Source: Pirellula sp. (GTDB taxonomy: Bacteria > Planctomycetota > Planctomycetia > Pirellulales > Pirellulaceae). From it: a DNA stretch of 64,000 nucleotides. The notes under the pieces are model-generated. The model did not search any database and was not told where the DNA came from. It saw only the letters and a program-made list of their open reading frames with translations. Of the stretch, positions 1-64,000 are shown one piece after another; within the stretch, counting starts at the first letter, position 1, and each line of letters opens with the position of its first letter. A program made the position numbers and the translations under genes. The stretch spans positions 1-64,000 of the forward strand of contig JAJTEK010000010.1 of the NCBI GenBank assembly GCA_021299695.1. Reading direction: 5' to 3'.

Positions 1-440
1 CCGCCCCCCATGCCACCCATGCCACCCATTCCGCCGCCACCCATTCCGCCCATACCCCCCATTCCGCCGCCCATTCCGCCCACGCCACCCATACCGCCCA
101 TGCCCATGCCTTGGGCTACGACGGGAACGGCGCCGAAGGTTTCTGGGAGGACAACATCGATGGATTCATCGGATTTGTTGCGGAAGATGATGTTGGCTTG
201 TTTGGAGTCCTTGCCGATGTATTCGACGCTGATGAGGCCTTGGTCCATCGCGTCGAACATCGCGACGCGTTTGGCGGTCCCGAGTTTGGCCGGTTCGGAT
301 TTCTTGGAGCGGGCCAAGACGTTGGCTTTTGGAGTCGAGACACCATTTTCGGTATCGGCGGCAAAAGTTGCCGAGCAGAGGAGCCCTGAGAGGGGAGCCA
401 GGGCAAGAGAAAGAGCCAAATGGCGGAGCAAGTTTTTCAT
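1..440 (-). CDS. Gly/Met-rich secreted protein (3' end beyond the window)
   Basis: The reading frame opens at an ATG at 440 (minus strand) with GGAG 8 to 11 bases upstream, and runs off the left edge without a stop. The first 28 residues form a typical signal peptide (Arg/Lys, then a Leu/Ala-rich core, then a SATFA-AD type cleavage site), so the product is probably exported. After about 90 ordinary residues it becomes an uninterrupted run of Gly, Met and some Val in GGM triplets, which accounts for the CCGCCCAT-type plus-strand repeats at 1-110. Low-complexity GMG tails of this kind are common in planctomycete hypothetical proteins. I do not recognise a family. The tail may vary in copy number between strains. 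The C-terminus is not visible. Confidence 0.7.
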   Translation of the reverse strand, partial: MKNLLRHLALSLALAPLSGLLCSATFAADTENGVSTPKANVLARSKKSEPAKLGTAKRVAMFDAMDQGLISVEYIGKDSKQANIIFRNKSDESIDVVLPETFGAVPVVAQGMGMGGMGGVGGMGGGMGGMGGMGGGGMGGMGGMGG

Positions 441-793
441 CGCGGTGGTCTCCATCGAAGATCGAAGAGAATGGTTTCGGATTGGCTTTGGAAAAATCCG
501 GGGGGATTGCCTCGGATTCTATTTTCGGAATGCAAGTGCTGTGCCATTCATAAAAATAGGATGCCTAGCCCCATCAAATTAACCGGAGCGATCGGAAAAA
601 TCCACTGATTTCGGGTGGAAATAGTTGGATTTGTTTGTGGGAGTTTCCAACATTTTTTAACGGAACACGGTATCAAAGTGTGGGTCCAAAGCGTTGCAAG
701 AACGTAGCGGTTTGCTACCCTCAGAGTTCAAGAAACGCGCTCAAGCCGCGAAAACTCCGTCTCAGTGTCTCTAGAACGATAGGATTTTGGTCC
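441..793. other. Divergent intergenic region upstream of fae
   Basis: This stretch separates the minus-strand secreted protein gene from fae and must hold both promoters. I found no convincing -35/-10 pair. A small hairpin, GTAGC-GGTTT-GCTAC, sits at 705-719 in the presumed fae leader. Open frames in this stretch have no start signal or recognisable product. Confidence 0.4.
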
Positions 794-1291
794 ATGTCTT
801 ACTATGTCGGCGAAGCCCTGGTGGGCGAAGGCAATGAAATTGCACACATCGATTTGATGATTGGGAGCAAGGATGGGCCAGTTGGCATCGCCTTTGCCAA
901 TGCCTTGTCAACCCAGAGCAGCGGTCACTCGAACTTGCTGGCTGTTTTGGAACCGAACGTTGCGGTTAAACCTTCGACGGTGATGATTACGAAGGTGACG
1001 ATTAAAGGGATGAAGCAGGCTGTGCAGATGTTTGGCCCTGCCCAATTCGCGGTGGCCAAGGCTGTGGCAGACAGCGTCGGCAGCGGCGTGATTCCGGCCG
1101 ATCAAGCCGAAAACTTGGTCATTGTCTGCGGCGTGTTCATTCACCCTGCAGCCAGCGACGATCGAAAGATCTACGACTACAACTACAAGGCCACGGTCGA
1201 TGCGATCGCCAACGCGATGAAGGGTCTACCGACGGTCGCCCAGATGGTTGCCAAGAAGGATACCGCTTCGCACCCATTTAAGGGTTTCTAG
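794..1291 (+). CDS. fae: Formaldehyde-activating enzyme (5,6,7,8-tetrahydromethanopterin hydro-lyase)
   Basis: Fae condenses formaldehyde with tetrahydromethanopterin to give methylene-H4MPT, the entry step of the H4MPT-linked C1 pathway in methylotrophs and planctomycetes. The 165-residue product matches the family along its full length. It starts MSYYVGEALVGEGNEIAHID, whose GEALVGEGNEIAHID part contains the family's catalytic His and pterin-binding N-terminus. It continues with the GPVG.AFA.AL..Q..GH.NLLAV.. segment and ends in HPFKGF. The frame is open further upstream, but homology begins at the ATG at 794. A strong terminator follows at 1317-1349, so it is probably transcribed alone. A hexulose-phosphate-synthase-like gene lies 7 kb downstream; archaea fuse these two activities. 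Other H4MPT genes (mtd, mch, fhc) are not in this window. Confidence 0.93.
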   Translation: MSYYVGEALVGEGNEIAHIDLMIGSKDGPVGIAFANALSTQSSGHSNLLAVLEPNVAVKPSTVMITKVTIKGMKQAVQMFGPAQFAVAKAVADSVGSGVIPADQAENLVIVCGVFIHPAASDDRKIYDYNYKATVDAIANAMKGLPTVAQMVAKKDTASHPFKGF

Positions 1292-1316
1292 ATTTCGGTC
1301 GATGCTTTGCAATACG

Positions 1317-1349
1317 AACCAGGGGCTCGAACCGGGTCCCTGGTTTTTT
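1317..1349 (+). terminator. Rho-independent terminator after fae
   Basis: A perfect 8-bp stem, AACCAGGG (1317-1324) with CCCTGGTT (1338-1345), encloses a 13-base loop and runs directly into T6 (1344-1349). It lies 25 bases after the fae stop and just before the methyltransferase gene, separating the two transcription units. Confidence 0.8.
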
Positions 1350-1375
1350 CATAGTCGCCTTTTTCCACTGAGCGA

Positions 1376-2113
1376 ATGTCTTTTCTCAACGACTTGAAAA
1401 TTCTCTATTACATGCTCTTGCGACCTGTGCGTGGAAAAGACCATGCGCAGCGGATGGAGAATTTTTATGCGGGCCAAGCCGACCACTACGACGATTTTCG
1501 CAAGCGGTTGCTCCAAGGACGTCAGGAGGTCTACGAACGACTCGGGCAGAGCCACCGAGGCACATGGGTTGATTTCGGGGGTGGAACCGGAGCGAATCTT
1601 GAGTTCATCGGACCGGCGATAAGCAAGTTTGAGAATATCTATGTTGTGGATCTGGCCGAATCGCTCTTGGGGGTCGTCCAGAAGCGAGTGAGCAAAAACG
1701 GTTGGGGGAATGTGCAAGCTGTGGCGGCCGATGCGACCCGTTGGACTCCACCGACTGGGCAAGTCGATGTGGTGACGTTCTCTTATTCCTTGACGATGAT
1801 TCCCGATTGGTTTGGCGCAATCGAAAATGCGCTTCGGATTTTGCGTCCAGGGGGAAGCATCGGAGTGATCGATTTTTATGTTGCTCGCAAGTACCCTGCC
1901 CAGGGGCTAGCCAAGCATGGATGGTTCAACCGAACCTTCTGGCCGGTTTGGTTCTCCGGAGACAATGTGTTTCCAAGCGCAGATCATTTGCCCTTCCTCG
2001 AGCAGCACTTCAAGCGCCAGTGGCTTGAGGAAAAGCGGGCCAAGGTACCTTACATGCCCTTGGTCCGAGCCCCTTACTACCAGTTCATTGGAACCAAAGC
2101 GTCGAGCGACTGA
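1376..2113 (+). CDS. BtaB-like SAM-dependent methyltransferase (betaine lipid synthesis)
   Basis: This 245-residue class I SAM methyltransferase resembles the methyltransferase half of fungal/algal betaine lipid synthase (BTA1) and bacterial BtaB. BtaB trimethylates diacylglyceryl-homoserine to the phosphorus-free lipid DGTS. Matching features are the N-terminal FYAGQADHYDDFRKRLLQGR region (in BTA1 a YD..R..LL.GR motif), the SAM loop WVDFGGGTGANLEFIG, the YSLTMIPDW motif in place of the usual post-I motif, and VIDFYVARK followed by an aromatic stretch. Its usual partner BtaA (3-amino-3-carboxypropyl transferase) is not adjacent. The gene may therefore act on another lipid, or BtaA may lie elsewhere. 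The ATG at 1376 lies 26 bases after the fae terminator. The next gene starts 22 bases after the stop, so the two may be co-transcribed. Confidence 0.65.
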   Translation: MSFLNDLKILYYMLLRPVRGKDHAQRMENFYAGQADHYDDFRKRLLQGRQEVYERLGQSHRGTWVDFGGGTGANLEFIGPAISKFENIYVVDLAESLLGVVQKRVSKNGWGNVQAVAADATRWTPPTGQVDVVTFSYSLTMIPDWFGAIENALRILRPGGSIGVIDFYVARKYPAQGLAKHGWFNRTFWPVWFSGDNVFPSADHLPFLEQHFKRQWLEEKRAKVPYMPLVRAPYYQFIGTKASSD

Positions 2114-2135
2114 GGGCTCGCATCGGGTGACTTTC

Positions 2136-3089
2136 ATGGCTTTTGAATTCACTTGCCCGTTTTGTTTGAGCCGCATGCAAGTCTCCGAAGAGTTTCTCGG
2201 AATGAGCGGGCCTTGCGCCGAATGTGGCAGGCCGGTGGTCATGCCTACGCGCGACAGCCAACGACGCTTGGTAATGGCGGTTCAGACGGGCAAAGCCTCC
2301 CCTAAAGAGCCCGTGGGCGAAACCTCCGGCCGTCGGGATCCGGCCGATCGAGCCTTGCTAAGAGCCATAGTTGGAATCTCGGGGGTTTTGCTCGCGACGA
2401 TGTTGCTCGCTGGTCTGTTCGTGGGGATGCCTGCATTGCGTAGGCAGTTGAAGATCGCCGATCGCAACAACGACTTGACCCGTATGAAGGCGATCGCCAC
2501 GGCCTTAAACGCTTACTGCGACCGCTATGGGACCTATCCTCCAGCGAGTCTTGACGATCCGACCGGCAAGCCTCTGCTTTCGTGGCGGGTTTTGATTTTA
2601 CCGTTTTTAGGACACAAGGATCTTTACGATGAGTTTGCATTGGATCAACCTTGGAACAGTCCGCTGAACCTGTCGTTGATGCAGAGGATGCCCGAGGTGT
2701 TTTGCAGTTCGAATTCCCCGGATGCTTATGGGACCAAGCAGCCGAATTTTGTGCTCTTGACCGGCAATGCAACGGTGTTTCCTCCAAGTGGTCCACTGGG
2801 ACGCACGCAAGTGACTGATTCCCCTACATTGTTGTTGGTCGAGACGAGCAATGGGCTCATCGCATGGACCGAGCCGGGGGACATTGACGTGAGTGTCTCT
2901 GGGGTTAAGTTCGGCAGCGAGTCGATGAAGTCGATCGGTGGCCTGCACGCCGAGGTCGCTTTGGGGGTCGACACTCGGGGCGAAGCGATGATCATTCCCA
3001 AGACGACCACGATTGCCGAGCTCGACGCCTTGGTCAGCCCCAACGGAGGCGAAGTGATAGCTAGCAAGGACTGGACCGCGCATCCTTAG
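2136..3089 (+). CDS. Zinc-ribbon membrane protein with degenerate DUF1559 domain
   Basis: The 317-residue product begins with a small zinc ribbon (CPFC ... CAEC, two CxxC pairs within the first 40 residues) probably facing the cytoplasm. A transmembrane helix follows (about residues 80-102), then a region like the DUF1559 proteins that are hugely expanded in planctomycetes: charged helix, NAYCDRYGTYPPASL, then SWRVLILPFLGHKDLYDEF. The usual type IV prepilin cleavage motif and the C-terminal H-x9-DG motif are absent or decayed (a GGLHAEVALGVDTRG remnant). Function is unknown. The ATG at 2136 was chosen because upstream starts lie inside the methyltransferase gene and homology begins here. A hairpin lies directly after the stop. 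Confidence 0.8.
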   Translation: MAFEFTCPFCLSRMQVSEEFLGMSGPCAECGRPVVMPTRDSQRRLVMAVQTGKASPKEPVGETSGRRDPADRALLRAIVGISGVLLATMLLAGLFVGMPALRRQLKIADRNNDLTRMKAIATALNAYCDRYGTYPPASLDDPTGKPLLSWRVLILPFLGHKDLYDEFALDQPWNSPLNLSLMQRMPEVFCSSNSPDAYGTKQPNFVLLTGNATVFPPSGPLGRTQVTDSPTLLLVETSNGLIAWTEPGDIDVSVSGVKFGSESMKSIGGLHAEVALGVDTRGEAMIIPKTTTIAELDALVSPNGGEVIASKDWTAHP

Positions 3090-3094
3090 GGTTT

Positions 3095-3121
3095 GGATTG
3101 GAAAAAGAAAAATTCCAATCC
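3095..3121 (+). terminator. Hairpin after the DUF1559 gene
   Basis: A perfect 9-bp inverted repeat, GGATTGGAA (3095-3103) and TTCCAATCC (3113-3121), with an A-rich 9-base loop begins 6 bases past the stop. There is no T tract after it, so it may be a weak terminator or an RNA-stabilising stem. A second perfect hairpin (GGTCGAAA/TTTCGACC, 3206-3227) lies in the dnaG leader. Confidence 0.45.
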
Positions 3122-3279
3122 TAGAGAAACCAAGTCGACTGATGTTGACTTGGGGGATTTCGATCGAAGATACTCTTTGCCCCAAACGCGTGGCTCACCA
3201 AGGTGGGTCGAAATGGTCCTTTCGACCATGGCGTTGGAAATACCAAAAACTCCGCCCGCTTGTAAACACCGGATTTACC

Positions 3280-5145
3280 ATGAGCACGACTTTTGACAAT
3301 CAGACCAAGGAGCGAGTCCGGCTTGCGGTCAACATTGTCGAGATTATTTCTGGGTATTCGGAGGTGCGGCGACAGGGTCGAAATTTTGTGGCCCGTTGTC
3401 CGTTCCATGATGACCGTCGTCCGAGCATGCAGATCAATCCCGAGCGACAGAGTTGGAAGTGTTGGGTATGCGATGTTGGGGGCGATGTCTTTAGTTTTGT
3501 GATGCAGCGCGAGGGATTGAGCTTTCCGGAGGCTTTGCAGTACTTGGCCGACAAGGCTGGGATCGTGATCGATACGGTCGCTTCGAAGGCCCAAGGAGTC
3601 TCGGCTGAGGATAAGCGTACGTTGTATCGGGCTTTGGACTGGGCGGTCGGAGAGTTTCGATCGTGTTTGAAGCAAGATCCCGAGGCGCAGGTTGCTCGGG
3701 AGTATATTCAAAGTCGGGGGCTTGAGGCCTCCTATGTGGAGCGATTTGGTCTTGGGTATGCCCCTGAGTCTTGGAGTTGGCTTGCCGATCGGGCTGTGTC
3801 GGCCAAGGTTTCTTTGGATGCGTTGGAAAAAGTCGGTTTGCTTGCACGGGGCACGAACGACTCTCGGTACGATCGGTTTCGCGATCGGTTGATTTTTCCG
3901 ATTCACGACCCGCAATCGCGCCCCATTGCCTTAGGGGGGCGAGTGCTACCTGGGGCCCCAAGTGATTCGGCCAAGTACATCAATTGCAGCGAGACGAGGC
4001 TCTATCAGAAGAACCAAACGCTCTACGGGTTGAACTTGGCCAAGGATGCGATTACCAAGGGGAGAGTGGCGGTGGTCGTCGAGGGTTATACCGACGTGAT
4101 GATGGCCCATCAGTATGGAATCGACAATGCGGTGGCTTGCTGCGGCACGGCCTTGACCGAAAACCACATCCGGTTGCTTAAACGCTACTGCGATTCGGTC
4201 GTGTTGATGCTCGACGGTGACCAAGCCGGGCAGAAGCGAACCGGGGAAATCCTTGAACTGTTTCTCTCTGAGTCGATGGATTTAAGGATCCTATCGTTGC
4301 CCGAGCAGCTCGACCCTTGCGACTATTTATTGCGTTACGGTGGTGATGCGATGCGGGAGCTTATTCCCCAGGCAGTCGACGCCTTGGAATATAAAATTCG
4401 CACGGCCTGTCAAGGCTTTGATCCACTGCTCGATACCCATCGGGCTACCACGGCACTCGATAGCGTCCTGAGCTCACTTGCCAAGATCCCAGAGTCGAGT
4501 CAGTCCGATTCGCGGACCGGTCTACGTATCGAGCAGATCATGTCCAGACTCAGTCGTCAGTTCGGCGTCTCGACTCCCCAGCTTCGACTCAGGCTTGAGG
4601 ATTTGCGCAAGCAATCCAAGCGGTGGTCGGTCCGTTCCGATGAGAACGAGGCACAAGAAGTCGAAGAGCGAAAGCCTCAAGCGATCGAGTATCACTTTAG
4701 AGAGCTTTCACCCAGCGAGGTCGAGCTCATCGAGATCTTGGTCCTGCATACAGATTTGGTTCCGATGGCCATCGAGCGAATTGCTAGAGAGCATATGTCC
4801 TCGCCGACCTCGTTAGCCATTTTTCAACTTTATTTGGATTTGGAACTCGATGGCCACGCTTTGGATTTTCAAAGCGTCTTGACCGCAACCGAAGAACCTT
4901 CCCTAAAAAACATCCTTGTGAGGATTCAAGAGCAAGCCATCATCAAGGCAACCAAGTCGACCATGGATGCCCATGCGCGACTCGAATCGCTCTGCGAGCG
5001 ATGGGCGATCCAGGATGGATCGGACCCTGTACGATCGCAAAGAGATGCCTTAGAGGATCGCTCGCTCGATGACCAGTCGCAAATCGATCTACTCGAGTCG
5101 CTCATACGCCAAGCGCAGCTCAAGCACCGGATCGAGCAACCGTAG
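3280..5145 (+). CDS. dnaG: DNA primase DnaG
   Basis: DnaG makes RNA primers for replication at the fork. The 621-residue product shows the whole family order. First is a CHC2 zinc-binding domain with Cys40, His43, Cys61 and Cys64. The catalytic core follows ([11 protein letters not shown], then [10 protein letters not shown]...RPIALGGR). The TOPRIM segment carries [14 protein letters not shown], then the acidic motif [13 protein letters not shown] helical C-terminal region, probably the DnaB-binding domain, comes last. The ATG at 3280 was chosen because homology begins there ([21 protein letters not shown]); upstream in-frame codons run through the leader hairpin. rpoD follows 65 bases later, the classic dnaG-rpoD macromolecular synthesis arrangement (rpsU is not present). 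Confidence 0.95.
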
Positions 5146-5210
5146 ACCCAGCAACTGGACATGGACGTCTGGTTGTCGATATTTTTCCGAAATCCAAAGG
5201 AGTGGAGCAG

Positions 5211-6908
5211 ATGGAAAGCCAAACAAAGGACCTTAGTCAACTCGTCGAGTTGGGACGCAATCAAGGTTATTTGACGTATGAGCAAGTCAGCAATTACCTT
5301 CCTGACGAAGCCAGCACGGCCGAGAAACTCGATGAGTTGTTCGTTGCCCTTGACCGCATCGGAATCGAAATCGTCGAGGCTTCGGAAATTCCCGGCAGCC
5401 AGCCAACAGGGGCTTCGATTCCAAATCGAAATGCAGGGGCGCTCAAGCCGGTCAAGTTGAGCGTCTACCGAGGTGAGGATTCCGAATCGAACCAGCCATC
5501 CCTTGAGGCAAGCCCCGCACCGAGGGCTTCGATGACCAGCGATCCGGTCCGTTTGTACCTCTCGCAGATGTGTCAAATTCCGCTTTTGAATCGCGAACAA
5601 GAAATCGCGTTGGCAAAGAAGATTGAAATCACCAGGCGCAAGTTCCGGCGAGCGGTTCTGGGCAACGACTATGCACTCAGGCACACTGTCGAGATTTTAC
5701 GCAAGGTCGCTGCGGGTGTTTTGCCCTTCGACCGTACGATCAAAGTTTCGCTTACCGAACAGTTGACCAAGGAGCAGATTAGCGGCAGGTTGCCCACGAA
5801 TCTAGGGACCTTGGACCACCTGATCGAACAGAACCGTCGCGACTTCCAAACCGTGGTCCGCAAAAGCTCCTCCGAGGGTGCCAAGGCGACGTGCAAACTC
5901 CAGTACCAGCGAAGGCGGAACAAGACGTTGGTGTTGGTCGAAGAGCTCTCGTTGCGGTCCCGGCGCGTGATCCCATTGATGCGACAACTCGAGCAATTTT
6001 CCCAACGCATGGATTATCTCACCGAGCGGATCGCCGATCTGAGACAAAAAGGGACCCAGCCCCTGGAACTGGATCGATCCCTTGGGGAACTCAGACAACT
6101 GATCATGACGACACAGGAGAGTCCCAGGTCCTTGCGTCGGCGCGTCGAAGAGTTTCGTAAAAGCTACAAGGAATATGAGGCTGTCAAGCGTCAGCTTTCC
6201 AGCGGCAACCTTCGCTTGGTCGTGTCGATTGCCAAAAAGTATCGCAACCGTGGCATGAGTTTTCTGGATCTGATCCAAGAAGGTAACACCGGTTTGATGC
6301 GAGCCGTCGATAAGTACGAATATCGCCGTGGCTTTAAATTCTCGACGTATGCGACTTGGTGGATTCGCCAAGCCATCACCCGTTCGATCGCCGATCAGGC
6401 TCGAACGATTCGAATCCCGGTTCACATGATCGATATGCTCAGCAAGCTTCGGCAGGCACAGAAAGTACTGACCCACGAGTATCAGCGCGAGCCGACGGCA
6501 ATGGAGCTTTCAGAGTATTTGGACCTGCAAATCGAGGATGTCCAGCGAGTGATGGACATCGGACGCGGACCGGTCAGCCTTGACCGGCCCGTCGGAGAAG
6601 GAGAGGACAACTTTTTGGGCGAGTTTCTCAAGGATCCATCGAGCGACAATCCGGCCCGAAACGCAAACAACGGAATTCTCAGGGATAGAATCGACTCTCT
6701 TCTCAAAACCCTCACCTACCGCGAGCGCGAGATCATCCGTTTGCGTTACGGGCTGACCGACGGTTTTTCCTACACGCTCGAGGAGGTCGGCAGGATGTTT
6801 AAGGTGACGCGCGAACGGGTCCGGCAGATTGAGTCCAAGGCAGTGGCTAAGCTACAAAACCCGGTCCGTGCCGGGATGCTTGAGGGTTTCCTCAAGAATG
6901 TGGCTTGA
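5211..6908 (+). CDS. rpoD: RNA polymerase primary sigma factor RpoD/SigA
   Basis: This 565-residue sigma-70 directs housekeeping transcription. Region 1.1 is at residues 1-70 ([20 protein letters not shown]). Region 1.2 contains [11 protein letters not shown] non-conserved insert of about 250 residues follows. Region 2 has the core-binding and -10 recognition helices ([20 protein letters not shown], then [17 protein letters not shown]). Region 3 is next, and region 4.2 has the helix-turn-helix ([20 protein letters not shown]). AAAGGAG at 5196-5202 sits 8 bases before the ATG at 5211; the GTG at 5202 overlaps this Shine-Dalgarno and is unlikely. The gene sits behind dnaG. Confidence 0.95.
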
Positions 6909-7073
6909 TCGCCAAGTGCAAAAGACCTTGACAAACCTATAATTCATTGGGGAATCTCGATCGCGGACCTTTCCCGTCCCATTCCTCTCGCTTATGCTTT
7001 AAGGCTAATATTTGGCCGGTGAGCACCTTCGTCGGCGACTTGGACGATCCTGCGATTCCCCAATGAAAGAAAC

Positions 7074-8297
7074 ATGAAAGACGCGCCGTTTAAGGTTGAG
7101 TTTGCACCCCGAGTGCACCGGCTACCGCCCTACCTCTTCGGTCGAATCAACAACCTGCTCTACCAGAAGCGAAGGTCTGGGCAGGATGTGATTGATTTAG
7201 GGATGGGTAACCCCAGCGATCCGCCTGATCCATTGGTCACCGAGAAACTCGCCGAGGCGGCCTCGGATGTTCGAAACCACGGCTACTCGAAAGCCAACGG
7301 GATTTTGAATCTCCGTAGAGAATTGACCAGCAAGTACTTGCGCAAGTACGGAGTGCGATTGGACCCGGAATCCGAGGCGATCGTGTGCTTGGGGTCCAAG
7401 GAGGGCTTCTCGCACATGCTTCTGAGTCTCATCGGGGCGGGCGACACGGCGATTATTCCTGCCCCCTTTTTTCCGGTTCATATGTATGGCGTGATCCTGG
7501 CTTCTGGCAACGTCGTGGCTCTGGACGTGGCCGATACGGATCGGTACCTAAAAAATATCGCTTATACCTGCGAGCATTTTTATCCCAAACCCAAGTTGTT
7601 GATCATCAACTATCCGCATAATCCGTCGACCGTTACGGTCGAACCGGAGTTTTACGTCGAGGTGGTCAAGCTGGCCAAGCGTTATGGATTGATGGTCATC
7701 AGTGACTTCGCCTATGCGGATGTGGCCTACGATGGCTACGTCCCGCCGTCATTCCTTTCGGCTCCTGGGGCCAAGGATGTCGGGGTCGAGTTTACGACCA
7801 TGAGCAAGGGCTACAACATGGCTGGTTGGCGGGTTGGGTTTTGTGCGGGCAATTCCGAGATGATACGCGGCTTGGCGACGATCAAGGGATACTACGATTA
7901 CGGCATGTTTCAGGCGATCCAAATCGCCGCGATCGTTGCGCTCCGTGACACGGAAGCGACCGTTGAGAAACAATCGCGGATCTATCAAGGACGACGAGAT
8001 GTACTGCTCGAGGGGCTAAGGCGTCTGGGCTGGGAGGCACCAACCCCTAGGGCTGGTATGTTCGTTTGGGCGAAGATTCCCGAGCCGTGGGCCTCGCAAA
8101 TGAACTCCATCGACTTTGCGATGATGTTATTGGAGAAAGGAAACGTTGCAGTCAGTCCCGGAGGTGGGTTCGGCCCATCGGGTGAGGGCTATCTTCGGAT
8201 GTCCTTGGTGGAGAACGAAGCTCGATTGCGACAGGCCGTAAGACATATAGCAGCATGTTTGGATCGAACCGCTCCGGCCCAATTGCAGTCGGTCTAG
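7074..8297 (+). CDS. alaC: AlaC-type pyridoxal-phosphate aminotransferase
   Basis: This 407-residue fold-type I aminotransferase closely follows E. coli AlaC (glutamate-pyruvate aminotransferase, alanine synthesis) along its length. It has [13 protein letters not shown] near the N-terminus, the [10 protein letters not shown] substrate loop, [13 protein letters not shown], the cofactor Asp/Tyr in [12 protein letters not shown], and the Schiff-base lysine in [13 protein letters not shown]. AlaC has SKSYNMAGWR; here Ser is Gly. The related LL-diaminopimelate aminotransferase is the main alternative assignment. The 165-base upstream gap has no clear promoter. The HPS-like gene follows after 46 bases and could be co-transcribed. 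Confidence 0.87.
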
Positions 8298-8343
8298 CTA
8301 ACGGGTTTGTTGGTTTTCTAGTAGGAAGCAAAGACGCAAAACG

Positions 8344-9057
8344 ATGTTACCCAAGGTTCAGATTTCTCTCGATTTGACCAACCTCGAAGAAGCCTTAGCG
8401 ACGGCCCAAGAAGCGATGGCCGCTGGGGTCGACTGGCTTGAGGCAGGCACGCCGTTGATCTTGGCCGAGGGGCTTCGTGCCATTCGAGGTCTCCGGGAGC
8501 GATTTCCCGGGGTTCCGATCGTAGCGGATTTGAAAACCATGGATGGAGGGTATTTAGAGGCCCAGATGATGGCACAAGCCGGTGCGACCCACGTGGTGGT
8601 TATGGCCAGGGCTCATGAGGAGACGATCAAATGTGTCGCCAAGGCAGGTAAAGATTACGGGATCGGGGTTATGGGAGATAACCTGGGCTGTGAATCGATG
8701 GTCGACGGGGCGAAGCGGTTGGAGGATCTCGGCTGCGATTATGTCATCCATCATATCGGGTACGACGAGCGTCGAGGGATCGCAGCATCGGGGCGCCGAG
8801 CCCCCAACCCCATGGATCAACTCCAAGAGGTTGTTCGAGCCGTGTCGGTTCCAGTACAAGCTGTCGGGGGATTGACCTTGGAACAGGCGATCAGCACTCC
8901 GAGGTTCGGTGCCCCCTTGGTGGTTATCGGTGCACCGCTGGTGATCGATAGTGATCGGTTCTCGACGGCAACGAACGATCCGATGGGGGTTTTGCGAAAA
9001 ATCTGTCAAGAAGTCCATGGGTTTGGGGACGTTCCAGTCCGGCGGGAACACACCTAG
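8344..9057 (+). CDS. 3-hexulose-6-phosphate synthase-like protein (OMPDC superfamily)
   Basis: The 237-residue TIM-barrel protein belongs to the orotidine-5'-phosphate decarboxylase suprafamily and is closest in pattern to hexulose-phosphate synthase. HPS joins formaldehyde and ribulose 5-phosphate in the RuMP pathway. Visible signs are QISLDLTN at the first strand, WLEAGTPLI (HPS: EIGTPLI), the superfamily signature in VADLKTMDGG, AGATHVVV, the HHIGYDER segment (HPS: HTGLD), and the phosphate-binding VGGLTLEQA and VVIGAPLV loops. 3-keto-L-gulonate-6-phosphate decarboxylase is an alternative within the same family. No phosphohexuloisomerase gene is adjacent. The fae gene 7 kb upstream supports a role in formaldehyde or pentose handling. 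Confidence 0.7.
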   Translation: MLPKVQISLDLTNLEEALATAQEAMAAGVDWLEAGTPLILAEGLRAIRGLRERFPGVPIVADLKTMDGGYLEAQMMAQAGATHVVVMARAHEETIKCVAKAGKDYGIGVMGDNLGCESMVDGAKRLEDLGCDYVIHHIGYDERRGIAASGRRAPNPMDQLQEVVRAVSVPVQAVGGLTLEQAISTPRFGAPLVVIGAPLVIDSDRFSTATNDPMGVLRKICQEVHGFGDVPVRREHT

Positions 9058-9110
9058 TTGACGTGAATAAATTGCCTTCACTGATTTTCCGATTTGGAGA
9101 ACGATTTTTG

Positions 9111-12100
9111 ATGTTCGATCGCGATAGTGACTACTCCTTCAATTGGAAGGCGGGCTTGATCAGTCTAGCGTTATTGCTGGTCGTTGGAACGTCTTTGTTT
9201 CTTGTGCACCGAATGCAACTTGGGCGTCTGGAAAAACATCTGCTCGGTCGAATCGAATCGGCCAAGGAATCGGGCGATCAAGAAGAAACCATCAAGAGCT
9301 TGAATCGATTCATGGTCTACCAGCCTAATGCTCCTAGGCAAAAGGTGGAGTTGACCGAATTGATGGCCGATCCCGATGCACCGAAACTTGGTTCCGAAGT
9401 GTTGATCCCAATGCTCTACCAAGCCCTTGTGTCTTGCGAGCAGAATCCTGAACTAGGGGATAAGCTTCCGAGTCTCCGAGGGAGACTCTTAGACAACTTG
9501 TCCCGAGCGATGCGATCCGGAGAAGCCGTCGAGCAAATCGCAAAGTTAGCCACCGAGCAGATCGATCCTGACTTGGACAAAAAGCTCGCCTTGACCCGTT
9601 ACCGACATTTGGTCGTAGCAGGCGAGGACCCATCGATTGGGCGAATTTTGCCCGGCACAGCGACCTGGGTCGAAAATCGATGCAAACTCGATCCTGTCGA
9701 CCATCTCCAGGAGGCCCTAAGGAATCGAAAAGGGGATGTCGAATTGACCGCGATGCTAGGAAATGCCTGCATTCTCGAGCCGACCAAATTGCTCAAATCG
9801 AATCTTGCGAAGTACTCCTCAGAAGAGCTTGCTTCTTTCATGAAACTTAGGCTCACCGAGATGCTTCAGAAGAATAAAGCGTCGCCGGACGCGAGATTGA
9901 TCAATTATCAGATACTCTCGCGGATCGCTCCAGAGCAAGCTTCTGAGGATATCGAAAAAGCATTGGCGGAATTCCCTGAGGACACCTCGATTTTGCAACA
10001 AGCCGCTGTTCATAAAATGGCAAGGTTGCTCGAGGCTAAACGTGCTGGCAACATCGATTCTCTGAATACCCAAATTGAGCAAGCCGAGAAATTACTAGAG
10101 AAGATCAAGCTTGGCGTCGGCATGCGAGCACCATTTACCTATTCGTCCCTTTCGGAATTGGCGTTGGCCAAGAATCAGAAAGACAAAGCGATTGAGTTGC
10201 TCGAGGATGGGATACGAGTCTGCGAACCCCCTTTGATCGATCTTCGGTTGCGAATTGCACAGATCTACAATCAGAGCAATGAGCCTCAAAAAGCGATCGA
10301 AGCGCTCAAGCTAGCTGATGATACGCTCCGACAAGATGCTCCACGATTGAACACTGCACAGCAGACCGAGTACTCTAGGGCTGTCAAACAGCAGTGGCTC
10401 GAGTATTACAATGCGCAAGGAAATCTTGTGGCTGTCAACGAGCAGCTCGAAGGCCTGTTGGTTACCACCGCATCGAGCGATACGAATACCGAGCTGAGGA
10501 TCCAGGCTTTTGCTGCCGAAGCGTTTCGCAAAATCGGCTATTGGGACAAAGCCACCAACGCCTATCTAAGAGCTTTGGCTCTTGCACCGACCAACGATAC
10601 GCTTCGACGCGGTGCTGCAGAGTCGTTGATCAAATCGAACCGAACTGCCGATGCGATCAAGCAATTTGAGACGATTCAAGAAAAGCAACCAGGTGACTGG
10701 ATGCAGATCGCACTTCTTCGAATGCTATTGCAGAACCTTCAGCTTGGCGTCGATGCATCTGAGTCGAAGGCTATCGAAACGGCCTTGAGCCGCGCCCGCG
10801 AATCGGCCAAAGCGAACAAAATCGATGACTCGTTTACCAATCTGTTGGATGTCCTGGACGCCGATTTCGATGTCCGTAAAACGAATCCTTCGAAACGCCA
10901 GGAGAAAATTGCCGAGTGGACTCCTAAGCTCGTCGCCTTGAGCCACGATAATCCAAACCAAGAGCTGCTTTTAAAAAATGTGGTCAACTTGCTAGTCACA
11001 TGGGGGGAACTTGAGAGTGCAAGGAGCGTTCGGCAGGTTCTGCTGGATCAAAACCCCGATGGTTTGGATTTCCACCTCGAGCAAGCAACCCAACTGGCCA
11101 ACTCCGGACAAGTCAATCAAGCGATCGATTACCTCATGGAACGCCTTGAGGATTTCCCGGCGGATATACGACTCAATCAATTCATCGTCGGGCTCTTACC
11201 GATCGACGAGGCTTTTTCGAGTCGGGCAGAAAAAATGCTCGACGCATCCGGCAGAAATTTTTCAGCCATGAGCGATCTGTGTGAATACCTGCTTCGCCTC
11301 CCTCAATATGCTGGGGAAGTTTCGCAGCAAGAGAAAGCGAAGTCCCTTCCGAAGGTGGAGCTTTGGAATGGCGTTTTGCAATCTGCCGAGCTGAGACTCC
11401 GCAAACTTGAAGGAGAGAAAGGAACGGCTTGGCGATACACCAAAGCACGCCGATTGCTGATCAAGTCCTTGTTCGATGAACGCCCCGATTTCTCAGCGGT
11501 ACTCGAACTCATTCAGCAAATCGAAGAAGTGCGTCCCGAATGGGCCTACCTGTACGTGCTTCGAGGTGCACTTAGCGAACAAATGAAAGAGCCTTCCAAG
11601 GCCATCAAAGCCTATCAAACCGCCGTGGGGCTTGCGGTCGACGATATTCGGGTCTTTGAACGATTGATCGAACTGCTCTATCAAGAGGGGAAATTTGAAG
11701 AAGCCGAAACCTACATCGCACGGCTCGGCCAAGTTTCCAATAGATCCAACAGGATCGCTTCGGTCGCCTTGAGGCTTTCGGAGAGAAACCAGTCCAATAC
11801 GTTGGATATCGCAAGATTGGGGACAGAAGCTCGACCGCTAGATCCTCAGGCTTGGATCTGGTACGCCAAGGTCATCGAGCGAACCTCTCGGACCATGGGC
11901 CCACAGGACCGCCAAGCCAGTGTCGAGCAAGCCGAGAAGTACCTAGTCCGAGCAAGGCAATTGGCTCCTGATCAATGCGACTCGGTTCGCGCTCTGTTCC
12001 AACACTATGTGTTGACAGGGCAAACTCCGGAACTTGAACTTTTTGTGCAAGCCGTCGAAGCCGATCGGGTGATTACACCGGAACATGACCGCTTGAACAC

Positions 12101-13670
12101 CCTCGGGAATATGTTTCTCTTCATGAACAAACTCGATCGCGCTGAGGATTGCTACAACAAAGCGATCAGCGCCGGAGGCGATGTCGCTCGAAACGGTTTG
12201 CTCAAGGCCGAGGCGATGGTAAGAGGTGGGAAGCTATCCGAAGCGATCGAATACCTTTCGGCGCTCGCGAAAGACAAACCGGAAATCCGCGAAGTTCGAC
12301 AAAGCCTTGCAATGCTTCTGTCCAATCGAAGTGCCCCCTCGGATTGGAAACAGATCGAGGATGTTTTGGCCGCTCCACCGTTTGGGAATTCGCTCGAAGA
12401 CCGCTTGGTCCATGCGAAGCTCTTAATGACCAGAAGGTCCTATGCAGATCTGGAAAAAGCACGTGCGAAACTTCAAGGGGTCACCGGTGTTCGAAGCGAT
12501 TCGGCCAGCGAAGTCCTCTTTACCCTCGGTGTGATCAACCGATACCTTCTGGACCTTTCTAATCGCGATCAAATCAAGAACACCGACACACGCAACTACC
12601 AAGAAGCTGCAGATTCGGCACTTGAGCAAGCTGCATCGAGCACTCCTCCAAACGAAAACTACATCGCCGGTTACATCAGTTTTCTCATCGAGCGAAATCG
12701 CCTCAAGGACGTCGAAACTCAACTCGGAAGGCTGTTGTCCCTCTCGCCTAATTCGCGAGGTACAGCGATGATTCGAGCACTTTGGCACCAAGCCAAAGAT
12801 CAAAAAGAACTTGCCCGCCAAGTCGTTTTAGATTGGTTCTCGCAAACGGCCAAAGTCGACTACTCGACAAGCGTTGAATTGAGTGCGATTTCAGACGAAA
12901 CCCTGGCCTTTGCCAATGCCCTTTTTGAGGTGATTGAGGATAAGGAAAACGCCGACCGAACGTTTGATGCCATCCTGGATCACAATCCACAGATTGCGAA
13001 GAACTATCTTAACTCGCTATTGCGTCATGATATCTCCTTACTACGAAATGCCGCGTTGAGGCGAATAACCGACTCGATCGATGAGTTAAACCTCACTCCC
13101 GTCGATACGACTGTCCTCCTCAACGTCGTCTCGATCCTGCAGTTCGATCAGGAAAAAGTCGACGCACTTGTTGGAGTGCTCAAAAAGAAACTCGATGAAT
13201 CCAATGAGATCGACATGCTCGTGCTGGTCGCGATGGGGGATTTCTTTCTTGCCAAAAAGGCCACTCCGGAGGCTCTTGTTGTCTACAAGAGAATCGTTGA
13301 GAAAGAACCGAAAAACCCTACCGCTTTGAATAATATCGCTAATATCCTTATAGAGATATCCCCAGACAACGCCCAAGAAGCTCTCGGTTACATCGAACGT
13401 GCCGTGGCCATCTTGCCCAACAACTCAGTACTCTTGGATACGCAAGGGACCGTGTTGATCTTGCTCAAGCGGTATGATGAAGCCGCCCAAGCACTGAGCT
13501 TAGCGACCAAAGCCGGCGGGGATCCCCGCTCGGCTCTCCATTGGTACATCGCCCTGATGAATGCCGGAAAAACCCAAGAAGCAGAAACAGTCAAACCGAT
13601 GATCGATCGCAAAAGTCTTCGAGACGTCTATCTGCTCCCGGAAGACAAGGCGGCCCTTGAGAAACTCTAA
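9111..13670 (+). CDS. Large membrane-anchored TPR protein
   Basis: The 1519-residue product has one N-terminal transmembrane helix (about residues 14-32, GLISLALLLVVGTSLFLVH). A long helical solenoid of degenerate tetratricopeptide repeats follows (for example YWDKATNAYLRALALAP, YNKAISAGGD, VYKRIVEKEPKNPTALNNIA, and LLDTQGTVLILLKRYDEAA near the end). The repeats most likely make an extracytoplasmic scaffold for protein-protein contacts; no catalytic domain is visible. The ATG at 9111 is preferred because GGAGA lies 10 bases upstream; a GTG at 9063 would lengthen it by 16 residues. It lies 53 bases after the HPS-like gene and converges on apgM. Its partners are unknown. Confidence 0.85.
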   Translation: MFDRDSDYSFNWKAGLISLALLLVVGTSLFLVHRMQLGRLEKHLLGRIESAKESGDQEETIKSLNRFMVYQPNAPRQKVELTELMADPDAPKLGSEVLIPMLYQALVSCEQNPELGDKLPSLRGRLLDNLSRAMRSGEAVEQIAKLATEQIDPDLDKKLALTRYRHLVVAGEDPSIGRILPGTATWVENRCKLDPVDHLQEALRNRKGDVELTAMLGNACILEPTKLLKSNLAKYSSEELASFMKLRLTEMLQKNKASPDARLINYQILSRIAPEQASEDIEKALAEFPEDTSILQQAAVHKMARLLEAKRAGNIDSLNTQIEQAEKLLEKIKLGVGMRAPFTYSSLSELALAKNQKDKAIELLEDGIRVCEPPLIDLRLRIAQIYNQSNEPQKAIEALKLADDTLRQDAPRLNTAQQTEYSRAVKQQWLEYYNAQGNLVAVNEQLEGLLVTTASSDTNTELRIQAFAAEAFRKIGYWDKATNAYLRALALAPTNDTLRRGAAESLIKSNRTADAIKQFETIQEKQPGDWMQIALLRMLLQNLQLGVDASESKAIETALSRARESAKANKIDDSFTNLLDVLDADFDVRKTNPSKRQEKIAEWTPKLVALSHDNPNQELLLKNVVNLLVTWGELESARSVRQVLLDQNPDGLDFHLEQATQLANSGQVNQAIDYLMERLEDFPADIRLNQFIVGLLPIDEAFSSRAEKMLDASGRNFSAMSDLCEYLLRLPQYAGEVSQQEKAKSLPKVELWNGVLQSAELRLRKLEGEKGTAWRYTKARRLLIKSLFDERPDFSAVLELIQQIEEVRPEWAYLYVLRGALSEQMKEPSKAIKAYQTAVGLAVDDIRVFERLIELLYQEGKFEEAETYIARLGQVSNRSNRIASVALRLSERNQSNTLDIARLGTEARPLDPQAWIWYAKVIERTSRTMGPQDRQASVEQAEKYLVRARQLAPDQCDSVRALFQHYVLTGQTPELELFVQAVEADRVITPEHDRLNTLGNMFLFMNKLDRAEDCYNKAISAGGDVARNGLLKAEAMVRGGKLSEAIEYLSALAKDKPEIREVRQSLAMLLSNRSAPSDWKQIEDVLAAPPFGNSLEDRLVHAKLLMTRRSYADLEKARAKLQGVTGVRSDSASEVLFTLGVINRYLLDLSNRDQIKNTDTRNYQEAADSALEQAASSTPPNENYIAGYISFLIERNRLKDVETQLGRLLSLSPNSRGTAMIRALWHQAKDQKELARQVVLDWFSQTAKVDYSTSVELSAISDETLAFANALFEVIEDKENADRTFDAILDHNPQIAKNYLNSLLRHDISLLRNAALRRITDSIDELNLTPVDTTVLLNVVSILQFDQEKVDALVGVLKKKLDESNEIDMLVLVAMGDFFLAKKATPEALVVYKRIVEKEPKNPTALNNIANILIEISPDNAQEALGYIERAVAILPNNSVLLDTQGTVLILLKRYDEAAQALSLATKAGGDPRSALHWYIALMNAGKTQEAETVKPMIDRKSLRDVYLLPEDKAALEKL

Positions 13671-13703
13671 GCGGACTTCGTAAACTTACAGGCTCAGGTC
13701 GCT

Positions 13704-13735
13704 TACGCACCGAATTTGCTACGCACCGAATTTGC
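13704..13735. repeat. 16-bp direct duplication across the apgM stop codon
   Basis: TACGCACCGAATTTGC occurs twice head to tail (13704-13719 and 13720-13735). On the minus strand the inner copy encodes the last codons of ApgM and the TAG stop (13719-13721) spans the junction. The outer copy would supply the same codons followed by TAA. Confidence 0.85.
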
Positions 13736-14924
13736 CCAAACGGCCGGCATTGGCCAGAGCCAAGGTCATCAAGTACTGGGCTTCAAAGTGCCCCAGCCCC
13801 CCGGTAATACACGTCGTCTCGTTGAACGTGCTGTGGGGGTCCGGACGGCAACAGTCGGAATAGAGCAACGTAGGGACCGGATGCCAAGAATGGCTCTTGA
13901 GGTAGCTCGGTGTGCTGTGATCTCCGGTGACAATCAAAACGTTCGGGTTGAGTTTTTGAATCCGACCGAGCACCGAATCGAGCTCCTCGATCCGAGCCAC
14001 TTTTTCCGAGAAGTTCCCATCCTCTCCGGTGCTGTCGGTGTACTTAAAGTGCAAGAAAAAGAAATCGTAGCGGTCCCAGTTCGCAGCGAGCTCCTCGATT
14101 TGTTCCTCCAAGCTCTGCGCGTTTCCCACGATGTCCATCCCGACAAGTCTGGCCAGTCCTTTGTACATCGGGTACACCGCGATCGCCGCGGCCCGCAATC
14201 CATAAACCTCTTGGTAGGACGGAAGTTGCGGTTTGGCTGCAAACCCGCGCATGGTGTGAAAATTCGCCTTGGGATGACCCGCCAAAATCGACTTCGCTTG
14301 GCGTAGGAATTCCTTGGCCACCTCGGCTGTTTTTTGGCTCTGAGGATTCTGTGCGACGGGCTCTAGAGCCTTCACGCCGGTCATTTGAGGGTCCGTATCG
14401 GCAACATTGCCCCCAAGTCCCTCTCCCCGAAAAACAACCACAAAACGATGCTCCTTGACCGGCTCGACAAAGATCTCGATACCCGGAATCTGGATCTTCC
14501 GGAGCGAAATCGCAAGCGGTGCGCTTTCCTGACTGCTGATCCGGCCCGCACGTCGGTCGGTGATCCGATCCTGATCGTCGATCGTGCAAAAATTGCAACG
14601 AATCGCCACGTCCTGCGGCTGCAACTCAAAGCCGATTCCCGTGGCCTCTAGCGCACCGCGACCGATGAGATACTTTAAGGGGTCGTACCCAAAAAGAGCC
14701 AAGTGACCCGGTCCGCTCCCAGGCGCGATCCCTGGCTTGACCGGAATACTCGCCCCTTGAACCCCCAAGCTAGCCAACGCGTCCAAATGAGGCGTTTTGG
14801 CCGTCTCAAGCTCGGTCAATCCACCCGGCTGCATCGGCAATCCACCAAGCCCATCGGCCACCAACATCACAATTTTACTGCCGTTATCCAACTGCAACTC
14901 TCGCGTCAACGTATGAATATCCAT
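13719..14924 (-). CDS. apgM: Cofactor-independent phosphoglycerate mutase (ApgM type)
   Basis: ApgM interconverts 3- and 2-phosphoglycerate in glycolysis and gluconeogenesis; it belongs to the alkaline phosphatase superfamily. The 401-residue product shows the metal-binding start VMLVADGLGG, the nucleophile region GSGPGHLALFGYDP, the IGRGALEATG segment, FFFLHFKYTDSTGEDGN, and the second metal site VTGDHSTPSYLKSHSWHP. These are the diagnostic ApgM motifs. The start at 14924 (MDIHTLTREL) matches the family N-terminus. It is convergent with the TPR gene, and its last codons lie in a 16-bp duplication. Confidence 0.92.
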   Translation of the reverse strand: MDIHTLTRELQLDNGSKIVMLVADGLGGLPMQPGGLTELETAKTPHLDALASLGVQGASIPVKPGIAPGSGPGHLALFGYDPLKYLIGRGALEATGIGFELQPQDVAIRCNFCTIDDQDRITDRRAGRISSQESAPLAISLRKIQIPGIEIFVEPVKEHRFVVVFRGEGLGGNVADTDPQMTGVKALEPVAQNPQSQKTAEVAKEFLRQAKSILAGHPKANFHTMRGFAAKPQLPSYQEVYGLRAAAIAVYPMYKGLARLVGMDIVGNAQSLEEQIEELAANWDRYDFFFLHFKYTDSTGEDGNFSEKVARIEELDSVLGRIQKLNPNVLIVTGDHSTPSYLKSHSWHPVPTLLYSDCCRPDPHSTFNETTCITGGLGHFEAQYLMTLALANAGRLGKFGA

Positions 14925-15146
14925 CGCCTTTTTGAAACTCCAAATACTGTGGGGGGAATCGAAATGGTCTAAACCCTAGAGATCGACAGATTGTTTAGCA
15001 AATCTCAGAGTATTCACAAGATGGAGCAAGGCGCTAGACTGTTCGTTTCCCCTGCGAGCAGTTACTCTAATAAGCTTCAAACGTAGGGGATCCTCTTCGT
15101 TTAGTAACCTTCGAACGCCACTTCGAACCCTTCGCTCTCCAATCGC

Positions 15147-16382
15147 ATGATCTGTATGTCCCATCCGACTCTCTTGAGCCAAACCTCCCAATGGAGCCTC
15201 ACGACGATCCTGCTGGTCGTTTCGCTCAGCCTGTCTGCAAGTCTCAGAGGCGCCCAAGACAACGAAGCCAGCAAGTCCGGCACCTTAGGAATCTCCAAAA
15301 CCCAACCCGACTCTGGTCCTTTTGTAAAACTCGCCGACGATGCGTTCATGGTGCCCTATTCCCATAGCGTCGAAGGTACCGAAGTGAGTTTTGAAATGAT
15401 CCCTATCCCCGGAGGCAAAGCCACCATCGGATCTCCCGATGAGCAACCCGGACGTAGCCAAGACGAAGGCCCCGCGTTTACCGTCGAAGTCGAACCGTTC
15501 TGGATGGCAAAAACCGAACTGACTTGGGCTGAGTACAAAACATTCCTGAAAACCTACGACATTTTTAAACGGCTCTCCCGCCAAGGTGTCCGCAAAGCCT
15601 CAGGGCTTGACCAAGCCGACGCGATCACCATCCCTACTCCTCTTTATGAACCGAGTTTCACTTACGAGTTCGGCGATGATCCCCAACAACCCGCCGTGAC
15701 AATGACCCAGTATTCGGCCAAACTCTACACACAATGGCTAAGCGGAATGACCGGCTCGCAGTACCGTCTGCCCACCGAGGCCGAGTGGGAGTACGCCGCC
15801 CGCGCAGGAACCAATACGGCTTATTCGTTCGGAGACGACCCCGCAGAACTCGATCAGTATGCGGCTTTTGCCGACAACAGCCCCGACGGAGCCCCCAAAG
15901 TCGGTAGCAAGAAACCGAACCCTTTCGGGCTCCATGACATGCACGGTAGCGTTTGGGAATGGACCCTGGACCATTATGCATCCAATAGCTACTCAGGTCG
16001 CCAGGGCAAAACGCTCAGCGTATCCGAAGCGCTCGTGATGCCTAAAGAAAAAAGCTCTCGATGTGTCCGTGGCGGTGGATGGCAAGACCCTCCTGAACGC
16101 CTCCGGTCCGCCGCGAGGCTTGGCTCCGACGACAAAGTCTGGAAAGACGCCGATCCCAACGTCCCCAAAAGCCCTTGGTGGTACACCGATGACCCAGCTC
16201 GCATGGTCGGCATGCGATTGGTCCGATCGGCTAGGCCATTGCCCCAAGAAGATCTTAAAAAGATCTGGGGTGTCGACCATGACGAAATCAAGGAGGATGT
16301 CCTGTTTCGACTCGAAGAAGGGCGTGGAGCGATCGGGATTTCCGTTCCTGAGCTTCTGCAAGACTTCAAACGCAAGAAGTAA
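15147..16382 (+). CDS. Exported FGE-fold (sulfatase-modifying-factor family) protein
   Basis: The 411-residue product has an N-terminal export signal (WSLTTILLVVSLSLSASL, about residues 17-34) followed by a formylglycine-generating-enzyme domain. That domain contains PIPGGKATIGSPDEQPGR, WMAKTELTWAEYK, YRLPTEAEWEYAARAG, FGLHDMHGSVWEWT, the C-terminal CVRGGGWQDPPERLRSA, and GMRLVRSAR. True FGEs carry a redox cysteine pair; here the RSAARL position lacks the second Cys. A binding or regulatory role is therefore more likely than sulfatase activation. An alternative ATG is at 15156. The 222 bases upstream contain nothing recognised. Confidence 0.85.
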   Translation: MICMSHPTLLSQTSQWSLTTILLVVSLSLSASLRGAQDNEASKSGTLGISKTQPDSGPFVKLADDAFMVPYSHSVEGTEVSFEMIPIPGGKATIGSPDEQPGRSQDEGPAFTVEVEPFWMAKTELTWAEYKTFLKTYDIFKRLSRQGVRKASGLDQADAITIPTPLYEPSFTYEFGDDPQQPAVTMTQYSAKLYTQWLSGMTGSQYRLPTEAEWEYAARAGTNTAYSFGDDPAELDQYAAFADNSPDGAPKVGSKKPNPFGLHDMHGSVWEWTLDHYASNSYSGRQGKTLSVSEALVMPKEKSSRCVRGGGWQDPPERLRSAARLGSDDKVWKDADPNVPKSPWWYTDDPARMVGMRLVRSARPLPQEDLKKIWGVDHDEIKEDVLFRLEEGRGAIGISVPELLQDFKRKK

Positions 16383-16418
16383 AACGTAACCTAGTCTTCA
16401 GTAAAAAGAGCCAACGTT

Positions 16419-18068
16419 ATGGGTGCACAATCGCAATCTACTTCCGGTTATCAGTGGGATTGGAACTTACCAAGGCTGTTTATCCGACGATGCAGGGAGA
16501 AAGGTGCTCAGCTAAAAGTCGCCGATTCCTCAGGAGTCAAACTCTCCGGAAATGATCTGCTCCTGCGAACTTTAGCCCTCAAACGCATCATCGATCGGGA
16601 GGTCTTGCAAACCCGCTTCAAAGGGCTCGATGAAAAACAGGTCGGGGTGCTGCTCCCACCGACCGTACCGGCCGTCGTGGTCAACATGGCTCTGACCCTG
16701 TCTCGACGCGTTGCAGTCAACCTGAACTACACCGTCTCTGAGTCCATCATCAACCGATGCATCGAACAAGCCCAGATCAAGCACGTTCTGACCAGTCGTA
16801 AAGTCATGGAAAAGTTGGGCATGAATCTCGACGCCCAAGTCGTCTACCTCGAAGACCTCAAAGACAAAGCCACCTTAGCAGACAAAATTGTCGCATTCAC
16901 GCAATCGAAATTCATTCCTGAATCGATCCTGGCCCGCCAATTCCAACTCCATAAAAACAAACCCGATGACCGTCTGACCATTATCTTCACCTCGGGCTCC
17001 ACAGGGGTACCCAAAGGGGTCCCGCTTACCTTGAACAACATTGCCTCGAACGTCCAAGGCTTCGATGCGACCATCCACGTGCGCCCTGAAGACTGTTTTC
17101 TGGGGATCCTCCCGTTCTTCCATTCCTTTGGGTACACAGGCACGCTCTGGGCCGTCGGTAGCCTGCCATGCTCAGGGGCTTTCCACTACAACCCCCTGGA
17201 ACCCAAGCAGATCGCCAAGCTGATCGAGACCTACAAATGCACCATCGTCCTAGGAACCCCCACTTTCTTGCGAGGTTTCCTCAAACGCATCGAGCCCGAG
17301 CAATTTAAAACCGTCGATGTCGTCGTCGTCGGCGCTGAAAAAATGCCCATCCCGCTAGCCCAAGCCTTCGAAGAGCGATTCGGTGTGCGACCCATCGAAG
17401 GATACGGAACGACCGAACTGAGCCCCGTCGTAGCGGTCAACGTACCCCCAAACCGCGCTCGACCCGATCAAGCCAACAACAGCCTTCGAGAAGGATCCGT
17501 CGGCAAACCGATTCCAGGCGTTCGAGCCCGAACCGTCTCGCTCGATGACCACTCGATCGTTCTTGGGCCGAACCAAACAGGAATGATCGAAATCTCCGGA
17601 CCAAACGTCATGTCCGGTTATCTCAATCAGCCAGAACTGACCGCCAAAGTCATGAACAACGGTTGGTACATCACCGGTGACGTCGGACTGGTCGATTCCG
17701 ACGGTTATATCCACATCACCGGTCGAGAAAGCCGATTCTCCAAAATCGGTGGAGAAATGGTGCCTCACATCCAAGTCGAAGAGGAAATCAACAAAATCGT
17801 AGGCGGAGACGAAGACATCCTAACACTGGCAGTAAGCAGTGTCCCGGATGAAAAGAAAGGGGAGAAACTCATCGTCCTTTACACCCAACTCCCCGAAGAG
17901 CCTTCGGCCATCGTCAAAAAACTCATCGAAGCAGGACTTCCCTCGATCTACGTACCGGGTATCGATGGCTTCATCCAAGTCGATGCGATCCCAATCCTGG
18001 GCACAGGTAAACTCGATCTGCGTGGCTTGCAGAAGCTCGCCTTGGAAAAAACTCAGGCGACAGACTGA
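16419..18068 (+). CDS. AMP-dependent acyl-ACP/acyl-CoA ligase (Aas-like C-terminal type)
   Basis: This 549-residue adenylate-forming enzyme has all core motifs: IIFTSGSTGVPKGVPLT (P-loop), FHSFGYTGTLW, YGTTELSPV, GWYITGDVG, GRESRFSKIGGEMVP, and the catalytic Lys in LGTGKLDL. The sequence pattern fits the acyl-ACP synthetase half of Aas, which recycles lysophospholipids together with the flippase LplT. An LplT-like gene lies 62 bases downstream, which supports this reading. The separate acyltransferase half (PlsC domain) is absent from this protein, so another acyltransferase would be needed. General fatty-acyl-CoA ligase is the alternative. Confidence 0.82.
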   Translation: MGAQSQSTSGYQWDWNLPRLFIRRCREKGAQLKVADSSGVKLSGNDLLLRTLALKRIIDREVLQTRFKGLDEKQVGVLLPPTVPAVVVNMALTLSRRVAVNLNYTVSESIINRCIEQAQIKHVLTSRKVMEKLGMNLDAQVVYLEDLKDKATLADKIVAFTQSKFIPESILARQFQLHKNKPDDRLTIIFTSGSTGVPKGVPLTLNNIASNVQGFDATIHVRPEDCFLGILPFFHSFGYTGTLWAVGSLPCSGAFHYNPLEPKQIAKLIETYKCTIVLGTPTFLRGFLKRIEPEQFKTVDVVVVGAEKMPIPLAQAFEERFGVRPIEGYGTTELSPVVAVNVPPNRARPDQANNSLREGSVGKPIPGVRARTVSLDDHSIVLGPNQTGMIEISGPNVMSGYLNQPELTAKVMNNGWYITGDVGLVDSDGYIHITGRESRFSKIGGEMVPHIQVEEEINKIVGGDEDILTLAVSSVPDEKKGEKLIVLYTQLPEEPSAIVKKLIEAGLPSIYVPGIDGFIQVDAIPILGTGKLDLRGLQKLALEKTQATD

Positions 18069-18130
18069 TTCAGACCCAGGCTATTTGACCCGCGAATGAA
18101 ATCCCACTGGAAAAGGATTCAATCCTATCG

Positions 18131-19444
18131 ATGCAACAAGCTTCCGACGAACCTCAGGAATCCTTCGACTCCAAGTCGCTCCTTGCTGACCGCTCGTTTT
18201 GGGGGATCGCCATCACCCAATTCCTCGGCGCATTCAACGACAACCTTTACAAACAACTCATGCTCCTGATGGCCATCGGCGGGATCGGAGCGATCAACAA
18301 AGACGATCGCCAAGGCTGGGCGACCTTGGCGTTTTCCCTCCCGTTTGTCCTGCTCAGCGGGCTGGCCGGCTACCTTTCGGACCGATACAGCAAAACCAAA
18401 ATCATTGTTCTTTGCAAGATTGCCGAGATCGCCATTACCCTCCTGGCGGTCCTGGCCTTTTGGCTCTACGGAAATCTTGGCGACTATGGAACCTGGACCG
18501 TCCTGATCCTTATGGGAGTCCATAGCACCTTCTTCGGGCCGGCCAAATACGGGATTCTCCCGGAGCTCTTTACCCACAAGCATCTTCCAAGAGCCAATGG
18601 TCTGATTCTCATGTCCACCTTCCTTGCCATCATCCTCGGCGTGGTCTTGGCAGGAGCGATCAAGGATCTGCTAGTGCTCAAGAACCAAGCAGGCCAAGAG
18701 GACTACAGCCGTCTGTGGATCGGTTCATTGGCCTGTTCGGTGGTGGCTGTGATCGGTACGTTGACCTCGCTGCTGATACGCAAGACGCCAGCGGTGCAAC
18801 CTCATGCCCAATTTCAAGTCGCCGATTCGATCGTGCCCTCGCCGATCCGATCGCTCCTGGTCCAAGACCGCCCATTGCTCTTGGCATTGGTCGTCTCGAG
18901 CGTCTTTTGGCTCGTCGGCGGATTGGTTATGCCGGTAGTAAACCGCTTGGGAAAAGAACAATTGCAACTCCAGTCAGATACCAAAACAAGCATCCTTACC
19001 GGCGGGCTTGCGATCGGAATCATCCTCGGGGCTGTAGGTGCGAACCTAGTGCTTAGAAATATTCGCAAGGACAAGCAGGTCACCCTCGGGGTGCTGATCA
19101 TGATCCTTGCCATGGGAGCCTTGAGCATTTGGACACCCAACGGCGGACTCTTCCTAGGCTACACAGGTGCCCTCATCGGTTTGATTGTCATGGGTATCGG
19201 CGCGGCGATTTTTGTCATCCCCTTGCAAGTCTTCCTGCAAGAGCGCCCGCCTGCGGAACTCAAGGGGCGATTGATCGGCACGATGAACTTTGCAAACTTT
19301 GTAGGAATACTTCTGGCCGGCCCGATCTACCAGATCCTCGTAAGCGTCGCCGGTTCGATGGCCTGGCCTGTTTCGGCAGTCTTTGCGATGATGCTCGCGA
19401 TGCTCCTGCCAATCCTTTTTTTCTATCGCTTGCCAAAACTGTAG
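18131..19444 (+). CDS. lplT: LplT-like MFS lysophospholipid transporter
   Basis: The 437-residue protein has about twelve hydrophobic spans and the LplT-type MFS start: FWGIAITQFLGAFNDNLYKQ, then GLAGYLSDRYSKTK (motif A), then GVHSTFFGPAKYGILPEL. LplT flips lysophospholipids inward across the inner membrane for re-acylation. In enterobacteria it is encoded beside Aas; here the neighbour is an Aas-like ligase, so the pair is probably one pathway. The helicase gene starts only 16 bases later. Confidence 0.85.
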   Translation: MQQASDEPQESFDSKSLLADRSFWGIAITQFLGAFNDNLYKQLMLLMAIGGIGAINKDDRQGWATLAFSLPFVLLSGLAGYLSDRYSKTKIIVLCKIAEIAITLLAVLAFWLYGNLGDYGTWTVLILMGVHSTFFGPAKYGILPELFTHKHLPRANGLILMSTFLAIILGVVLAGAIKDLLVLKNQAGQEDYSRLWIGSLACSVVAVIGTLTSLLIRKTPAVQPHAQFQVADSIVPSPIRSLLVQDRPLLLALVVSSVFWLVGGLVMPVVNRLGKEQLQLQSDTKTSILTGGLAIGIILGAVGANLVLRNIRKDKQVTLGVLIMILAMGALSIWTPNGGLFLGYTGALIGLIVMGIGAAIFVIPLQVFLQERPPAELKGRLIGTMNFANFVGILLAGPIYQILVSVAGSMAWPVSAVFAMMLAMLLPILFFYRLPKL

Positions 19445-19460
19445 ATCGCTCTTGGCGCCT

Positions 19461-19829
19461 ATGCAAAACTATCGCGACAGCGAAGCGTATTTCGAACGCT
19501 GGTCCTGGTTCCTTAAACTCGAATCCGACGCCGAACGCGAACGACTCGCCTCGCGACGCGCTACCCGCAAAGCGCGAGGAATGTCCGATCGTTCGATGGA
19601 GGCCCAAGGCGATACGCTCATGCATATGGTCATCGCCGACGACCGTACAGGACTCGGTGGACGAACCATCATCAACTTTGTCAAACGGGAACAAAAACAA
19701 ATTCTTCCCTGGAACCGCTTCCGGGTGGGATCGCCGGTCGTCGCCTCCGATGAGCAGACACTCATGGATGTCGCAAACGGGCTCGTCTGCGGACGTACCT
19801 CCTCGAGCATCGAAGTGGTCTTTGATTAA
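19461..19829 (+). pseudogene. N-terminal fragment of a UPF1-like helicase, cut by an in-frame TAA
   Basis: This 122-codon frame (ATG 19461; a TTG at 19452 is possible) encodes a charged helix followed by a beta-barrel-like domain such as precedes the helicase core in IGHMBP2/UPF1-type SF1 helicases. It ends at TAA 19827-19829. The same reading frame continues without interruption: the next codons read WPEGHFFRLELSADEVTRKR, then MLHALDG, and run straight into the helicase core at 19902. A single change, GAA to TAA, would explain the break. Either the gene is inactivated, the two parts are made separately, or this is a sequencing error. Confidence 0.75.
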
Positions 19830-19901
19830 TGGCCCGAAGGTCACTTCTTTCGACTCGAACTCTCGGCAGATGAGGTCACGCGCAAACGTCAGCAGACAGC
19901 T

Positions 19902-21389
19902 ATGCTCCATGCGCTCGACGGACGAGGACGCGTCGCGCAGTTTCGAGGTATTCTGATCGAAGATAAACCGCCAGAGTTCTTCCCCATCAAGGACCTCGAA
20001 GCGATCCGAGCAGACCTCTCGGAGTCCCCTTTGAACCCTTCGCAACACGATGCGATCCTGCATGCTCTGAGCGCCAAGGACCTAGCCATTATCCACGGCC
20101 CTCCAGGGACTGGGAAAACCACCACGGTGGCTCATTTGATCCGACAGGCCGTCCTCGGTGGGCAGAGAGTTCTAGCTTGCGCTCCGAGCAACACCGGCGT
20201 CGACAACCTACTGGAAAAACTCGTGGGCTTGGGGCTCAACGCCATCCGCATCGGACACCCGGCTCGGGTCCTCGAATCCCTCCAGGAACACACCCTGGAT
20301 TACCTGGTCGATGCCGACCCGGCGATGAAAGTCGTCCGCGAGATGCGACGCGAAGCAGAGCTGCTTGCAACCAAAGCGGGCCGCTGGACACGCGCCAAGC
20401 CCATGGCAGGCGCGCGCGATGACCTCAAACAAGAATCGCGTCGGCTTAGGGCCGATGCCAAGCTCTTCGAAGAGCAAATCATCAACACCAAACTCGATCG
20501 CGCAAGTGTCATCTGCGCGACGACCAACTACGACCCAGAAATCCTCGGCGATAGGACCTTCCAACTCGGCGTTATCGACGAAGCCTGTCAAAGTACCGAA
20601 CCTGGCTACTGGCCCGTGATCCTTCGCGTCGATCGCTTGATCCTAGCCGGTGACCATTGCCAATTACCACCGACGGTGCTGAGCAACCAAGCCCAGCTCG
20701 AAGGCCTCTCGATGAGCATGATGGAAAGACTCGTCGGCCGCTGGGACAACCTCGCCACACGACAGTTGACCGTCCAGTACCGAATGCACCATAAGATCAT
20801 GGAGTTCCCATCCGAGCACTTCTACGACGACTCGCTCATCGCTGACCCCAGCGTCGCAAACCACTCTCTTGCAGATCTTCCCAACTTCAAGGCCGAAACC
20901 ATCGGCTCCGAACCTGTCCTCTTTGTCGATACCTCTGGAGCTGATTGGACCGAGCAACTCGATCCCAACGGGGAGAGCAAACTCAACCCCAATGAAGCCA
21001 ACTGGATCCTCCAACAAGTCGATGCGCTACTTCAGGCCGGATTGCCTCCCGAACAGATCGCCGTGATCGCTCCTTATTCGGCCCAAGTCCGCTTTCTCAG
21101 AGATCGATGCAGTAGCAATGACGTCGAAATCGATACCGTTGACGGTTTCCAAGGACGTGAAAAAGAGGTCGTTCTGATCAGCTTGGTCCGCTCAAACTCC
21201 CAAGGTGAGGTCGGTTTCCTGGCCGATACCCGACGTATGAATGTCGCGATGACCCGCGCTAAAAGAAAACTCATGGTCATCGGCGATGGGGCAACCCTAG
21301 GCCGAAACGCGTTTTTCAAAAAATGGATCGAGCACACCGAATCCCAAGGCTTCTACAAGTCCATTTGGGAGTTTAGTCCCTGGCAATAA
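19902..21389 (+). CDS. UPF1-like SF1 helicase, core portion after the in-frame stop
   Basis: From the first ATG after the stop, 495 residues contain a complete SF1B/UPF1-like helicase core. The motifs are a Q-motif-like SQHDAIL, Walker A GPPGTGKTTT, motif Ia ACAPSNTGVDNLLEKL, motif II DEACQSTEP, motif III GDHCQLPPT, motif IV QYRMH, motif V TVDGFQGREKEVVLIS, and motif VI MNVAMTRAKRKL. The family unwinds DNA or RNA 5' to 3'. All motifs are intact, so the fragment could still be active if translated from 19902 or by readthrough. The true gene most likely began at 19461. It follows lplT closely. Confidence 0.85.
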   Translation: MLHALDGRGRVAQFRGILIEDKPPEFFPIKDLEAIRADLSESPLNPSQHDAILHALSAKDLAIIHGPPGTGKTTTVAHLIRQAVLGGQRVLACAPSNTGVDNLLEKLVGLGLNAIRIGHPARVLESLQEHTLDYLVDADPAMKVVREMRREAELLATKAGRWTRAKPMAGARDDLKQESRRLRADAKLFEEQIINTKLDRASVICATTNYDPEILGDRTFQLGVIDEACQSTEPGYWPVILRVDRLILAGDHCQLPPTVLSNQAQLEGLSMSMMERLVGRWDNLATRQLTVQYRMHHKIMEFPSEHFYDDSLIADPSVANHSLADLPNFKAETIGSEPVLFVDTSGADWTEQLDPNGESKLNPNEANWILQQVDALLQAGLPPEQIAVIAPYSAQVRFLRDRCSSNDVEIDTVDGFQGREKEVVLISLVRSNSQGEVGFLADTRRMNVAMTRAKRKLMVIGDGATLGRNAFFKKWIEHTESQGFYKSIWEFSPWQ

Positions 21390-21485
21390 GCTCCCTGATC
21401 AGACGTAGTACGGCCCTATGCGATAACCTACAAGTTCGAACCATGTTCGTTCGCGCCCGAACGCTATCGATTGAGGACACTCCCG

Positions 21486-24400
21486 ATGCCCAAGAAAAAA
21501 TCCAAAGCCGCCCAAAACCCGGAGCTCCCGTTCCAAACGGTCAGCCAACTATCGTTCCTAGGCTGGAGTCAGCCGATCCTCCACTCGGCGATCGATTATC
21601 TGCTTGAACGTTATACGAATTCGAATGCTTGGGATATGGACCGTGTGCTCCTGGTCCTGCCGGGCTCGATGGCAAGCCGTCGACTCCAAGTCCTCATGGC
21701 CCAACGCGCAGCGCGCGAGCGGCTGATCCTCAGGCCACCGAGGTTCCTGACCCTCGGGAAACTTCCCGAAGAGCTCTACCGAGCCAAACTCCCGTTTGCT
21801 TCCGAATTGACCCAAGTCATGGCTTGGGTCCAAGTCCTTCGGTCCACTCCCTCGGCCCACCTCCAACCCCTACTGTTTGAGGTCCCAGCACAGGAACAAC
21901 TCGGAGTCTGGATGGACCTGGCCAAGCTTCTCGGTTCGCTTCACCGCGAACTGGCTTCGGATCTTCTAGACTTCAAAGATGTCGCCGAGAAACTCGCAGG
22001 TACCGGCGAGGAACCGCGTTGGAATATCCTTGCCTCACTCCAGCGCAAGTACCTTGATGTCCTGCACGAAGCGGGCCTGTGGGACATCCAATCCGCACGC
22101 CGATTCGCCTTGGAACACGGCGAAGTGGCCGAGGTCCAGCACGAAGTCGTCTTGCTCGGTACGGTGGATCTGAACCGCGCCCAACGGCAGTTCCTCGCAG
22201 CCATCGGACCGAAAGTCCAAGTCCTCATCGGAGCACCCGAGTCGTTCGCAGAAGGGTTCGATCGAGACGGTACGCTCCGCTCCTCGTTTTGGCAGAACCT
22301 GGAAATACCGATCGACCAAGATCAAATCCACGTTCGCACCTCGGCGGTTCAAGCCGCCCACGAGCTGGCCGTCCAGTTGGCCAAACTAGGCAACTCCCGT
22401 TCGGTCCGCGATATCACTATCGGTGTGCCCGATCCGAGCCTCGTCCCGGCGCTCCAAGAAACGCTAGCCCAGTACCAAGTCGCCTTGCGCTACGGACCGG
22501 GCAGCCCCATCTTCGGCACTCCACCGATGAAGGTCCTCTATGCGATCGAGGAGTATCTGCGCGACCCCAACGTCCAGAACTTCTCGAACCTTATACGCAT
22601 CCCTTGGATCGAATCCTGGCTCCGAGCACACGCGCGCCTTGCATCCACCTCAGAGGATCCACAATCCACCTACAGCCAATTGCCTGCGTCTTTTCTACCC
22701 CGGATCGACGAGTACCTCCAAAAAACGCTTTTGCGAAGCGTTTCGGTACCCCAATGGCCCGAAGCGGCCAATCGTGATGTTTTTGTCGCGGTCGTCGAAG
22801 CCCTGGATCGATGGCTCGAACCCCTCCGCAGCGGAAAAAGAACCCTCGAAGCCTGGGCCCATCCCTTGCGGCAACTGTTCCTCGATCTATCGGAACTCGA
22901 ATCGGTCGACCGAAACGAACCGGTCGGCCATCTGATCCTCAGGGCATGTCGCGAGATCAACGCTGTATTGGATCGTTTAGCGAATATTCCACCTAAGCTG
23001 AATCTTCAAATCGAGCTTCCCGAAGCCCTAGCCTGGCTGCAACAACAGCTTCAAGGTGTCCAGATCCCTCCCCTTGCCGATGACGCTGCAATCGAAATGC
23101 TCGGTTGGCTCGACGTTGCGCTCGACGATGCACCGGTCCTGATGATGACCGGACTGCACGATGGTGTGGTTCCCGAAAGCGTCAACTCCGATGCGTTCCT
23201 ACCGAATCGTCTCCGAAGCGAACTCGGGCTTCTCGACAACGCTCGTCGTTTTGCCCGCGATGCCTACGTCATGATGGCATGCTTGCACACCCGTGAGCAA
23301 GTCGAATTCATCATGAACCGATTCAGTTCCAACTCAGATCCACTGACACCAAGCCGTCTGATGATGGCCGTGCCGACCGATCAACTGCCCGATCGGGTCG
23401 CCAAACTCATTTCCGAACAAGACGAATCGGTGGAGCTAGCCTCGGGCTGGCAGTCTCGGCCCGTGCAGTCGGACATTCAGATCCCCAGACCGGATCCCAC
23501 CAAGCGACTCGGGGCGATGGCCGTAACGGACTTCACCAAGTACAGCGAATGTCCCTACCGCTTCTACTTGAAGAAACTCTGCAAGGCCAGTCCCGTCGAG
23601 CATCTGCGACTCGAACTCGACGGTGGAGGTTTCGGAGACATGATCCACAGCGTTCTCGAAGGCCTCAAAGATTCGCCCGTAGCCGAGTCGATCGACCCAG
23701 AACAGATCGACGCATGGTTATCCAGCGCGCTGGATGCCTGGGTCGGAAATCGCTTTGGCTCCGTTCTCCCCCCGGCGCTTGTCGTGCAGGTCGAACAAGC
23801 CAAATTGCGGCTTGCGGAATTCGCCAAACACCAAGCGGCCTGGGCTGCACAAGGATGGAGAATCAAGCACATCGAACACCATGTCGATCGTTCCAACGGC
23901 ATCGTCTGGAATCTACCTCACGGACAGATGGTCATCCACGGTCGCATCGACCGAATCGATGTGAACGAAAAGACCGGGGAAGTGGCCGTTTGGGATTACA
24001 AGACCGGAGATACCACCGAGGAGCCCCGAAAAAATCACCTTCGAAAATCCTCCAACCAAGAAGACCAGTGGACCGATTGGCAACTCCCTCTCTATGGTCT
24101 GCTCATCGAGACCCTCGGCTATCGGGATCCGAGCCAAGTCCAATTCGGATATATCCTCTTGCCCAAAAACATCGCCGAAACGAAATTCATTTCGGCGAAT
24201 TTCTCCGCCCAAGAGCACCGCAGCGCGATCGAGTCGGCCAAAGCCATCGCAGATCGGGTTCTCCAAGGTCAATTCTGGCCACCGAGCGATGATATCCCCA
24301 TGGAATGGGATGATTATCGATTCATCACCCAACGCACGGTCGTCAGGCCCTGGGACCCCGATTTGGAACAGCAGTCCACAACCAATCCATCAAAAGATCA

Positions 24401-27400
24401 AGCCGAACCGCAGGCGACGCAAGAGCCCAAGCCTAAGGGAATTCCAGCCAAACGTATCCTAGGACCGATCCTCCCGAAGATGATCCAAGTCGAGCCGGTG
24501 CATGCCGAAGGCACGCCGCTCGAGGAGTGGTTTCAGCCGAGCATGATCCTCGCATCAGCCGGTACCGGAAAAACCTATCAGCTCGCCTCCCGGGCCCTGC
24601 GGTTGCTCTTTACCGATCAACCCCTCGACTCGATCCTAGCGACGACCTTCACCCGAAAAGCCGCCGGCGAAATCCTGCATCGGATCCTCGAATGGCTCTC
24701 GGATGCAAGCCGCACACCCCAAGGGCTCCATCGCGTCGAGTCGATCATCGCGCCGATGAAGATTTCCCAAGCCCATGCGCGCTACCAGCTCTCGCGATTG
24801 TGCTCCCATCTGCATCGATTCCGCGTTAGTACCCTCGATAGCTTCTACTCCCAATTAGCAAAATCCTTTGCGCTGGAACTCAAACTACCACCAGGCTGGA
24901 CCCTGGTCGATACCGCACAGGAACATATCCTCATCCGCGATGCAGTCACGCAACTCTTCGATAGCATCGACCATCAGCAACTCCGAACCTTGGTCTACCA
25001 ACTCTCCAAAGGCATGGCCGTCCGTGGCGTTCGCGTTGAAGTCGAAAATCTCATCACCGATGCCTACGAGTTGTTTCGCCAAGCCCCCGAGGAGGCTTGG
25101 GCGAAGATCCAGGTCCCCAAAGGTCCCGATCCAGAGCAAGTCCTCCAAGCGACCAGAGCCCTCGAATCCCTCGAACTGAAGAACACCCGACAGCAGGAAG
25201 CAAAAAACAAAGCACTCGCCGTATTTCGCTCCGAACAGTGGGACGATTTTCTAGGATTGACCATCGTTTCTGCCTGCTTAGACTCCCAGCCAGTCTACTA
25301 CAAGGCAGACATCGATCCGCAGTTGGTCAATCTTCTTAAAATCTTGCTAGCCAAGGCCAAAACCGAGTTTCTGACCATCCGGAAAATTCAAAATGATGCC
25401 TCCCACAGGTTGCTCAAGGAGTACCATCGCACGCTCGAAAAACTCAAACAAAACAGACGGGTCGTGACCTTTTCAGACATCGCCGAACGACTCGCCCAAT
25501 GGATGAGAACGCTGCTTGAGGAACAGCAAAAAACGGGCGATCAAGGTCCTTTACCCCAGATGCAAAGCATCAGCCATCGCATGGATAGCTCCATCGATCA
25601 TCTGCTCTTGGACGAATTCCAAGACACATCTCCCAACCAATGGCAAATTCTCAAGCCCTTTGCTGAGGCGATCGTATCCCAAAAGGCCAAGGGCTCGAAG
25701 CGAACCTCGTTTTTCGTCGTCGGCGATACCAAACAAGCCATCTATGCTTGGCGAGGTGGGGTCTCGGAAATCCTCGAATCGGTAGGCGAACAGGTCCAGA
25801 ATATCAAGCAGCAAAAGCTCTCCGAGAGTTTTCGTAGCTCTCCGGTGATTATGGAGTTTGTCAACAAGGTTTTCCACGGACTGGCTAAACATCCCAATTA
25901 CCTCGCAGAGGACAGCACCAAACGGACCGAGGACATGCAACACCCAGTCGTCTCGGCTTGGGTCGATCGTTATTTCATCGACCATTCCACCGCGAAAACC
26001 GACCTGCTGGGAGTCGTCGAATTCTCGAATGCCCAAGACCGCACCCCTGAGGTACCAACCCCGCCCGCGACGCAAGTGCCACCACCAGAGGCCTCGACGG
26101 GCGATTCGGACACCAAAGATTCGGCCACCAAAGATTCGGCCACCAAAGATTCGGCCACAAAAGATTCGGACACCAAAGATTCGGCCACCAAAGATTCGGC
26201 CACCAAAGATTCTAGGGCCAAGCGGACGGTTCAGACCGATATCGATTTGGACATCGCCGATGCGATCGCCCAATTGCATCGACGAAGCGATCAAATCACG
26301 ATCGGAGTCCTCACACGGACCAATGCCGATGTGGCTAAGATGATATCGCTACTCCGCGATCGTGGGGTCGAGGCCAGCCAGGAAGGAGGCAACCCCCTGA
26401 CCGATACAGCGCCGGTGCTGGTCATCCAAAGTGCCCTCAAGCTTGCTGAACACCCAGGGGATTCGCTCGCGTATTTCCACGCGATCCAATCACCCTTGAA
26501 ATCGTTCTGGAATCAGGAGACCTTAAGCGATGCTGCAAGCATCTCGACGGATCTTCGCGATCGACTCGATACGCTGGGCTTCGGTCGAACCGTCAGCGCC
26601 CTGGTCAACCATCTTGCACCCTTTTGCACCGTACGCGATCAAGAGCGATTGCTGCAATTGATCGACGAAGCGTACCGATTCGATGCCGCCAAGCAGACGT
26701 TGGTCCATGAGTTTGTCGATCGACTCGCCTCTACACGCGTCGCTACCCAATCCGAAAGCGTCGTGCGCGTCATGACCATCCACCAATCCAAAGGACTCGA
26801 ATTCGATGCGGTTTTTATTCCCGCGATCGACCAACCGATCGTTCGCCAATCGCCGCGCCTGATCGCAATGCGCGACAGTCGCACAGGTCCACCCATCAGT
26901 ATCCTGCGGAATGTCAATCGAAGTCTCTATCCGTATTTGCCAATCGAGTGGCAAGCCGCCTGCCAAGAAGCCAGCTATCAGCAACTCGGCGAAGCCCTAT
27001 GCTTGTTTTACGTCGCTCTGACGCGCGCCCGCCATGCACTCTACCTCTATGCGAGCCCCAACAAGAATCCTGTCAAACAATGGGGCTCTGCTCTCCACTC
27101 GGTATTCGCCAATGAGCAAAACGGCAATGAGCCAGGCGTACTGCTCTATCGCCATGGCACACCCGATTGGGTCGAAAAGCAAGCTCCTGCGATCTTGCCT
27201 GCCCAGCCAGAAACAAACACCAAACACACCGACACCAAACATACCGACACCAAACATACCGAGACGGCCCCACTGCGGTTGGAACTCAGACTCGAAGACA
27301 CCTTGCTGCGAAACCCCCAATGGGTCGCTCCGAGCCAGCAGATCAAGCCCGCGGCCCTCGAGTCGCTAGTCGGCTACTGGAAACCCGATGACACCGCAGC

Positions 27401-27950
27401 GACGGTAATCGGCAAATTGATCCATCGTTGGTTTGAAGAAGTTCGGATGTGGATCGAAGATTTTCATCCCGACAAAAATCAGTTGCTCAGCATCGCTGCG
27501 AGCGCACTGACCAAGGACGAGATGATGCAGTTGCAACTCGAACAACAGGTAAAGCGATTTATTCGATACTGCGAATCACCCGAAATACGAAAAGTTTTTA
27601 GCAAACTGCGTTATCAAGCTTGGCACCATCCGACACCCCTGCAGCTCGATGTGACGAATGAACGCAGATTCCTCGTCTCAATCGATAGTCAGTTGATTCG
27701 AGGTGTCATCGATCGGTGCGTACTTGGGTGGGACCAAGGCCGAGTTGTTCGAGCCGAGATTATCGATTACAAGACCGATGCAAGACCCGCGGGCCTCGAT
27801 CTCGCTACCTGGGTTGCCCAACGCCAAGAACACCATGCTTCGCAACTTCAAATCTATCGCAAAGTGCTCTGTAAGCAATTTGCGTTGCATACCGAGATGG
27901 TACAAGTAACACTCGTGCTGCTGAACGAAGAGCAGATCGTCGTCCTTTGA
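21486..27950 (+). CDS. AddB-AddA fused helicase-nuclease
   Basis: One 2154-residue polypeptide holds both halves of an AddAB recombination nuclease, which processes double-strand ends for RecA. Residues 1-970 resemble AddB: a helicase-like fold without Walker A (VLLVLPGSMASRR in its place), then a PD-(D/E)XK nuclease with CPYRFYLKK (about 690) and AVWDYKTGD (about 835). Only two clustered Cys are seen, so the AddB iron-sulfur cluster is probably absent. After a Pro/Glu-rich linker the AddA/UvrD part begins: Walker A ASAGTGKTY (about 1023), TTFTRKAA, DEFQDTSPNQW (about 1375), GDTKQAIYAWRGG, SFRSSP, MTIHQSKGLEFD (about 1763), and YVALTRARH. A second nuclease follows (VIDRC..., IIDYKTD, then QLQIYRK). 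GAGGA at 21473-21477 lies 8 bases before the ATG at 21486. Two repeat tracts lie inside. Confidence 0.85.
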   Translation: MPKKKSKAAQNPELPFQTVSQLSFLGWSQPILHSAIDYLLERYTNSNAWDMDRVLLVLPGSMASRRLQVLMAQRAARERLILRPPRFLTLGKLPEELYRAKLPFASELTQVMAWVQVLRSTPSAHLQPLLFEVPAQEQLGVWMDLAKLLGSLHRELASDLLDFKDVAEKLAGTGEEPRWNILASLQRKYLDVLHEAGLWDIQSARRFALEHGEVAEVQHEVVLLGTVDLNRAQRQFLAAIGPKVQVLIGAPESFAEGFDRDGTLRSSFWQNLEIPIDQDQIHVRTSAVQAAHELAVQLAKLGNSRSVRDITIGVPDPSLVPALQETLAQYQVALRYGPGSPIFGTPPMKVLYAIEEYLRDPNVQNFSNLIRIPWIESWLRAHARLASTSEDPQSTYSQLPASFLPRIDEYLQKTLLRSVSVPQWPEAANRDVFVAVVEALDRWLEPLRSGKRTLEAWAHPLRQLFLDLSELESVDRNEPVGHLILRACREINAVLDRLANIPPKLNLQIELPEALAWLQQQLQGVQIPPLADDAAIEMLGWLDVALDDAPVLMMTGLHDGVVPESVNSDAFLPNRLRSELGLLDNARRFARDAYVMMACLHTREQVEFIMNRFSSNSDPLTPSRLMMAVPTDQLPDRVAKLISEQDESVELASGWQSRPVQSDIQIPRPDPTKRLGAMAVTDFTKYSECPYRFYLKKLCKASPVEHLRLELDGGGFGDMIHSVLEGLKDSPVAESIDPEQIDAWLSSALDAWVGNRFGSVLPPALVVQVEQAKLRLAEFAKHQAAWAAQGWRIKHIEHHVDRSNGIVWNLPHGQMVIHGRIDRIDVNEKTGEVAVWDYKTGDTTEEPRKNHLRKSSNQEDQWTDWQLPLYGLLIETLGYRDPSQVQFGYILLPKNIAETKFISANFSAQEHRSAIESAKAIADRVLQGQFWPPSDDIPMEWDDYRFITQRTVVRPWDPDLEQQSTTNPSKDQAEPQATQEPKPKGIPAKRILGPILPKMIQVEPVHAEGTPLEEWFQPSMILASAGTGKTYQLASRALRLLFTDQPLDSILATTFTRKAAGEILHRILEWLSDASRTPQGLHRVESIIAPMKISQAHARYQLSRLCSHLHRFRVSTLDSFYSQLAKSFALELKLPPGWTLVDTAQEHILIRDAVTQLFDSIDHQQLRTLVYQLSKGMAVRGVRVEVENLITDAYELFRQAPEEAWAKIQVPKGPDPEQVLQATRALESLELKNTRQQEAKNKALAVFRSEQWDDFLGLTIVSACLDSQPVYYKADIDPQLVNLLKILLAKAKTEFLTIRKIQNDASHRLLKEYHRTLEKLKQNRRVVTFSDIAERLAQWMRTLLEEQQKTGDQGPLPQMQSISHRMDSSIDHLLLDEFQDTSPNQWQILKPFAEAIVSQKAKGSKRTSFFVVGDTKQAIYAWRGGVSEILESVGEQVQNIKQQKLSESFRSSPVIMEFVNKVFHGLAKHPNYLAEDSTKRTEDMQHPVVSAWVDRYFIDHSTAKTDLLGVVEFSNAQDRTPEVPTPPATQVPPPEASTGDSDTKDSATKDSATKDSATKDSDTKDSATKDSATKDSRAKRTVQTDIDLDIADAIAQLHRRSDQITIGVLTRTNADVAKMISLLRDRGVEASQEGGNPLTDTAPVLVIQSALKLAEHPGDSLAYFHAIQSPLKSFWNQETLSDAASISTDLRDRLDTLGFGRTVSALVNHLAPFCTVRDQERLLQLIDEAYRFDAAKQTLVHEFVDRLASTRVATQSESVVRVMTIHQSKGLEFDAVFIPAIDQPIVRQSPRLIAMRDSRTGPPISILRNVNRSLYPYLPIEWQAACQEASYQQLGEALCLFYVALTRARHALYLYASPNKNPVKQWGSALHSVFANEQNGNEPGVLLYRHGTPDWVEKQAPAILPAQPETNTKHTDTKHTDTKHTETAPLRLELRLEDTLLRNPQWVAPSQQIKPAALESLVGYWKPDDTAATVIGKLIHRWFEEVRMWIEDFHPDKNQLLSIAASALTKDEMMQLQLEQQVKRFIRYCESPEIRKVFSKLRYQAWHHPTPLQLDVTNERRFLVSIDSQLIRGVIDRCVLGWDQGRVVRAEIIDYKTDARPAGLDLATWVAQRQEHHASQLQIYRKVLCKQFALHTEMVQVTLVLLNEEQIVVL
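26103..26207 (+). repeat. Seven in-frame 15-bp repeats in the AddA half
   Basis: Seven near-identical units, GATTCGG(C/A)CAC(C/A)AAA, encode DSATK or DSDTK pentads at about residues 1540-1574 of the AddBA protein, between helicase motifs IV and V. The tract is hydrophilic, so it is probably a flexible surface loop. An eighth, decayed unit (DSRAK) follows. Confidence 0.9.
27219..27263 (+). repeat. Three in-frame 15-bp repeats before the C-terminal nuclease
   Basis: Three units, ACCAAACA(C/T)ACCGA(C/G), encode TKHTD/TKHTE pentads at about residues 1912-1926, exactly in the linker between the helicase core and the C-terminal nuclease domain of the AddBA fusion. Confidence 0.88.
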
Positions 27951-27972
27951 TTTCTTCAACGTCCCGGCTGTC

Positions 27973-30411
27973 TTAGTGCAACTGGGAATACAGCAGCAGG
28001 TTGATCCCGATGCGGAAAGCGTCTTCTCGTACGTACCCTCGGCATTGGAGGGAATGCTTACTTTCCATCGCACAACTCAAGTCGTTCGGGGAAAATAAAA
28101 CGATGATCCGATCGTTCCATTCCAACGCTTCGATCTCGGCGGGCCCCTCCCGCTTGGCTTTGGCCAAGTCTACATCGCCTCTGCCCGGATCGATCAGACT
28201 CACGTTGCGAAGGTCGTATCCGCCGGGGCCATCTTTGAGGAACAATGGGTGGTCGACCGGTAGGAGTTGCCATTTGGCATCAGGCAATAGCTTGCTGAAT
28301 TCCTCACGCATCGACTTGGTGAATTCCTCAGAACCGCAAATGGAGTCTCCGAGGACCATCCCACCATGGATGAAATGGTTGCGTAGCCCATCTTGTTCGG
28401 CTTGTGAAAAAGCGAATTTGTTCCGGCCGTGGATATAAACAAGCGGATATTTCTCAAGTTCGGGACTTGAGGCCGAGAGTTTGGGTGTCTTGGGATCGAC
28501 CATCGCTTTGGTCTCCCTGCGAAAGACCTCGATGAGGTTGCCAAGCGCTTTGGGGGTTTCATCCCCACCGCCACTGTGCATGATCTTCGGCAAGGTCAAG
28601 GTCCCTCGCTCGAGGACCTGGCGATTCAAATCGCTTTGAACGATCTGGACCGACTCGAGCTTGTCTTTGAGCTCACGGCCCGTAGCATAGGCCACGACGT
28701 TGAGGCCTACTTTGACCGCATTGTCCAACTCCGTAGAAACGACCTTTGAATACTGAGGTTTCGCTCCATAAGGTTTTGAGAGTTCCCAGCGGCAGGTCAA
28801 GCTCATGGGGCTGTAGATGACGCTGGTCTTACAACAAGCGTCGATGCCGTAGAGCCAAAATCCTTCGGGTAACGCACCAGGATCGAGTCTCGCCTCGGCG
28901 CTCCAAACCGGGTGGTTCGGTGGTAGTTTTTGGAAGGGCTTGTCAAAGATCATCTCCATTTCACGACGAAACGACACGTCGAAGGCCGCTCCGTTGCAAC
29001 CGTCTTGGGAGCAAGCTTCGGCGAAGATAAATCCACCTTGGTCCACATAGTCTTTGAGCATCTTGCGTTGCTGGGCCGAAAGTACAAACTCGTCGCTGCC
29101 GCTGATAAAAAGAACCGGGGTCTCAAGCAGGTCGACAAGACTAGCCCGTTGAAGTCGAAGCGTTTGCCACGAAAGATCCCGTTTCCATGCCAATTCGATA
29201 TGCCCTGTAAGATGCTGGATACTTCGCCTGTGGCGATTCCAATCCCGACTGCTCGGTTCGGGGGAATGCTGCAAGTGGCCGATGACCACCTGACGCTTGC
29301 CCTTGCTCAGAAACAGCAGAGCCATCGCCCGGGCAGCCGGAGGATTAAGTGCCCCGGAGCCTTGAGTCACTCCCATGAGCCGTGAGTTTTTGGGGCCGAC
29401 GATTGCATCGCATCCCTCACGGTACCAATCGTGCTCGCCGATGAAGCGCTGTCCTGTCAGCCGTCCGACCCGCTCAAGCCCGTACATGTAGTACAAATAC
29501 CAGTCGCCATAACCAGGATTCTGGGTCACGGAAAAGTTCTTTGCCAGCCAATCAAGCGACTTCTCAAGATCGTATTCCTGTCGACCGCCAGGGGTACAGC
29601 ACTGGATCTGGTTGCCTTGCGCACTTGCGTCTTGCGTGGCAGCAGAATCCTCTAAGATCAACATCGATGCGATCCCGGCACAGGTCATGCTACCACGTGG
29701 TTTGGGCTCTCCTCGGTATCCCCAAGTCCCCGAATTGTTCATTTTCTCTAGCCAGTATCTCCGACCGTTCTGGATCACCTGAGCAGGGATTTCGATCCCG
29801 ATACGACTGGCTTCCCACAAGGCCAAAACAGCGAACTGGGAATTCGATTCGTCCGAAGCGCCGCGCTCTTGGCGATATGCCCACCCACCATCGTCTTGTT
29901 GGGCTTGAACCAACCACTGGACATCGCGTTCGATCAATGCTCGGTCCCGTCCCGGTTCGGCCGCACACATCGCCATGGCTTGCAAACTCGCTTCGTAAAC
30001 CTGCATGGGCCTTTCGCCCCGAATGTAATCCAAAGCCCGAGCGACTTCAGGATCGCTGGGCTTGCGTCCTGCGCTGAGCAAGGCCAGAACGACTAGGCTC
30101 GTCAGGCCGGTGTTTTGGTCCTGATGGCCCTGCCAAGCACCTACAGGTCCGTCCTTGGCTTGGCGATTTTGCGTGCGACGAAAGTACTGGAGCAACTCGT
30201 CGATCGCTTGCTGCACATCGGCAGGGGTCACGGAGTCTTGTCCCAAAGAGCTAGCCGGACTTGTGCAAACGCTCACCAAAGAGACAAGGCAAGTACAGAA
30301 CCATGCCAGCAAACGTTTCGGGCTCAAGTCCAACGGCCTAGCTTTGCTACGATTTGGCGAACGATTCAAGATCCATGGGATCTTTGGCAAAAGCAGTCCT
30401 TTGGTGTTCAT
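27973..30411 (-). CDS. Secreted prenyltransferase-fold and tandem DUF4159 protein
   Basis: The 812-residue product has a signal sequence after a basic start (LLAWFCTCLVSLVSVCTSPASSLGQ). Residues about 60-380 are alpha/alpha-toroid repeats of the prenyltransferase/squalene-oxidase type (LTSLVVLALLSAGRKP, DDGGWAYRQ, GTWGYRGEPKPRGSMTCAG). Two DUF4159-like domains follow: one with LFISGSDEFVLSAQQRKMLK and GGFIFAEACSQDGC, and a second with LVYIHGRNKFAFSQAEQDGL and GGMVLGDSICGSEEF. Each ends with a NxxSC- or SLTC-type core and an arginine. Such proteins are frequent in planctomycetes beside MoxR/DUF58 clusters, but none is here. The role is unknown. An upstream GTG at 30429 is possible. It is convergent with the AddBA gene, 22 bases apart. 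Confidence 0.82.
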   Translation of the reverse strand: MNTKGLLLPKIPWILNRSPNRSKARPLDLSPKRLLAWFCTCLVSLVSVCTSPASSLGQDSVTPADVQQAIDELLQYFRRTQNRQAKDGPVGAWQGHQDQNTGLTSLVVLALLSAGRKPSDPEVARALDYIRGERPMQVYEASLQAMAMCAAEPGRDRALIERDVQWLVQAQQDDGGWAYRQERGASDESNSQFAVLALWEASRIGIEIPAQVIQNGRRYWLEKMNNSGTWGYRGEPKPRGSMTCAGIASMLILEDSAATQDASAQGNQIQCCTPGGRQEYDLEKSLDWLAKNFSVTQNPGYGDWYLYYMYGLERVGRLTGQRFIGEHDWYREGCDAIVGPKNSRLMGVTQGSGALNPPAARAMALLFLSKGKRQVVIGHLQHSPEPSSRDWNRHRRSIQHLTGHIELAWKRDLSWQTLRLQRASLVDLLETPVLFISGSDEFVLSAQQRKMLKDYVDQGGFIFAEACSQDGCNGAAFDVSFRREMEMIFDKPFQKLPPNHPVWSAEARLDPGALPEGFWLYGIDACCKTSVIYSPMSLTCRWELSKPYGAKPQYSKVVSTELDNAVKVGLNVVAYATGRELKDKLESVQIVQSDLNRQVLERGTLTLPKIMHSGGGDETPKALGNLIEVFRRETKAMVDPKTPKLSASSPELEKYPLVYIHGRNKFAFSQAEQDGLRNHFIHGGMVLGDSICGSEEFTKSMREEFSKLLPDAKWQLLPVDHPLFLKDGPGGYDLRNVSLIDPGRGDVDLAKAKREGPAEIEALEWNDRIIVLFSPNDLSCAMESKHSLQCRGYVREDAFRIGINLLLYSQLH

Positions 30412-30565
30412 GGGCGATGCACTTAACACAAGGGTGGCACTTCAAGTAAACCTCTTTATCGACCGACCCCCCATGATAGCCTAGAATCGATCACCGTTGA
30501 GGTTGGCCATCAAGGTATTGACCACGAAATACGTGAACCACGGAAGACACCAAACCACGGAACAC

Positions 30566-30617
30566 ACCGAACACACGGAACACACGCAAAAAGAAGCCTT
30601 TCTTCCGTGTGTTCGGT
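30566..30617. repeat. Long inverted repeat (REP-like hairpin)
   Basis: ACCGAACACACGGAA (30566-30580) and its exact complement (30603-30617) form a 15-bp perfect stem with a 22-base loop. The stem is preceded by further ACCACGGA/ACACC direct repeats (30537-30562). Such CACGGAACACAC motifs resemble dispersed REP elements. It lies upstream of the DUF4159 gene, between two minus-strand genes. Confidence 0.75.
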
Positions 30618-30641
30618 GGTCAAATTCCTGCTGTGCTCGGT

Positions 30642-30686
30642 GCTCAAATTCTGGGCGGTCAAATTCTGGGCGGTCAAATTCTTGGC
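30642..30686. repeat. Three 15-bp intergenic tandem repeats
   Basis: Three units of G(G/C)TCAAATTCT(G/T)GGC stand head to tail, with a fourth decayed copy at 30618-30632 touching the hairpin arm. They end 24 bases before the stop of the TPR lipoprotein gene. Confidence 0.8.
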
Positions 30687-30709
30687 GATTCCGCGGGGGG
30701 AATACGTTT

Positions 30710-31903
30710 CTATTCCCCTAGCCGGACGCGAACGGCTTCTTCGCTCGATTGGGTCGCAGGTGCCGCAGGATTGCTCGGCAGAGGGGCCACGGGAATCCCA
30801 AGAAGGTTCGTAGCCGGGCTCGTTACACTAGGTGCACCTTGCACGCTGGCCTGTGAGGCGGCTCCCGGAACGCCGTTCCATGCGCTGGAGATCCCGTTGG
30901 CCAATACTCCCGCTTGCTGATAAATCCCGCTAGCTTGCTGACTGACCTGGCGCCCACGATCGACAAGCTGTTCGATATTGGCTGCTCCGCCGATACTGGC
31001 CAAGAGGTCGCGAGCGGGCTTGAGATTCGGATCGATCTTGAGCGCTTCGGACAGATGCTCCTGGGTGGCAGGAATGTTCTTGCGTTGGAAGTGCAAATAA
31101 GCCATCTGGTATTGGGCCATCGCTGGGGACTCGCACTGCGACAGTTCGGACATCGAACTCGTCGCGTCACCTGCATCGAGCAGAGCCCCGGCCAGAGCTT
31201 GCCGATACGACTTGTTGTTGGGTTGCAACTCCACTGCTTTGCTCAGGTGCGTTTTCGCCGAAGCCAGATCCCCGGTCCTTGCGTAGAGTTTGCCTAGCTC
31301 CATGCAGGCATCTGCATTGCTGGGAGCCGCCTCAATGGTCTTGTGATAGAACTCGATGGACTTGCCCGAATCCTTCTGTCGGTCGTAAAGTCGAGCCATA
31401 CTCAACAAAGCGATGGCGTTTTTAGGCTCGGTTTCCAAGGCTCGTGAGTAGCTGTCGAGCGCCTTGGTGTAGTTGCCTTGGGATTCGAAGTAGTTCCCCT
31501 GGAAGACAAGCGTCTCTGGGGCGATGCTCAGCGGATTGGCTGTCGATTTGGTTTCGCTCTCAGGCGTATCCATCGATGAAGATGAAGCGGGACTAAAGGG
31601 TGCGGCGATGGCGGTTTTTGTTTTGCTATAGGCCGATGAGACCGCAGATCCCACCGATGAAAGCTGGTTCTTGACCGTCTGTCCTGTGCCAGCGATCGAG
31701 GATCCCATCGATGCGGCCGTGTCGGACTTGCCAAGCTTGGGCATCGCTAGACCGCCGAAGCGGTTCGACGACTGCGAAGCACAACCCGAGACACTCAGCC
31801 CCAAGAGCACGGCCGCATAGAGGCTTGCTCGAAGGGGCTTGCGACGGTCGGCTCGCGCCGAGGCCGTCGGGGCGCGTTTGCCTGCACAATGTTGCTCTTG
31901 CAT
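30710..31903 (-). CDS. TPR lipoprotein
   Basis: The 397-residue product begins with a basic segment, a hydrophobic core and the lipobox LSVSGC, so it should be lipid-anchored. After a Ser/Thr-rich linker, tetratricopeptide repeats occupy about residues 150-310 (FQGNYFESQGNYTKALDSYS, AIALLSMARLYDRQKDSGKS, ADACMELGKLYARTGDLASA, MAYLHFQRKNIPATQ). A low-complexity tail follows. The ATG at 31903 is supported by AAGGA 7 bases upstream. It is divergent from a GspF/PilC gene, which suggests, but does not prove, a TadD-like helper role in pilus or type II secretion assembly. Confidence 0.83.
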   Translation of the reverse strand: MQEQHCAGKRAPTASARADRRKPLRASLYAAVLLGLSVSGCASQSSNRFGGLAMPKLGKSDTAASMGSSIAGTGQTVKNQLSSVGSAVSSAYSKTKTAIAAPFSPASSSSMDTPESETKSTANPLSIAPETLVFQGNYFESQGNYTKALDSYSRALETEPKNAIALLSMARLYDRQKDSGKSIEFYHKTIEAAPSNADACMELGKLYARTGDLASAKTHLSKAVELQPNNKSYRQALAGALLDAGDATSSMSELSQCESPAMAQYQMAYLHFQRKNIPATQEHLSEALKIDPNLKPARDLLASIGGAANIEQLVDRGRQVSQQASGIYQQAGVLANGISSAWNGVPGAASQASVQGAPSVTSPATNLLGIPVAPLPSNPAAPATQSSEEAVRVRLGE

Positions 31904-32022
31904 TATCCATTCCTTGGGTAGAATCGCTACAATCCTTCTTTCTTCACACTCGGCAGCCGCTCGGCAGCAGCTTGAGGAAAAGCCGGAAAAGATTACCCAA
32001 GCCTCCTGGATGGAAAAATCTA

Positions 32023-33123
32023 ATGCCCAGCGACAGCAAGAATCCTCCAAAGCTTCCAGAAACCGATTCGATGTTCGAAAGGACCTTTGGTTCAGCCTCA
32101 CTGGGGCAGCTCTATCACTTCTGCAATCGGCTCTCGACAGGTCTTCGTGCTGGGGTCGATCCTTTGCGCCTCTTGGAGGCAGAGTCCAAGGTTGGGTCGG
32201 TCAAGTACAAGGATGCGGCCAAGGATACGGCCGATAAGATTCGCCTCGGGTACAGTTTTTCCGAATCCATGGGGCTTCAAAGGGGATTCTTCCCGCCTCT
32301 TTTGATCAAGATGATCGCCGCAGGAGAAGAGTCCGGACAGGTCGATCGAGTCCTTGGCTACATGTCGGACTACTATTTGGACCTTAAGCGAACACGGCAA
32401 GACTTCATCTCTCAAATCACCGCGCCGGTGATCCAGTTGTTGCTGGCCATCGCCATCATCTGCGGCATGATTTTTATCAATGGTTTTTTTCAGGCCGGTG
32501 GGCCGGGCGAAAAACCCTTCGATATCACAGGTGTGGGCTTGCGCGGAGGCAAAGGGGTGCTGATATTCCTAACCATCCTCATGCTCATAGCGGTGGTGCT
32601 CGGAACTATCTTCGTCGGGGTTTGGAAGAACTGGTTCAACTGCCATCAAACGCTCGTTCCGTTGGTCCGCAACGTTCCTGTGATAGGGCCTGTGTTTACG
32701 AACACAGCGATGTCACGCTTGTCGATGACCTTATCGATGATGCTCGGTGCGGGAGTCGAAGCCAAACGGAGCGTGCGCGATGCGGTCTTGAGCACTGGCA
32801 ACCATTACTACATCGCCGGCTTGCCCGACATCGAATCAGGAATCGAGCAGGGCAATGCATTGTCGGAGAGTTTCGCAATACCCAATCGACTGCCCGAGGA
32901 TTTCATTCAAACACTCGAAGTCGGTGAGCTCAGCGGGGCCGATAGCGAATCGCTCGAACGACTCGCGGTTCAGTATCGGGAAAAATCGCAAGTATCGCTC
33001 AAGCAATTGGCTGTTGCGGCTGGATTTCTCATTTGGTTCATGATCGCGGCGATGATCATCACGGTGATTTTCATGGTGTTTCTGCAGTACCTTGCAATCC
33101 TTACCGGCAACCTTCCCAAGTAA
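32023..33123 (+). CDS. GspF/PilC-family inner-membrane assembly protein
   Basis: The 366-residue protein has the two repeated T2SSF domains of the family. The first holds LYHFCNRLSTGLRAGVDPLR, then FFPPLLIKMIAAGEESGQVD. The second holds TAMSRLSMTLSMMLGAGVEA, then PEDFIQTLEVGELSGADSES. Each is followed by hydrophobic spans (about 135-155, 185-210 and 340-362). GspF/PilC is the membrane platform for type II secretion or type IV pilus assembly. The ATPase and pilin genes are not adjacent. The start at 32023 was chosen because homology begins there; long upstream frames overlap the divergent lipoprotein gene. It is followed after 28 bases by hemW. Confidence 0.85.
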   Translation: MPSDSKNPPKLPETDSMFERTFGSASLGQLYHFCNRLSTGLRAGVDPLRLLEAESKVGSVKYKDAAKDTADKIRLGYSFSESMGLQRGFFPPLLIKMIAAGEESGQVDRVLGYMSDYYLDLKRTRQDFISQITAPVIQLLLAIAIICGMIFINGFFQAGGPGEKPFDITGVGLRGGKGVLIFLTILMLIAVVLGTIFVGVWKNWFNCHQTLVPLVRNVPVIGPVFTNTAMSRLSMTLSMMLGAGVEAKRSVRDAVLSTGNHYYIAGLPDIESGIEQGNALSESFAIPNRLPEDFIQTLEVGELSGADSESLERLAVQYREKSQVSLKQLAVAAGFLIWFMIAAMIITVIFMVFLQYLAILTGNLPK

Positions 33124-33151
33124 CTCGCAGCATCCTTGTGTCCTGCAACTT

Positions 33152-34330
33152 ATGTTCACTACCGATCAACCGCGGCTCGCTTTGGAATTGGCTCAGGCTG
33201 GTCCAAGGCCCATCGCAGCGTACTTGCACGTGCCGTTTTGTTATCGACGATGCGGTTATTGCAATTTCTCACTCCTTGCCAACCGTGAGGATCTTCACGA
33301 ACGATTCGTCGACGCGATTCTCATCGAATTGTCCTCTTTGCAAGCCCCACAGCCTGTCGAGACCCTGTTCTTAGGCGGCGGTACCCCCTCGATACTCGGC
33401 CCAGGAGCGATGGAACGACTCCTCGAGGGGATTCGGACTTGGTTGCCAGTCTATGGCAATCCTGAATGGACAATCGAAGCCAATCCGCGTGACATCACCT
33501 CAGCGAACTTGACCCTGTGGCGTGGACTCGGGATCGATCGAGTCAGCATCGGCGGTCAGTCGTTTCAGGATCGCAAGCTCGAGTCGCTCGAACGTGACCA
33601 TACCGCGCAGGAATTGTTGCGAGCCATCGAGTTGGCTGCATCCCACATGCCGCGAGTTTCTCTTGATTTGATATTCGCTGCACCTGGTGAGACGCTCGTG
33701 CAATGGGAAAATGACCTGCGTCAGGCCATCGACTGCGGCATCGGTCATGTGTCGACCTACGGGCTGACGTTTGAGAAAGGTGCACGGTTCTATGGCGAAT
33801 TGCAGCGCCAAAAAATAACGAAAGTCGATGAGCAACTCGAACTCGATATGTACAACCTTGCGATCGATCTGCTTGGGGCTGCCGGGATCGAGCAGTATGA
33901 GATTTCGAATTTCGCTCTGCAGGGCCAGGAATGCCGACACAACCAAGCGTATTGGAGCTCCGAGCGATGGTGGGGCTTCGGCCCGAGTGCAGCGGGCTAC
34001 GTAGGGTCCACTCGCTACGTGAATCATCGCGCGACGCTTCAGTACCTCCGACGGATCGAATCGGGACATTCGCCGATCCAAGAACGCGACGAATTGAGTG
34101 AAGATCAACAAGGGCGCGAGCGATTCGTTTTCGGAATGAGGCAACGACGAGGGGTCGAATGGGAGGAGTTCAAGGGGAGCATACCCAAGCTCACTGGCGA
34201 TGCGATTGAGACGACTTTGGACAAGCACATCGCGCATGGCTGGATGGAGCGTGCGGGAACCTATGTCCGGCTGACTCGCTCGGGCTTGGTCTTGAGCGAT
34301 GGCCTCTGGGGCGAGTATTTGGCGGAATAA
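33152..34330 (+). CDS. hemW: HemW-family radical SAM protein
   Basis: HemW is the heme chaperone formerly called oxygen-independent coproporphyrinogen oxidase-like. The 392-residue product has AYLHVPFC with the CxxxCxxC cluster at Cys30, Cys34 and Cys37, followed by YCNF, as in HemW. It also has TLFLGGGTPSIL, WTIEANPRDIT, DRVSIGGQSFQ, VSLDLIFAAPGET, HVSTYGLTFEKGA, and the C-terminal HemN-type domain with YEISNFA, then GFGPSAAGYVG. The extra Cys of true HemN is missing, as expected. The start at 33152 lies 28 bases after the GspF gene. A 9-bp repeat array begins right after the stop. Confidence 0.92.
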   Translation: MFTTDQPRLALELAQAGPRPIAAYLHVPFCYRRCGYCNFSLLANREDLHERFVDAILIELSSLQAPQPVETLFLGGGTPSILGPGAMERLLEGIRTWLPVYGNPEWTIEANPRDITSANLTLWRGLGIDRVSIGGQSFQDRKLESLERDHTAQELLRAIELAASHMPRVSLDLIFAAPGETLVQWENDLRQAIDCGIGHVSTYGLTFEKGARFYGELQRQKITKVDEQLELDMYNLAIDLLGAAGIEQYEISNFALQGQECRHNQAYWSSERWWGFGPSAAGYVGSTRYVNHRATLQYLRRIESGHSPIQERDELSEDQQGRERFVFGMRQRRGVEWEEFKGSIPKLTGDAIETTLDKHIAHGWMERAGTYVRLTRSGLVLSDGLWGEYLAE

Positions 34331-34338
34331 TCAGGGAC

Positions 34339-34509
34339 CTATCAGACCTATCAGACCTATCAGACCTATCAGACCTATCGGACGTATCAGACGGATCAGA
34401 CAGATCAGACGGATCAGACGGATCAGACGGATCGGACGGATCAGACGGATCGGACGGATCGGACGGATCGGACGGATCAGACGGATCGGACGGATCAGAC
34501 GTATCAGAC
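34339..34509. repeat. 9-bp tandem repeat array, 19 units
   Basis: Nineteen consecutive 9-mers of the form NNATC(A/G)GAC fill the gap between hemW and the oxoprolinase gene. The first five begin CT, later ones mostly GG. The array ends 4 bases before the oxoprolinase Shine-Dalgarno (GAGG at 34513-34516). An apparent Ile/Arg-rich frame across it is a by-product of the period. Confidence 0.95.
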
Positions 34510-34521
34510 GAAGAGGCTATG

Positions 34522-37500
34522 ATGAGTGCGATTTATCAAGTTTGGTGCGATGTCGGCGGGACATTCACCGACTGCTTTGTTACCGATCCGCTCGGCCAAC
34601 GCCAGCGGCTCAAAGTCTTATCGCACGGACGCATGCCAGGACACATCGACCGCTGGTGCGATCAAAACGCTTGGATCGATGCTCGCTGTGTTGGTCAGCC
34701 CGAAGGTTTTTGGGTCTCCTGTCGAGTCGTTTTTTTCGATGCGCAAAGGCGAGAGATAGCCCAGGCAATCTGCAGGGAATTCGATGGGGTGACTGGACGA
34801 TTTGCTGTGTCGGATTGGCAAGGGTTCGGCAGTAACCAACCTAGTGCGTCGCCGGCAGTGCCATCCAAAGCAATCGTGGGTTATGAACTGGTACCTGGGG
34901 TCGAAGCTCCCGTGTTGGCGACTCGCCTGATGCTTCGAATTCCATGGAGTGAACCTTTGCCGACATTGGACATTCGATTGGGAACGACACGGGCGACCAA
35001 CGCATTGCTGACTCGGACTGGCGAACCGACTGCTTTGTTAACCACCGAAGGCTTTGAGGATTTGCTTGAAATCGGCTATCAGGAGCGGCCGGAGCTTTTT
35101 GCGATTTGCGTTTCGAAACGGAGCAAGCTCTATGACAGCTCGGTGGGGATTCGCGAGCGGCTCGACGCTCAGGGACGCGTACTGGTTCCGCTCGATCTTG
35201 TCCAAGCTCATGAGCAGCTTGTGAGTTTGCTCAAAACGGGCATTCGGTCGCTTGCGATCTGTTTCCTGCACGCTTATCGAAATCCTGAGCATGAACAGCG
35301 AGTGGCCGAGTTGGCCTATGAACTGGGTTTTCAGTGGGTTTTTTGTTCGAGCCGTGTCGCGCCGGTAATCCGTGCGGTTTCGCGCGGCGAAACGACACTC
35401 GTCGATGCGTATTTAACTCCGGTTGTTCGTCGGTACTTAGGCTCGGTTCGGGAGCAGTTCTGCAAAGACACTCCCAGTCGGTTTCGGGTGATGACCAGCA
35501 GCGGTGGATTGATCGATGCCCGAGATGCATCGGGTAAGGAACTGGTGTTATCCGGTCCTGCTGGTGGTGCGGTGGCCTTGCAAGCAATCGCCAAACAATA
35601 CGATGCGCCGAAGCTAATTGGATTGGACATGGGTGGTACATCGACCGACGTTTGTAGGATCGATGGTCGTTTGCAACTCGAGCATGAGACGATCAAGGCA
35701 GGCGCACGGATGTGCGTTCCGACCCTTGCAATCCACACCGTCGCTTCTGGGGGTGGTAGCATCTGCAGTTTCGATGGAGTGCAACTTAGGGTGGGACCTA
35801 AGAGTGCTGGTTCCGACCCAGGTCCTGCATGTTATGGACGGGGTGGACCGCTGACGATTACCGATTTGAATCTGCTCGAGGGGCGGATCGACCCACGAGC
35901 ATTCCCGATCCCACTTTATCGAGAATTCTCCGAGGAACGATTGCTTGAATTGCTCGAGCGGGTTCGGGGCAATCCTTTGTTTGAGTCGATGGATGCTGAG
36001 CGATTGACCGAGGGGCTACGACGGATTGCAAACGAGCAGATGGCTGCGGCGGTTCGAGCCATCAGCATCGAGCAAGGAGCAGACCCCCGAGATCATGTGT
36101 TGGTCGGCTTTGGCGGTGCGGCAGGTCAGCACCTATGCCAGATCGCTGAATTACTTGATATGGACCGGATCATCGATCCTCCCGAGGCCGGATTGCTCAG
36201 CGCACTAGGAATGGGGCTCGCACCGGTCACACGCTCTGCGAGCTATCCGATCTACCGTCCTCTAAGTCAGGTCGAGCCTAGCGAGTATGCACGTATCCGT
36301 AACGAACTCGCCGAGCGCATCGGCGGGGAATTGTCTCGCGAAGGGATCGATTCGGAGCGACAGATTTATCGCGGAGAGGTTGAGTTGCGCTATATAGGTA
36401 GCGAGGGCTCATTGCGAATTGTCTGGGACGAACGGACTGAGCAGTGGCCTGCTCGATTCGAAAGTGCTTACCGCGAGAAGTTCGGGGTGGTACGGCCGGA
36501 TCATCCGCTGGAGCTTACATGCCTGTGGCTTCAAGGAGGTTCGCCGGAGTTGGGTATCGGCCAGGAGATCAATCAGGTTTCCGATTTGGGGGATGGGAAC
36601 CAAGATCCACCGAACCAGTGCGGTCGTTCGATCCAGATGTTCATTGGCCAGCAGAGGGTGCAGGGAACTCGTTGGGACCGAAGATCGATCCGAATAGGGA
36701 CAGCGATCGCTGGCCCTGCATTGATTCAATCGGATGGATCGACCACGATCATCGACCCGGGTTGGCAAGCGATGATGCAATCGGATGGATCCCTAAGAAT
36801 CGATCGAGAGAAAAAGCCATCCGAGCAAAACCTCCAAAGGCAGCTTGAGGGTAAGTTCGATCCGGTCCTTCGCGAGGTCTTGGCACAGCGAATCGCAGCG
36901 ATCGCCGATCAGATGGGGATCGTGCTCGAGCAGACCGCAATGAGCGTCAATGTCAAACAGCGGCGGGATTTCAGTTGTGCGGTATTCGATGCGCGCGGAG
37001 AGTTGATCGCCAATGCGCCTCATGTCCCGGTCCATTTGGGAGCCATGGGCCGAACGGTCCAGGCCATGATCGATAGATTTCCTAGAATGCAACCTGGGGA
37101 TAGTTTCGTCACGAATGATCCTTACCAAGGTGGATCGCATTTGCCGGACGTGACGTTGGTCACACCGGTGTTTGCTAAAAACGGCTTGGATCCACCAGCA
37201 TTTTTTGTCGCGTCGCGTGCCCATCATGCAGAGATTGGGGGGGTCGCGCCAGGGTCGATGGCACCGACATCGACCTGTTTGGGGCACGAGGGGGTGATCA
37301 TTCCACCGATGCATTGGACAGAGCAGGGGATCGATCGATCAGAGCGTGTCGAAAGTTTGCTTTTGAGTGCTCGATATCCTTCACGCAATGTAGCCGAGAA
37401 CATGTCGGATTTGTTGGCCCAGCAGGCAGCCAATCAGCGCGGTGTATTGGCGATGCAAGCCTTGGCGGAATCATTGGGTGTTGAGTATTTGCAAACCATG

Positions 37501-38469
37501 CTCGAGTCGATCCTGGAAGTTGCCAGGGCCAAGACGGCTTGCTGGATCGATGGTTTGGCTAAAGAGGAATATCGCTTTGAGGATGCGATGGACGACGGGA
37601 CACGGATTGCGGTTCGCATCACCAAGCAACAGAGTACTGTGCAACATTCAGAGAGTCGGGCAGTGCCAAGCCGATCGCGATTGGTGGTGGATTTCGAGGG
37701 CACAGGGCTGGAGAGCAAGGGAAATCTCAATGCGAATCCCGGGATAGTCACCGCGGCGGTCATGTACACGATCCGCTGTGCGATCGGCGATACGATGCCT
37801 TTGAATTCCGGGGTAATGCGAGCTGTCGAACTCAAGATACCGCGAGGGATCCTGGATCCTAGGGGAACTGGTCCGATGGAGTCCTGGCCGGCGGTTGCAG
37901 GTGGAAATGTCGAGACGAGCCAGCGTATTGTCGATGTACTTTGGGGGGCACTTGGATTGGCCGCAGCGAGCCAAGGGACGATGAACAACTTTTTGTTTGG
38001 CAATACGAGCTTCGGTTATTACGAAACGATTGGCGGGGGGACGGGAGCTAGCCCATGGGGTCCGGGTGCCGATGCGGTGCATTCGCACATGACCAATACA
38101 AGGCTCACGGACGTTGAGGTGCTCGAGAGTCGCTATCCAGTGCGGGTGATACGCTTTGGGGTGCGTCGTTCTAGTGGTGGCAAGGGGCTTTATGAAGGTG
38201 GCTCTGGGATGGTGCGCGAGGTGATGGCGTTAGAGCCGCTGGAGGTGTCGTTGGTAACGAGCCGCAGGGTTGTCGCGGGGCCTTATGGACTCCAGGGGGG
38301 GGAGTCTGGATTGCCCGGAGAGAATTGGTGGATAGGGGCAGGGGATCAGCAGCGACGATTGGAAGGTTCGTGTCAGCTTCGCCTAGAAGCGGGCGAGCGG
38401 ATTAGAATCTTGACACCTGGCGGAGGGGGCTTCGGACCGCCTTGTCTCGGTCAAATTCACTCTCGATGA
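34522..38469 (+). CDS. 5-Oxoprolinase (HyuA-HyuB fused hydantoinase/oxoprolinase family)
   Basis: The 1315-residue protein is the full-length ATP-dependent oxoprolinase form, similar in size to the eukaryotic enzyme (about 1290). It hydrolyses 5-oxo-L-proline to glutamate. The HyuA half begins VWCDVGGTFTDCFV and contains LGTTRATNALLTRTGEPTAL, SSGGLIDARDA, and IGLDMGGTSTDVCRIDG, then HTVASGGGSI. The HyuB half starts about residue 775 with FDPVLREVLAQRIAAIADQM, then SVNVKQRRDFSCAVFDARG, FVTNDPYQGGSHLPD, and RAHHAEIGG, ending in LTPGGGGFG. Acetophenone carboxylase-type relatives have separate subunits; fusion favours oxoprolinase. ATGs at 34519 and 34522 are both possible; Shine-Dalgarno spacing favours 34522. 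Confidence 0.88.
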   Translation: MSAIYQVWCDVGGTFTDCFVTDPLGQRQRLKVLSHGRMPGHIDRWCDQNAWIDARCVGQPEGFWVSCRVVFFDAQRREIAQAICREFDGVTGRFAVSDWQGFGSNQPSASPAVPSKAIVGYELVPGVEAPVLATRLMLRIPWSEPLPTLDIRLGTTRATNALLTRTGEPTALLTTEGFEDLLEIGYQERPELFAICVSKRSKLYDSSVGIRERLDAQGRVLVPLDLVQAHEQLVSLLKTGIRSLAICFLHAYRNPEHEQRVAELAYELGFQWVFCSSRVAPVIRAVSRGETTLVDAYLTPVVRRYLGSVREQFCKDTPSRFRVMTSSGGLIDARDASGKELVLSGPAGGAVALQAIAKQYDAPKLIGLDMGGTSTDVCRIDGRLQLEHETIKAGARMCVPTLAIHTVASGGGSICSFDGVQLRVGPKSAGSDPGPACYGRGGPLTITDLNLLEGRIDPRAFPIPLYREFSEERLLELLERVRGNPLFESMDAERLTEGLRRIANEQMAAAVRAISIEQGADPRDHVLVGFGGAAGQHLCQIAELLDMDRIIDPPEAGLLSALGMGLAPVTRSASYPIYRPLSQVEPSEYARIRNELAERIGGELSREGIDSERQIYRGEVELRYIGSEGSLRIVWDERTEQWPARFESAYREKFGVVRPDHPLELTCLWLQGGSPELGIGQEINQVSDLGDGNQDPPNQCGRSIQMFIGQQRVQGTRWDRRSIRIGTAIAGPALIQSDGSTTIIDPGWQAMMQSDGSLRIDREKKPSEQNLQRQLEGKFDPVLREVLAQRIAAIADQMGIVLEQTAMSVNVKQRRDFSCAVFDARGELIANAPHVPVHLGAMGRTVQAMIDRFPRMQPGDSFVTNDPYQGGSHLPDVTLVTPVFAKNGLDPPAFFVASRAHHAEIGGVAPGSMAPTSTCLGHEGVIIPPMHWTEQGIDRSERVESLLLSARYPSRNVAENMSDLLAQQAANQRGVLAMQALAESLGVEYLQTMLESILEVARAKTACWIDGLAKEEYRFEDAMDDGTRIAVRITKQQSTVQHSESRAVPSRSRLVVDFEGTGLESKGNLNANPGIVTAAVMYTIRCAIGDTMPLNSGVMRAVELKIPRGILDPRGTGPMESWPAVAGGNVETSQRIVDVLWGALGLAAASQGTMNNFLFGNTSFGYYETIGGGTGASPWGPGADAVHSHMTNTRLTDVEVLESRYPVRVIRFGVRRSSGGKGLYEGGSGMVREVMALEPLEVSLVTSRRVVAGPYGLQGGESGLPGENWWIGAGDQQRRLEGSCQLRLEAGERIRILTPGGGGFGPPCLGQIHSR

Positions 38470-38476
38470 AAAATCT

Positions 38477-38498
38477 CCGATTTGGCAAGTGCCATCGG
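38477..38498 (+). other. Short hairpin after the oxoprolinase gene
   Basis: CCGA-TT-TGGCA, a 2-base loop AG, then TGCCA-TCGG form a 9-bp stem with a TT bulge. It starts 8 bases past the stop. No T tract follows, so terminator function is uncertain. Confidence 0.4.
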
Positions 38499-38564
38499 GG
38501 GTATTGAAGTTCTCCACAGCGTCCGAGTCGGTAGAAGTTCCCTTTGTTTTTCAGGAGTAGAGCC

Positions 38565-39221
38565 ATGAGAGCGATCTATTTGTTTCCGGCCCTTTTAGGA
38601 GCCTGTTTGGTACTGCTTGGGTCGAGCGTTTCTTTGCAAGCGCAGGACGGGGCAACTCCGCCAGATTCGGCAGGCGCCCCAATCGATCCGATCGATGGAC
38701 AACCTCCACAGGGGCCAAATAATCCACCCCAGCCACCAGCAATTCCGGACATTTGCGGAATCAAGAAGGATTCAATCAGCTGCAAATGGCCGTATAACTT
38801 TGGCCCCGATGTTGACCCTAGTAACGTGTTGCCCAACATCAAGTGTGCTCTACGAGGGCAGTGTAAGCCAGATCCGAAAAATGCGGGTGTGTATCTTTGC
38901 GAAAAAGGCCCCGACAACCTTCCGTTTGAGGAGTACGAAGGAACAAGAACAGTAATAAAGGATATAAAGCAGATTGAATCTGCGCCGAATGCAAAAGACA
39001 AAAAATTGTACAGCGTGGACAAAAAAACCTGCTTCACAATATGGCAATGTGAACCAAAATGCCAAGAGTTGGGATCCTGGCTGTGCAAAAGAGATGAAAA
39101 CACAAAAAAACTAGAAACTTATGAGGTTTTTCAGTTTAAAGGCAATTGTCCTGTACTACCGCCCAATCCGAATCCGAATCCGAATCCGCCAAAACCCGAA
39201 GTTGGTCCCGACCTGAATTAA
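38565..39221 (+). CDS. Secreted Cys- and Pro-rich protein of unknown function
   Basis: AGGAG at 38553-38557 lies 7 bases before the ATG at 38565. The 218-residue product has a clean signal peptide (RAIYLFPALLGACLVLLGSS, cleavage near LQA-QD) and a Pro-rich stretch. Its middle has about ten cysteines, suggesting disulfide bonds (CGIKKDSISCKWPYNF, CALRGQCKPDPKN, CFTIWQCEPKCQELGSWLC). The tail is Asn-Pro repeated (PNPNPNPNPP). I do not recognise a family. The central coding region (about 38930-39120) is visibly more A-rich than neighbouring genes, with AAA/ATA/AGA codons. This may mean relaxed selection or foreign origin. Confidence 0.75.
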   Translation: MRAIYLFPALLGACLVLLGSSVSLQAQDGATPPDSAGAPIDPIDGQPPQGPNNPPQPPAIPDICGIKKDSISCKWPYNFGPDVDPSNVLPNIKCALRGQCKPDPKNAGVYLCEKGPDNLPFEEYEGTRTVIKDIKQIESAPNAKDKKLYSVDKKTCFTIWQCEPKCQELGSWLCKRDENTKKLETYEVFQFKGNCPVLPPNPNPNPNPPKPEVGPDLN

Positions 39222-39271
39222 TCGATTTTTGATGATTGGCGTGAAGTGCTTAACAAATACATGTAATCAGT

Positions 39272-39304
39272 CATCTGGAGCGTTTTTTCCTCTTGCTCCA
39301 GATG
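39272..39304 (+). terminator. Strong hairpin between two secreted-protein genes
   Basis: A perfect 10-bp stem, CATCTGGAGC (39272-39281) and GCTCCAGATG (39295-39304), encloses a 13-base T-rich loop. It lies 50 bases after the preceding stop. There is no T tract on the plus side, so it could be a terminator, attenuator or processing site. Confidence 0.55.
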
Positions 39305-39363
39305 GTGCGTTTGTATCTGAGTAACAAAAAAATCGAAATGAAAAATACAATCGAGGCTCGATC

Positions 39364-40359
39364 ATGCTCTTTGAAACTTATAAATCTACCTTCAGAGCTA
39401 TCCTTTTAATCAGTTTCGTTTGCTTGACGAGCTTTCCAGTACAGGGCCAGGTGTCAGGTGATAAGCCGCTCGAGGAGGAGCTTGGAGTTGAGTATCTCGT
39501 TCAACTTGCCGAGATGCCCAAATACATGGCTTACATGGTTGGTACAGCTGAAAGTCCGGGGATCGAGGATAAAGACACTGCTTTGATCTTCGACTTCGAA
39601 TATATTTATGCCTTCCGACGCGACAAGCAGGGAAAATCTTCGACCCGATGCGAACGAACCGGTAGAAAAATCACGTCGATTGGCAATGCCCATAATTATG
39701 ATGAACGAAGACTCAAGAATTTCGAGCACGACTGGGCACAGGAGGGAAACTATAGTACTGGAATCGTCGATGCCAAGAAATTGCTCGATTCTGCGCCACC
39801 CGAACTAAAATGGGAGCCACAACCGAAGTTTCTAAATCCCCTTTATCTACCTATTGTTGGACCGAACTTTGTCCTCCTTGGAGGAGATACCAGTATCGGT
39901 TTGAAATATGCAATGCCCCCTGGACAAATGCATGACTCTGCTTCGCTTGGCGAAGACACCACTCTAGGTGTTTGGGTAGCCGGCGATCACAAGGAATTCG
40001 CAAAAATTATCCGGTTTGACCGCAAACAGGGTGGTATGCCAATCCAAATTCTGACCCGGATTCAAAAACCTAGGACGCCTTCGCTTGACAAATGCGATCC
40101 GCTCAAAGACTCCGATCCTTTCAATATCACGAAGACGAAGTGGAAAAAGCACGAGAAATCAGGGTACTGGCTCCCTACCGAAATCGAGAGCGCTGAGGTT
40201 CATCGCTATCATAAAAACTCCTGCGAACTGAAGATCTACTGGTGGATCGATGACGAGGTGCCTGACGAGGTCTTTGAGTTCGAAGATTTCAAGAAGGCCG
40301 TCATCCGCCGCTCGAAAGCTCACGAAATGGTCGAAACGCTCAAAGATTCGCTCGATTGA
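39364..40359 (+). CDS. Secreted protein of unknown function
   Basis: The 331-residue product has a signal peptide (FRAILLISFVCLTSFPVQG, cleavage near residue 29) and an otherwise soluble, mixed alpha/beta composition. Segments are MAYMVGTAESPGI, FDFEYIYAFRRDKQG, LNPLYLPIVGPNFVLLGGD, and IYWWIDDEVPDEVFEFED. The alternating hydrophobic pattern and a C-terminal part that relates model estimates to a slope-like term recall planctomycete periplasmic proteins with a LolA-like barrel, but I cannot assign it. No Shine-Dalgarno is obvious. It is followed within 10 bases by a 124-bp repeat array. Confidence 0.7.
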   Translation: MLFETYKSTFRAILLISFVCLTSFPVQGQVSGDKPLEEELGVEYLVQLAEMPKYMAYMVGTAESPGIEDKDTALIFDFEYIYAFRRDKQGKSSTRCERTGRKITSIGNAHNYDERRLKNFEHDWAQEGNYSTGIVDAKKLLDSAPPELKWEPQPKFLNPLYLPIVGPNFVLLGGDTSIGLKYAMPPGQMHDSASLGEDTTLGVWVAGDHKEFAKIIRFDRKQGGMPIQILTRIQKPRTPSLDKCDPLKDSDPFNITKTKWKKHEKSGYWLPTEIESAEVHRYHKNSCELKIYWWIDDEVPDEVFEFEDFKKAVIRRSKAHEMVETLKDSLD

Positions 40360-40366
40360 CGAATCG

Positions 40367-40815
40367 TGCAGGCACATTACGAGCGCATCACGTTTTTGCT
40401 AGCATCTGTCCCCCGAGTCACCGCCGAGTGCCTGTCCCCAGGTCGCGTCAGCCAATGGCTAGCATTGCCCCAGGGGCCCCCAAAACCGGTGCCAGGCACA
40501 TGACGAACGCATCGCTTTTTTGCTAGCATCTGTCCCCCGAGTCACCACCGAGTGCCTGTCCCCAGGTCGCGTCAGCCAATGGCTAGCATGGCCCCAGGGG
40601 CCCCCAAACTGGTGCCAGGCACATGACGAACGCACCGCATTTTTGCTAGCATCTGCCCCCCCGAGTCACCACCGAGTGCCTGTCCCCAGGTCGCGTCAGC
40701 CAATGGCTAGCATTGCCCCAGGGGCCCCCAAACTGGTGCCAGGCACATGACGAAGGCCGCTCACTTTTGCTAGCATCCGCCCCCAGGCACCGCCGAGTGC
40801 CTGTCCCCAGTCTGC
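40367..40815. repeat. Tandem array of about four 124-bp REP-like units
   Basis: Units recur at 123-124-base steps (a TTTTGCTAGCATC landmark at about 40395, 40519, 40642 and 40766). The array is preceded by a partial unit and ends with a truncated one. Each unit contains GTGCCTGTCCCCAG near its left and CTGGTGCCAGGCAC near its right; these are imperfect inverted repeats. A GC-rich CCCCAGGGGCCCCC core lies between them. Most copies are over 90 percent alike by eye. The array starts directly after the stop of the secreted-protein gene. Open frames in it are repeat artefacts. Confidence 0.9.
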
Positions 40816-41079
40816 ATCAACCTCGGGCTAAATCGGGCTTTGGCCTAGCCGCCCGTCGCTGATGTACATTCCAGAAAAATACGTTCAAGAAATCGACATC
40901 CCGCTGGGTGCCTAGAGATTGGAGCCGAGAGAGTGGAAAGTAGAGATGAACGAAACCCTGGTTTTTACTCGCTATTTTCCGATACCATACATCCAACGCC
41001 ATCGACGTCAAGCCGATTGGCGTTGAGGTCATTCACTAAAATTCCTGAGTATCGGAAAGTTAGACGAAGATACGGTAAG
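40816..41079. other. Spacer downstream of the PEP-CTERM gene
   Basis: No gene is seen. A 10-base inverted repeat (TTTCCGATAC near 40976, GTATCGGAAA near 41050) and a short stem, AGACGAA/TTCGTCT (about 41063-41094), lie just past the minus-strand PEP-CTERM stop. They may terminate that transcript. Confidence 0.35.
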
Positions 41080-41679
41080 CTAAACTTTCGTCTTTCGTCG
41101 TGCGCGGTAGGCCATGCCCAAAGCGCCAATGCCGAAAATCGCCATCGAAGTTGGTTCTGGAACCGCACCACCGGTACCCGAGGAAAAAGTTAAAGACACG
41201 GAACTACCTGCACCCCCAAGACCCCATGAAAAAGTTCTTGCAACTGGGTTAATCCCCAAGGATGCAAACGATCCCGAAAAGGTCATTGATCCGCTTATCG
41301 CGCCACCAGACACGTAGCCTCCAGGTAAAGCAAGAGTAGTTGGTGAATTGAAATTAACATTAATTGCACTGCCAGATGAAGTCGTAGCGACAGTAAGTCC
41401 ACCGGTTCCAAACGTTTGTCCCGCAGTCGAAGAACCGGTAAAAAAAAGGCTCGTAACACCGGCGCGTTGAATAAGTCCCCCACTTGGCGCTATTCCAGAG
41501 CTCACGCCGTTTGAGGGTCCTAGAGCGATCAATCCAGCTGTATTGATATAGCCGGTGTAGGTTAATTCGACCGTACCATCCAACTTATCAACCATACTCA
41601 TAACGACTGCTGCCTGACTCTGCCCCGCCATGACGGCCATCACCGCCACGCATAATGCCAATTGAATTGCTCGAAACAT
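41080..41679 (-). CDS. PEP-CTERM-anchored exported protein
   Basis: The 199-residue protein has a signal peptide (AIQLALCVAVMAVMAGQSQA) and ends with a textbook PEP-CTERM tail: VPEP, then a hydrophobic helix (about residues 176-190), then a basic RARRK end. The tail directs sorting and processing by an exosortase. The middle is Gly/Ser/Thr-rich and beta-like (TGGLTVATTSSGSAINVNF), typical of surface or exopolysaccharide-associated PEP-CTERM proteins. The exosortase is not in this window. Composition differs strongly from its neighbours, as usual for this class. The substrate or role is unknown. Confidence 0.87.
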   Translation of the reverse strand: MFRAIQLALCVAVMAVMAGQSQAAVVMSMVDKLDGTVELTYTGYINTAGLIALGPSNGVSSGIAPSGGLIQRAGVTSLFFTGSSTAGQTFGTGGLTVATTSSGSAINVNFNSPTTLALPGGYVSGGAISGSMTFSGSFASLGINPVARTFSWGLGGAGSSVSLTFSSGTGGAVPEPTSMAIFGIGALGMAYRARRKTKV

Positions 41680-42034
41680 TCTGTTGACCTATCTTGGAAA
41701 AATACCTGACTCGAAACTTACTTAAGGGTAGAGGTTAACGGTAGGGGGGGGAAGTCAACCATAAAGTTGAGAAATTTTTAAAATGTTTGAGCCACTGGGA
41801 GCTCTTCCAACGACGCCGAACAGTAAAAAGGTTCGACCCCACTAGCGACTTGCCTCTCTTCGATCACGGAAGCATGCACAAGGCAGTAAGCGAAAAATCA
41901 GGTTCGGAACCTGCTTGCGAGTGATCGAGCTTGCGATCGGCTATTCGGTTCGGGGTGTATTGCAGGCTGTCGTGTGTTTTCTTGCTTTGAGGTCTTTGCG
42001 GGAAATACACTTCATTCGAGATTTGAGCATCGAC
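41680..42034. other. Intergenic region upstream of the PEP-CTERM gene
   Basis: The 355 bases should carry the promoter of the minus-strand PEP-CTERM gene. I see an A/T-rich patch (about 41755-41785) and a G8 run (about 41743), but no convincing sigma-70 or sigma-54 site. No RNA gene or open frame is supported. Confidence 0.4.
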
Positions 42035-44383
42035 TTACCTAGCCCCATACACCAAGATCTCGGCAATCTTGGGCCGCGCTTGATGATCCTTTAAATCAGG
42101 ATGCGGCAATGTCGTCAATCGAATGTACCTTGCCAGCCGCTTGGGGATCGTATGCTCGTATACTTCACGAAACTCTCGGTTCTCCGACGCATCCGCAATC
42201 GGCTCCCAGGTGGTCTTGTCCAGCGAACTGTCGATGCGATAACGATAAGCGATCTTGGCTTCCAAATCCTCTTTGGCAGCTAACCACTGAACTTTCGACA
42301 CGGATTCATCCCGCTCCAAATCGACAATGATCCACTGGGGCGAAAGCCCATTGGGGAACCATTTCACATACCAATCGTCCGGCCCCCCGTAATTCCCATC
42401 CACCGCTTTGGCCGACCGCATAAACGCTTCCAAGTTGCTCCCGGCCGGCTCCGGTGTCGAACACTCGGTGGGTTTGCCCAACGCTAAATTTCGCTCTTTG
42501 ATATTATCCTGCCCGGTAATATCCTGCCCGGTAATAGTCTGATATGGGCGTTTCCCAAGTTGCCAATATCCGGTAAAGAATACCTCCGAACCTACTTGGT
42601 AATAAGGCCGAAAAAGTATCTTGCGACCCGCAGCATCCTCGGCCTCGAAATCAAGCGTCGAGCCTCTCGCAAATCCGGTGGCTTTGGGCTTGAACCAATC
42701 TTGCAACGCCTGGATGTCGCGGCGATCAAAAGGGAGTTCAAGCCACCCTCGTGAGTCGTTGGCTCCCAAACCTACCATCACCAATGGACCATGCACGAAG
42801 GCGACTTGGTTCTCATCGTCTGGCATCGCAACGATCTGTGTAATAAACGGATACTCATACTCGATGACATCTTGCGACTTCCACTCTCGCTCGATCGCAC
42901 AAAACTCACCCGCGACGAGCTTGCCGTCTATCGCCTCGCCGTTGACTGTAAGACTCCCGCTAGTTCCAGTCCAACTCGGTACCCTTACCGAAATCGTAAA
43001 TCGCCTGGGCGTCTTGCACTCGACGAGCAACTTGCCCCTAGGCCGCATCGGAAACTCGGTAGTCTGTAGGATGCTCACCCCCCAATCCGCATGCTGCAGA
43101 ATCGAGGGGATAAACAACTGTACCCGCAACTCGTCGTCTTTCATCGCATAAATCATCGCCGTGGACCTCGGCGGATTCTCCAGCCCCGTCCCATTGCAGC
43201 AGTAGCAGCCGACTTCGTTGGATCGGAAATCCTTGACCGAGTTCGAGCCCAATGGCTGGTAGTAAGTTTTTGCACCCGTCTGCGGATCCTGGCTCCCCAG
43301 AATCGCATTCCAAAGCGATCGCTCGTAGTACTCGAGGTACTTGGTCTGCCCGGTCAAGCGATACAGGCTACGGGTGACTTTCATCAAGTTGTACGATACG
43401 CATGTTTCCTGGGGCATCCGCAGGGCTGTATTGGCGATCCGACGCATGCCGGGCATCCCCTCATGCACGCTGGTTCCACCGGTCGCATACGTCTTGGCAC
43501 CAGCACCGCACACATTCTCCCAGAAGTTTTCGGAGGCCTTACGATGAAGCTCCGAGCCCGTGAGCTCCGCGATCCGCGCCGCTCCTACCATCTTGGCCAG
43601 CAACGTATTGGCATGCTCGTTGAAATCCCCTCCGTCGGCAAACGCCTTGAGAATCCGATCGGGATCCTCCCACTTCAGTGCGGATTGATGGAATGATTCG
43701 CGGCCGGTGAGTTCATACAGGTTCGCTAGAGCCTCGGTCATTCCACCGTACTCGATGCGTTTGACTTTGGCGAAATCCTCGCCATAGGCTTCGACCCGCT
43801 GCTCGGTCCATTCGGCTAGCCCAGTAGCGACCTGCAGAGCCAAGGGGCTCTTGGCGACCTTATGCGCGGCGATCAGCCCTTCGAGCAGTTTGTGCATCCG
43901 GTACCAAGCCACACCATCGAGCCGATCGGCGTTGAACTCGACTTCAGGGGACGCAAAAAGATACTTGCCGCCAAGCTCCCTTTGGCACTGAGCAAGGCCC
44001 TCGATCATTCGATGCACCAGCGGCAATAGCTCAGGGTCGTGGACCGACTGAAGTGCAATCGCCGAAAGAAAGTGGGACTCGAAAAACCCAGGAAAAGGCC
44101 CATAGGGTTCTGGCCCAGCCCAACCCCCGAGCGGTTTGGCGTCGTTGGTCGGCAACCCAGCTTGGATCCGAAAAGCCACCAGCGCCCGATCGACTCCGAT
44201 CGCATCGAGCACTTTGCGGTTGACCAGAAGGCTCTCGGCGATCGGACCGTTGTCCGTAAGACGTATCGAGCCGATGGGTGGGTCTTGCCAGTGTTCTTGG
44301 CCCGAGGACGCTCTTGGGATCGCTGCGGCCCACACGACGAGGAAAATCCGAGTGATTGCGTTAGGTTTTTGCAGAGGTTTCAT
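42035..44383 (-). CDS. GH127-family glycoside hydrolase with C-terminal discoidin-like domain
   Basis: The 782-residue product has a signal peptide (ITRIFLVVWAAAIPRASS) and an alpha/alpha-barrel of the GH127/DUF1680 family, whose studied members are beta-L-arabinofuranosidases. The catalytic region is present: E-x-C in QETCVSYNLMK, then GCYCCNG, which supply the Glu and the zinc-bound cysteines of the family. GFFESHFLSAIAL and NEHANTLLAKM are also typical. About residues 630-780 form an F5/8 type C-like sugar-binding domain (LALGKPTECSTPEP, then WIIVDLE, then YIRLTTL). Upstream starts exist, but the ATG at 44383 gives the signal peptide directly. It probably acts on plant or algal polysaccharide outside the cytoplasm. 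A 15-bp duplication lies in the linker. Confidence 0.87.
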   Translation of the reverse strand: MKPLQKPNAITRIFLVVWAAAIPRASSGQEHWQDPPIGSIRLTDNGPIAESLLVNRKVLDAIGVDRALVAFRIQAGLPTNDAKPLGGWAGPEPYGPFPGFFESHFLSAIALQSVHDPELLPLVHRMIEGLAQCQRELGGKYLFASPEVEFNADRLDGVAWYRMHKLLEGLIAAHKVAKSPLALQVATGLAEWTEQRVEAYGEDFAKVKRIEYGGMTEALANLYELTGRESFHQSALKWEDPDRILKAFADGGDFNEHANTLLAKMVGAARIAELTGSELHRKASENFWENVCGAGAKTYATGGTSVHEGMPGMRRIANTALRMPQETCVSYNLMKVTRSLYRLTGQTKYLEYYERSLWNAILGSQDPQTGAKTYYQPLGSNSVKDFRSNEVGCYCCNGTGLENPPRSTAMIYAMKDDELRVQLFIPSILQHADWGVSILQTTEFPMRPRGKLLVECKTPRRFTISVRVPSWTGTSGSLTVNGEAIDGKLVAGEFCAIEREWKSQDVIEYEYPFITQIVAMPDDENQVAFVHGPLVMVGLGANDSRGWLELPFDRRDIQALQDWFKPKATGFARGSTLDFEAEDAAGRKILFRPYYQVGSEVFFTGYWQLGKRPYQTITGQDITGQDNIKERNLALGKPTECSTPEPAGSNLEAFMRSAKAVDGNYGGPDDWYVKWFPNGLSPQWIIVDLERDESVSKVQWLAAKEDLEAKIAYRYRIDSSLDKTTWEPIADASENREFREVYEHTIPKRLARYIRLTTLPHPDLKDHQARPKIAEILVYGAR
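42506..42535. repeat. 15-bp duplication in the GH127 linker
   Basis: ATCCTGCCCGGTAAT occurs twice in tandem, with partial flanking copies. On the minus strand it encodes repeated ITGQD pentads between the catalytic and discoidin-like domains. Confidence 0.85.
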
Positions 44384-44440
44384 GCGCCCATTATGGCAGA
44401 AAACCCTCGGCTTTCGGTCAGGCCGATCGCAGAGTAGATA

Positions 44441-44473
44441 CCAAAAAACAAAAAGGGCAGGGGGGGCCCTGCC
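44441..44473 (-). terminator. Rho-independent terminator of tpx
   Basis: On the minus strand, 8-bp arms GGGCAGGG/CCCTGCCC (44454-44461 and 44466-44473, 4-base loop) are followed by TTTTTGTTTTTT (44453 down to 44442). It lies 56 bases beyond the tpx stop and separates tpx from the GH127 gene. Confidence 0.85.
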
Positions 44474-44529
44474 CATGAACTTTTCGAGTGCAATTGCAGC
44501 CATTGCACTAGCAGCCAGCCGAGCTCGGT

Positions 44530-45048
44530 TTAGAGCAAGCCACGGAGTGCAGCTAGCGCCGCGTCGTAGTTCGGTTCGCTGGTCACTTCGGGTACGATCT
44601 CGGAGTAAACGACCTTGCCATGGGCGTCGGCAACCACGACGGCTCGCGTCAGGAGCTTGAGCTCGTCGATCGTCATTCCGAACTTGGAACCGAAGTCACC
44701 GGATTGGTAATCGCTGCCGACTCGCATGCTCTTGATCGATTCAGCACCGCAGAAGCGGTTCATCGCAAAAGGCAGATCGCGACTGACGGTTACGGCGTTG
44801 ATCTTGCCTTCGAGGGCTGCAAGCTCCCCGTTGAATTTGCGTGTTTGGATCGCGCACACTCCGGTGTCGAGCGATGGGACCATCGAGAAAATCGTCGGCT
44901 TACCCAGCACATCGCTTCGGGTGATCGTCTTGAGACCACCTTCGAAATAGTGCAGCGTGAACTCAGGCAGACTGCTGCCAACTCGGAGCTCATCTCCTGC
45001 AAGCGTCATTGGGGCACCCTTGAACGTAATCACTCCAGACCTAGCCAT
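44530..45048 (-). CDS. tpx: Thiol peroxidase Tpx
   Basis: Tpx is an atypical 2-Cys peroxiredoxin that reduces alkyl hydroperoxides with thioredoxin. The 172-residue product has the family start GVITFKGAPMTLAGDELRVG. The peroxidatic cysteine is Cys65 in PSLDTGVCAIQTRKFN, and the resolving cysteine is Cys100 in NRFCGAE. SDYQSGDFGSKFGM is also typical. The ATG at 45048 has GAGGAG 8 bases upstream. A likely sigma-70 promoter and a clear terminator flank it, so it is monocistronic. Confidence 0.95.
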   Translation of the reverse strand: MARSGVITFKGAPMTLAGDELRVGSSLPEFTLHYFEGGLKTITRSDVLGKPTIFSMVPSLDTGVCAIQTRKFNGELAALEGKINAVTVSRDLPFAMNRFCGAESIKSMRVGSDYQSGDFGSKFGMTIDELKLLTRAVVVADAHGKVVYSEIVPEVTSEPNYDAALAALRGLL

Positions 45049-45129
45049 AGGAAAACTCCTCATTGAGAATGGGTCGACAAAATCACCAGAAACACAACGC
45101 TTTCTCGTACTCCGGCGGAACTTGACAAG

Positions 45130-45157
45130 AATGTAGGCTTCCGGGGCCAAAGGTCAA
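45130..45157 (-). promoter_or_regulatory. Candidate sigma-70 promoter of tpx
   Basis: On the minus strand, TTGACC (45157-45152) and TACATT (45135-45130) are separated by 16 bases and lie about 80 bases before the tpx start. The match to consensus is good for the -35 and moderate for the -10. Confidence 0.4.
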
Positions 45158-45183
45158 TCCTTCCGGACTGTAGGGATTTTGCG

Positions 45184-45189
45184 TATAAT
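45184..45189 (+). promoter_or_regulatory. Candidate -10 element of the kinase-accA unit
   Basis: A perfect TATAAT lies 154 bases before the kinase ATG, in the divergent region shared with tpx. The spaced -35 position (45161-45166, TTCCGG) is poor, so this call is weak. Confidence 0.3.
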
Positions 45190-45300
45190 GTCGGCTTGGT
45201 AAAGCCTGCCGACTTTCAGGGGGACTTGGGGATTTGGGATTTTACACCCACGCCCGGAGTCAGAATCCCCGGGGGAGGGCAGGGGGGTGCTGTGTTTTCG

Positions 45301-45318
45301 CCGGCAATTTCTTGCCGG
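45301..45318 (+). other. Leader hairpin before the kinase gene
   Basis: CCGGCAA-TTTC-TTGCCGG is a perfect 7-bp stem with a 4-base loop that ends 15 bases before the kinase Shine-Dalgarno (GAGGGG). Upstream is a G-rich stretch (GGGGGAGGGCAGGGGGG). It could affect mRNA stability or translation. Confidence 0.45.
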
Positions 45319-45342
45319 TGGGTCCTTCCCATCGAGGGGATT

Positions 45343-46248
45343 ATGGTCAAAGTTCGCGATTTTCTCGGGCCCTATCGCCTAGCACGGCTCATTCGCTTAG
45401 GTAGCACCTGCCAGGTCTGGGAAGCGATCCTCGAACAGGATCAGAAGCGTTACGCGCTGAAGGTCCTACGTCCGGATCAGCGAGGCAACAAAGAGGAAAT
45501 CGCTTTTTTGAAGCATGAGTTTGAAGTGGCCAAGGATCTCAACCACAAGAACATTATCAAGCTGATCGAATACCGCACCAATGCCGAGACTCCGTTTATC
45601 GTCATGGAGCTCTTTAGCGAATTGAATCTTAAAATGGCGCTTCGCCGTGGACCAGAACCGATCGCTTACCAACTCACCTCGATCGTCGATCAAGCCTGCG
45701 AGTCGCTCTATTACTTGCACTCCAAAGGCTATGTCCATTGCGACATCAAGCCCGACAATCTTCTGCTCAGCCGCAACTGGGAAGTCAAACTCATCGACTT
45801 TACGATTGCTAAAAAGATCAAGACCGGTTTTGGGAAGCTTTTTGGTGGAAAAAACAAAATCGAAGGCACCCGTTCCTACATGTCCCCAGAGCAGATCAAA
45901 GGAGATCACCTCGATCCTCGAAGCGATATCTACTCGATGGGCTGCATGCTCTATGAACTCATCAGCGGCAAAGCACCTTACACAGCCAACACCCCGAACG
46001 AACTTCTCAATAAGCACGTTTCGGCTTCGATCCCATCGCTGCTGGTCAACAACGAAAACGTCTCTTTGGAATTCAATAGCATCGTCCGAAAGATGCTCGC
46101 CAAAAAACCCGAAGATCGTCCGCAAAACATGTGGGACGTTCTGAAAATGGTCCGAACCACACCGATATTTAAAAAGCCGCCTCGCATTCCGACGACCAAC
46201 CCCTTCGACGACTACCAAGGGGGCGGCCGAATCGAACCGGCAAGCTAA
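45343..46248 (+). CDS. Hanks-type serine/threonine protein kinase
   Basis: The 301-residue soluble protein is a single kinase domain: the Gly-loop region LIRLGSTCQVWEA, the ATP lysine in YALKVLRP, catalytic loop HCDIKPDN, magnesium loop DFT (where DFG is usual), activation-segment GTRSYMSPEQIKG, and SDIYSMGCMLYELISG. HRD is changed to HCD, so it is an RD-negative kinase, but catalytic Asp, Lys and metal Asp are intact. The tail is Pro-rich and lacks a membrane span or sensor domain, unlike most bacterial kinases. GAGGGGA precedes the ATG at 45343. accA starts 41 bases later in the same direction, so the two are probably co-transcribed. Confidence 0.88.
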   Translation: MVKVRDFLGPYRLARLIRLGSTCQVWEAILEQDQKRYALKVLRPDQRGNKEEIAFLKHEFEVAKDLNHKNIIKLIEYRTNAETPFIVMELFSELNLKMALRRGPEPIAYQLTSIVDQACESLYYLHSKGYVHCDIKPDNLLLSRNWEVKLIDFTIAKKIKTGFGKLFGGKNKIEGTRSYMSPEQIKGDHLDPRSDIYSMGCMLYELISGKAPYTANTPNELLNKHVSASIPSLLVNNENVSLEFNSIVRKMLAKKPEDRPQNMWDVLKMVRTTPIFKKPPRIPTTNPFDDYQGGGRIEPAS

Positions 46249-46289
46249 GCACTTCTCGAAGATCGCAATACAGACCCCTAAAGGAAATA

Positions 46290-47309
46290 ATGACCACCGC
46301 ACCAAAAGGATTTGAATTCGAACAGCCCATCCTCGATATCGAAGCTCGATTGCGCGAGCTCGATGCGATGACCCAGCCCAACGAGGACCAACAAGAAGAG
46401 GCTAAGCAATTGCGGCGTCGATGGACCGAATTGACCCGAGAAATCTACGCCAAGCTCTCGCCATGGGAGGTTGTCCAAGTCTCGCGGCACAAGGACCGGC
46501 CCTACACCAAGGACTACCTGAACCTAGCCTTTGACGAATTCATCGAGCTTCATGGCGATAAATTCTACGGAGACGATCGGGCTATGCTCACCGGGTTTGC
46601 CAAGCTTGGACGCCGCAAAGTCATGGTTATCGGACATCAAAAAGGTCGGACCTTCAAAGAGCGAGCTGCATGCCATTTCGGATGCGCGCATCCCGAAGGA
46701 TACCGAAAAGCGATGGCCAAAATGAAAATGGCCGAAAAATACAACCTTCCCATCATCGCCTTCATCGACACCCCGGGCGCTTACCCGGGCATCGGTGCCG
46801 AGGAGCGAGGCCAAGCTCAGGTGATCGCCGAGAGCATGTTCATGATGAGCCAGCTCAAGACCCCGATTGTGTGCGTCGTCATTGGCGAGGGAGGCTCAGG
46901 TGGCGCGCTGGGTATCGGTGTTGGAGATCGAATCGCCATGCTCCAGTACGCTTATTATTCCGTGATCAGCCCCGAAGGCTGCGCGGGTATTTTGTGGAAG
47001 AGTCATCAGCATGCGTCCAAGGCGGCCGATGTGCTGCGGTTTACCTCCGAACATCTGCCCAAACTCGGCGTCGTCGACGATGTGATCGAAGAGCCTTTAG
47101 GCGGCGCGCATCGAGACCATCACCAAATGGCATCGCGACTCAAAAGCTACCTTTCCAAGACCATCGATCAGTTGAGCAAACTTCCAGTCGACGAGTTGAT
47201 CGAAAATCGTTATTCAAAGTTTCGCAAGATGGGTTCGTACCTCGAGCGTCTCGAGGACGGAACCATGCAGCCCTTCGGATACTCGTTCCCCGTAGAAACC
47301 CACGCGTAG
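46290..47309 (+). CDS. accA: Acetyl-CoA carboxylase carboxyltransferase subunit alpha
   Basis: AccA with AccD transfers CO2 from biotin to acetyl-CoA, the first committed step of fatty acid synthesis. The 339-residue product is full length: coiled N-terminal helix (LDIEARLRELDAM), DRPYTKDYLNLAFDEFIELH, GFAKLGRRKVMVIGHQKGR, NLPIIAFIDTPGAYPGIGAE, the oxyanion loop GEGGSGGALGIGVGDRI, and YSVISPEGCAGILWK. AAAGGA precedes the ATG at 46290. Its last 96 bases are overlapped by the opposite-strand membrane-protein gene. Confidence 0.95.
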   Translation: MTTAPKGFEFEQPILDIEARLRELDAMTQPNEDQQEEAKQLRRRWTELTREIYAKLSPWEVVQVSRHKDRPYTKDYLNLAFDEFIELHGDKFYGDDRAMLTGFAKLGRRKVMVIGHQKGRTFKERAACHFGCAHPEGYRKAMAKMKMAEKYNLPIIAFIDTPGAYPGIGAEERGQAQVIAESMFMMSQLKTPIVCVVIGEGGSGGALGIGVGDRIAMLQYAYYSVISPEGCAGILWKSHQHASKAADVLRFTSEHLPKLGVVDDVIEEPLGGAHRDHHQMASRLKSYLSKTIDQLSKLPVDELIENRYSKFRKMGSYLERLEDGTMQPFGYSFPVETHA

Positions 47310-48398
47310 TCCAAGCCGATCAAGCCCTAGGATCGCAAGGGTCACAAAACAGGTCTGAATGAGGCCTCGAAGGCAGTAAGACCAAAATTGCTTTTGCTCG
47401 GTGCCAGCCAAGCCTCCAGAGCCCTGGCTATAAAGGGCGATATTGTAAGGAATACCGATCGAGTACTCGACCCATCTGGCCCCGGACCAGCTATTCGAGG
47501 GCCAGCTATTCGAGGGCCAGCTAGCCCCGGACCAGCTAGCCCCGGAACCAGTGAGAATCCACGAAGGACTCATCGAGTAAAAGTAGAGACTGCTGCACAC
47601 GGCCTGTAGGCATGCGGCCACGAGGCACCAAGCCCCCAGGAGCACCACGCACAGCGGGATATTTCGGTGGCGATTGCGCCCGAGCAGGATCAGGATCGAG
47701 GCGATTGCAAGCCAGTGGATCGGCACAAGAAGGCCTCCGAGGAGTCCGGCCACCCAAGGTCTTGAGCCTACTGGAAAAAACTGGTACCAAGTTGGTTTTG
47801 ATTCGGTACTGATTAGATCCGGTAGCCAGGCCAGAACCCAGCGTTGATAAGCCGCGATGAGCCCAGCGCACAGAATCGTCAGAGCAAGGAGTTTGGCCAA
47901 GGACAAAGCGCCCGGCTTGGCGTCGTGCGAAACGCTTCGGATCGACCAAATGCCGATACCAGTTCCCCATTGCAGGACCTTTGCGACCAGTGCTCCTGCG
48001 GCCAAGAACACCAGCCAATGGGCCGCTTGCATCGCGATCCAAAACGATTGGCTCGAGCAGTAGCCTGGAATACTTGGTCCTGCGATCGTGTTTGCGACTG
48101 CGTTTGCGCCAAGTGCGATTTGGTATCGAGCCAAAAAGCACAGGATCAGTCCGATTGCGATCAGGGGCGCGCCGAGCCAGGAGGGTCTGCAGGTCGGTTT
48201 GGTTCTCCAAGCGATCCAGATGGTTACCAGGGAGCAAGGGGCAAAGAGGATCGCGTTGGAGAGTTCGGCGGCCAGTGGGGATTCTAGGGCCAGGGCCAGT
48301 TGCCGCATGGCGGCACCTGAGACGATGCAGCTTCCTGCCACGATGGAGCATGCTAAGAGGAATTTGTGGTTTGGATCGGACTTTTGAGGTTCGCTCAC
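47214..48398 (-). CDS. Polytopic membrane protein of unknown function
   Basis: The 394-residue product (GTG start at 48398, MSEPQKSD) has about eight hydrophobic spans (for example FLLACSIVAGSCIVSGAAM, LGAPLIAIGLILCFLARYQ, LLALTILCAGLIAAYQRWV, CVVLLGAWCLVAACLQAVC). A Trp/Ser/Gly repeat tract follows (GASWSGASWPSNSWPSNSW), then one more span. The final 31 codons are antisense to the end of accA and read like an accidental extension, so the ancestral stop may have been lost. I recognise no family. Confidence 0.65.
   Translation of the reverse strand: MSEPQKSDPNHKFLLACSIVAGSCIVSGAAMRQLALALESPLAAELSNAILFAPCSLVTIWIAWRTKPTCRPSWLGAPLIAIGLILCFLARYQIALGANAVANTIAGPSIPGYCSSQSFWIAMQAAHWLVFLAAGALVAKVLQWGTGIGIWSIRSVSHDAKPGALSLAKLLALTILCAGLIAAYQRWVLAWLPDLISTESKPTWYQFFPVGSRPWVAGLLGGLLVPIHWLAIASILILLGRNRHRNIPLCVVLLGAWCLVAACLQAVCSSLYFYSMSPSWILTGSGASWSGASWPSNSWPSNSWSGARWVEYSIGIPYNIALYSQGSGGLAGTEQKQFWSYCLRGLIQTCFVTLAILGLDRLGLRVGFYGERVSEGLHGSVLETLEVRTHLAKL
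47481..47551. repeat. 15-bp repeats inside the membrane-protein gene
   Basis: Four to five units of (CCCGGACC or CGAGGGCC)AGCTA(TT or GC) in direct order encode, on the minus strand, the pentads SGASW and PSNSW. They lie in a predicted loop between membrane spans. Confidence 0.88.
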
Positions 48399-48453
48399 GG
48401 ATGGATCTGCTCTTGGTCGGCTCTCTGAGGGTTCATAGTCGGCGATGCGAGAC

Positions 48454-48497
48454 CGGGCTTAGCGATTCCGGGCTTAGCGATTCTGGGCTTAGCGATG
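48454..48497. repeat. Three 15-bp intergenic repeats
   Basis: CGGGCTTAGCGATTC occurs twice exactly and a third time with minor changes, head to tail, about 55 bases upstream of the membrane-protein start (on its promoter side). Confidence 0.88.
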
Positions 48498-48730
48498 ATA
48501 GCGAAAAAAACGAAAAACGCGGTTAGGGAATGCAGCAAGGGTCGTAGGAACTAGCTAAGATGCAGGGGCTTGAAAGCCATCGTCAGCAACCACTCCGCCA
48601 GCAACGACACCGAGAAAACCTTGAAAATCAACAAACCCGCAAAAAACCAAGGAAAAAACAACTTAAAACCGAACATAATAAACATTATCGGACGTTAGTG
48701 GTGGGTTTTGGATAGGTTGCTTGGGGGTCC

Positions 48731-48826
48731 GATCAGTCGGATCAGTCGGATCAGTCGGATCAGTCGGATCAGTCGGATCAGTCGGATCAGTCGGATCAGT
48801 CGGATCAGTCGGATCAGTCGGATCAG
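48731..48826. repeat. Perfect 9-bp tandem array, 10.7 units
   Basis: GATCAGTCG is repeated ten times without a mismatch plus six further bases. Uniform units point to recent expansion or frequent slippage. The array ends 43 bases before the oxidoreductase ATG, so it lies in that gene's promoter or leader. The core differs by one base from the 34.3-kb array (GGATCAGTC against GGATCAGAC). Confidence 0.95.
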
Positions 48827-48869
48827 AAATCTACCCCACTACCCTCCTTTCCCCTAAAGACCAAGCACG

Positions 48870-50189
48870 ATGTCCCTTAGCCAACTGAGCAACCGAAGAA
48901 CCGTTTTGAAATCATCCCTAGCGGCCTCGGCTGCCGCTTACCTCAGGCCAATGACCTCCAATACCTTGGCAGCTACCCAACAGCAAACCCCAAGCCCCAA
49001 CGCGCAGATCCAATTTGGAATCGTCGGCATCGGACCGCGTTGCACTTACGACGTTAAAGCCATGCTGCCTTTTAACGACGTGCGATGTTTGGCGATCGCC
49101 GATGTCCAAGCCTCCCGGCGGGAGGCCGGAAAACAACTCGTCGATGGTTTTTACAACAACCAAGACTGCAAGCTCTACTCGGACTTTCGAGAACTTCTCG
49201 ACCGCAATGATATCGACGCGGTCCTGATCGCCACCGGCGATCGCTGGCATGCGATGGCTTCCATCATGGCAGCCCAAGCTGGCAAAGATGTCTACAGCGA
49301 GAAACCTTGCGGTATCACCATCGAAGCTTGCCAGAAACTAGCCGATACCATCCACCAAACCCAACGGGTCTTCCAGGCCGGCACGCAGCGGCGAAGCGTC
49401 CCGAATTTCGTCCAAGCTGTCGAGTGGGTGCACCAAGGCAAACTCGGAAAGCTGCAAACCATGCACGCTTCGGTCTATATCCCTGTCTTGGAGAACAACT
49501 GGCTCGCTCCTCAGCCACAGCCCGATAAGTCCATTGTGGATTGGAACCTGTGGCTCGGGCCGGCAGCCTGGAGGCCCTACAACCAAGCTTATTGTGATGG
49601 CAAATGGCGCGGCCAATGGGATTTCGACTCCGGTGCTCGCCTGTTGGACTGGGGTGCTCACACGGTTGATTTGTGCCAATGGGCCAACCAAGCCGACGAT
49701 ACGATGCCCCTGGAATACGAACCACTAGCCGACAAGATCGTTTGCACTTACGCCAACGGCGTGAAACTGATCATCGACTTTCTGGCCCAACCCTTTGGCG
49801 ATCGTTCTCCTCACTACATCACCAGCCTAGGAACTTGTCCGGTCCGCTTTATCGGCTCGGACGGCTCGGTCGAGACCGGTGACTCAGGTCAGATCGTTGC
49901 GACACCCGAGTCGCTTCAAAAAGAGGTAACTGAGGCTTCCAAAAAAGTCGCAGGACTGGATGTCACTGCGCATGCAAGAAACTTCTTTGACTGCATGCGA
50001 ACTCGCCAGAAACCCGTTGCCAACCAAGATGTCATGCGGCGCTCGCATATCGCTTGCCATGCCGCTGCGATCGCATGGATCCTCAATCGTAAACTAACCA
50101 TCGATCCAAAAACCGAGAGTTTTGTCGGTGACTCGCAAGCCAACTTGCTGAGAACCCGTCCTGATCGAGTTTGGCAATCGTTTGCCTAA
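48870..50189 (+). CDS. Tat-exported Gfo/Idh/MocA-family oxidoreductase
   Basis: The 439-residue protein has a twin-arginine signal (SNRRTVLKSSLAASAAAYL). The Rossmann domain begins IQFGIVGIGPRCTYD. The family EKP motif is in DVYSEKPCG, where Lys is the catalytic residue. The C-terminal beta-sheet domain has WNLWLGPAAWRPYN and GARLLDWGAHTVDLCQWA. These enzymes oxidise or rearrange sugars or inositols with NAD(P); Tat-exported forms are expanded in planctomycetes and are linked to polysaccharide use. The exact substrate is unknown. A 9-bp repeat array sits in its upstream region. Confidence 0.88.
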   Translation: MSLSQLSNRRTVLKSSLAASAAAYLRPMTSNTLAATQQQTPSPNAQIQFGIVGIGPRCTYDVKAMLPFNDVRCLAIADVQASRREAGKQLVDGFYNNQDCKLYSDFRELLDRNDIDAVLIATGDRWHAMASIMAAQAGKDVYSEKPCGITIEACQKLADTIHQTQRVFQAGTQRRSVPNFVQAVEWVHQGKLGKLQTMHASVYIPVLENNWLAPQPQPDKSIVDWNLWLGPAAWRPYNQAYCDGKWRGQWDFDSGARLLDWGAHTVDLCQWANQADDTMPLEYEPLADKIVCTYANGVKLIIDFLAQPFGDRSPHYITSLGTCPVRFIGSDGSVETGDSGQIVATPESLQKEVTEASKKVAGLDVTAHARNFFDCMRTRQKPVANQDVMRRSHIACHAAAIAWILNRKLTIDPKTESFVGDSQANLLRTRPDRVWQSFA

Positions 50190-50244
50190 CGTCTGGCCGA
50201 CGTTGCCTCCTGTAGGGGTCCCATCGCCGACCGAAGGTTCCGAG

Positions 50245-50793
50245 CTAGTTTCTGCCTTGGATTCGAAATTCCACGAGCTTGGTGAATTGAGCCGATCGGG
50301 AAATCGTCGATCGGCTTTGGGTCGGAACCGTCGCTCCGAGGACTTCGAGTTGCACCTCCAGAGGCTTAAAAGCCGTGGGTTGGGCCGAACCGGCAGGCGA
50401 ATTCTCTGAAGAGATGATTGCCGAATAAGCCCTGGTTTCCCAGATGCCTGATCTTGGCTGATTGCAGATGAATACCGCTTCGGAGCTGTTGTTTTGGACG
50501 GCCCTGGAGGTGAAGAACCAGGCTTGCGACCCGTCTTGGGCGATCGAATCGTGATTCATGGTGCCATTGGCCCTATGCCATTTGACTTCCCCTTTTTTTC
50601 GGTATTGGATTCCGAATTCGATCGACTCTTTGGAGGGCAGTTGGCTCTCGTTGATCGCTTTTGCGCGGATTACGAGCATCGGCAGTCCACTGACGGGATT
50701 GGTCTGAGCCGACGCGACGATCAGAAACATGAGCATCGCGCCGCCGAATCCGCAGCACATCAAATCGAGATAAGAGATAAATCGTCCGTTCAT
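50245..50793 (-). CDS. ExbD/MotB-like single-span protein 2
   Basis: The 182-residue product has a short cytoplasmic start (MNGRFISY) and one membrane span with an Asp at its cytoplasmic edge (YLDLMCCGFGGAMLMFLI). That matches the position of the proton-carrying Asp of ExbD/MotB. A periplasmic domain of about 140 residues follows (IEFGIQYRKKGEVKWHRA, AVFICNQPRSGIWETRAY). No OmpA-type peptidoglycan-binding domain is present. It is the last gene of the chain and its ATG overlaps the preceding stop by four bases (50790-50793). I recognise no named family. Confidence 0.78.
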   Translation of the reverse strand: MNGRFISYLDLMCCGFGGAMLMFLIVASAQTNPVSGLPMLVIRAKAINESQLPSKESIEFGIQYRKKGEVKWHRANGTMNHDSIAQDGSQAWFFTSRAVQNNSSEAVFICNQPRSGIWETRAYSAIISSENSPAGSAQPTAFKPLEVQLEVLGATVPTQSRSTISRSAQFTKLVEFRIQGRN

Positions 50794-51287
50794 TGCTGAG
50801 AGCTCTGGTTGCGAGGCCAGACCTCGATCCATTGGTTGTCTTGAGCATTGACTTGATACGTTTTTTGACGAGCTCCCGCAGGATAAACCTCGACATCCAA
50901 CCGTACGTTGCGCATAGTTCGGATTTTGATCGCTGTTCTTGCTGGGTCCAAAGGTTCGGATGCAAGCAGGATCGCATAATCAACGCCCCAATCGAGATTT
51001 TTCCCTCGGGATCGGTCGAACTTGCCAGCGGGAATTCCGCTGATATGCCAAGCGTCGGCGTTGGGGTTAAAGCAAACGCCTTGATCGGCGCTCACTGGTC
51101 GCACGATGAGCATGAACGGAAATTCGTCGGTTTTCACGGGGTTGGAATTTCCGGAGTTACCGTTCCATTCGAGTCTATTCTGCACTAGCACGGCGATGAA
51201 AAACAGCACTAGGAGCCCTCCGAGTCCATTGGTGATTACATCTACAAAAGCAAGTGATGAGTCGTTTGCGGTTTCCTGATCGATCAT
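50790..51287 (-). CDS. ExbD/MotB-like single-span protein 1
   Basis: The 165-residue product has one N-terminal span with an Asp before it (LAFVDVITNGLGGLLVLFFI), the typical layout of a proton-channel partner of ExbB/MotA. A periplasmic region follows with FMLIVRPVSADQG, WGVDYAILLASEPLDPA, and LDVEVYPAGARQKTY. Only the membrane part resembles the second ExbD/MotB-like protein downstream; their periplasmic parts differ. No OmpA domain is present. Both ends overlap neighbours by ATGA. Confidence 0.78.
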   Translation of the reverse strand: MIDQETANDSSLAFVDVITNGLGGLLVLFFIAVLVQNRLEWNGNSGNSNPVKTDEFPFMLIVRPVSADQGVCFNPNADAWHISGIPAGKFDRSRGKNLDWGVDYAILLASEPLDPARTAIKIRTMRNVRLDVEVYPAGARQKTYQVNAQDNQWIEVWPRNQSSQQ

Positions 51288-52345
51288 CCCCTGCTCCGGA
51301 GCTCATTGCTTTCCCAAGTTCGTAACGCTAGCACTGCGGCTCCACAGATCATCGCGGTAATGAGCCCGATGAGAGTCGTGTCGAAAGCAAATCCAAGGTG
51401 CTTGGTGATGACACTGATTGCTTGTGTTTTGTCCGCAGAGGAGAACAGTCCATCGGCGGTCAAAAGCGCATCTCCCATACCAAGTACCGTCCCGACAAAG
51501 CCAAGGCTAGGAAGCAGTCCGATGAGGAACTCAAACGTACCGTAGGCTTGCCGTCGAGGTGTTTCGGTATCGCTCATTGCGGAGTGGTCTGGGCATTCAA
51601 AGAGCCAATAGCGTTTCGAGACTAGAACCAAGATGAACCACATGAGTAAAACCGTCAGCCACTGCACCCAACCGCTGATTCGCATCAGCGCTCGAATCTG
51701 CGGTCGATTTTCTTCAGAGACGCGATCGATAAGCTTGGCAAGTAACACGTCGATATCCGACGCCTTGATCTGAGCCCCATCTCCTTCGAACAACGCATTT
51801 TTAGAAGTCCAAGTTGGGGAGATCATGCGAAACTCCTCGACAATCATCGAGCCGGATATCGGCTTAATTCCAAGATATAGAAAGGGTAAGCCGGTGCGTT
51901 GTCCGGTCATGTGCTCATCGAGTTTTTTAGTGAATCCGTCTGGAATGGAGTTTTGAACCCCAGCGATCGTCCCGAGAATCACATCCCGCCAAGTGGCGTC
52001 AGCTGGAAGTGTTTTGAGCGATTCTTTTAGAAAAGCTTCCCCTTCAAAGCGTGGGTCACCCCCGATAAGCTTGACGAGTTTCACCGCGCGTTGCTCGGTA
52101 GAGGAGATCGAAGTGATTGGAGTCGCTTTGGCATAGCGATACGTCGCATCAACGCTTCGGGTCAACCAAAGGTTCATCAGTAGATACGTTAGTCCTGCTA
52201 AAATCACGGCGATTCCGAAACTCTTCAGGTCTAAGCCCGATTGGTGGAGCGCAAAGGGCCTGGACTTCAGGACCCATGCGCCCCAATCCGTGATTTGCTT
52301 GTGAATGTCGGTAAGCATGCTCAATCGATTCGGCGGGTTCGTCAT
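51284..52345 (-). CDS. MotA/TolQ/ExbB-family proton channel subunit
   Basis: The 353-residue protein has one early span (about 43-62, FGIAVILAGLTYLLMNLWL), a long soluble domain, and three later spans. The last two carry the ExbB/MotA signature: FLIGLLPSLGFVGTVLGMG and FAFDTTLIGLITAMICGAA, with the conserved Thr pair. Such subunits form a pentamer around two ExbD/MotB helices and turn proton flow into rotation or force. The early span plus large inserted domain is longer than ExbB (about 240) and closer to MotA in size. Its start overlaps the stop of the large-protein gene by ATGA (52342-52345). Confidence 0.82.
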   Translation of the reverse strand: MTNPPNRLSMLTDIHKQITDWGAWVLKSRPFALHQSGLDLKSFGIAVILAGLTYLLMNLWLTRSVDATYRYAKATPITSISSTEQRAVKLVKLIGGDPRFEGEAFLKESLKTLPADATWRDVILGTIAGVQNSIPDGFTKKLDEHMTGQRTGLPFLYLGIKPISGSMIVEEFRMISPTWTSKNALFEGDGAQIKASDIDVLLAKLIDRVSEENRPQIRALMRISGWVQWLTVLLMWFILVLVSKRYWLFECPDHSAMSDTETPRRQAYGTFEFLIGLLPSLGFVGTVLGMGDALLTADGLFSSADKTQAISVITKHLGFAFDTTLIGLITAMICGAAVLALRTWESNELRSRG

Positions 52346-55300
52346 GGTTGGACCTCTGATTCTTCATCTCGATGGAGCGATTGGAGCAATCCAAACCAAC
52401 TTGCCGGGTTGTTTGTACGATTCGCAGTTGCGAAATCTTCAGACATGGCTTTAGAGCCGATCTCCAAGAGGCTCAGGTTCTTGCGTTTCTCTTGCGTGGA
52501 CCACTCCAACGGAAGCAGGTCTTCTGTTTCAGAGTTGCTCCACCGGTCGAACTCACCGCGTTGAAACGCTGCTACTTTCGAATCCAAGGAGCCATGACTT
52601 TGGATGATGTAAAGCATTTCTCCCTTTTGACCTAGGATTCCCTTGGGCCCGATCCAAACCTCGATGTCCCGAATTTCGGGTTTGGTATGGGCAGCTTTGA
52701 GCAACCGACGGCTCAGACGCAATTTATCCGCCAATGCCAATCCGGGTTCCGTATGGAACTCGATTTGGCCGAGAAACGTATCGCTGTTGTTTTTTTCGAT
52801 CAGGGTCAACTTGCCTTCGTCCGCGCTGAACGATGTTGTTGAATACCAGCCGAATATCGAATCGTCTTGATCCAAATAGACCAATCGTGAAAAAGCTTTT
52901 GGATCGCTTCCAAGAAGCTTTAACTGAGAGCCCATCGAGGAGAGATTCTCCGAAGAAAAAAACTGGGAATCGGATTTCCCAAGAATACCCAAATGAAGAT
53001 CGCAACGAGTCAATTGCTGGTCTTTTTCGAGAAACATCGCAGTGGCTGGTAGTTCCCCTTGCGGCTCATGGATGATGTAGTCAAACCAAACGCTTTGCGG
53101 TGAAGACAGACTTCGCGGAGCGTTGGATCGGACTGTCATTTGCCCCCCGCACAGATGGGAAATCCTAAAGTAACGATTGCAATAGTGTTTGAAGAGTTTC
53201 GGACTTAGCGTTGTATTTTCCGGAAGCGGAACCGAGAACGGCTCGGATTGCAGGACTTCATTCGAACTGCTCAATGCGATGTGCCAAGCTGGGTGGATCC
53301 CACCAGGATTCAGCATCAAGAGATGGCTGTGTGCTCGAACATCGACCGGTTTTGAAAATGCTGCATTGGTCAAATACGCCATGTGGTTTTGACCAATATC
53401 GTCGGGGAGTCGATCGCTCGGTATCTCAAACTCGATCGCGTTGGGAATCGATGTTCTGGTACCTACAAGGTTGCCAAGTCTTAGTTCTAACCGCAAGTCG
53501 TTGACGCTTCGATAGATCTCCGGCTCGGGATAACTCGAGGTGCGAAACGGAATCCCCCACCACTCGACGGTGCGACGGCGGAAGTTCTTCGCCGCGTATT
53601 CCTTTTCAACCTCTGTGGCCTCCTGGTAATTGAGCGGTTCCTCAGACGATCTTTCAGCGGCGGAATTCAAGGTGCCCAAGCTGGCTGACCACTCGTCGAA
53701 GTAAAACGGACCCAGTGGGGTCATTTCCATGTTCTCCCACTGAACGGCTTGCTCGGTCGCGACGACCTTTTTGGTCAACGTGAGAAGTTTTCCAACCCCG
53801 ACAACGGTGTACTTCTTTAAATCGGAGCTCGACTGACCGTCCAGAGACATCGATAGTCCGCGAGGCAACCCCAGTCGCCCTCTGAGGTTGAGAGTTCTTT
53901 CTTCGGAAGCCAGCCGTCGATCGACGATCGAGGAAGGCTTGCCCCCTGTTTCAAGCGAGAGTTCCACGACATCGACCCCGAGCAATTCCGCTTGGCTACT
54001 GATGCTCATCGAGTTGGTAGCCCCACTGGCTTTGAGCTTCCCCCCTACCCTTGCTGGAATGGTCGGCAGTCCTGGCAGTCTTCCTCCTCCTTCCAATAGA
54101 GCCTCGAGTTCTTTGCCTTCAAAATCAGCGATCAAGTTGCCCGAAGCGACCCCTGGAGCTTGGGCGATGGTCAAATTGCTGTTGCCTTCAAACCTGGGCG
54201 TCTCCCAAGACCCCTTGATGCTCGCTTCGTTGCTCAAAATCCCCACCCAAGCACGTGGCAACGGACCTGGTGGTACGAAGTGTCCTCCTATTCGCAATGC
54301 AGTCCCTTTATAGCTGAACAAAAGAAACGGTCGTGCGACTGAAAAGTAAGGAGTTGGCAAATCGAGCGGAACGTCCACACCGAACTCTTCAGGTACATGC
54401 AGACCCTCTCGATCCGCGATGATTCCATCGAGTCGAATCGATAACGGGATACTGAAAGCTTCGCCTAAAACAGAAGGGCTCGTTGACGCTCGAAACGACA
54501 TACGAAACGGCTGAAGAGATAACCACCGAACCCCATCGATTGCCTTAGGATCAGGAGAGACCGTGATCAACCCACCGGGCATGTACTTTCCCATCGCATT
54601 GCTGACGGCACCGAGAATTTCCGTTGCGCCGGCTTCGCATGCGTCGAGAAGATCCGAGGTATCCAATCCGGTCCATTCCTGCTCTACGAGCTTGAACGTA
54701 TCGCTCCAGGAAAAGGGGCTGAGGCCCTTTAGTTCCAATTCGTACTTGACGACCGCTTCGGGTTTCGAAGGGTTCCAGGATTGAATCCAGCCTCGGACTT
54801 TTCCGTACTTAGGGTGCTGGTACTCCCCCATTTCCCTCCATTGCGACTCAGATGCAGTTTTGATAGTCCTTTCGCTCAGAAGATCATCGATCAAAGACGG
54901 GATGTCGTTCGAGGCTTTGACCGCGACGGGGCCTAGTTCCAGAGCTGGCCATTCTTCGATGCTTAGGGACAGTGTCAATTGATCGTTCGTTCCATCGTTG
55001 TAGGTTCGAGGTACGGCAAGCTTTTGACTGAGCTTCGGGTATTTTCGCCTAAGATAGGTTTGGACCTGTTGCATAAGGGATTCTTGGATTCCCTGGGCTT
55101 GCTTGGGGGCTTCGGTATCCTTTGGCAAATCGAGCACACTTAGTTTTTCGGGCACGACAACTTCCGGTGTTTGCTTGAGACCATTGAGCGACATGCCAAT
55201 CGGCTCGGGCGGGATGTTCGATTTCGCATTCGAAGTGGTTGCAAACCTGCATCGAATGTCCTCTGTTTTGGTGTCGAATTCGATATCGATCAACCGAATT

Positions 55301-56724
55301 TTGCTGGCGTGTCCCTTGAGTAAAGGTGTCGAGGCAATGAGTTGATCGATGCATCGATTCCGATCGTCTTGCGAAAGCTCGGCTTTCCAAATCGTCGTCA
55401 AATCTCCTTGCGGGTAGCCCTTAATAGTCAAATCACCAAGAGTTGGGTGCTTGAGGACTCCGTTAAGTTGATTTTCGGTCGTCTTGTTCAGTTGCACTGG
55501 ACAAGAACATAGCGACTTGCGAGATGACAAGTGATCGGTGAATTCCGATTGCAGGACCTTGGTCGCTTCGCGTATCTGGATCCGGACATCCTCTTGGCTT
55601 TGTCCATCGAGACGAATTTTGCAGGTGCTCCGCCAAGTGGGGTCTTCCTTGGCCGAGACTCGCAATACCAGCTCGGTTGCTGATGTGCCGTTTTCTTGTC
55701 GGACCTGGATCGAAGTCCCAGGGGTGACCAGCAACCCTGAAGGGGCGCCTAGAGCTACCAAAAACTCCATCGTTGTTTGAGTAAGACACGACAGGTTTTG
55801 ATCCGGAGGGGGCCACTGGGGTCGCCACTCTTTTTGTCCACCGTTCTCCACGAGACTCCAAGGCAAGCAAACGAGTCGCAGACCTGTGTCGTAGATTCGC
55901 GAAGGACTTTCCTCCCCTTGGGATTTCGGGATCCATTTCAGATCGAAATTCGTCGTCGATTTCGAACCCATGTATACCGTATCTTTTACACTTAAACCGA
56001 GGCGTTTTTGAAGAACCAGGGTTGATCCATCCAGCTCCAATCGGATCGCGTTTTGGCGATCCATCGACTGATATTGCGCAAAGATTGGTTGCACGTTTGC
56101 ATCGAAACTCTTAGTGAATCCTTTGACCCACCTATGCCGATCATCGATCCGCGTACCTAGCAATTGGCTCACCAATTGCCTTGTGAAACCCGGCTGCTCT
56201 GGAAAAGAAGGGCATTTGAATCTCGTGATGAGCGAATTGTATTTCGGCAGGTTTGCTATCTTCCAAAGCGCAGCGTCGCGCTCCGCCCTAGCCAATCCCT
56301 GTAGCTTGGCAAGAAGGTCACTTTTTAGGCCTTCAAATGGCTTATCTCGAAGTTTCGTCAAATCGATATTCGCATGAGAATCAAGGGCTTTAATCATCCC
56401 ATTGATTTGACTGAATTCAACGCCGCCAACTCGCAGTAGTTCCGTTAAAGACTTGGCATTCTGATTGCTTGGACTTCGGATCCAAATCGCTAAGTTCTCA
56501 ATCGCTTCCGGTTCGGTGTACTCTGGCTGCCATCGAATTGTATGCTCCAATTCCGCTTTGAGTTCGCCAAGTGATAGGATGTCCTCTCGCTCCATTTTCT
56601 GGCCGTCGAGCTCAAAGGCGTATCTCGGCGGTAGCAACAAAATCGTAAAGGCGATCGATGCGATGGCAACTGCGGTGAGTGCAAGGATCATCCAGCGGGA
56701 TCGGGGAAAGATTAGGTCGCTCAT
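52342..56724 (-). CDS. Large N-anchored extracytoplasmic protein of a proton-channel operon
   Basis: The 1460-residue protein starts with one membrane span (about residues 11-31, MILALTAVAIASIAFTILLL). The rest, about 1430 residues, is probably periplasmic and has no further span. It alternates helical parts (RDKPFEGLKSDLLAKLQGLA) with long beta-rich stretches. Residues about 800-960 read like repeated beta-strand layers (LRIGGHFVPPGPLPRA, NLIADFEGKELEALLEGGGR, LSMSLDGQSSSDL), loosely like AsmA/TamB-type beta-taco proteins; this is an inference only. No enzymatic motif is recognised. No Shine-Dalgarno is seen. It heads the ATGA-coupled chain with the ExbB- and ExbD-like genes, so it is probably the part moved or powered by them. 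Confidence 0.78.
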   Translation of the reverse strand: MSDLIFPRSRWMILALTAVAIASIAFTILLLPPRYAFELDGQKMEREDILSLGELKAELEHTIRWQPEYTEPEAIENLAIWIRSPSNQNAKSLTELLRVGGVEFSQINGMIKALDSHANIDLTKLRDKPFEGLKSDLLAKLQGLARAERDAALWKIANLPKYNSLITRFKCPSFPEQPGFTRQLVSQLLGTRIDDRHRWVKGFTKSFDANVQPIFAQYQSMDRQNAIRLELDGSTLVLQKRLGLSVKDTVYMGSKSTTNFDLKWIPKSQGEESPSRIYDTGLRLVCLPWSLVENGGQKEWRPQWPPPDQNLSCLTQTTMEFLVALGAPSGLLVTPGTSIQVRQENGTSATELVLRVSAKEDPTWRSTCKIRLDGQSQEDVRIQIREATKVLQSEFTDHLSSRKSLCSCPVQLNKTTENQLNGVLKHPTLGDLTIKGYPQGDLTTIWKAELSQDDRNRCIDQLIASTPLLKGHASKIRLIDIEFDTKTEDIRCRFATTSNAKSNIPPEPIGMSLNGLKQTPEVVVPEKLSVLDLPKDTEAPKQAQGIQESLMQQVQTYLRRKYPKLSQKLAVPRTYNDGTNDQLTLSLSIEEWPALELGPVAVKASNDIPSLIDDLLSERTIKTASESQWREMGEYQHPKYGKVRGWIQSWNPSKPEAVVKYELELKGLSPFSWSDTFKLVEQEWTGLDTSDLLDACEAGATEILGAVSNAMGKYMPGGLITVSPDPKAIDGVRWLSLQPFRMSFRASTSPSVLGEAFSIPLSIRLDGIIADREGLHVPEEFGVDVPLDLPTPYFSVARPFLLFSYKGTALRIGGHFVPPGPLPRAWVGILSNEASIKGSWETPRFEGNSNLTIAQAPGVASGNLIADFEGKELEALLEGGGRLPGLPTIPARVGGKLKASGATNSMSISSQAELLGVDVVELSLETGGKPSSIVDRRLASEERTLNLRGRLGLPRGLSMSLDGQSSSDLKKYTVVGVGKLLTLTKKVVATEQAVQWENMEMTPLGPFYFDEWSASLGTLNSAAERSSEEPLNYQEATEVEKEYAAKNFRRRTVEWWGIPFRTSSYPEPEIYRSVNDLRLELRLGNLVGTRTSIPNAIEFEIPSDRLPDDIGQNHMAYLTNAAFSKPVDVRAHSHLLMLNPGGIHPAWHIALSSSNEVLQSEPFSVPLPENTTLSPKLFKHYCNRYFRISHLCGGQMTVRSNAPRSLSSPQSVWFDYIIHEPQGELPATAMFLEKDQQLTRCDLHLGILGKSDSQFFSSENLSSMGSQLKLLGSDPKAFSRLVYLDQDDSIFGWYSTTSFSADEGKLTLIEKNNSDTFLGQIEFHTEPGLALADKLRLSRRLLKAAHTKPEIRDIEVWIGPKGILGQKGEMLYIIQSHGSLDSKVAAFQRGEFDRWSNSETEDLLPLEWSTQEKRKNLSLLEIGSKAMSEDFATANRTNNPASWFGLLQSLHRDEESEVQP

Positions 56725-56763
56725 GGGATGGTTGAGTCGGAGCGTATTTCGATAAATTCGTAG

Positions 56764-56967
56764 TTATTGGTTGGGTAGATCTTCAACCGGATAGGATTTT
56801 GTCGAGATCGGAGGGGTGGGCGTCGCAGAGGGGTCCCGTCCCGATGCGGTATTTGTGCCGCTGCTCGGCGTTTGACTTGTGCCACTCTGGCCGTTTCCGC
56901 AACCGGTGACCCCTAAGAAAAGAAAGATGGCCAAAGCGCAGAGAAAGAATGTTTCGACGCGTTTCAT
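56764..56967 (-). CDS. Small lipoprotein
   Basis: The 67-residue product has a basic start (MKRVETF), a hydrophobic core, and lipobox LGVTGCG (Cys at about 22). A Ser/Thr/Pro/Gly-rich tail ends in SYPVEDLPNQ. A start at 57003 would add 12 residues, but the ATG at 56967 fits a lipoprotein signal better. It lies 39 bases before the large-protein gene on the same strand and may be part of that operon. Function is unknown. Confidence 0.6.
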   Translation of the reverse strand: MKRVETFFLCALAIFLFLGVTGCGNGQSGTSQTPSSGTNTASGRDPSATPTPPISTKSYPVEDLPNQ

Positions 56968-57543
56968 TTGCAGGTCCCGTATCTTGTATTTCGAAAACAG
57001 CACGTTTCGTCATGCCGATCATGTCGAAATCATGTGGAGACCTACAAGCGTTTGCAGGCCGTCGTGGTCAGTACGACGACCATCTACGCGGTTTTCGTGG
57101 CAATGGAATCGCCTCGCATTGGAATTGGTGGAGCCTAACAACCGAAAACCCGAAGACGCCTCCGCTTGCGCGTCGAAATGGTAGATCGATTGTCCCCAAT
57201 CGATCGGAGCCTGAAGCCACCGTAGCCAGTGTGAGTAACAGCCGAAAAAACCTAAGGCGCCCCCGCGTGCGCGCCGTGCCGAGCCATTGGGGACAATGGC
57301 TCTACACTCGATGCCAAAGATGAAAATTCAGGACCGTTTTTGGGCAACCTGAACGTTTTTCTGGCAACCTATTCTGCTTTTTGCAGTCTATACATTAGGA
57401 GCGATAGCAAAATCGAGTTTCCTCGATGAATTTGACCTAGCACTCCTTTTTGGCACCGCATTTGCTTATTTTGTTCGTCCAAGAACTGGCAAGAGTGCCA
57501 AATCAGACCGAAACGAGCCGAGAGCACCAGGAGATGTCCGAAC
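56968..57543. other. Divergent region upstream of the proton-channel operon and algH
   Basis: It holds the REP-like hairpins at 57136-57297. No tRNA or small RNA gene was recognised and open frames here look random. The stretch 57310-57420 is A/T-richer and may contain promoters. Confidence 0.4.
57136..57297. repeat. Two REP-like hairpin units 100 bases apart, with a 12-bp inverted repeat
   Basis: Two related 40-base units start with TAACA at 57136 and 57236. Each contains a short GC stem: GACGC/GCGTC in the first and GGCGC/GCGCC in the second, so paired positions changed together. ATTGTCCCCAAT (57189-57200) and its exact complement (57286-57297) enclose the second unit. Confidence 0.7.
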
Positions 57544-58170
57544 ATGAATCGACTTCCTAGCGACCAATCCCCCGAAAACCAAGGGAACTCCGAAAAGGTG
57601 TTGCTGACCGGCTCCCTTCTGGCCGCAAGTCCCTGGGCCCGCGAACCGAACTTCCGTAATTCCGTCTGCCTAATCGTCGAGCACGGCGAGGAAGGGGCTG
57701 TAGGGGTGGTTCTTAATCGGCCCATGGAACTCGATCCGAAACCTCTGATGAGCTTTCTTTTCGAAGGACAGGAGCAAGTCGCCATGGCTTCGGCAGACGT
57801 TCGAACGGCGCATTTTAATTTTGGGGGGCCCAACAACGGTCCAATTCTGGCTATCCACAACGAGTCGGCGCTGGCCGAGGGTGGCAATAACCATGGGGTG
57901 TACCTCTCAGCCCAACTTCCAACGCTTCGCCAGTTGGCCCAAAACTCACCCGAGCACCTCAGGTGGTTCATTGGCCATGCGGCTTGGGCAAAGTCCCAAC
58001 TCGAGCAACAGATTGTCGATCACCATTGGCTTGTGGTTCCTGCGGTTCCCGAAATCGTCTTCGAAAAAGAGGAATCGATGTGGAAGCGAGCGATCGAATT
58101 CTATGGCGATTCGGTTCTTTCGGAGTTCCCCGGGGTCGGCAAGCATCCTCAGCGTGCGGCCTATAACTAG
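57544..58170 (+). CDS. AlgH/UPF0301-family protein
   Basis: The 208-residue product matches the AlgH (UPF0301/DUF179) family: LLTGSLLAASPWAREPNFRN, then SVCLIVEHGEEGAVGVVLNR, FNFGGPNNGPILAIH, and a WFIGHAAWAKSQLEQQI segment with the typical GxxxWxxxQL pattern. The family's molecular function is not settled; structures suggest a ligand or redox role. AGGAG lies about 10 bases before the ATG at 57544. It is a stand-alone gene. Confidence 0.88.
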   Translation: MNRLPSDQSPENQGNSEKVLLTGSLLAASPWAREPNFRNSVCLIVEHGEEGAVGVVLNRPMELDPKPLMSFLFEGQEQVAMASADVRTAHFNFGGPNNGPILAIHNESALAEGGNNHGVYLSAQLPTLRQLAQNSPEHLRWFIGHAAWAKSQLEQQIVDHHWLVVPAVPEIVFEKEESMWKRAIEFYGDSVLSEFPGVGKHPQRAAYN

Positions 58171-58589
58171 GGGGTAATCCTCAAATCCGAACGCAAGCCC
58201 CCCTGCCCTGCTCGGCTTCGAATTGGCGGGCAACTTCTTGCGGGAAATGCACCTTGTAGGGTTTTTTTCTTCTGCCCTGGGCATCGATCTAGCCGAAAAA
58301 GATTATGAGAGTGGGATTTTGCCTCCCGAAGGAACTTTATCGGTTTTGACGCCTCTAAAGTCCTGAGGCGGTAGGTTTCGAACCTTTTGCAAGCCGAAAC
58401 TGCTTGCGAGGCCCCTGTGTCCGGATAGGCCGAAAGTAACATTTCGATCGAAAATAGGGGTCTTAGCGATTAGTAGGTTGAATTCAGGAGTGGGCCTAAC
58501 TACTTTCAAAGTCCGCACGGGGTTTGGCTGAGACGTTGAGCCAAGAGTCCCCGTAGCTAGTCACTTTACTGCATATGGTGGAAGTTTCG
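58171..58589. other. Leader/intergenic region of the giant surface protein
   Basis: The 419 bases contain a hairpin at 58518-58553 (CGGGG-T-TTGGCT ... AGCCAA-GAGT-CCCCG) ending about 37 bases before the start. A smaller stem, GCAAGC/GCTTGC, lies near 58390-58410. A long structured leader is plausible. No known riboswitch class was recognised and no open frame is supported. Confidence 0.4.
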
Positions 58590-61500
58590 ATGAGCGCTTC
58601 GCAAAATCGCAGAGTCCGGGAACGTAAGAACATTCAATCTTCCAAGAAGAGTTTTTTGAGCCGCATGCTGCGGCTCGAGTCGCTTGAGCGCCGCGAACTG
58701 ATGGCCGCGGACTTCGCTCCCTTTCACAATTATCTTGCCTCGACGGATGTCGACGGGGACTTCAAAATCTCCCCCCTCGATGCGTTGATGGTGATCAATC
58801 AAATCAACACGACGGGTTCGGGTTCCTTGGCAGGCCGCCAAGCACCGACGACCCGAGTCGGTCTTGTCGATGCCGACGGCGACAACGCACTCTCGCCTCT
58901 CGATGCGCTCTTGGTGATCAACTCGATCAACCGCGGCGAAGGGGTCGGTGAACTCGCAGAAATCAAGTACGAGTTCTATGCGCTGAACGATAACGGGACC
59001 TTGGGCGCTAACCTGGACCCAAACCCCAACGACTTCGTGTACGAAGCGAACGTTAGCACCGGTCAGAAGTTCGTCATTCGGACCTTGATGGCCGACCTTC
59101 GTGGCAATCCCTCAGGGATCTTCAGCGCCTACCATGATCTAAACTTCACCAACCGAGATGGCACATCGGGCGAGAAGATCCAGCTCCAATGGTCGGAGTA
59201 CAATTCGCTGAAGCTTCGACAAAGCGACCCGAATGGTACGATTGGCGGTAGTTTCAGGCTAGCCTACGGGTCGGAGATCACGTCGGTGATTCCGATCGCA
59301 ACGACCTCTCCACGACCAGGGGTAACGATCCCGAGCAAATCGGGGACGGCTGACAACATTCGGACCGCCCTAGAAGGCCTTCCCGGAATCGGAGCCGGCA
59401 ACGTCGTTGTCAATGTCAACGAGATCGATCCGGATCCAGGGTTCAACTTCGACATCTTCTTCCGGAACGACAAAGCTCGCACCGACATGCCCAACGCGTC
59501 GATCGCCGAGAACAACCTGACGGCGACCCTCGGGGTTATCAACCCGACGATCACATTCCAAGACGCTCCTTCGCCGAGCCAAACCGTTGTGGCCCGGGCC
59601 GCGATGAACTACAAGCCGATCACCACTCAGTTCCCGTTGTACGTCAATGGACCGAACGGTGTGTTGGACGAGTCGTCTGCTGCCACCGGCAAACGAACTG
59701 TGAAGAACCTCGGTAGCTTCTCGAACTCCAGTGCACCGATTCCAAGTGCCTCGGCATCGAACTTCTTCGGGATCGTCGATACCGCATTCCGAGCAGGTGC
59801 ATCGGGTACCGTCGATTTGGCTGCGACCGTTTCGCAGCTGCCACCTCCAGGAAGTCAGGGTGAAAACCTCGGTATCGCTCTGTACAACGCCACCGGCGTG
59901 TACTTGACCTCCAGCCAAGTGATCTTGCCGACGGCAGTGATCAACATCCAAGACCGCCTGACTGCGGTCAACGATGTCTTTACGATCAACGAAGATGCGC
60001 CGGTCAATAGCTACAACGTCGTGGCCAACGACGTCGACCGATTTGGAACCTCCAGAGGTATCATCTCGGTCACCCAGCCGACCGAAGGTGGAACGGTTTC
60101 GTTTGATGGGGTCGGTACGGCCCAGACCATCCGGTTTACACCGGCTGCCAACTACAACGGACCTGTAACGTTCACCTACACGATACGCAACAACATCAAC
60201 GATGTCGCGACCGGTACGGTCACGATGAACATCACAGCGGTCAACGATGCACCGATCGTGATCAATACAGCCTTCAGTGTCACCGAAGACCCTGCATCGC
60301 CCCTGCTGATCGCTCCTACGGATGTCTTCTCGCCTGGACCAGCCAACGAGTCGGCCCAAGTGATCACCTTGTCGATCGTTACCCCACCACCTGCGAACCA
60401 GGGAACAGCGGTGATCAATGCCTCGGGCATTCTCGAATTCACCCCTGCGGCGAACTTTGTCGGCACGGTGATCATGGTGGTTCGTGGTACCGACAACGGT
60501 ACACCGGCGCAATCGACCAACGCCACGCTGACCGTAACGGTCAGTGCCGTCAACGACGCACCGGTGATTGTGCAAACGACCTTCAGCGTTGCCGAAGATT
60601 CTGCAACACCGCTGGTGATTCTGCCGACCCAAATTTTCGCACCAGGCCCGGCCAACGAATCGGCACAGACCGTAACGCTCTCGCTCGTTAGCACTCCAGA
60701 GCCCTCTCAAGGTGTTGCGACGATCCTTGCCAACGGGTCCCTGCAGTTCGTTCCCGCCCTTAACTTCTTCGGTCCGGTGAGCTTTGTCGTTCGCGGCACG
60801 GACAACGGAACTCCAGCTCTTTCGACCGATGCGACCTTGACGATCAACGTCACTCCGGTCAATGATGGTCCGATCGCTGTCGACGATACCGGTTCGAGTG
60901 CTCGATTCAATGTGATCGGCCTGACCGGAACGCCGACTCCGCTGGATGTGATGCGCAACGACAGTGCTGGTCCCAATGAATCCAGCATCGATACGATCAG
61001 GATCCGTTCGGTGACTACGACCACCTTGGGAGCAACCGTAACGCTTAACGCCGACCGAACCCGGGTGATCTACACGCCACCGACGACAGCCGTCAACCAA
61101 ACCGATTTCTTTAGCTATACGATCGAAGACAACGCCGGGCTGACAAGCACGGCTCGCACCGAAGTCTTCATCCTCCCGCCGACTTTCCCATTCGCAGTCG
61201 ATGACCAATTCTCGACGAGCGAAAAGACCGTCGATACCAGCTATCCGATCAATGTCACGGCCAACGACTTCGTCAACGAGGGATTCGTCAGCCAACTGCT
61301 CTCGATCGTTCAGCAACCTCAACCTGGCAAGGGGACTGCAACCGTCGTCGGAACCGACACACCGAACGATCCGAGCGATGACCGCGTCGTTTACACCGCT
61401 CCTGCTCACGTCAATGGCGGACCGATCTTGGTGGTCTACCAAATGACCGATTCCAAGCCCGGTAGCGTACCCGTCAACGCAACCTTGACCATTCAAATTT

Positions 61501-63260
61501 CCGAAGTCAACGATCCGCCTGCACCGTTCGGAAAGAACGTTGCGGTCAACGAAGACACGACTTTGGATATCGATGGCCAAGCGTTCACCAGCGACATCAG
61601 CCGCGGTCCTTTCGAGGACAGCCAAACGCTGACCATCACCGATGTTCAATTGCTTACAGCCGGTTCGGGCACCGTGTCGCTAGTCAACGGCAGCATTCGA
61701 TTCGTTCCATCGGCGAACTTCAACGGTGTTGCGGAAGTCCTCTACACCGTTCGAGATAACGGTACAACCGCCGGCGTGCTCGATCCGAAGACCGCAAGCG
61801 CAACGCTGACGATCTCGGTGTCGGCTGTCAATGACGCACCGATCACGGTTGCAAAGACCTTGCCAACCCCGCCAACGGTTTACTTGGAAGGCAATACCAC
61901 AACCATCCCTATAGCCGACGTGATCGCAGGCGATAGGCCAGGTCCAGACAACGAATCGGCTCAGTCGGTCTCGTTGGTGGAAATCGTCGGATCGCTGACC
62001 ACGGCCAAAGGTGGTACGATCGTCCGCCAAGGTAGCAACCTGATTTACACACCGCCTCAGTTCTACAATAGCCTCGTCGATGGACAGGACTCCTTTGTCT
62101 ACAGCATCGTCGACAATGGGACTCCGGCCCTGAGTGCGACCGGCACCGTCAACTTGTACATCAGCGAAGTCAATAACCCTCCGGTTGCAGACGACCTCTC
62201 GCGAGACGCCTTTGCCGGTGTGAACACCGTCATCGACCTGACGGCCGCTCTGGATGCGATGAACAAGGGAGCTCCGAACGAGTCCGGGCAAAAGCTCAAG
62301 ATCACCGATCTGTTTCTCCCAGCCACTTATCCAGGCACCTTGACGCTCAACCCAAATGGAACGTCGATCACTTACTTCGCTCCTCTTGGAACCAACGAAT
62401 CCTTCACGTTCCAATACCGAGTGGAAGACAACGGAACGACCGCTGGTAATCCAGATCCACTTGCGGATGTCGGAAACTTTACGATCAAGGTCCTGCCGTT
62501 CCAGCCCAGTTCGATCAAGGGACTCATCTACGTCGATGACAACTTCAACGGAGTCTACGACAACAACCCAGCAGGGGCCGTCGAGCTTCCTGTCGGTGGT
62601 GTCGAGGTGACCCTCAGCTACGCAGATCCATCGAATCCGGCCAATACGATCCGCATGGTCGAGATGACCGATTCAGATGGATCATACGACTTCGAACTGT
62701 TGCCCCCAGGCACCTACACCGTCAGCTATGTCAATCCAGCGTCGATGATCGAATCCGGCTCGGCAATTCGCTCGCAGACCTTCACGATCAATCCTCCGGG
62801 TGGTCAAAACCTCGTGCGGCAGTTCCCGGTCTTGGGTATCAACCCATCCTACGGTTCAGCCATCGAGTACTTCGCATCGAGCTTGTACCTCAAGGATGCG
62901 ACCCTCCGATCTCGCGGAATGTACGCGATGGTTAACTCGAACTCCGGATACTCCGAGTGGACCTCTCGCAAAGACGGATTCGAAGGAGACCGATTCCACG
63001 AAGTCGTCCTCAGCGCCGATGGAACGCGAGCCTTGCTCACGGCCGTTCGAGGCAACGGACAAGTCTTCACGGCGGTCTTGGTCGAGAAAAAGCAATTCCT
63101 GAAGATTCCTGCTGGAACGGGACTCCAATACGTTCGAATCCTGGCCAGCTCCTCGGACTTGGTCTGGAACCCTGTCGATATCAACAACCCACAGCTTTCG
63201 GCTCCAGGTTACCTCGACGCGGTCGACAACTACTTCACCCAAGAAGGCTGGAACGTCTAG
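58590..63260 (+). CDS. Giant surface protein with N-terminal dockerin-like repeats and cadherin-like domains
   Basis: The 1556-residue protein opens with a basic stretch and the planctomycete LEPR-type export motif (RLESLERRELMAADF, about residues 29-43). Two dockerin-like calcium loops follow (DVDGDFKISPLDALMVINQI and DADGDNALSPLDALLVINSI). After about 300 residues there are seven or more tandem cadherin-like/VCBS-type repeats marked by VNDAP and a following ED (about 450-1300), then an SdrD B-like domain (IKGLIYVDDNFNGVYD; TDSDGSYDFELLPPGTY) near residue 1310. The C-terminal 150 residues are unassigned. The ATG at 58590 has GGAAG upstream; 58575 is also possible. The protein is probably exported and calcium-binding, perhaps adhesive. 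Confidence 0.87.
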   Translation: MSASQNRRVRERKNIQSSKKSFLSRMLRLESLERRELMAADFAPFHNYLASTDVDGDFKISPLDALMVINQINTTGSGSLAGRQAPTTRVGLVDADGDNALSPLDALLVINSINRGEGVGELAEIKYEFYALNDNGTLGANLDPNPNDFVYEANVSTGQKFVIRTLMADLRGNPSGIFSAYHDLNFTNRDGTSGEKIQLQWSEYNSLKLRQSDPNGTIGGSFRLAYGSEITSVIPIATTSPRPGVTIPSKSGTADNIRTALEGLPGIGAGNVVVNVNEIDPDPGFNFDIFFRNDKARTDMPNASIAENNLTATLGVINPTITFQDAPSPSQTVVARAAMNYKPITTQFPLYVNGPNGVLDESSAATGKRTVKNLGSFSNSSAPIPSASASNFFGIVDTAFRAGASGTVDLAATVSQLPPPGSQGENLGIALYNATGVYLTSSQVILPTAVINIQDRLTAVNDVFTINEDAPVNSYNVVANDVDRFGTSRGIISVTQPTEGGTVSFDGVGTAQTIRFTPAANYNGPVTFTYTIRNNINDVATGTVTMNITAVNDAPIVINTAFSVTEDPASPLLIAPTDVFSPGPANESAQVITLSIVTPPPANQGTAVINASGILEFTPAANFVGTVIMVVRGTDNGTPAQSTNATLTVTVSAVNDAPVIVQTTFSVAEDSATPLVILPTQIFAPGPANESAQTVTLSLVSTPEPSQGVATILANGSLQFVPALNFFGPVSFVVRGTDNGTPALSTDATLTINVTPVNDGPIAVDDTGSSARFNVIGLTGTPTPLDVMRNDSAGPNESSIDTIRIRSVTTTTLGATVTLNADRTRVIYTPPTTAVNQTDFFSYTIEDNAGLTSTARTEVFILPPTFPFAVDDQFSTSEKTVDTSYPINVTANDFVNEGFVSQLLSIVQQPQPGKGTATVVGTDTPNDPSDDRVVYTAPAHVNGGPILVVYQMTDSKPGSVPVNATLTIQISEVNDPPAPFGKNVAVNEDTTLDIDGQAFTSDISRGPFEDSQTLTITDVQLLTAGSGTVSLVNGSIRFVPSANFNGVAEVLYTVRDNGTTAGVLDPKTASATLTISVSAVNDAPITVAKTLPTPPTVYLEGNTTTIPIADVIAGDRPGPDNESAQSVSLVEIVGSLTTAKGGTIVRQGSNLIYTPPQFYNSLVDGQDSFVYSIVDNGTPALSATGTVNLYISEVNNPPVADDLSRDAFAGVNTVIDLTAALDAMNKGAPNESGQKLKITDLFLPATYPGTLTLNPNGTSITYFAPLGTNESFTFQYRVEDNGTTAGNPDPLADVGNFTIKVLPFQPSSIKGLIYVDDNFNGVYDNNPAGAVELPVGGVEVTLSYADPSNPANTIRMVEMTDSDGSYDFELLPPGTYTVSYVNPASMIESGSAIRSQTFTINPPGGQNLVRQFPVLGINPSYGSAIEYFASSLYLKDATLRSRGMYAMVNSNSGYSEWTSRKDGFEGDRFHEVVLSADGTRALLTAVRGNGQVFTAVLVEKKQFLKIPAGTGLQYVRILASSSDLVWNPVDINNPQLSAPGYLDAVDNYFTQEGWNV

Positions 63261-63299
63261 TCGATCCAGCCCGGGGCATTGCCCCAAGGCAATCTGAGC

Positions 63300-63331
63300 A
63301 AAAAGGCCCTGCAAACTGCAGGGCCTTTTTT
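63300..63331 (+). terminator. Rho-independent terminator after the giant surface protein
   Basis: A perfect 14-bp stem, AAAAAGGCCCTGCA (63300-63313) with its complement (63317-63330), has an AAC loop and ends in T6. The A and T tracts on both sides would also allow termination from the opposite direction. Confidence 0.9.
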
Positions 63332-63410
63332 CATTGGTGGCGACCGCCTCGCTTATGGGGTATCATGGGGCAACCTGCGCGGGCGAAATGCGCCCTCCTG
63401 CCCTGCCCCA

Positions 63411-63458
63411 CCTCAGCCCTCCCTCCCCTCAGCCCTCCCTCCCCTCAGCCCTCCCTGC
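63411..63458. repeat. Three 16-bp pyrimidine-rich repeats
   Basis: CCTCAGCCCTCCCTCC occurs three times head to tail (the last ends GC), in the gap between the surface-protein terminator and the MFS gene. Confidence 0.88.
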
Positions 63459-63561
63459 CCTACCCCAATTCGTTAGCACCAGTTAGCCGCTCAGTTAGTC
63501 GTCCTGCTTAGACGCATCCTTTGAATCCCTTTGCACGCTTGAGAATCGTATCTACCGGTAA

Positions 63562-64000
63562 ATGAGCATCACACCAACAACCTCCTCGACGCAACCCAGT
63601 TCAACAGTCACGTGGCTTATCCTGATCATGGCATCGATCGGATTTGCATTCGATATCTACGAGCTACTGATGCTGCCGCTGATCATCAAACCAGCGATCG
63701 CTGCGCTCAGCGCTCCGCTGGTCGAGCAGCTTGTCGCTGGCGGGATGACCAAACCCCAAGCCATGGCATTGTGGGCTCCGGGGGGTGACAACTATGTGCA
63801 TTGGGCAAGAACCCTCTTCTTCGTTCCGGCCCTTATCGGGGGTATCTTTGGCTTGCTCGGCGGATACCTGACAGATCTCTTCGGACGCCGGCGCGTCCTG
63901 ACCGGTTCGATCCTGCTGTATGCGTTTTCGGCCCTGGCGGCTGGCTTTGCTAAAGACCTCAATTGGCTTTTGTTTTTCCGCTGCTTGGTCTTCATCGGAG
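63562..64000 (+). CDS. MFS transporter (3' end beyond the window)
   Basis: From the ATG at 63562 the frame stays open to the right edge (146 codons seen). A polar start (MSITPTTSSTQPSS) is followed by a span (WLILIMASIGFAFDIYELLM), a loop, and further spans. MFS motif A is in GGYLTDLFGRRRVLTGS. The FAFDIYE pattern at helix 1 resembles sugar- or acid-proton symporters with a charged helix 1. The substrate cannot be judged from this part. Confidence 0.8.
   Translation, partial: MSITPTTSSTQPSSTVTWLILIMASIGFAFDIYELLMLPLIIKPAIAALSAPLVEQLVAGGMTKPQAMALWAPGGDNYVHWARTLFFVPALIGGIFGLLGGYLTDLFGRRRVLTGSILLYAFSALAAGFAKDLNWLLFFRCLVFIG

Follow-up and report, generated by a model that had tools for sequence, protein, structure and literature searches.

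A diversity of trans-envelope systems driven by the proton motive force (PMF) is still to be discovered, according to excerpts of PMC12204202. Two described arrangements come close to the locus reported here. One is AglRQ/S of gliding Myxococcus xanthus, for whose MotB-like proteins the excerpts of PMC9389320 state that it is not known whether they form heterodimers or homodimers. The other is a set of PVC clusters, in which tolQ is found with a heterologous tolR pair, a vWA transducer and a TPR protein, the vWA family being reported also in Planctomycetes (PMC12204202, in the same excerpts).

The window analyzed here is a stretch of 64,000 nucleotides from a Pirellula sp. contig. At 50245-56724 on the minus strand it carries four genes, for a large protein, a channel protein (A) and two small proteins (B1 and B2), listed in Table 1. 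Successive genes share the four bases ATGA at 52342-52345, 51284-51287 and 50790-50793, and both the reading frames and the overlaps lie where the earlier note had placed them. The listed reading frame of B2 begins further upstream, at 50832; the start at 50793, which gives the overlap, is the one conserved in the nearest relative, L041. It is worth adding that a putative lipoprotein gene, absent from the earlier note, lies upstream of the large gene at a distance of 39 bases. It is present in three of the five genomes that have the operon, since G013 and G482 have counterparts and none was seen in G536 or G877 (the latter judged from its ORF list). Scans for promoters and terminators found no more than in shuffled sequence.

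Table 1. Features of the operon and of the segment that contains it.
Feature	Position	Strand	Description
Large protein gene	52342..56724	-	1460 aa; no known family
Anchor helix of large protein	56632..56688	-	residues 13-31; no His
A subunit	51284..52345	-	353 aa; MotA/TolQ/ExbB family; four predicted transmembrane helices
A-subunit loop, helices 1-2	51671..52159	-	163 residues; periplasmic by homology
B1	50790..51287	-	165 aa; one transmembrane helix with Asp16 (codon 51240-51242)
B2	50245..50793	-	182 aa; one transmembrane helix with Asp10 (codon 50764-50766)
Putative lipoprotein	56764..56967	-	67 aa; lipobox VTGC
Segment (four genes and lipoprotein)	50201..57176	.	edges by blastn; about 25 bp in its place in G010

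Among the operon proteins of the window, the channel alone matches a known family. PF01618 (MotA_ExbB) is found with 33.9 bits against a cut-off of 22.9 (3e-8), which bears out the ExbB/MotA signature read in this protein earlier, and the channels of all five operons (window, L041, G482, G536 and G877) exceed the curated cut-off. T286, D322, T323 and T324 are invariant in all five. T286 and T324 are the pore threonines, which we take to be equivalent to T148 and T181 of ExbB, and the motifs GTV and TT are present in 38/38 aligned A-type proteins. The loop between helices 1 and 2 measures 152-163 residues by alignment in every operon and is periplasmic by homology. The C-terminal tail has 11-40 residues in all five. 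The first A helix of G482 falls below the hydropathy cut-off. An AlphaFold single-chain model of the channel, made from the sequences of the window and L041, reached a pLDDT of 42.9 and is too poor for use. In a tree built on 86 columns, with four operon channels (G877 was left out), these form one clade (UFBoot 100), with a different group of planctomycete motors as its sister (UFBoot 92).

Helix prediction and alignments agree with the earlier reading that each small protein has a single transmembrane span bearing an Asp. This residue is invariant, in 5/5 B1 and 4/4 B2 proteins. The helices of B1 and B2 are homologous to each other (hhalign probability 95, E 1.7e-8), their periplasmic parts not visibly so, and neither protein has an ExbD or MotB/OmpA match in Pfam in the window, L041, G536 or G877.

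The large proteins of the operons span 1460-1672 residues. That of the window has a positive N-terminus, then the predicted anchor helix, and then some 1430 residues that are predicted to be periplasmic. It has no significant match in any library searched, and hence no known family that would give it another role. Pfam has nothing over cut-off for the five large proteins (window, L041, G482, G536 and G877), including the TonB/TolA domain, vWA and AsmA/TamB-type families. PHROGs gave nothing for the window proteins or the G536 large protein, NCBIfam gave only weak hits far under the cut-offs for the window proteins, to which that search was confined, and profile searches against solved structures, using alignments of the large protein, A, B1 and B2, gave chance-like matches only. 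The best of the latter was the ribosome factor MRT4 (0.0061), which was judged to be a chance match.

One proposal is that the large protein is a long β-groove leading from the inner to the outer membrane, resembling TamB/AsmA, with a flow of lipids or hydrophobic molecules powered by the PMF through the motor. Its N-terminal anchor and its length would suit such a bridge, and by a crude propensity count residues 240-330, 330-560 and 690-1060 lean to strand (0.24-0.26 strand). However, the same count, which is a weak method, has residues 35-240 leaning to helix (0.38) and only 0.08-0.14 strand in 560-690, 1060-1230 and 1230-1460. The AlphaFold model of residues 690-1020 from the window protein alone is too poor for use (pLDDT 32.1). 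With the lack of an AsmA/TamB-type match in any of the five proteins, a bridge of this sort appears very improbable.

Four more genomes show these genes in the same arrangement, with the large protein down to 17% identity; one of the four belongs to a different family of the order. Large, A and B1 stand in this order in all five operon genomes, across two families, and B2 comes next in the four whose contig continues, that of G482 stopping inside B1; the large gene of G013 is divided between two contigs. The genes therefore stay together, and an N-anchored large protein accompanies the motor genes throughout, as had been suggested. Besides the operon genes, no neighbor common to the five genomes was seen. 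The spacing is less constant. All three exact four-base overlaps are repeated only in L041, despite protein identities of 41-70%. In G536 the three junctions are overlaps of 11, 8 and 4 bases. In G877, with the ATG starts chosen, two junctions are gaps (14 and 37 bases) and the third is an overlap of 8 bases; in G482, with starts likewise chosen, there are gaps of 32 and 10 bases. What is conserved is thus close packing, and not an overlap of exactly four bases. The fixed stoichiometry that the earlier note read from the overlaps does not follow from them, as a motor of 5:1:1 or 5:2 composition would need unequal amounts.

The operon is rare, being found in 4 of the 241 genomes of the family, and we propose that its function is accessory and not core. 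The close sister species G010 has about 25 bp in place of the whole segment, which makes it a natural comparison. The right edge of the segment, as placed by blastn, sits in partly repeated sequence, the repeat at 57151-57175 having one copy in the window and two near copies at the G010 site; excision driven by this repeat may have occurred. An island hotspot after the Gfo/Idh gene was also considered, the site being different in G014 and G001. The idea was rejected because in G001 the genes found there are, by reading, rpsP- and ffh-like core genes, so that rearrangement explains the difference. A fragment in G096, L042, is related to the large protein (6.6e-88 with a profile containing L042, 1.2e-6 with one made without it). 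It lies at a contig edge, adjoining what read as transposase-like remains, and was left out of the operon count; its contig has no A-type match, one being found on a different G096 contig. A search with this fragment in 59 relatives of G096 matched only the fragment itself, and a plasmid collection searched with the large protein gave no match.

This patchy occurrence, together with the short replacement in the sister species, would fit an anti-phage system working like Zorya, with an envelope PMF motor and some form of sensor. A SLOG-domain gene, with an N-terminal half that reads as TIR-like, adjoins the G013 operon, near the G482 operon there is a kinase gene with matches to PADLOC kinase profiles, PD-T4-6 among them (1.5e-67), and weak ZorA profile hits are seen on the window channel (1.3e-4). 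However, the ZorA hits are limited to the shared channel helices. ZorA has a long cytoplasmic tail, and the tails of the A subunits are short. The kinase domain is so common that it was not counted as a defence gene, and of ten flanking proteins run through PADLOC (window, G013, G482, G536 and G877) eight were blank, the others being the kinase and a weak AbiEi match (1.9e-4). Apart from the ZorA hits to the channel helices, the Zorya profiles, including ZorC, ZorD and ZorE, found nothing among these ten, the SLOG neighbor and the operon proteins scanned, and so the earlier distinction from Zorya stands. Neighbors vary between genomes and most of the protein mass is predicted to lie outside the cytoplasm, and we regard a defence role as distinctly unlikely.

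The conserved gene order, the pore threonines and the membrane Asp of B1 and B2 point instead to an operon that, judged from sequence, very probably encodes an ion-driven motor of one A and two B proteins with a dedicated large partner. That it is an ion-driven motor is highly likely, and that the large protein is its dedicated partner is likely; the chances that this protein is itself moved are about even. The explanation as a whole is the one that we favor, with somewhat better than even confidence: an envelope motor of the MotA/TolQ/ExbB kind, driven by ions, in which two proteins make up the axle and a large protein is the dedicated output. Five A subunits would surround one B1 and one B2, and the B pair would be turned by protons (or Na+) moving past both Asp residues. 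In the periplasm, the large protein may be contacted by the B domains and by the extra loop of A, and it would carry the movement towards the cell wall or outer membrane; there, in some species, the small lipoprotein may be involved. A precedent for a channel loop contacting a dedicated partner comes from Serratia, where HasB, the dedicated transducer, interacts with a periplasmic extension of ExbB (excerpts of PMC9008036).

Against this explanation, the large protein has an anchor that lacks the His by which TolA and TonB are coupled to the motor: an SHLS-type His is absent from the anchor helix of all five large proteins. The evidence for the partnership is of one kind, gene neighborhood. 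Of the earlier view that the large N-anchored protein is the driven part of an envelope machine, the ion-channel motor, the two B-type proteins and the steady large partner have held up, and the driven role is what we infer. The large protein could also be pictured as a fixed scaffold, a wall anchor or a channel regulator, the moved partner being encoded elsewhere or the whole being a plain gated ion channel. Linkage by co-occurrence, the anchor without a coupling motif and a channel loop that could bind different partners are all consistent with this picture. Against it, in the five genomes the large protein is kept as constantly as the motor genes, and no other neighbor is shared; we consider this picture unlikely, while giving it some weight. 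It may be suggested, as quite an unlikely case, that the operon represents a PMF-powered trans-envelope machine of a new class. Its motor, with two axle proteins that differ from each other and with periplasmic arms borne by the channel, would directly drive an anchored bridge of about 1500 residues, for example to carry lipid or other hydrophobic cargo between membranes.

The claim that no described system has this layout is true of the large protein; one channel gene with two B genes is already in print (PMC9389320, PMC12204202, in the excerpts used here), and planctomycete genomes contain other motors of this composition. The nearest of these by the channel tree are the sister motors, with two B genes in four of five loci (L021, L026, L030, L038 and L035; the contig of the fifth ends). 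They share the AFDTT motif with the operon, and their B proteins have an Asp helix that looks alike by eye, hhalign being weak (probability 45, 6 and 53). Their A subunits are different, at about 290 aa and with what reads as a short loop between helices 1 and 2, and so are their neighbors, a GYF-like membrane protein (named by eye) and an upstream protein of 971-977 aa. We found no description of them in the literature consulted on such motors.

AglRQ/S likewise has one MotA-like and two MotB-like proteins (PMC9389320, excerpts), which would suit a drive for surface movement or adhesion here too. AglRQ/S works with gliding partners, however, and no Glt or Agl partner genes were noticed on reading the neighboring ORFs, a survey by eye; such a role seems extremely unlikely. 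In ExbB-ExbD-TonB and TolQRA the channel family and the B helix with its Asp are the same, whereas the operon has two B proteins without an ExbD match, a long A loop and no TonB/TolA-like protein. The earlier contrast with Ton/Tol therefore applies, both in the missing anchor His and in the lack of a TonB/TolA domain match. Zorya ZorAB is alike in its channel helices, and differs in its cytoplasmic tail, in the OmpA/MotB match that the B proteins here lack and in its effectors, for which the scanned flanking proteins have no profile match. The PVC tolQ clusters also pair an anchored partner with a motor that has one A gene and two B genes; in the excerpts of PMC12204202 these partners are all of the vWA fold, many with an SHLS/His helix, whereas the window partner has neither a Pfam match nor an anchor His. 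With two B proteins, the question of a heterodimeric or homodimeric axle becomes testable, as with AglQ/AglS. The operon is thus a candidate PMF-driven trans-envelope system. Its motor follows a known pattern, that of AglRQ/S and of PVC tolQ with its tolR pair, but the A subunit has periplasmic arms of its own and the partner is outside the families searched.

The four minus-strand open reading frames and the three ATGA overlaps described in the earlier note were borne out at 56724-50245 by ORF and sequence reading of the window. The only Pfam match over cut-off among the window operon proteins is MotA_ExbB, in A (3e-8, 33.9 bits against a cut-off of 22.9), while nothing convincing was found for the large protein, B1 or B2 in NCBIfam, PADLOC or PHROGs. 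The operon G+C content (0.50-0.53) is slightly below that of most of the surroundings (0.515-0.576), which is weak evidence. Nearby, 58575-63260 encodes a secreted-looking protein of 1561 residues, which we read as beginning with a dockerin-like part and containing recurrent cadherin-like segments.

Coordinates of the operon genes and the adjoining small ORF in the window
Feature	Position	Strand	Length
Large gene	56724-52342	-	1460 aa
A gene	52345-51284	-	353 aa
B1 gene	51287-50790	-	165 aa
B2 gene	50793-50245	-	182 aa
Small ORF with lipobox, 5' of large gene	56967-56764	-	67 aa

The A subunit has four hydropathy helices in the window, the nearest relative L041 (a locus that we take to belong to genome G013), G536 and G877, the first helix in G482 being under the cut-off. 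In the alignment of all five, the loop between helices 1 and 2 is 152-163 residues long, and homology with the MotA/ExbB fold suggests that it is periplasmic; the C-terminal tail has 11-40 residues. T286, D322, T323 and T324 of A are invariant (5/5), as are Asp16 of B1 (5/5) and Asp10 of B2 (4/4). B1, B2 and the large protein each have a single hydropathy helix. The helices of B1 and B2 are homologous to one another, and no homology is visible when their outer domains are compared. The large proteins carry positive charge at their N-termini, their anchor helix lacks His in all five, and the remainder is predicted to lie outside the cytoplasm.

When public genomes were scanned with A and the hits checked by tblastn, a single locus remained of 34 pattern matches, namely L041 (Planctomycetota REEB503), where all three junctions are again ATGA. 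Its identity to the window is 41% for the C-terminal piece of the large protein, 65% for A, 56% for B1 and 70% for B2; a separate contig of G013 carries the N-terminal part of that large gene (48% identity). There, a single ORF of 341 residues (L052 3677-4702) spans what we read as a PEP-CTERM-like protein and the lipoprotein preceding the large gene; a stop may have been lost here, or the start may be misassigned. With the large protein as query, overlapping samples containing many incomplete genomes were positive in 2 of 60 relatives, 4 of 241 Pirellulaceae, 3 of 366 genomes from the order (window, G536 and G877) and 2 of 392 from the phylum (window and a fragment in G096); the B2 profile found only the window's own genome among 392. 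The fragment in G096, a distant member of the phylum, comes from a relative of the large protein; it is near a contig start (L042 558-1445) and adjoins what seem to be transposase remains.

The genes stay together: contig reading gives the order large-A-B1 in all five genomes (window, G013, G482, G536 and G877), with B2 next in all four whose contig continues. This includes G877, from another family of the same order (large protein 17% identical, A 27%). Spacing varies, with overlaps of 11, 8 and 4 bases in G536 and, using ATG starts that we chose, gaps of 14 and 37 bases then an 8-base overlap in G877; in G482, with starts chosen likewise, the genes are 32 and 10 bases apart. No neighbour beyond the operon genes was seen to be common to all five contigs. 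The lipoprotein ORF is present in the window, G013 and G482, and none was seen around the operons of G536 or G877. The gene 3' of the G877 operon (L087 8903-11296) gave a 2.3e-13 match to the hydrazine synthase alpha middle domain family.

In the close sister species G010, neighbouring proteins are 86-99% identical to those of the window, the Gfo/Idh and AlgH-like genes are adjacent, and about 25 bp stand for window 50201-57176. In the more distant G013, the operon lies to the same side of the accA, membrane-protein and Gfo/Idh genes as in the window. Loss in G010 and separate gains both fit this difference. Between operon and Gfo/Idh, G013 has a SLOG-domain gene (L041 3103-5178; LD_cluster2, 3e-46), whose N-terminal half we read as TIR-like.

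It is improbable that the operon is an anti-phage system working like Zorya. PADLOC ZorA profiles do touch the window A subunit, their contact being limited to the channel helices (best 1.3e-4). Of ten flanking proteins from the five genomes, eight had no PADLOC match at 0.01. The other two are a kinase encoded close to the operon in G482, which matches many kinase profiles (best PD-T4-6, 1.5e-67), and a DUF1598 protein of G877, which has a weak AbiEi match (1.9e-4). We take the kinase as a general signalling gene; a gene that we read as ECF-sigma-like adjoins it.

The window's own genome has seven MotA_ExbB loci, and a search with A matches 52 of 60 relatives, restricted to the channel helices beyond the window and G013. 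The motif AFDTT occurs in 33/33 A subunits, from the operon (4), a group of about 290 aa (5) and one of about 500 aa (24), and in 0/5 ExbB-like proteins of the own genome. In a tree of 86 columns with four operon A subunits (G877 was found later), these fall into one clade (UFBoot 100), with the 290-aa group as its sister (UFBoot 92), deeper nodes being weak. That group has two Asp-helix B genes at four of five loci, the contig of the fifth ending, so the combination of one A with two B genes extends to planctomycete motors beyond this operon; the long A loop and the large protein are what set the operon apart. A widespread planctomycete motor (A about 450-580 aa), represented in the own genome with two B genes (L081 1950-6595, contig C110), has one B with Ala at the expected membrane Asp (FPFLAVLLC or FPFMAVLLC) at 22 of 24 loci, with no match in the other two; the partner B at the own-genome locus has Asp (SFMDTIANLVG). 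An axle with a single Asp would be unusual.

The operon is real, conserved and rare. Family membership and the conserved residues indicate that it is very probably an ion-driven motor, and the constant gene neighbourhood makes the large protein a likely partner of it. Whether that partner is moved by the motor, by analogy with TonB, TolA and HasB, we judge to be evenly balanced. Our verdict is that the operon appears to be a new form of envelope motor of the A-plus-two-B kind, whose partner falls into none of the families searched; searches of open-licence PMC papers brought up no description of the four-gene set. Related arrangements are described in the literature: vWA transducers, with PVC clusters carrying a pair of heterologous tolR genes (PMC12204202); AglR with AglQ and AglS, for which that paper states that it is not known whether the latter two form hetero- or homodimers (PMC9389320); and generic ion transporter A subunits, which may bear extra domains, many without known function (PMC12505986). 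A parallel for the arm-like A loop is the periplasmic extension of Serratia ExbB, which is reported to interact with HasB (PMC9008036).
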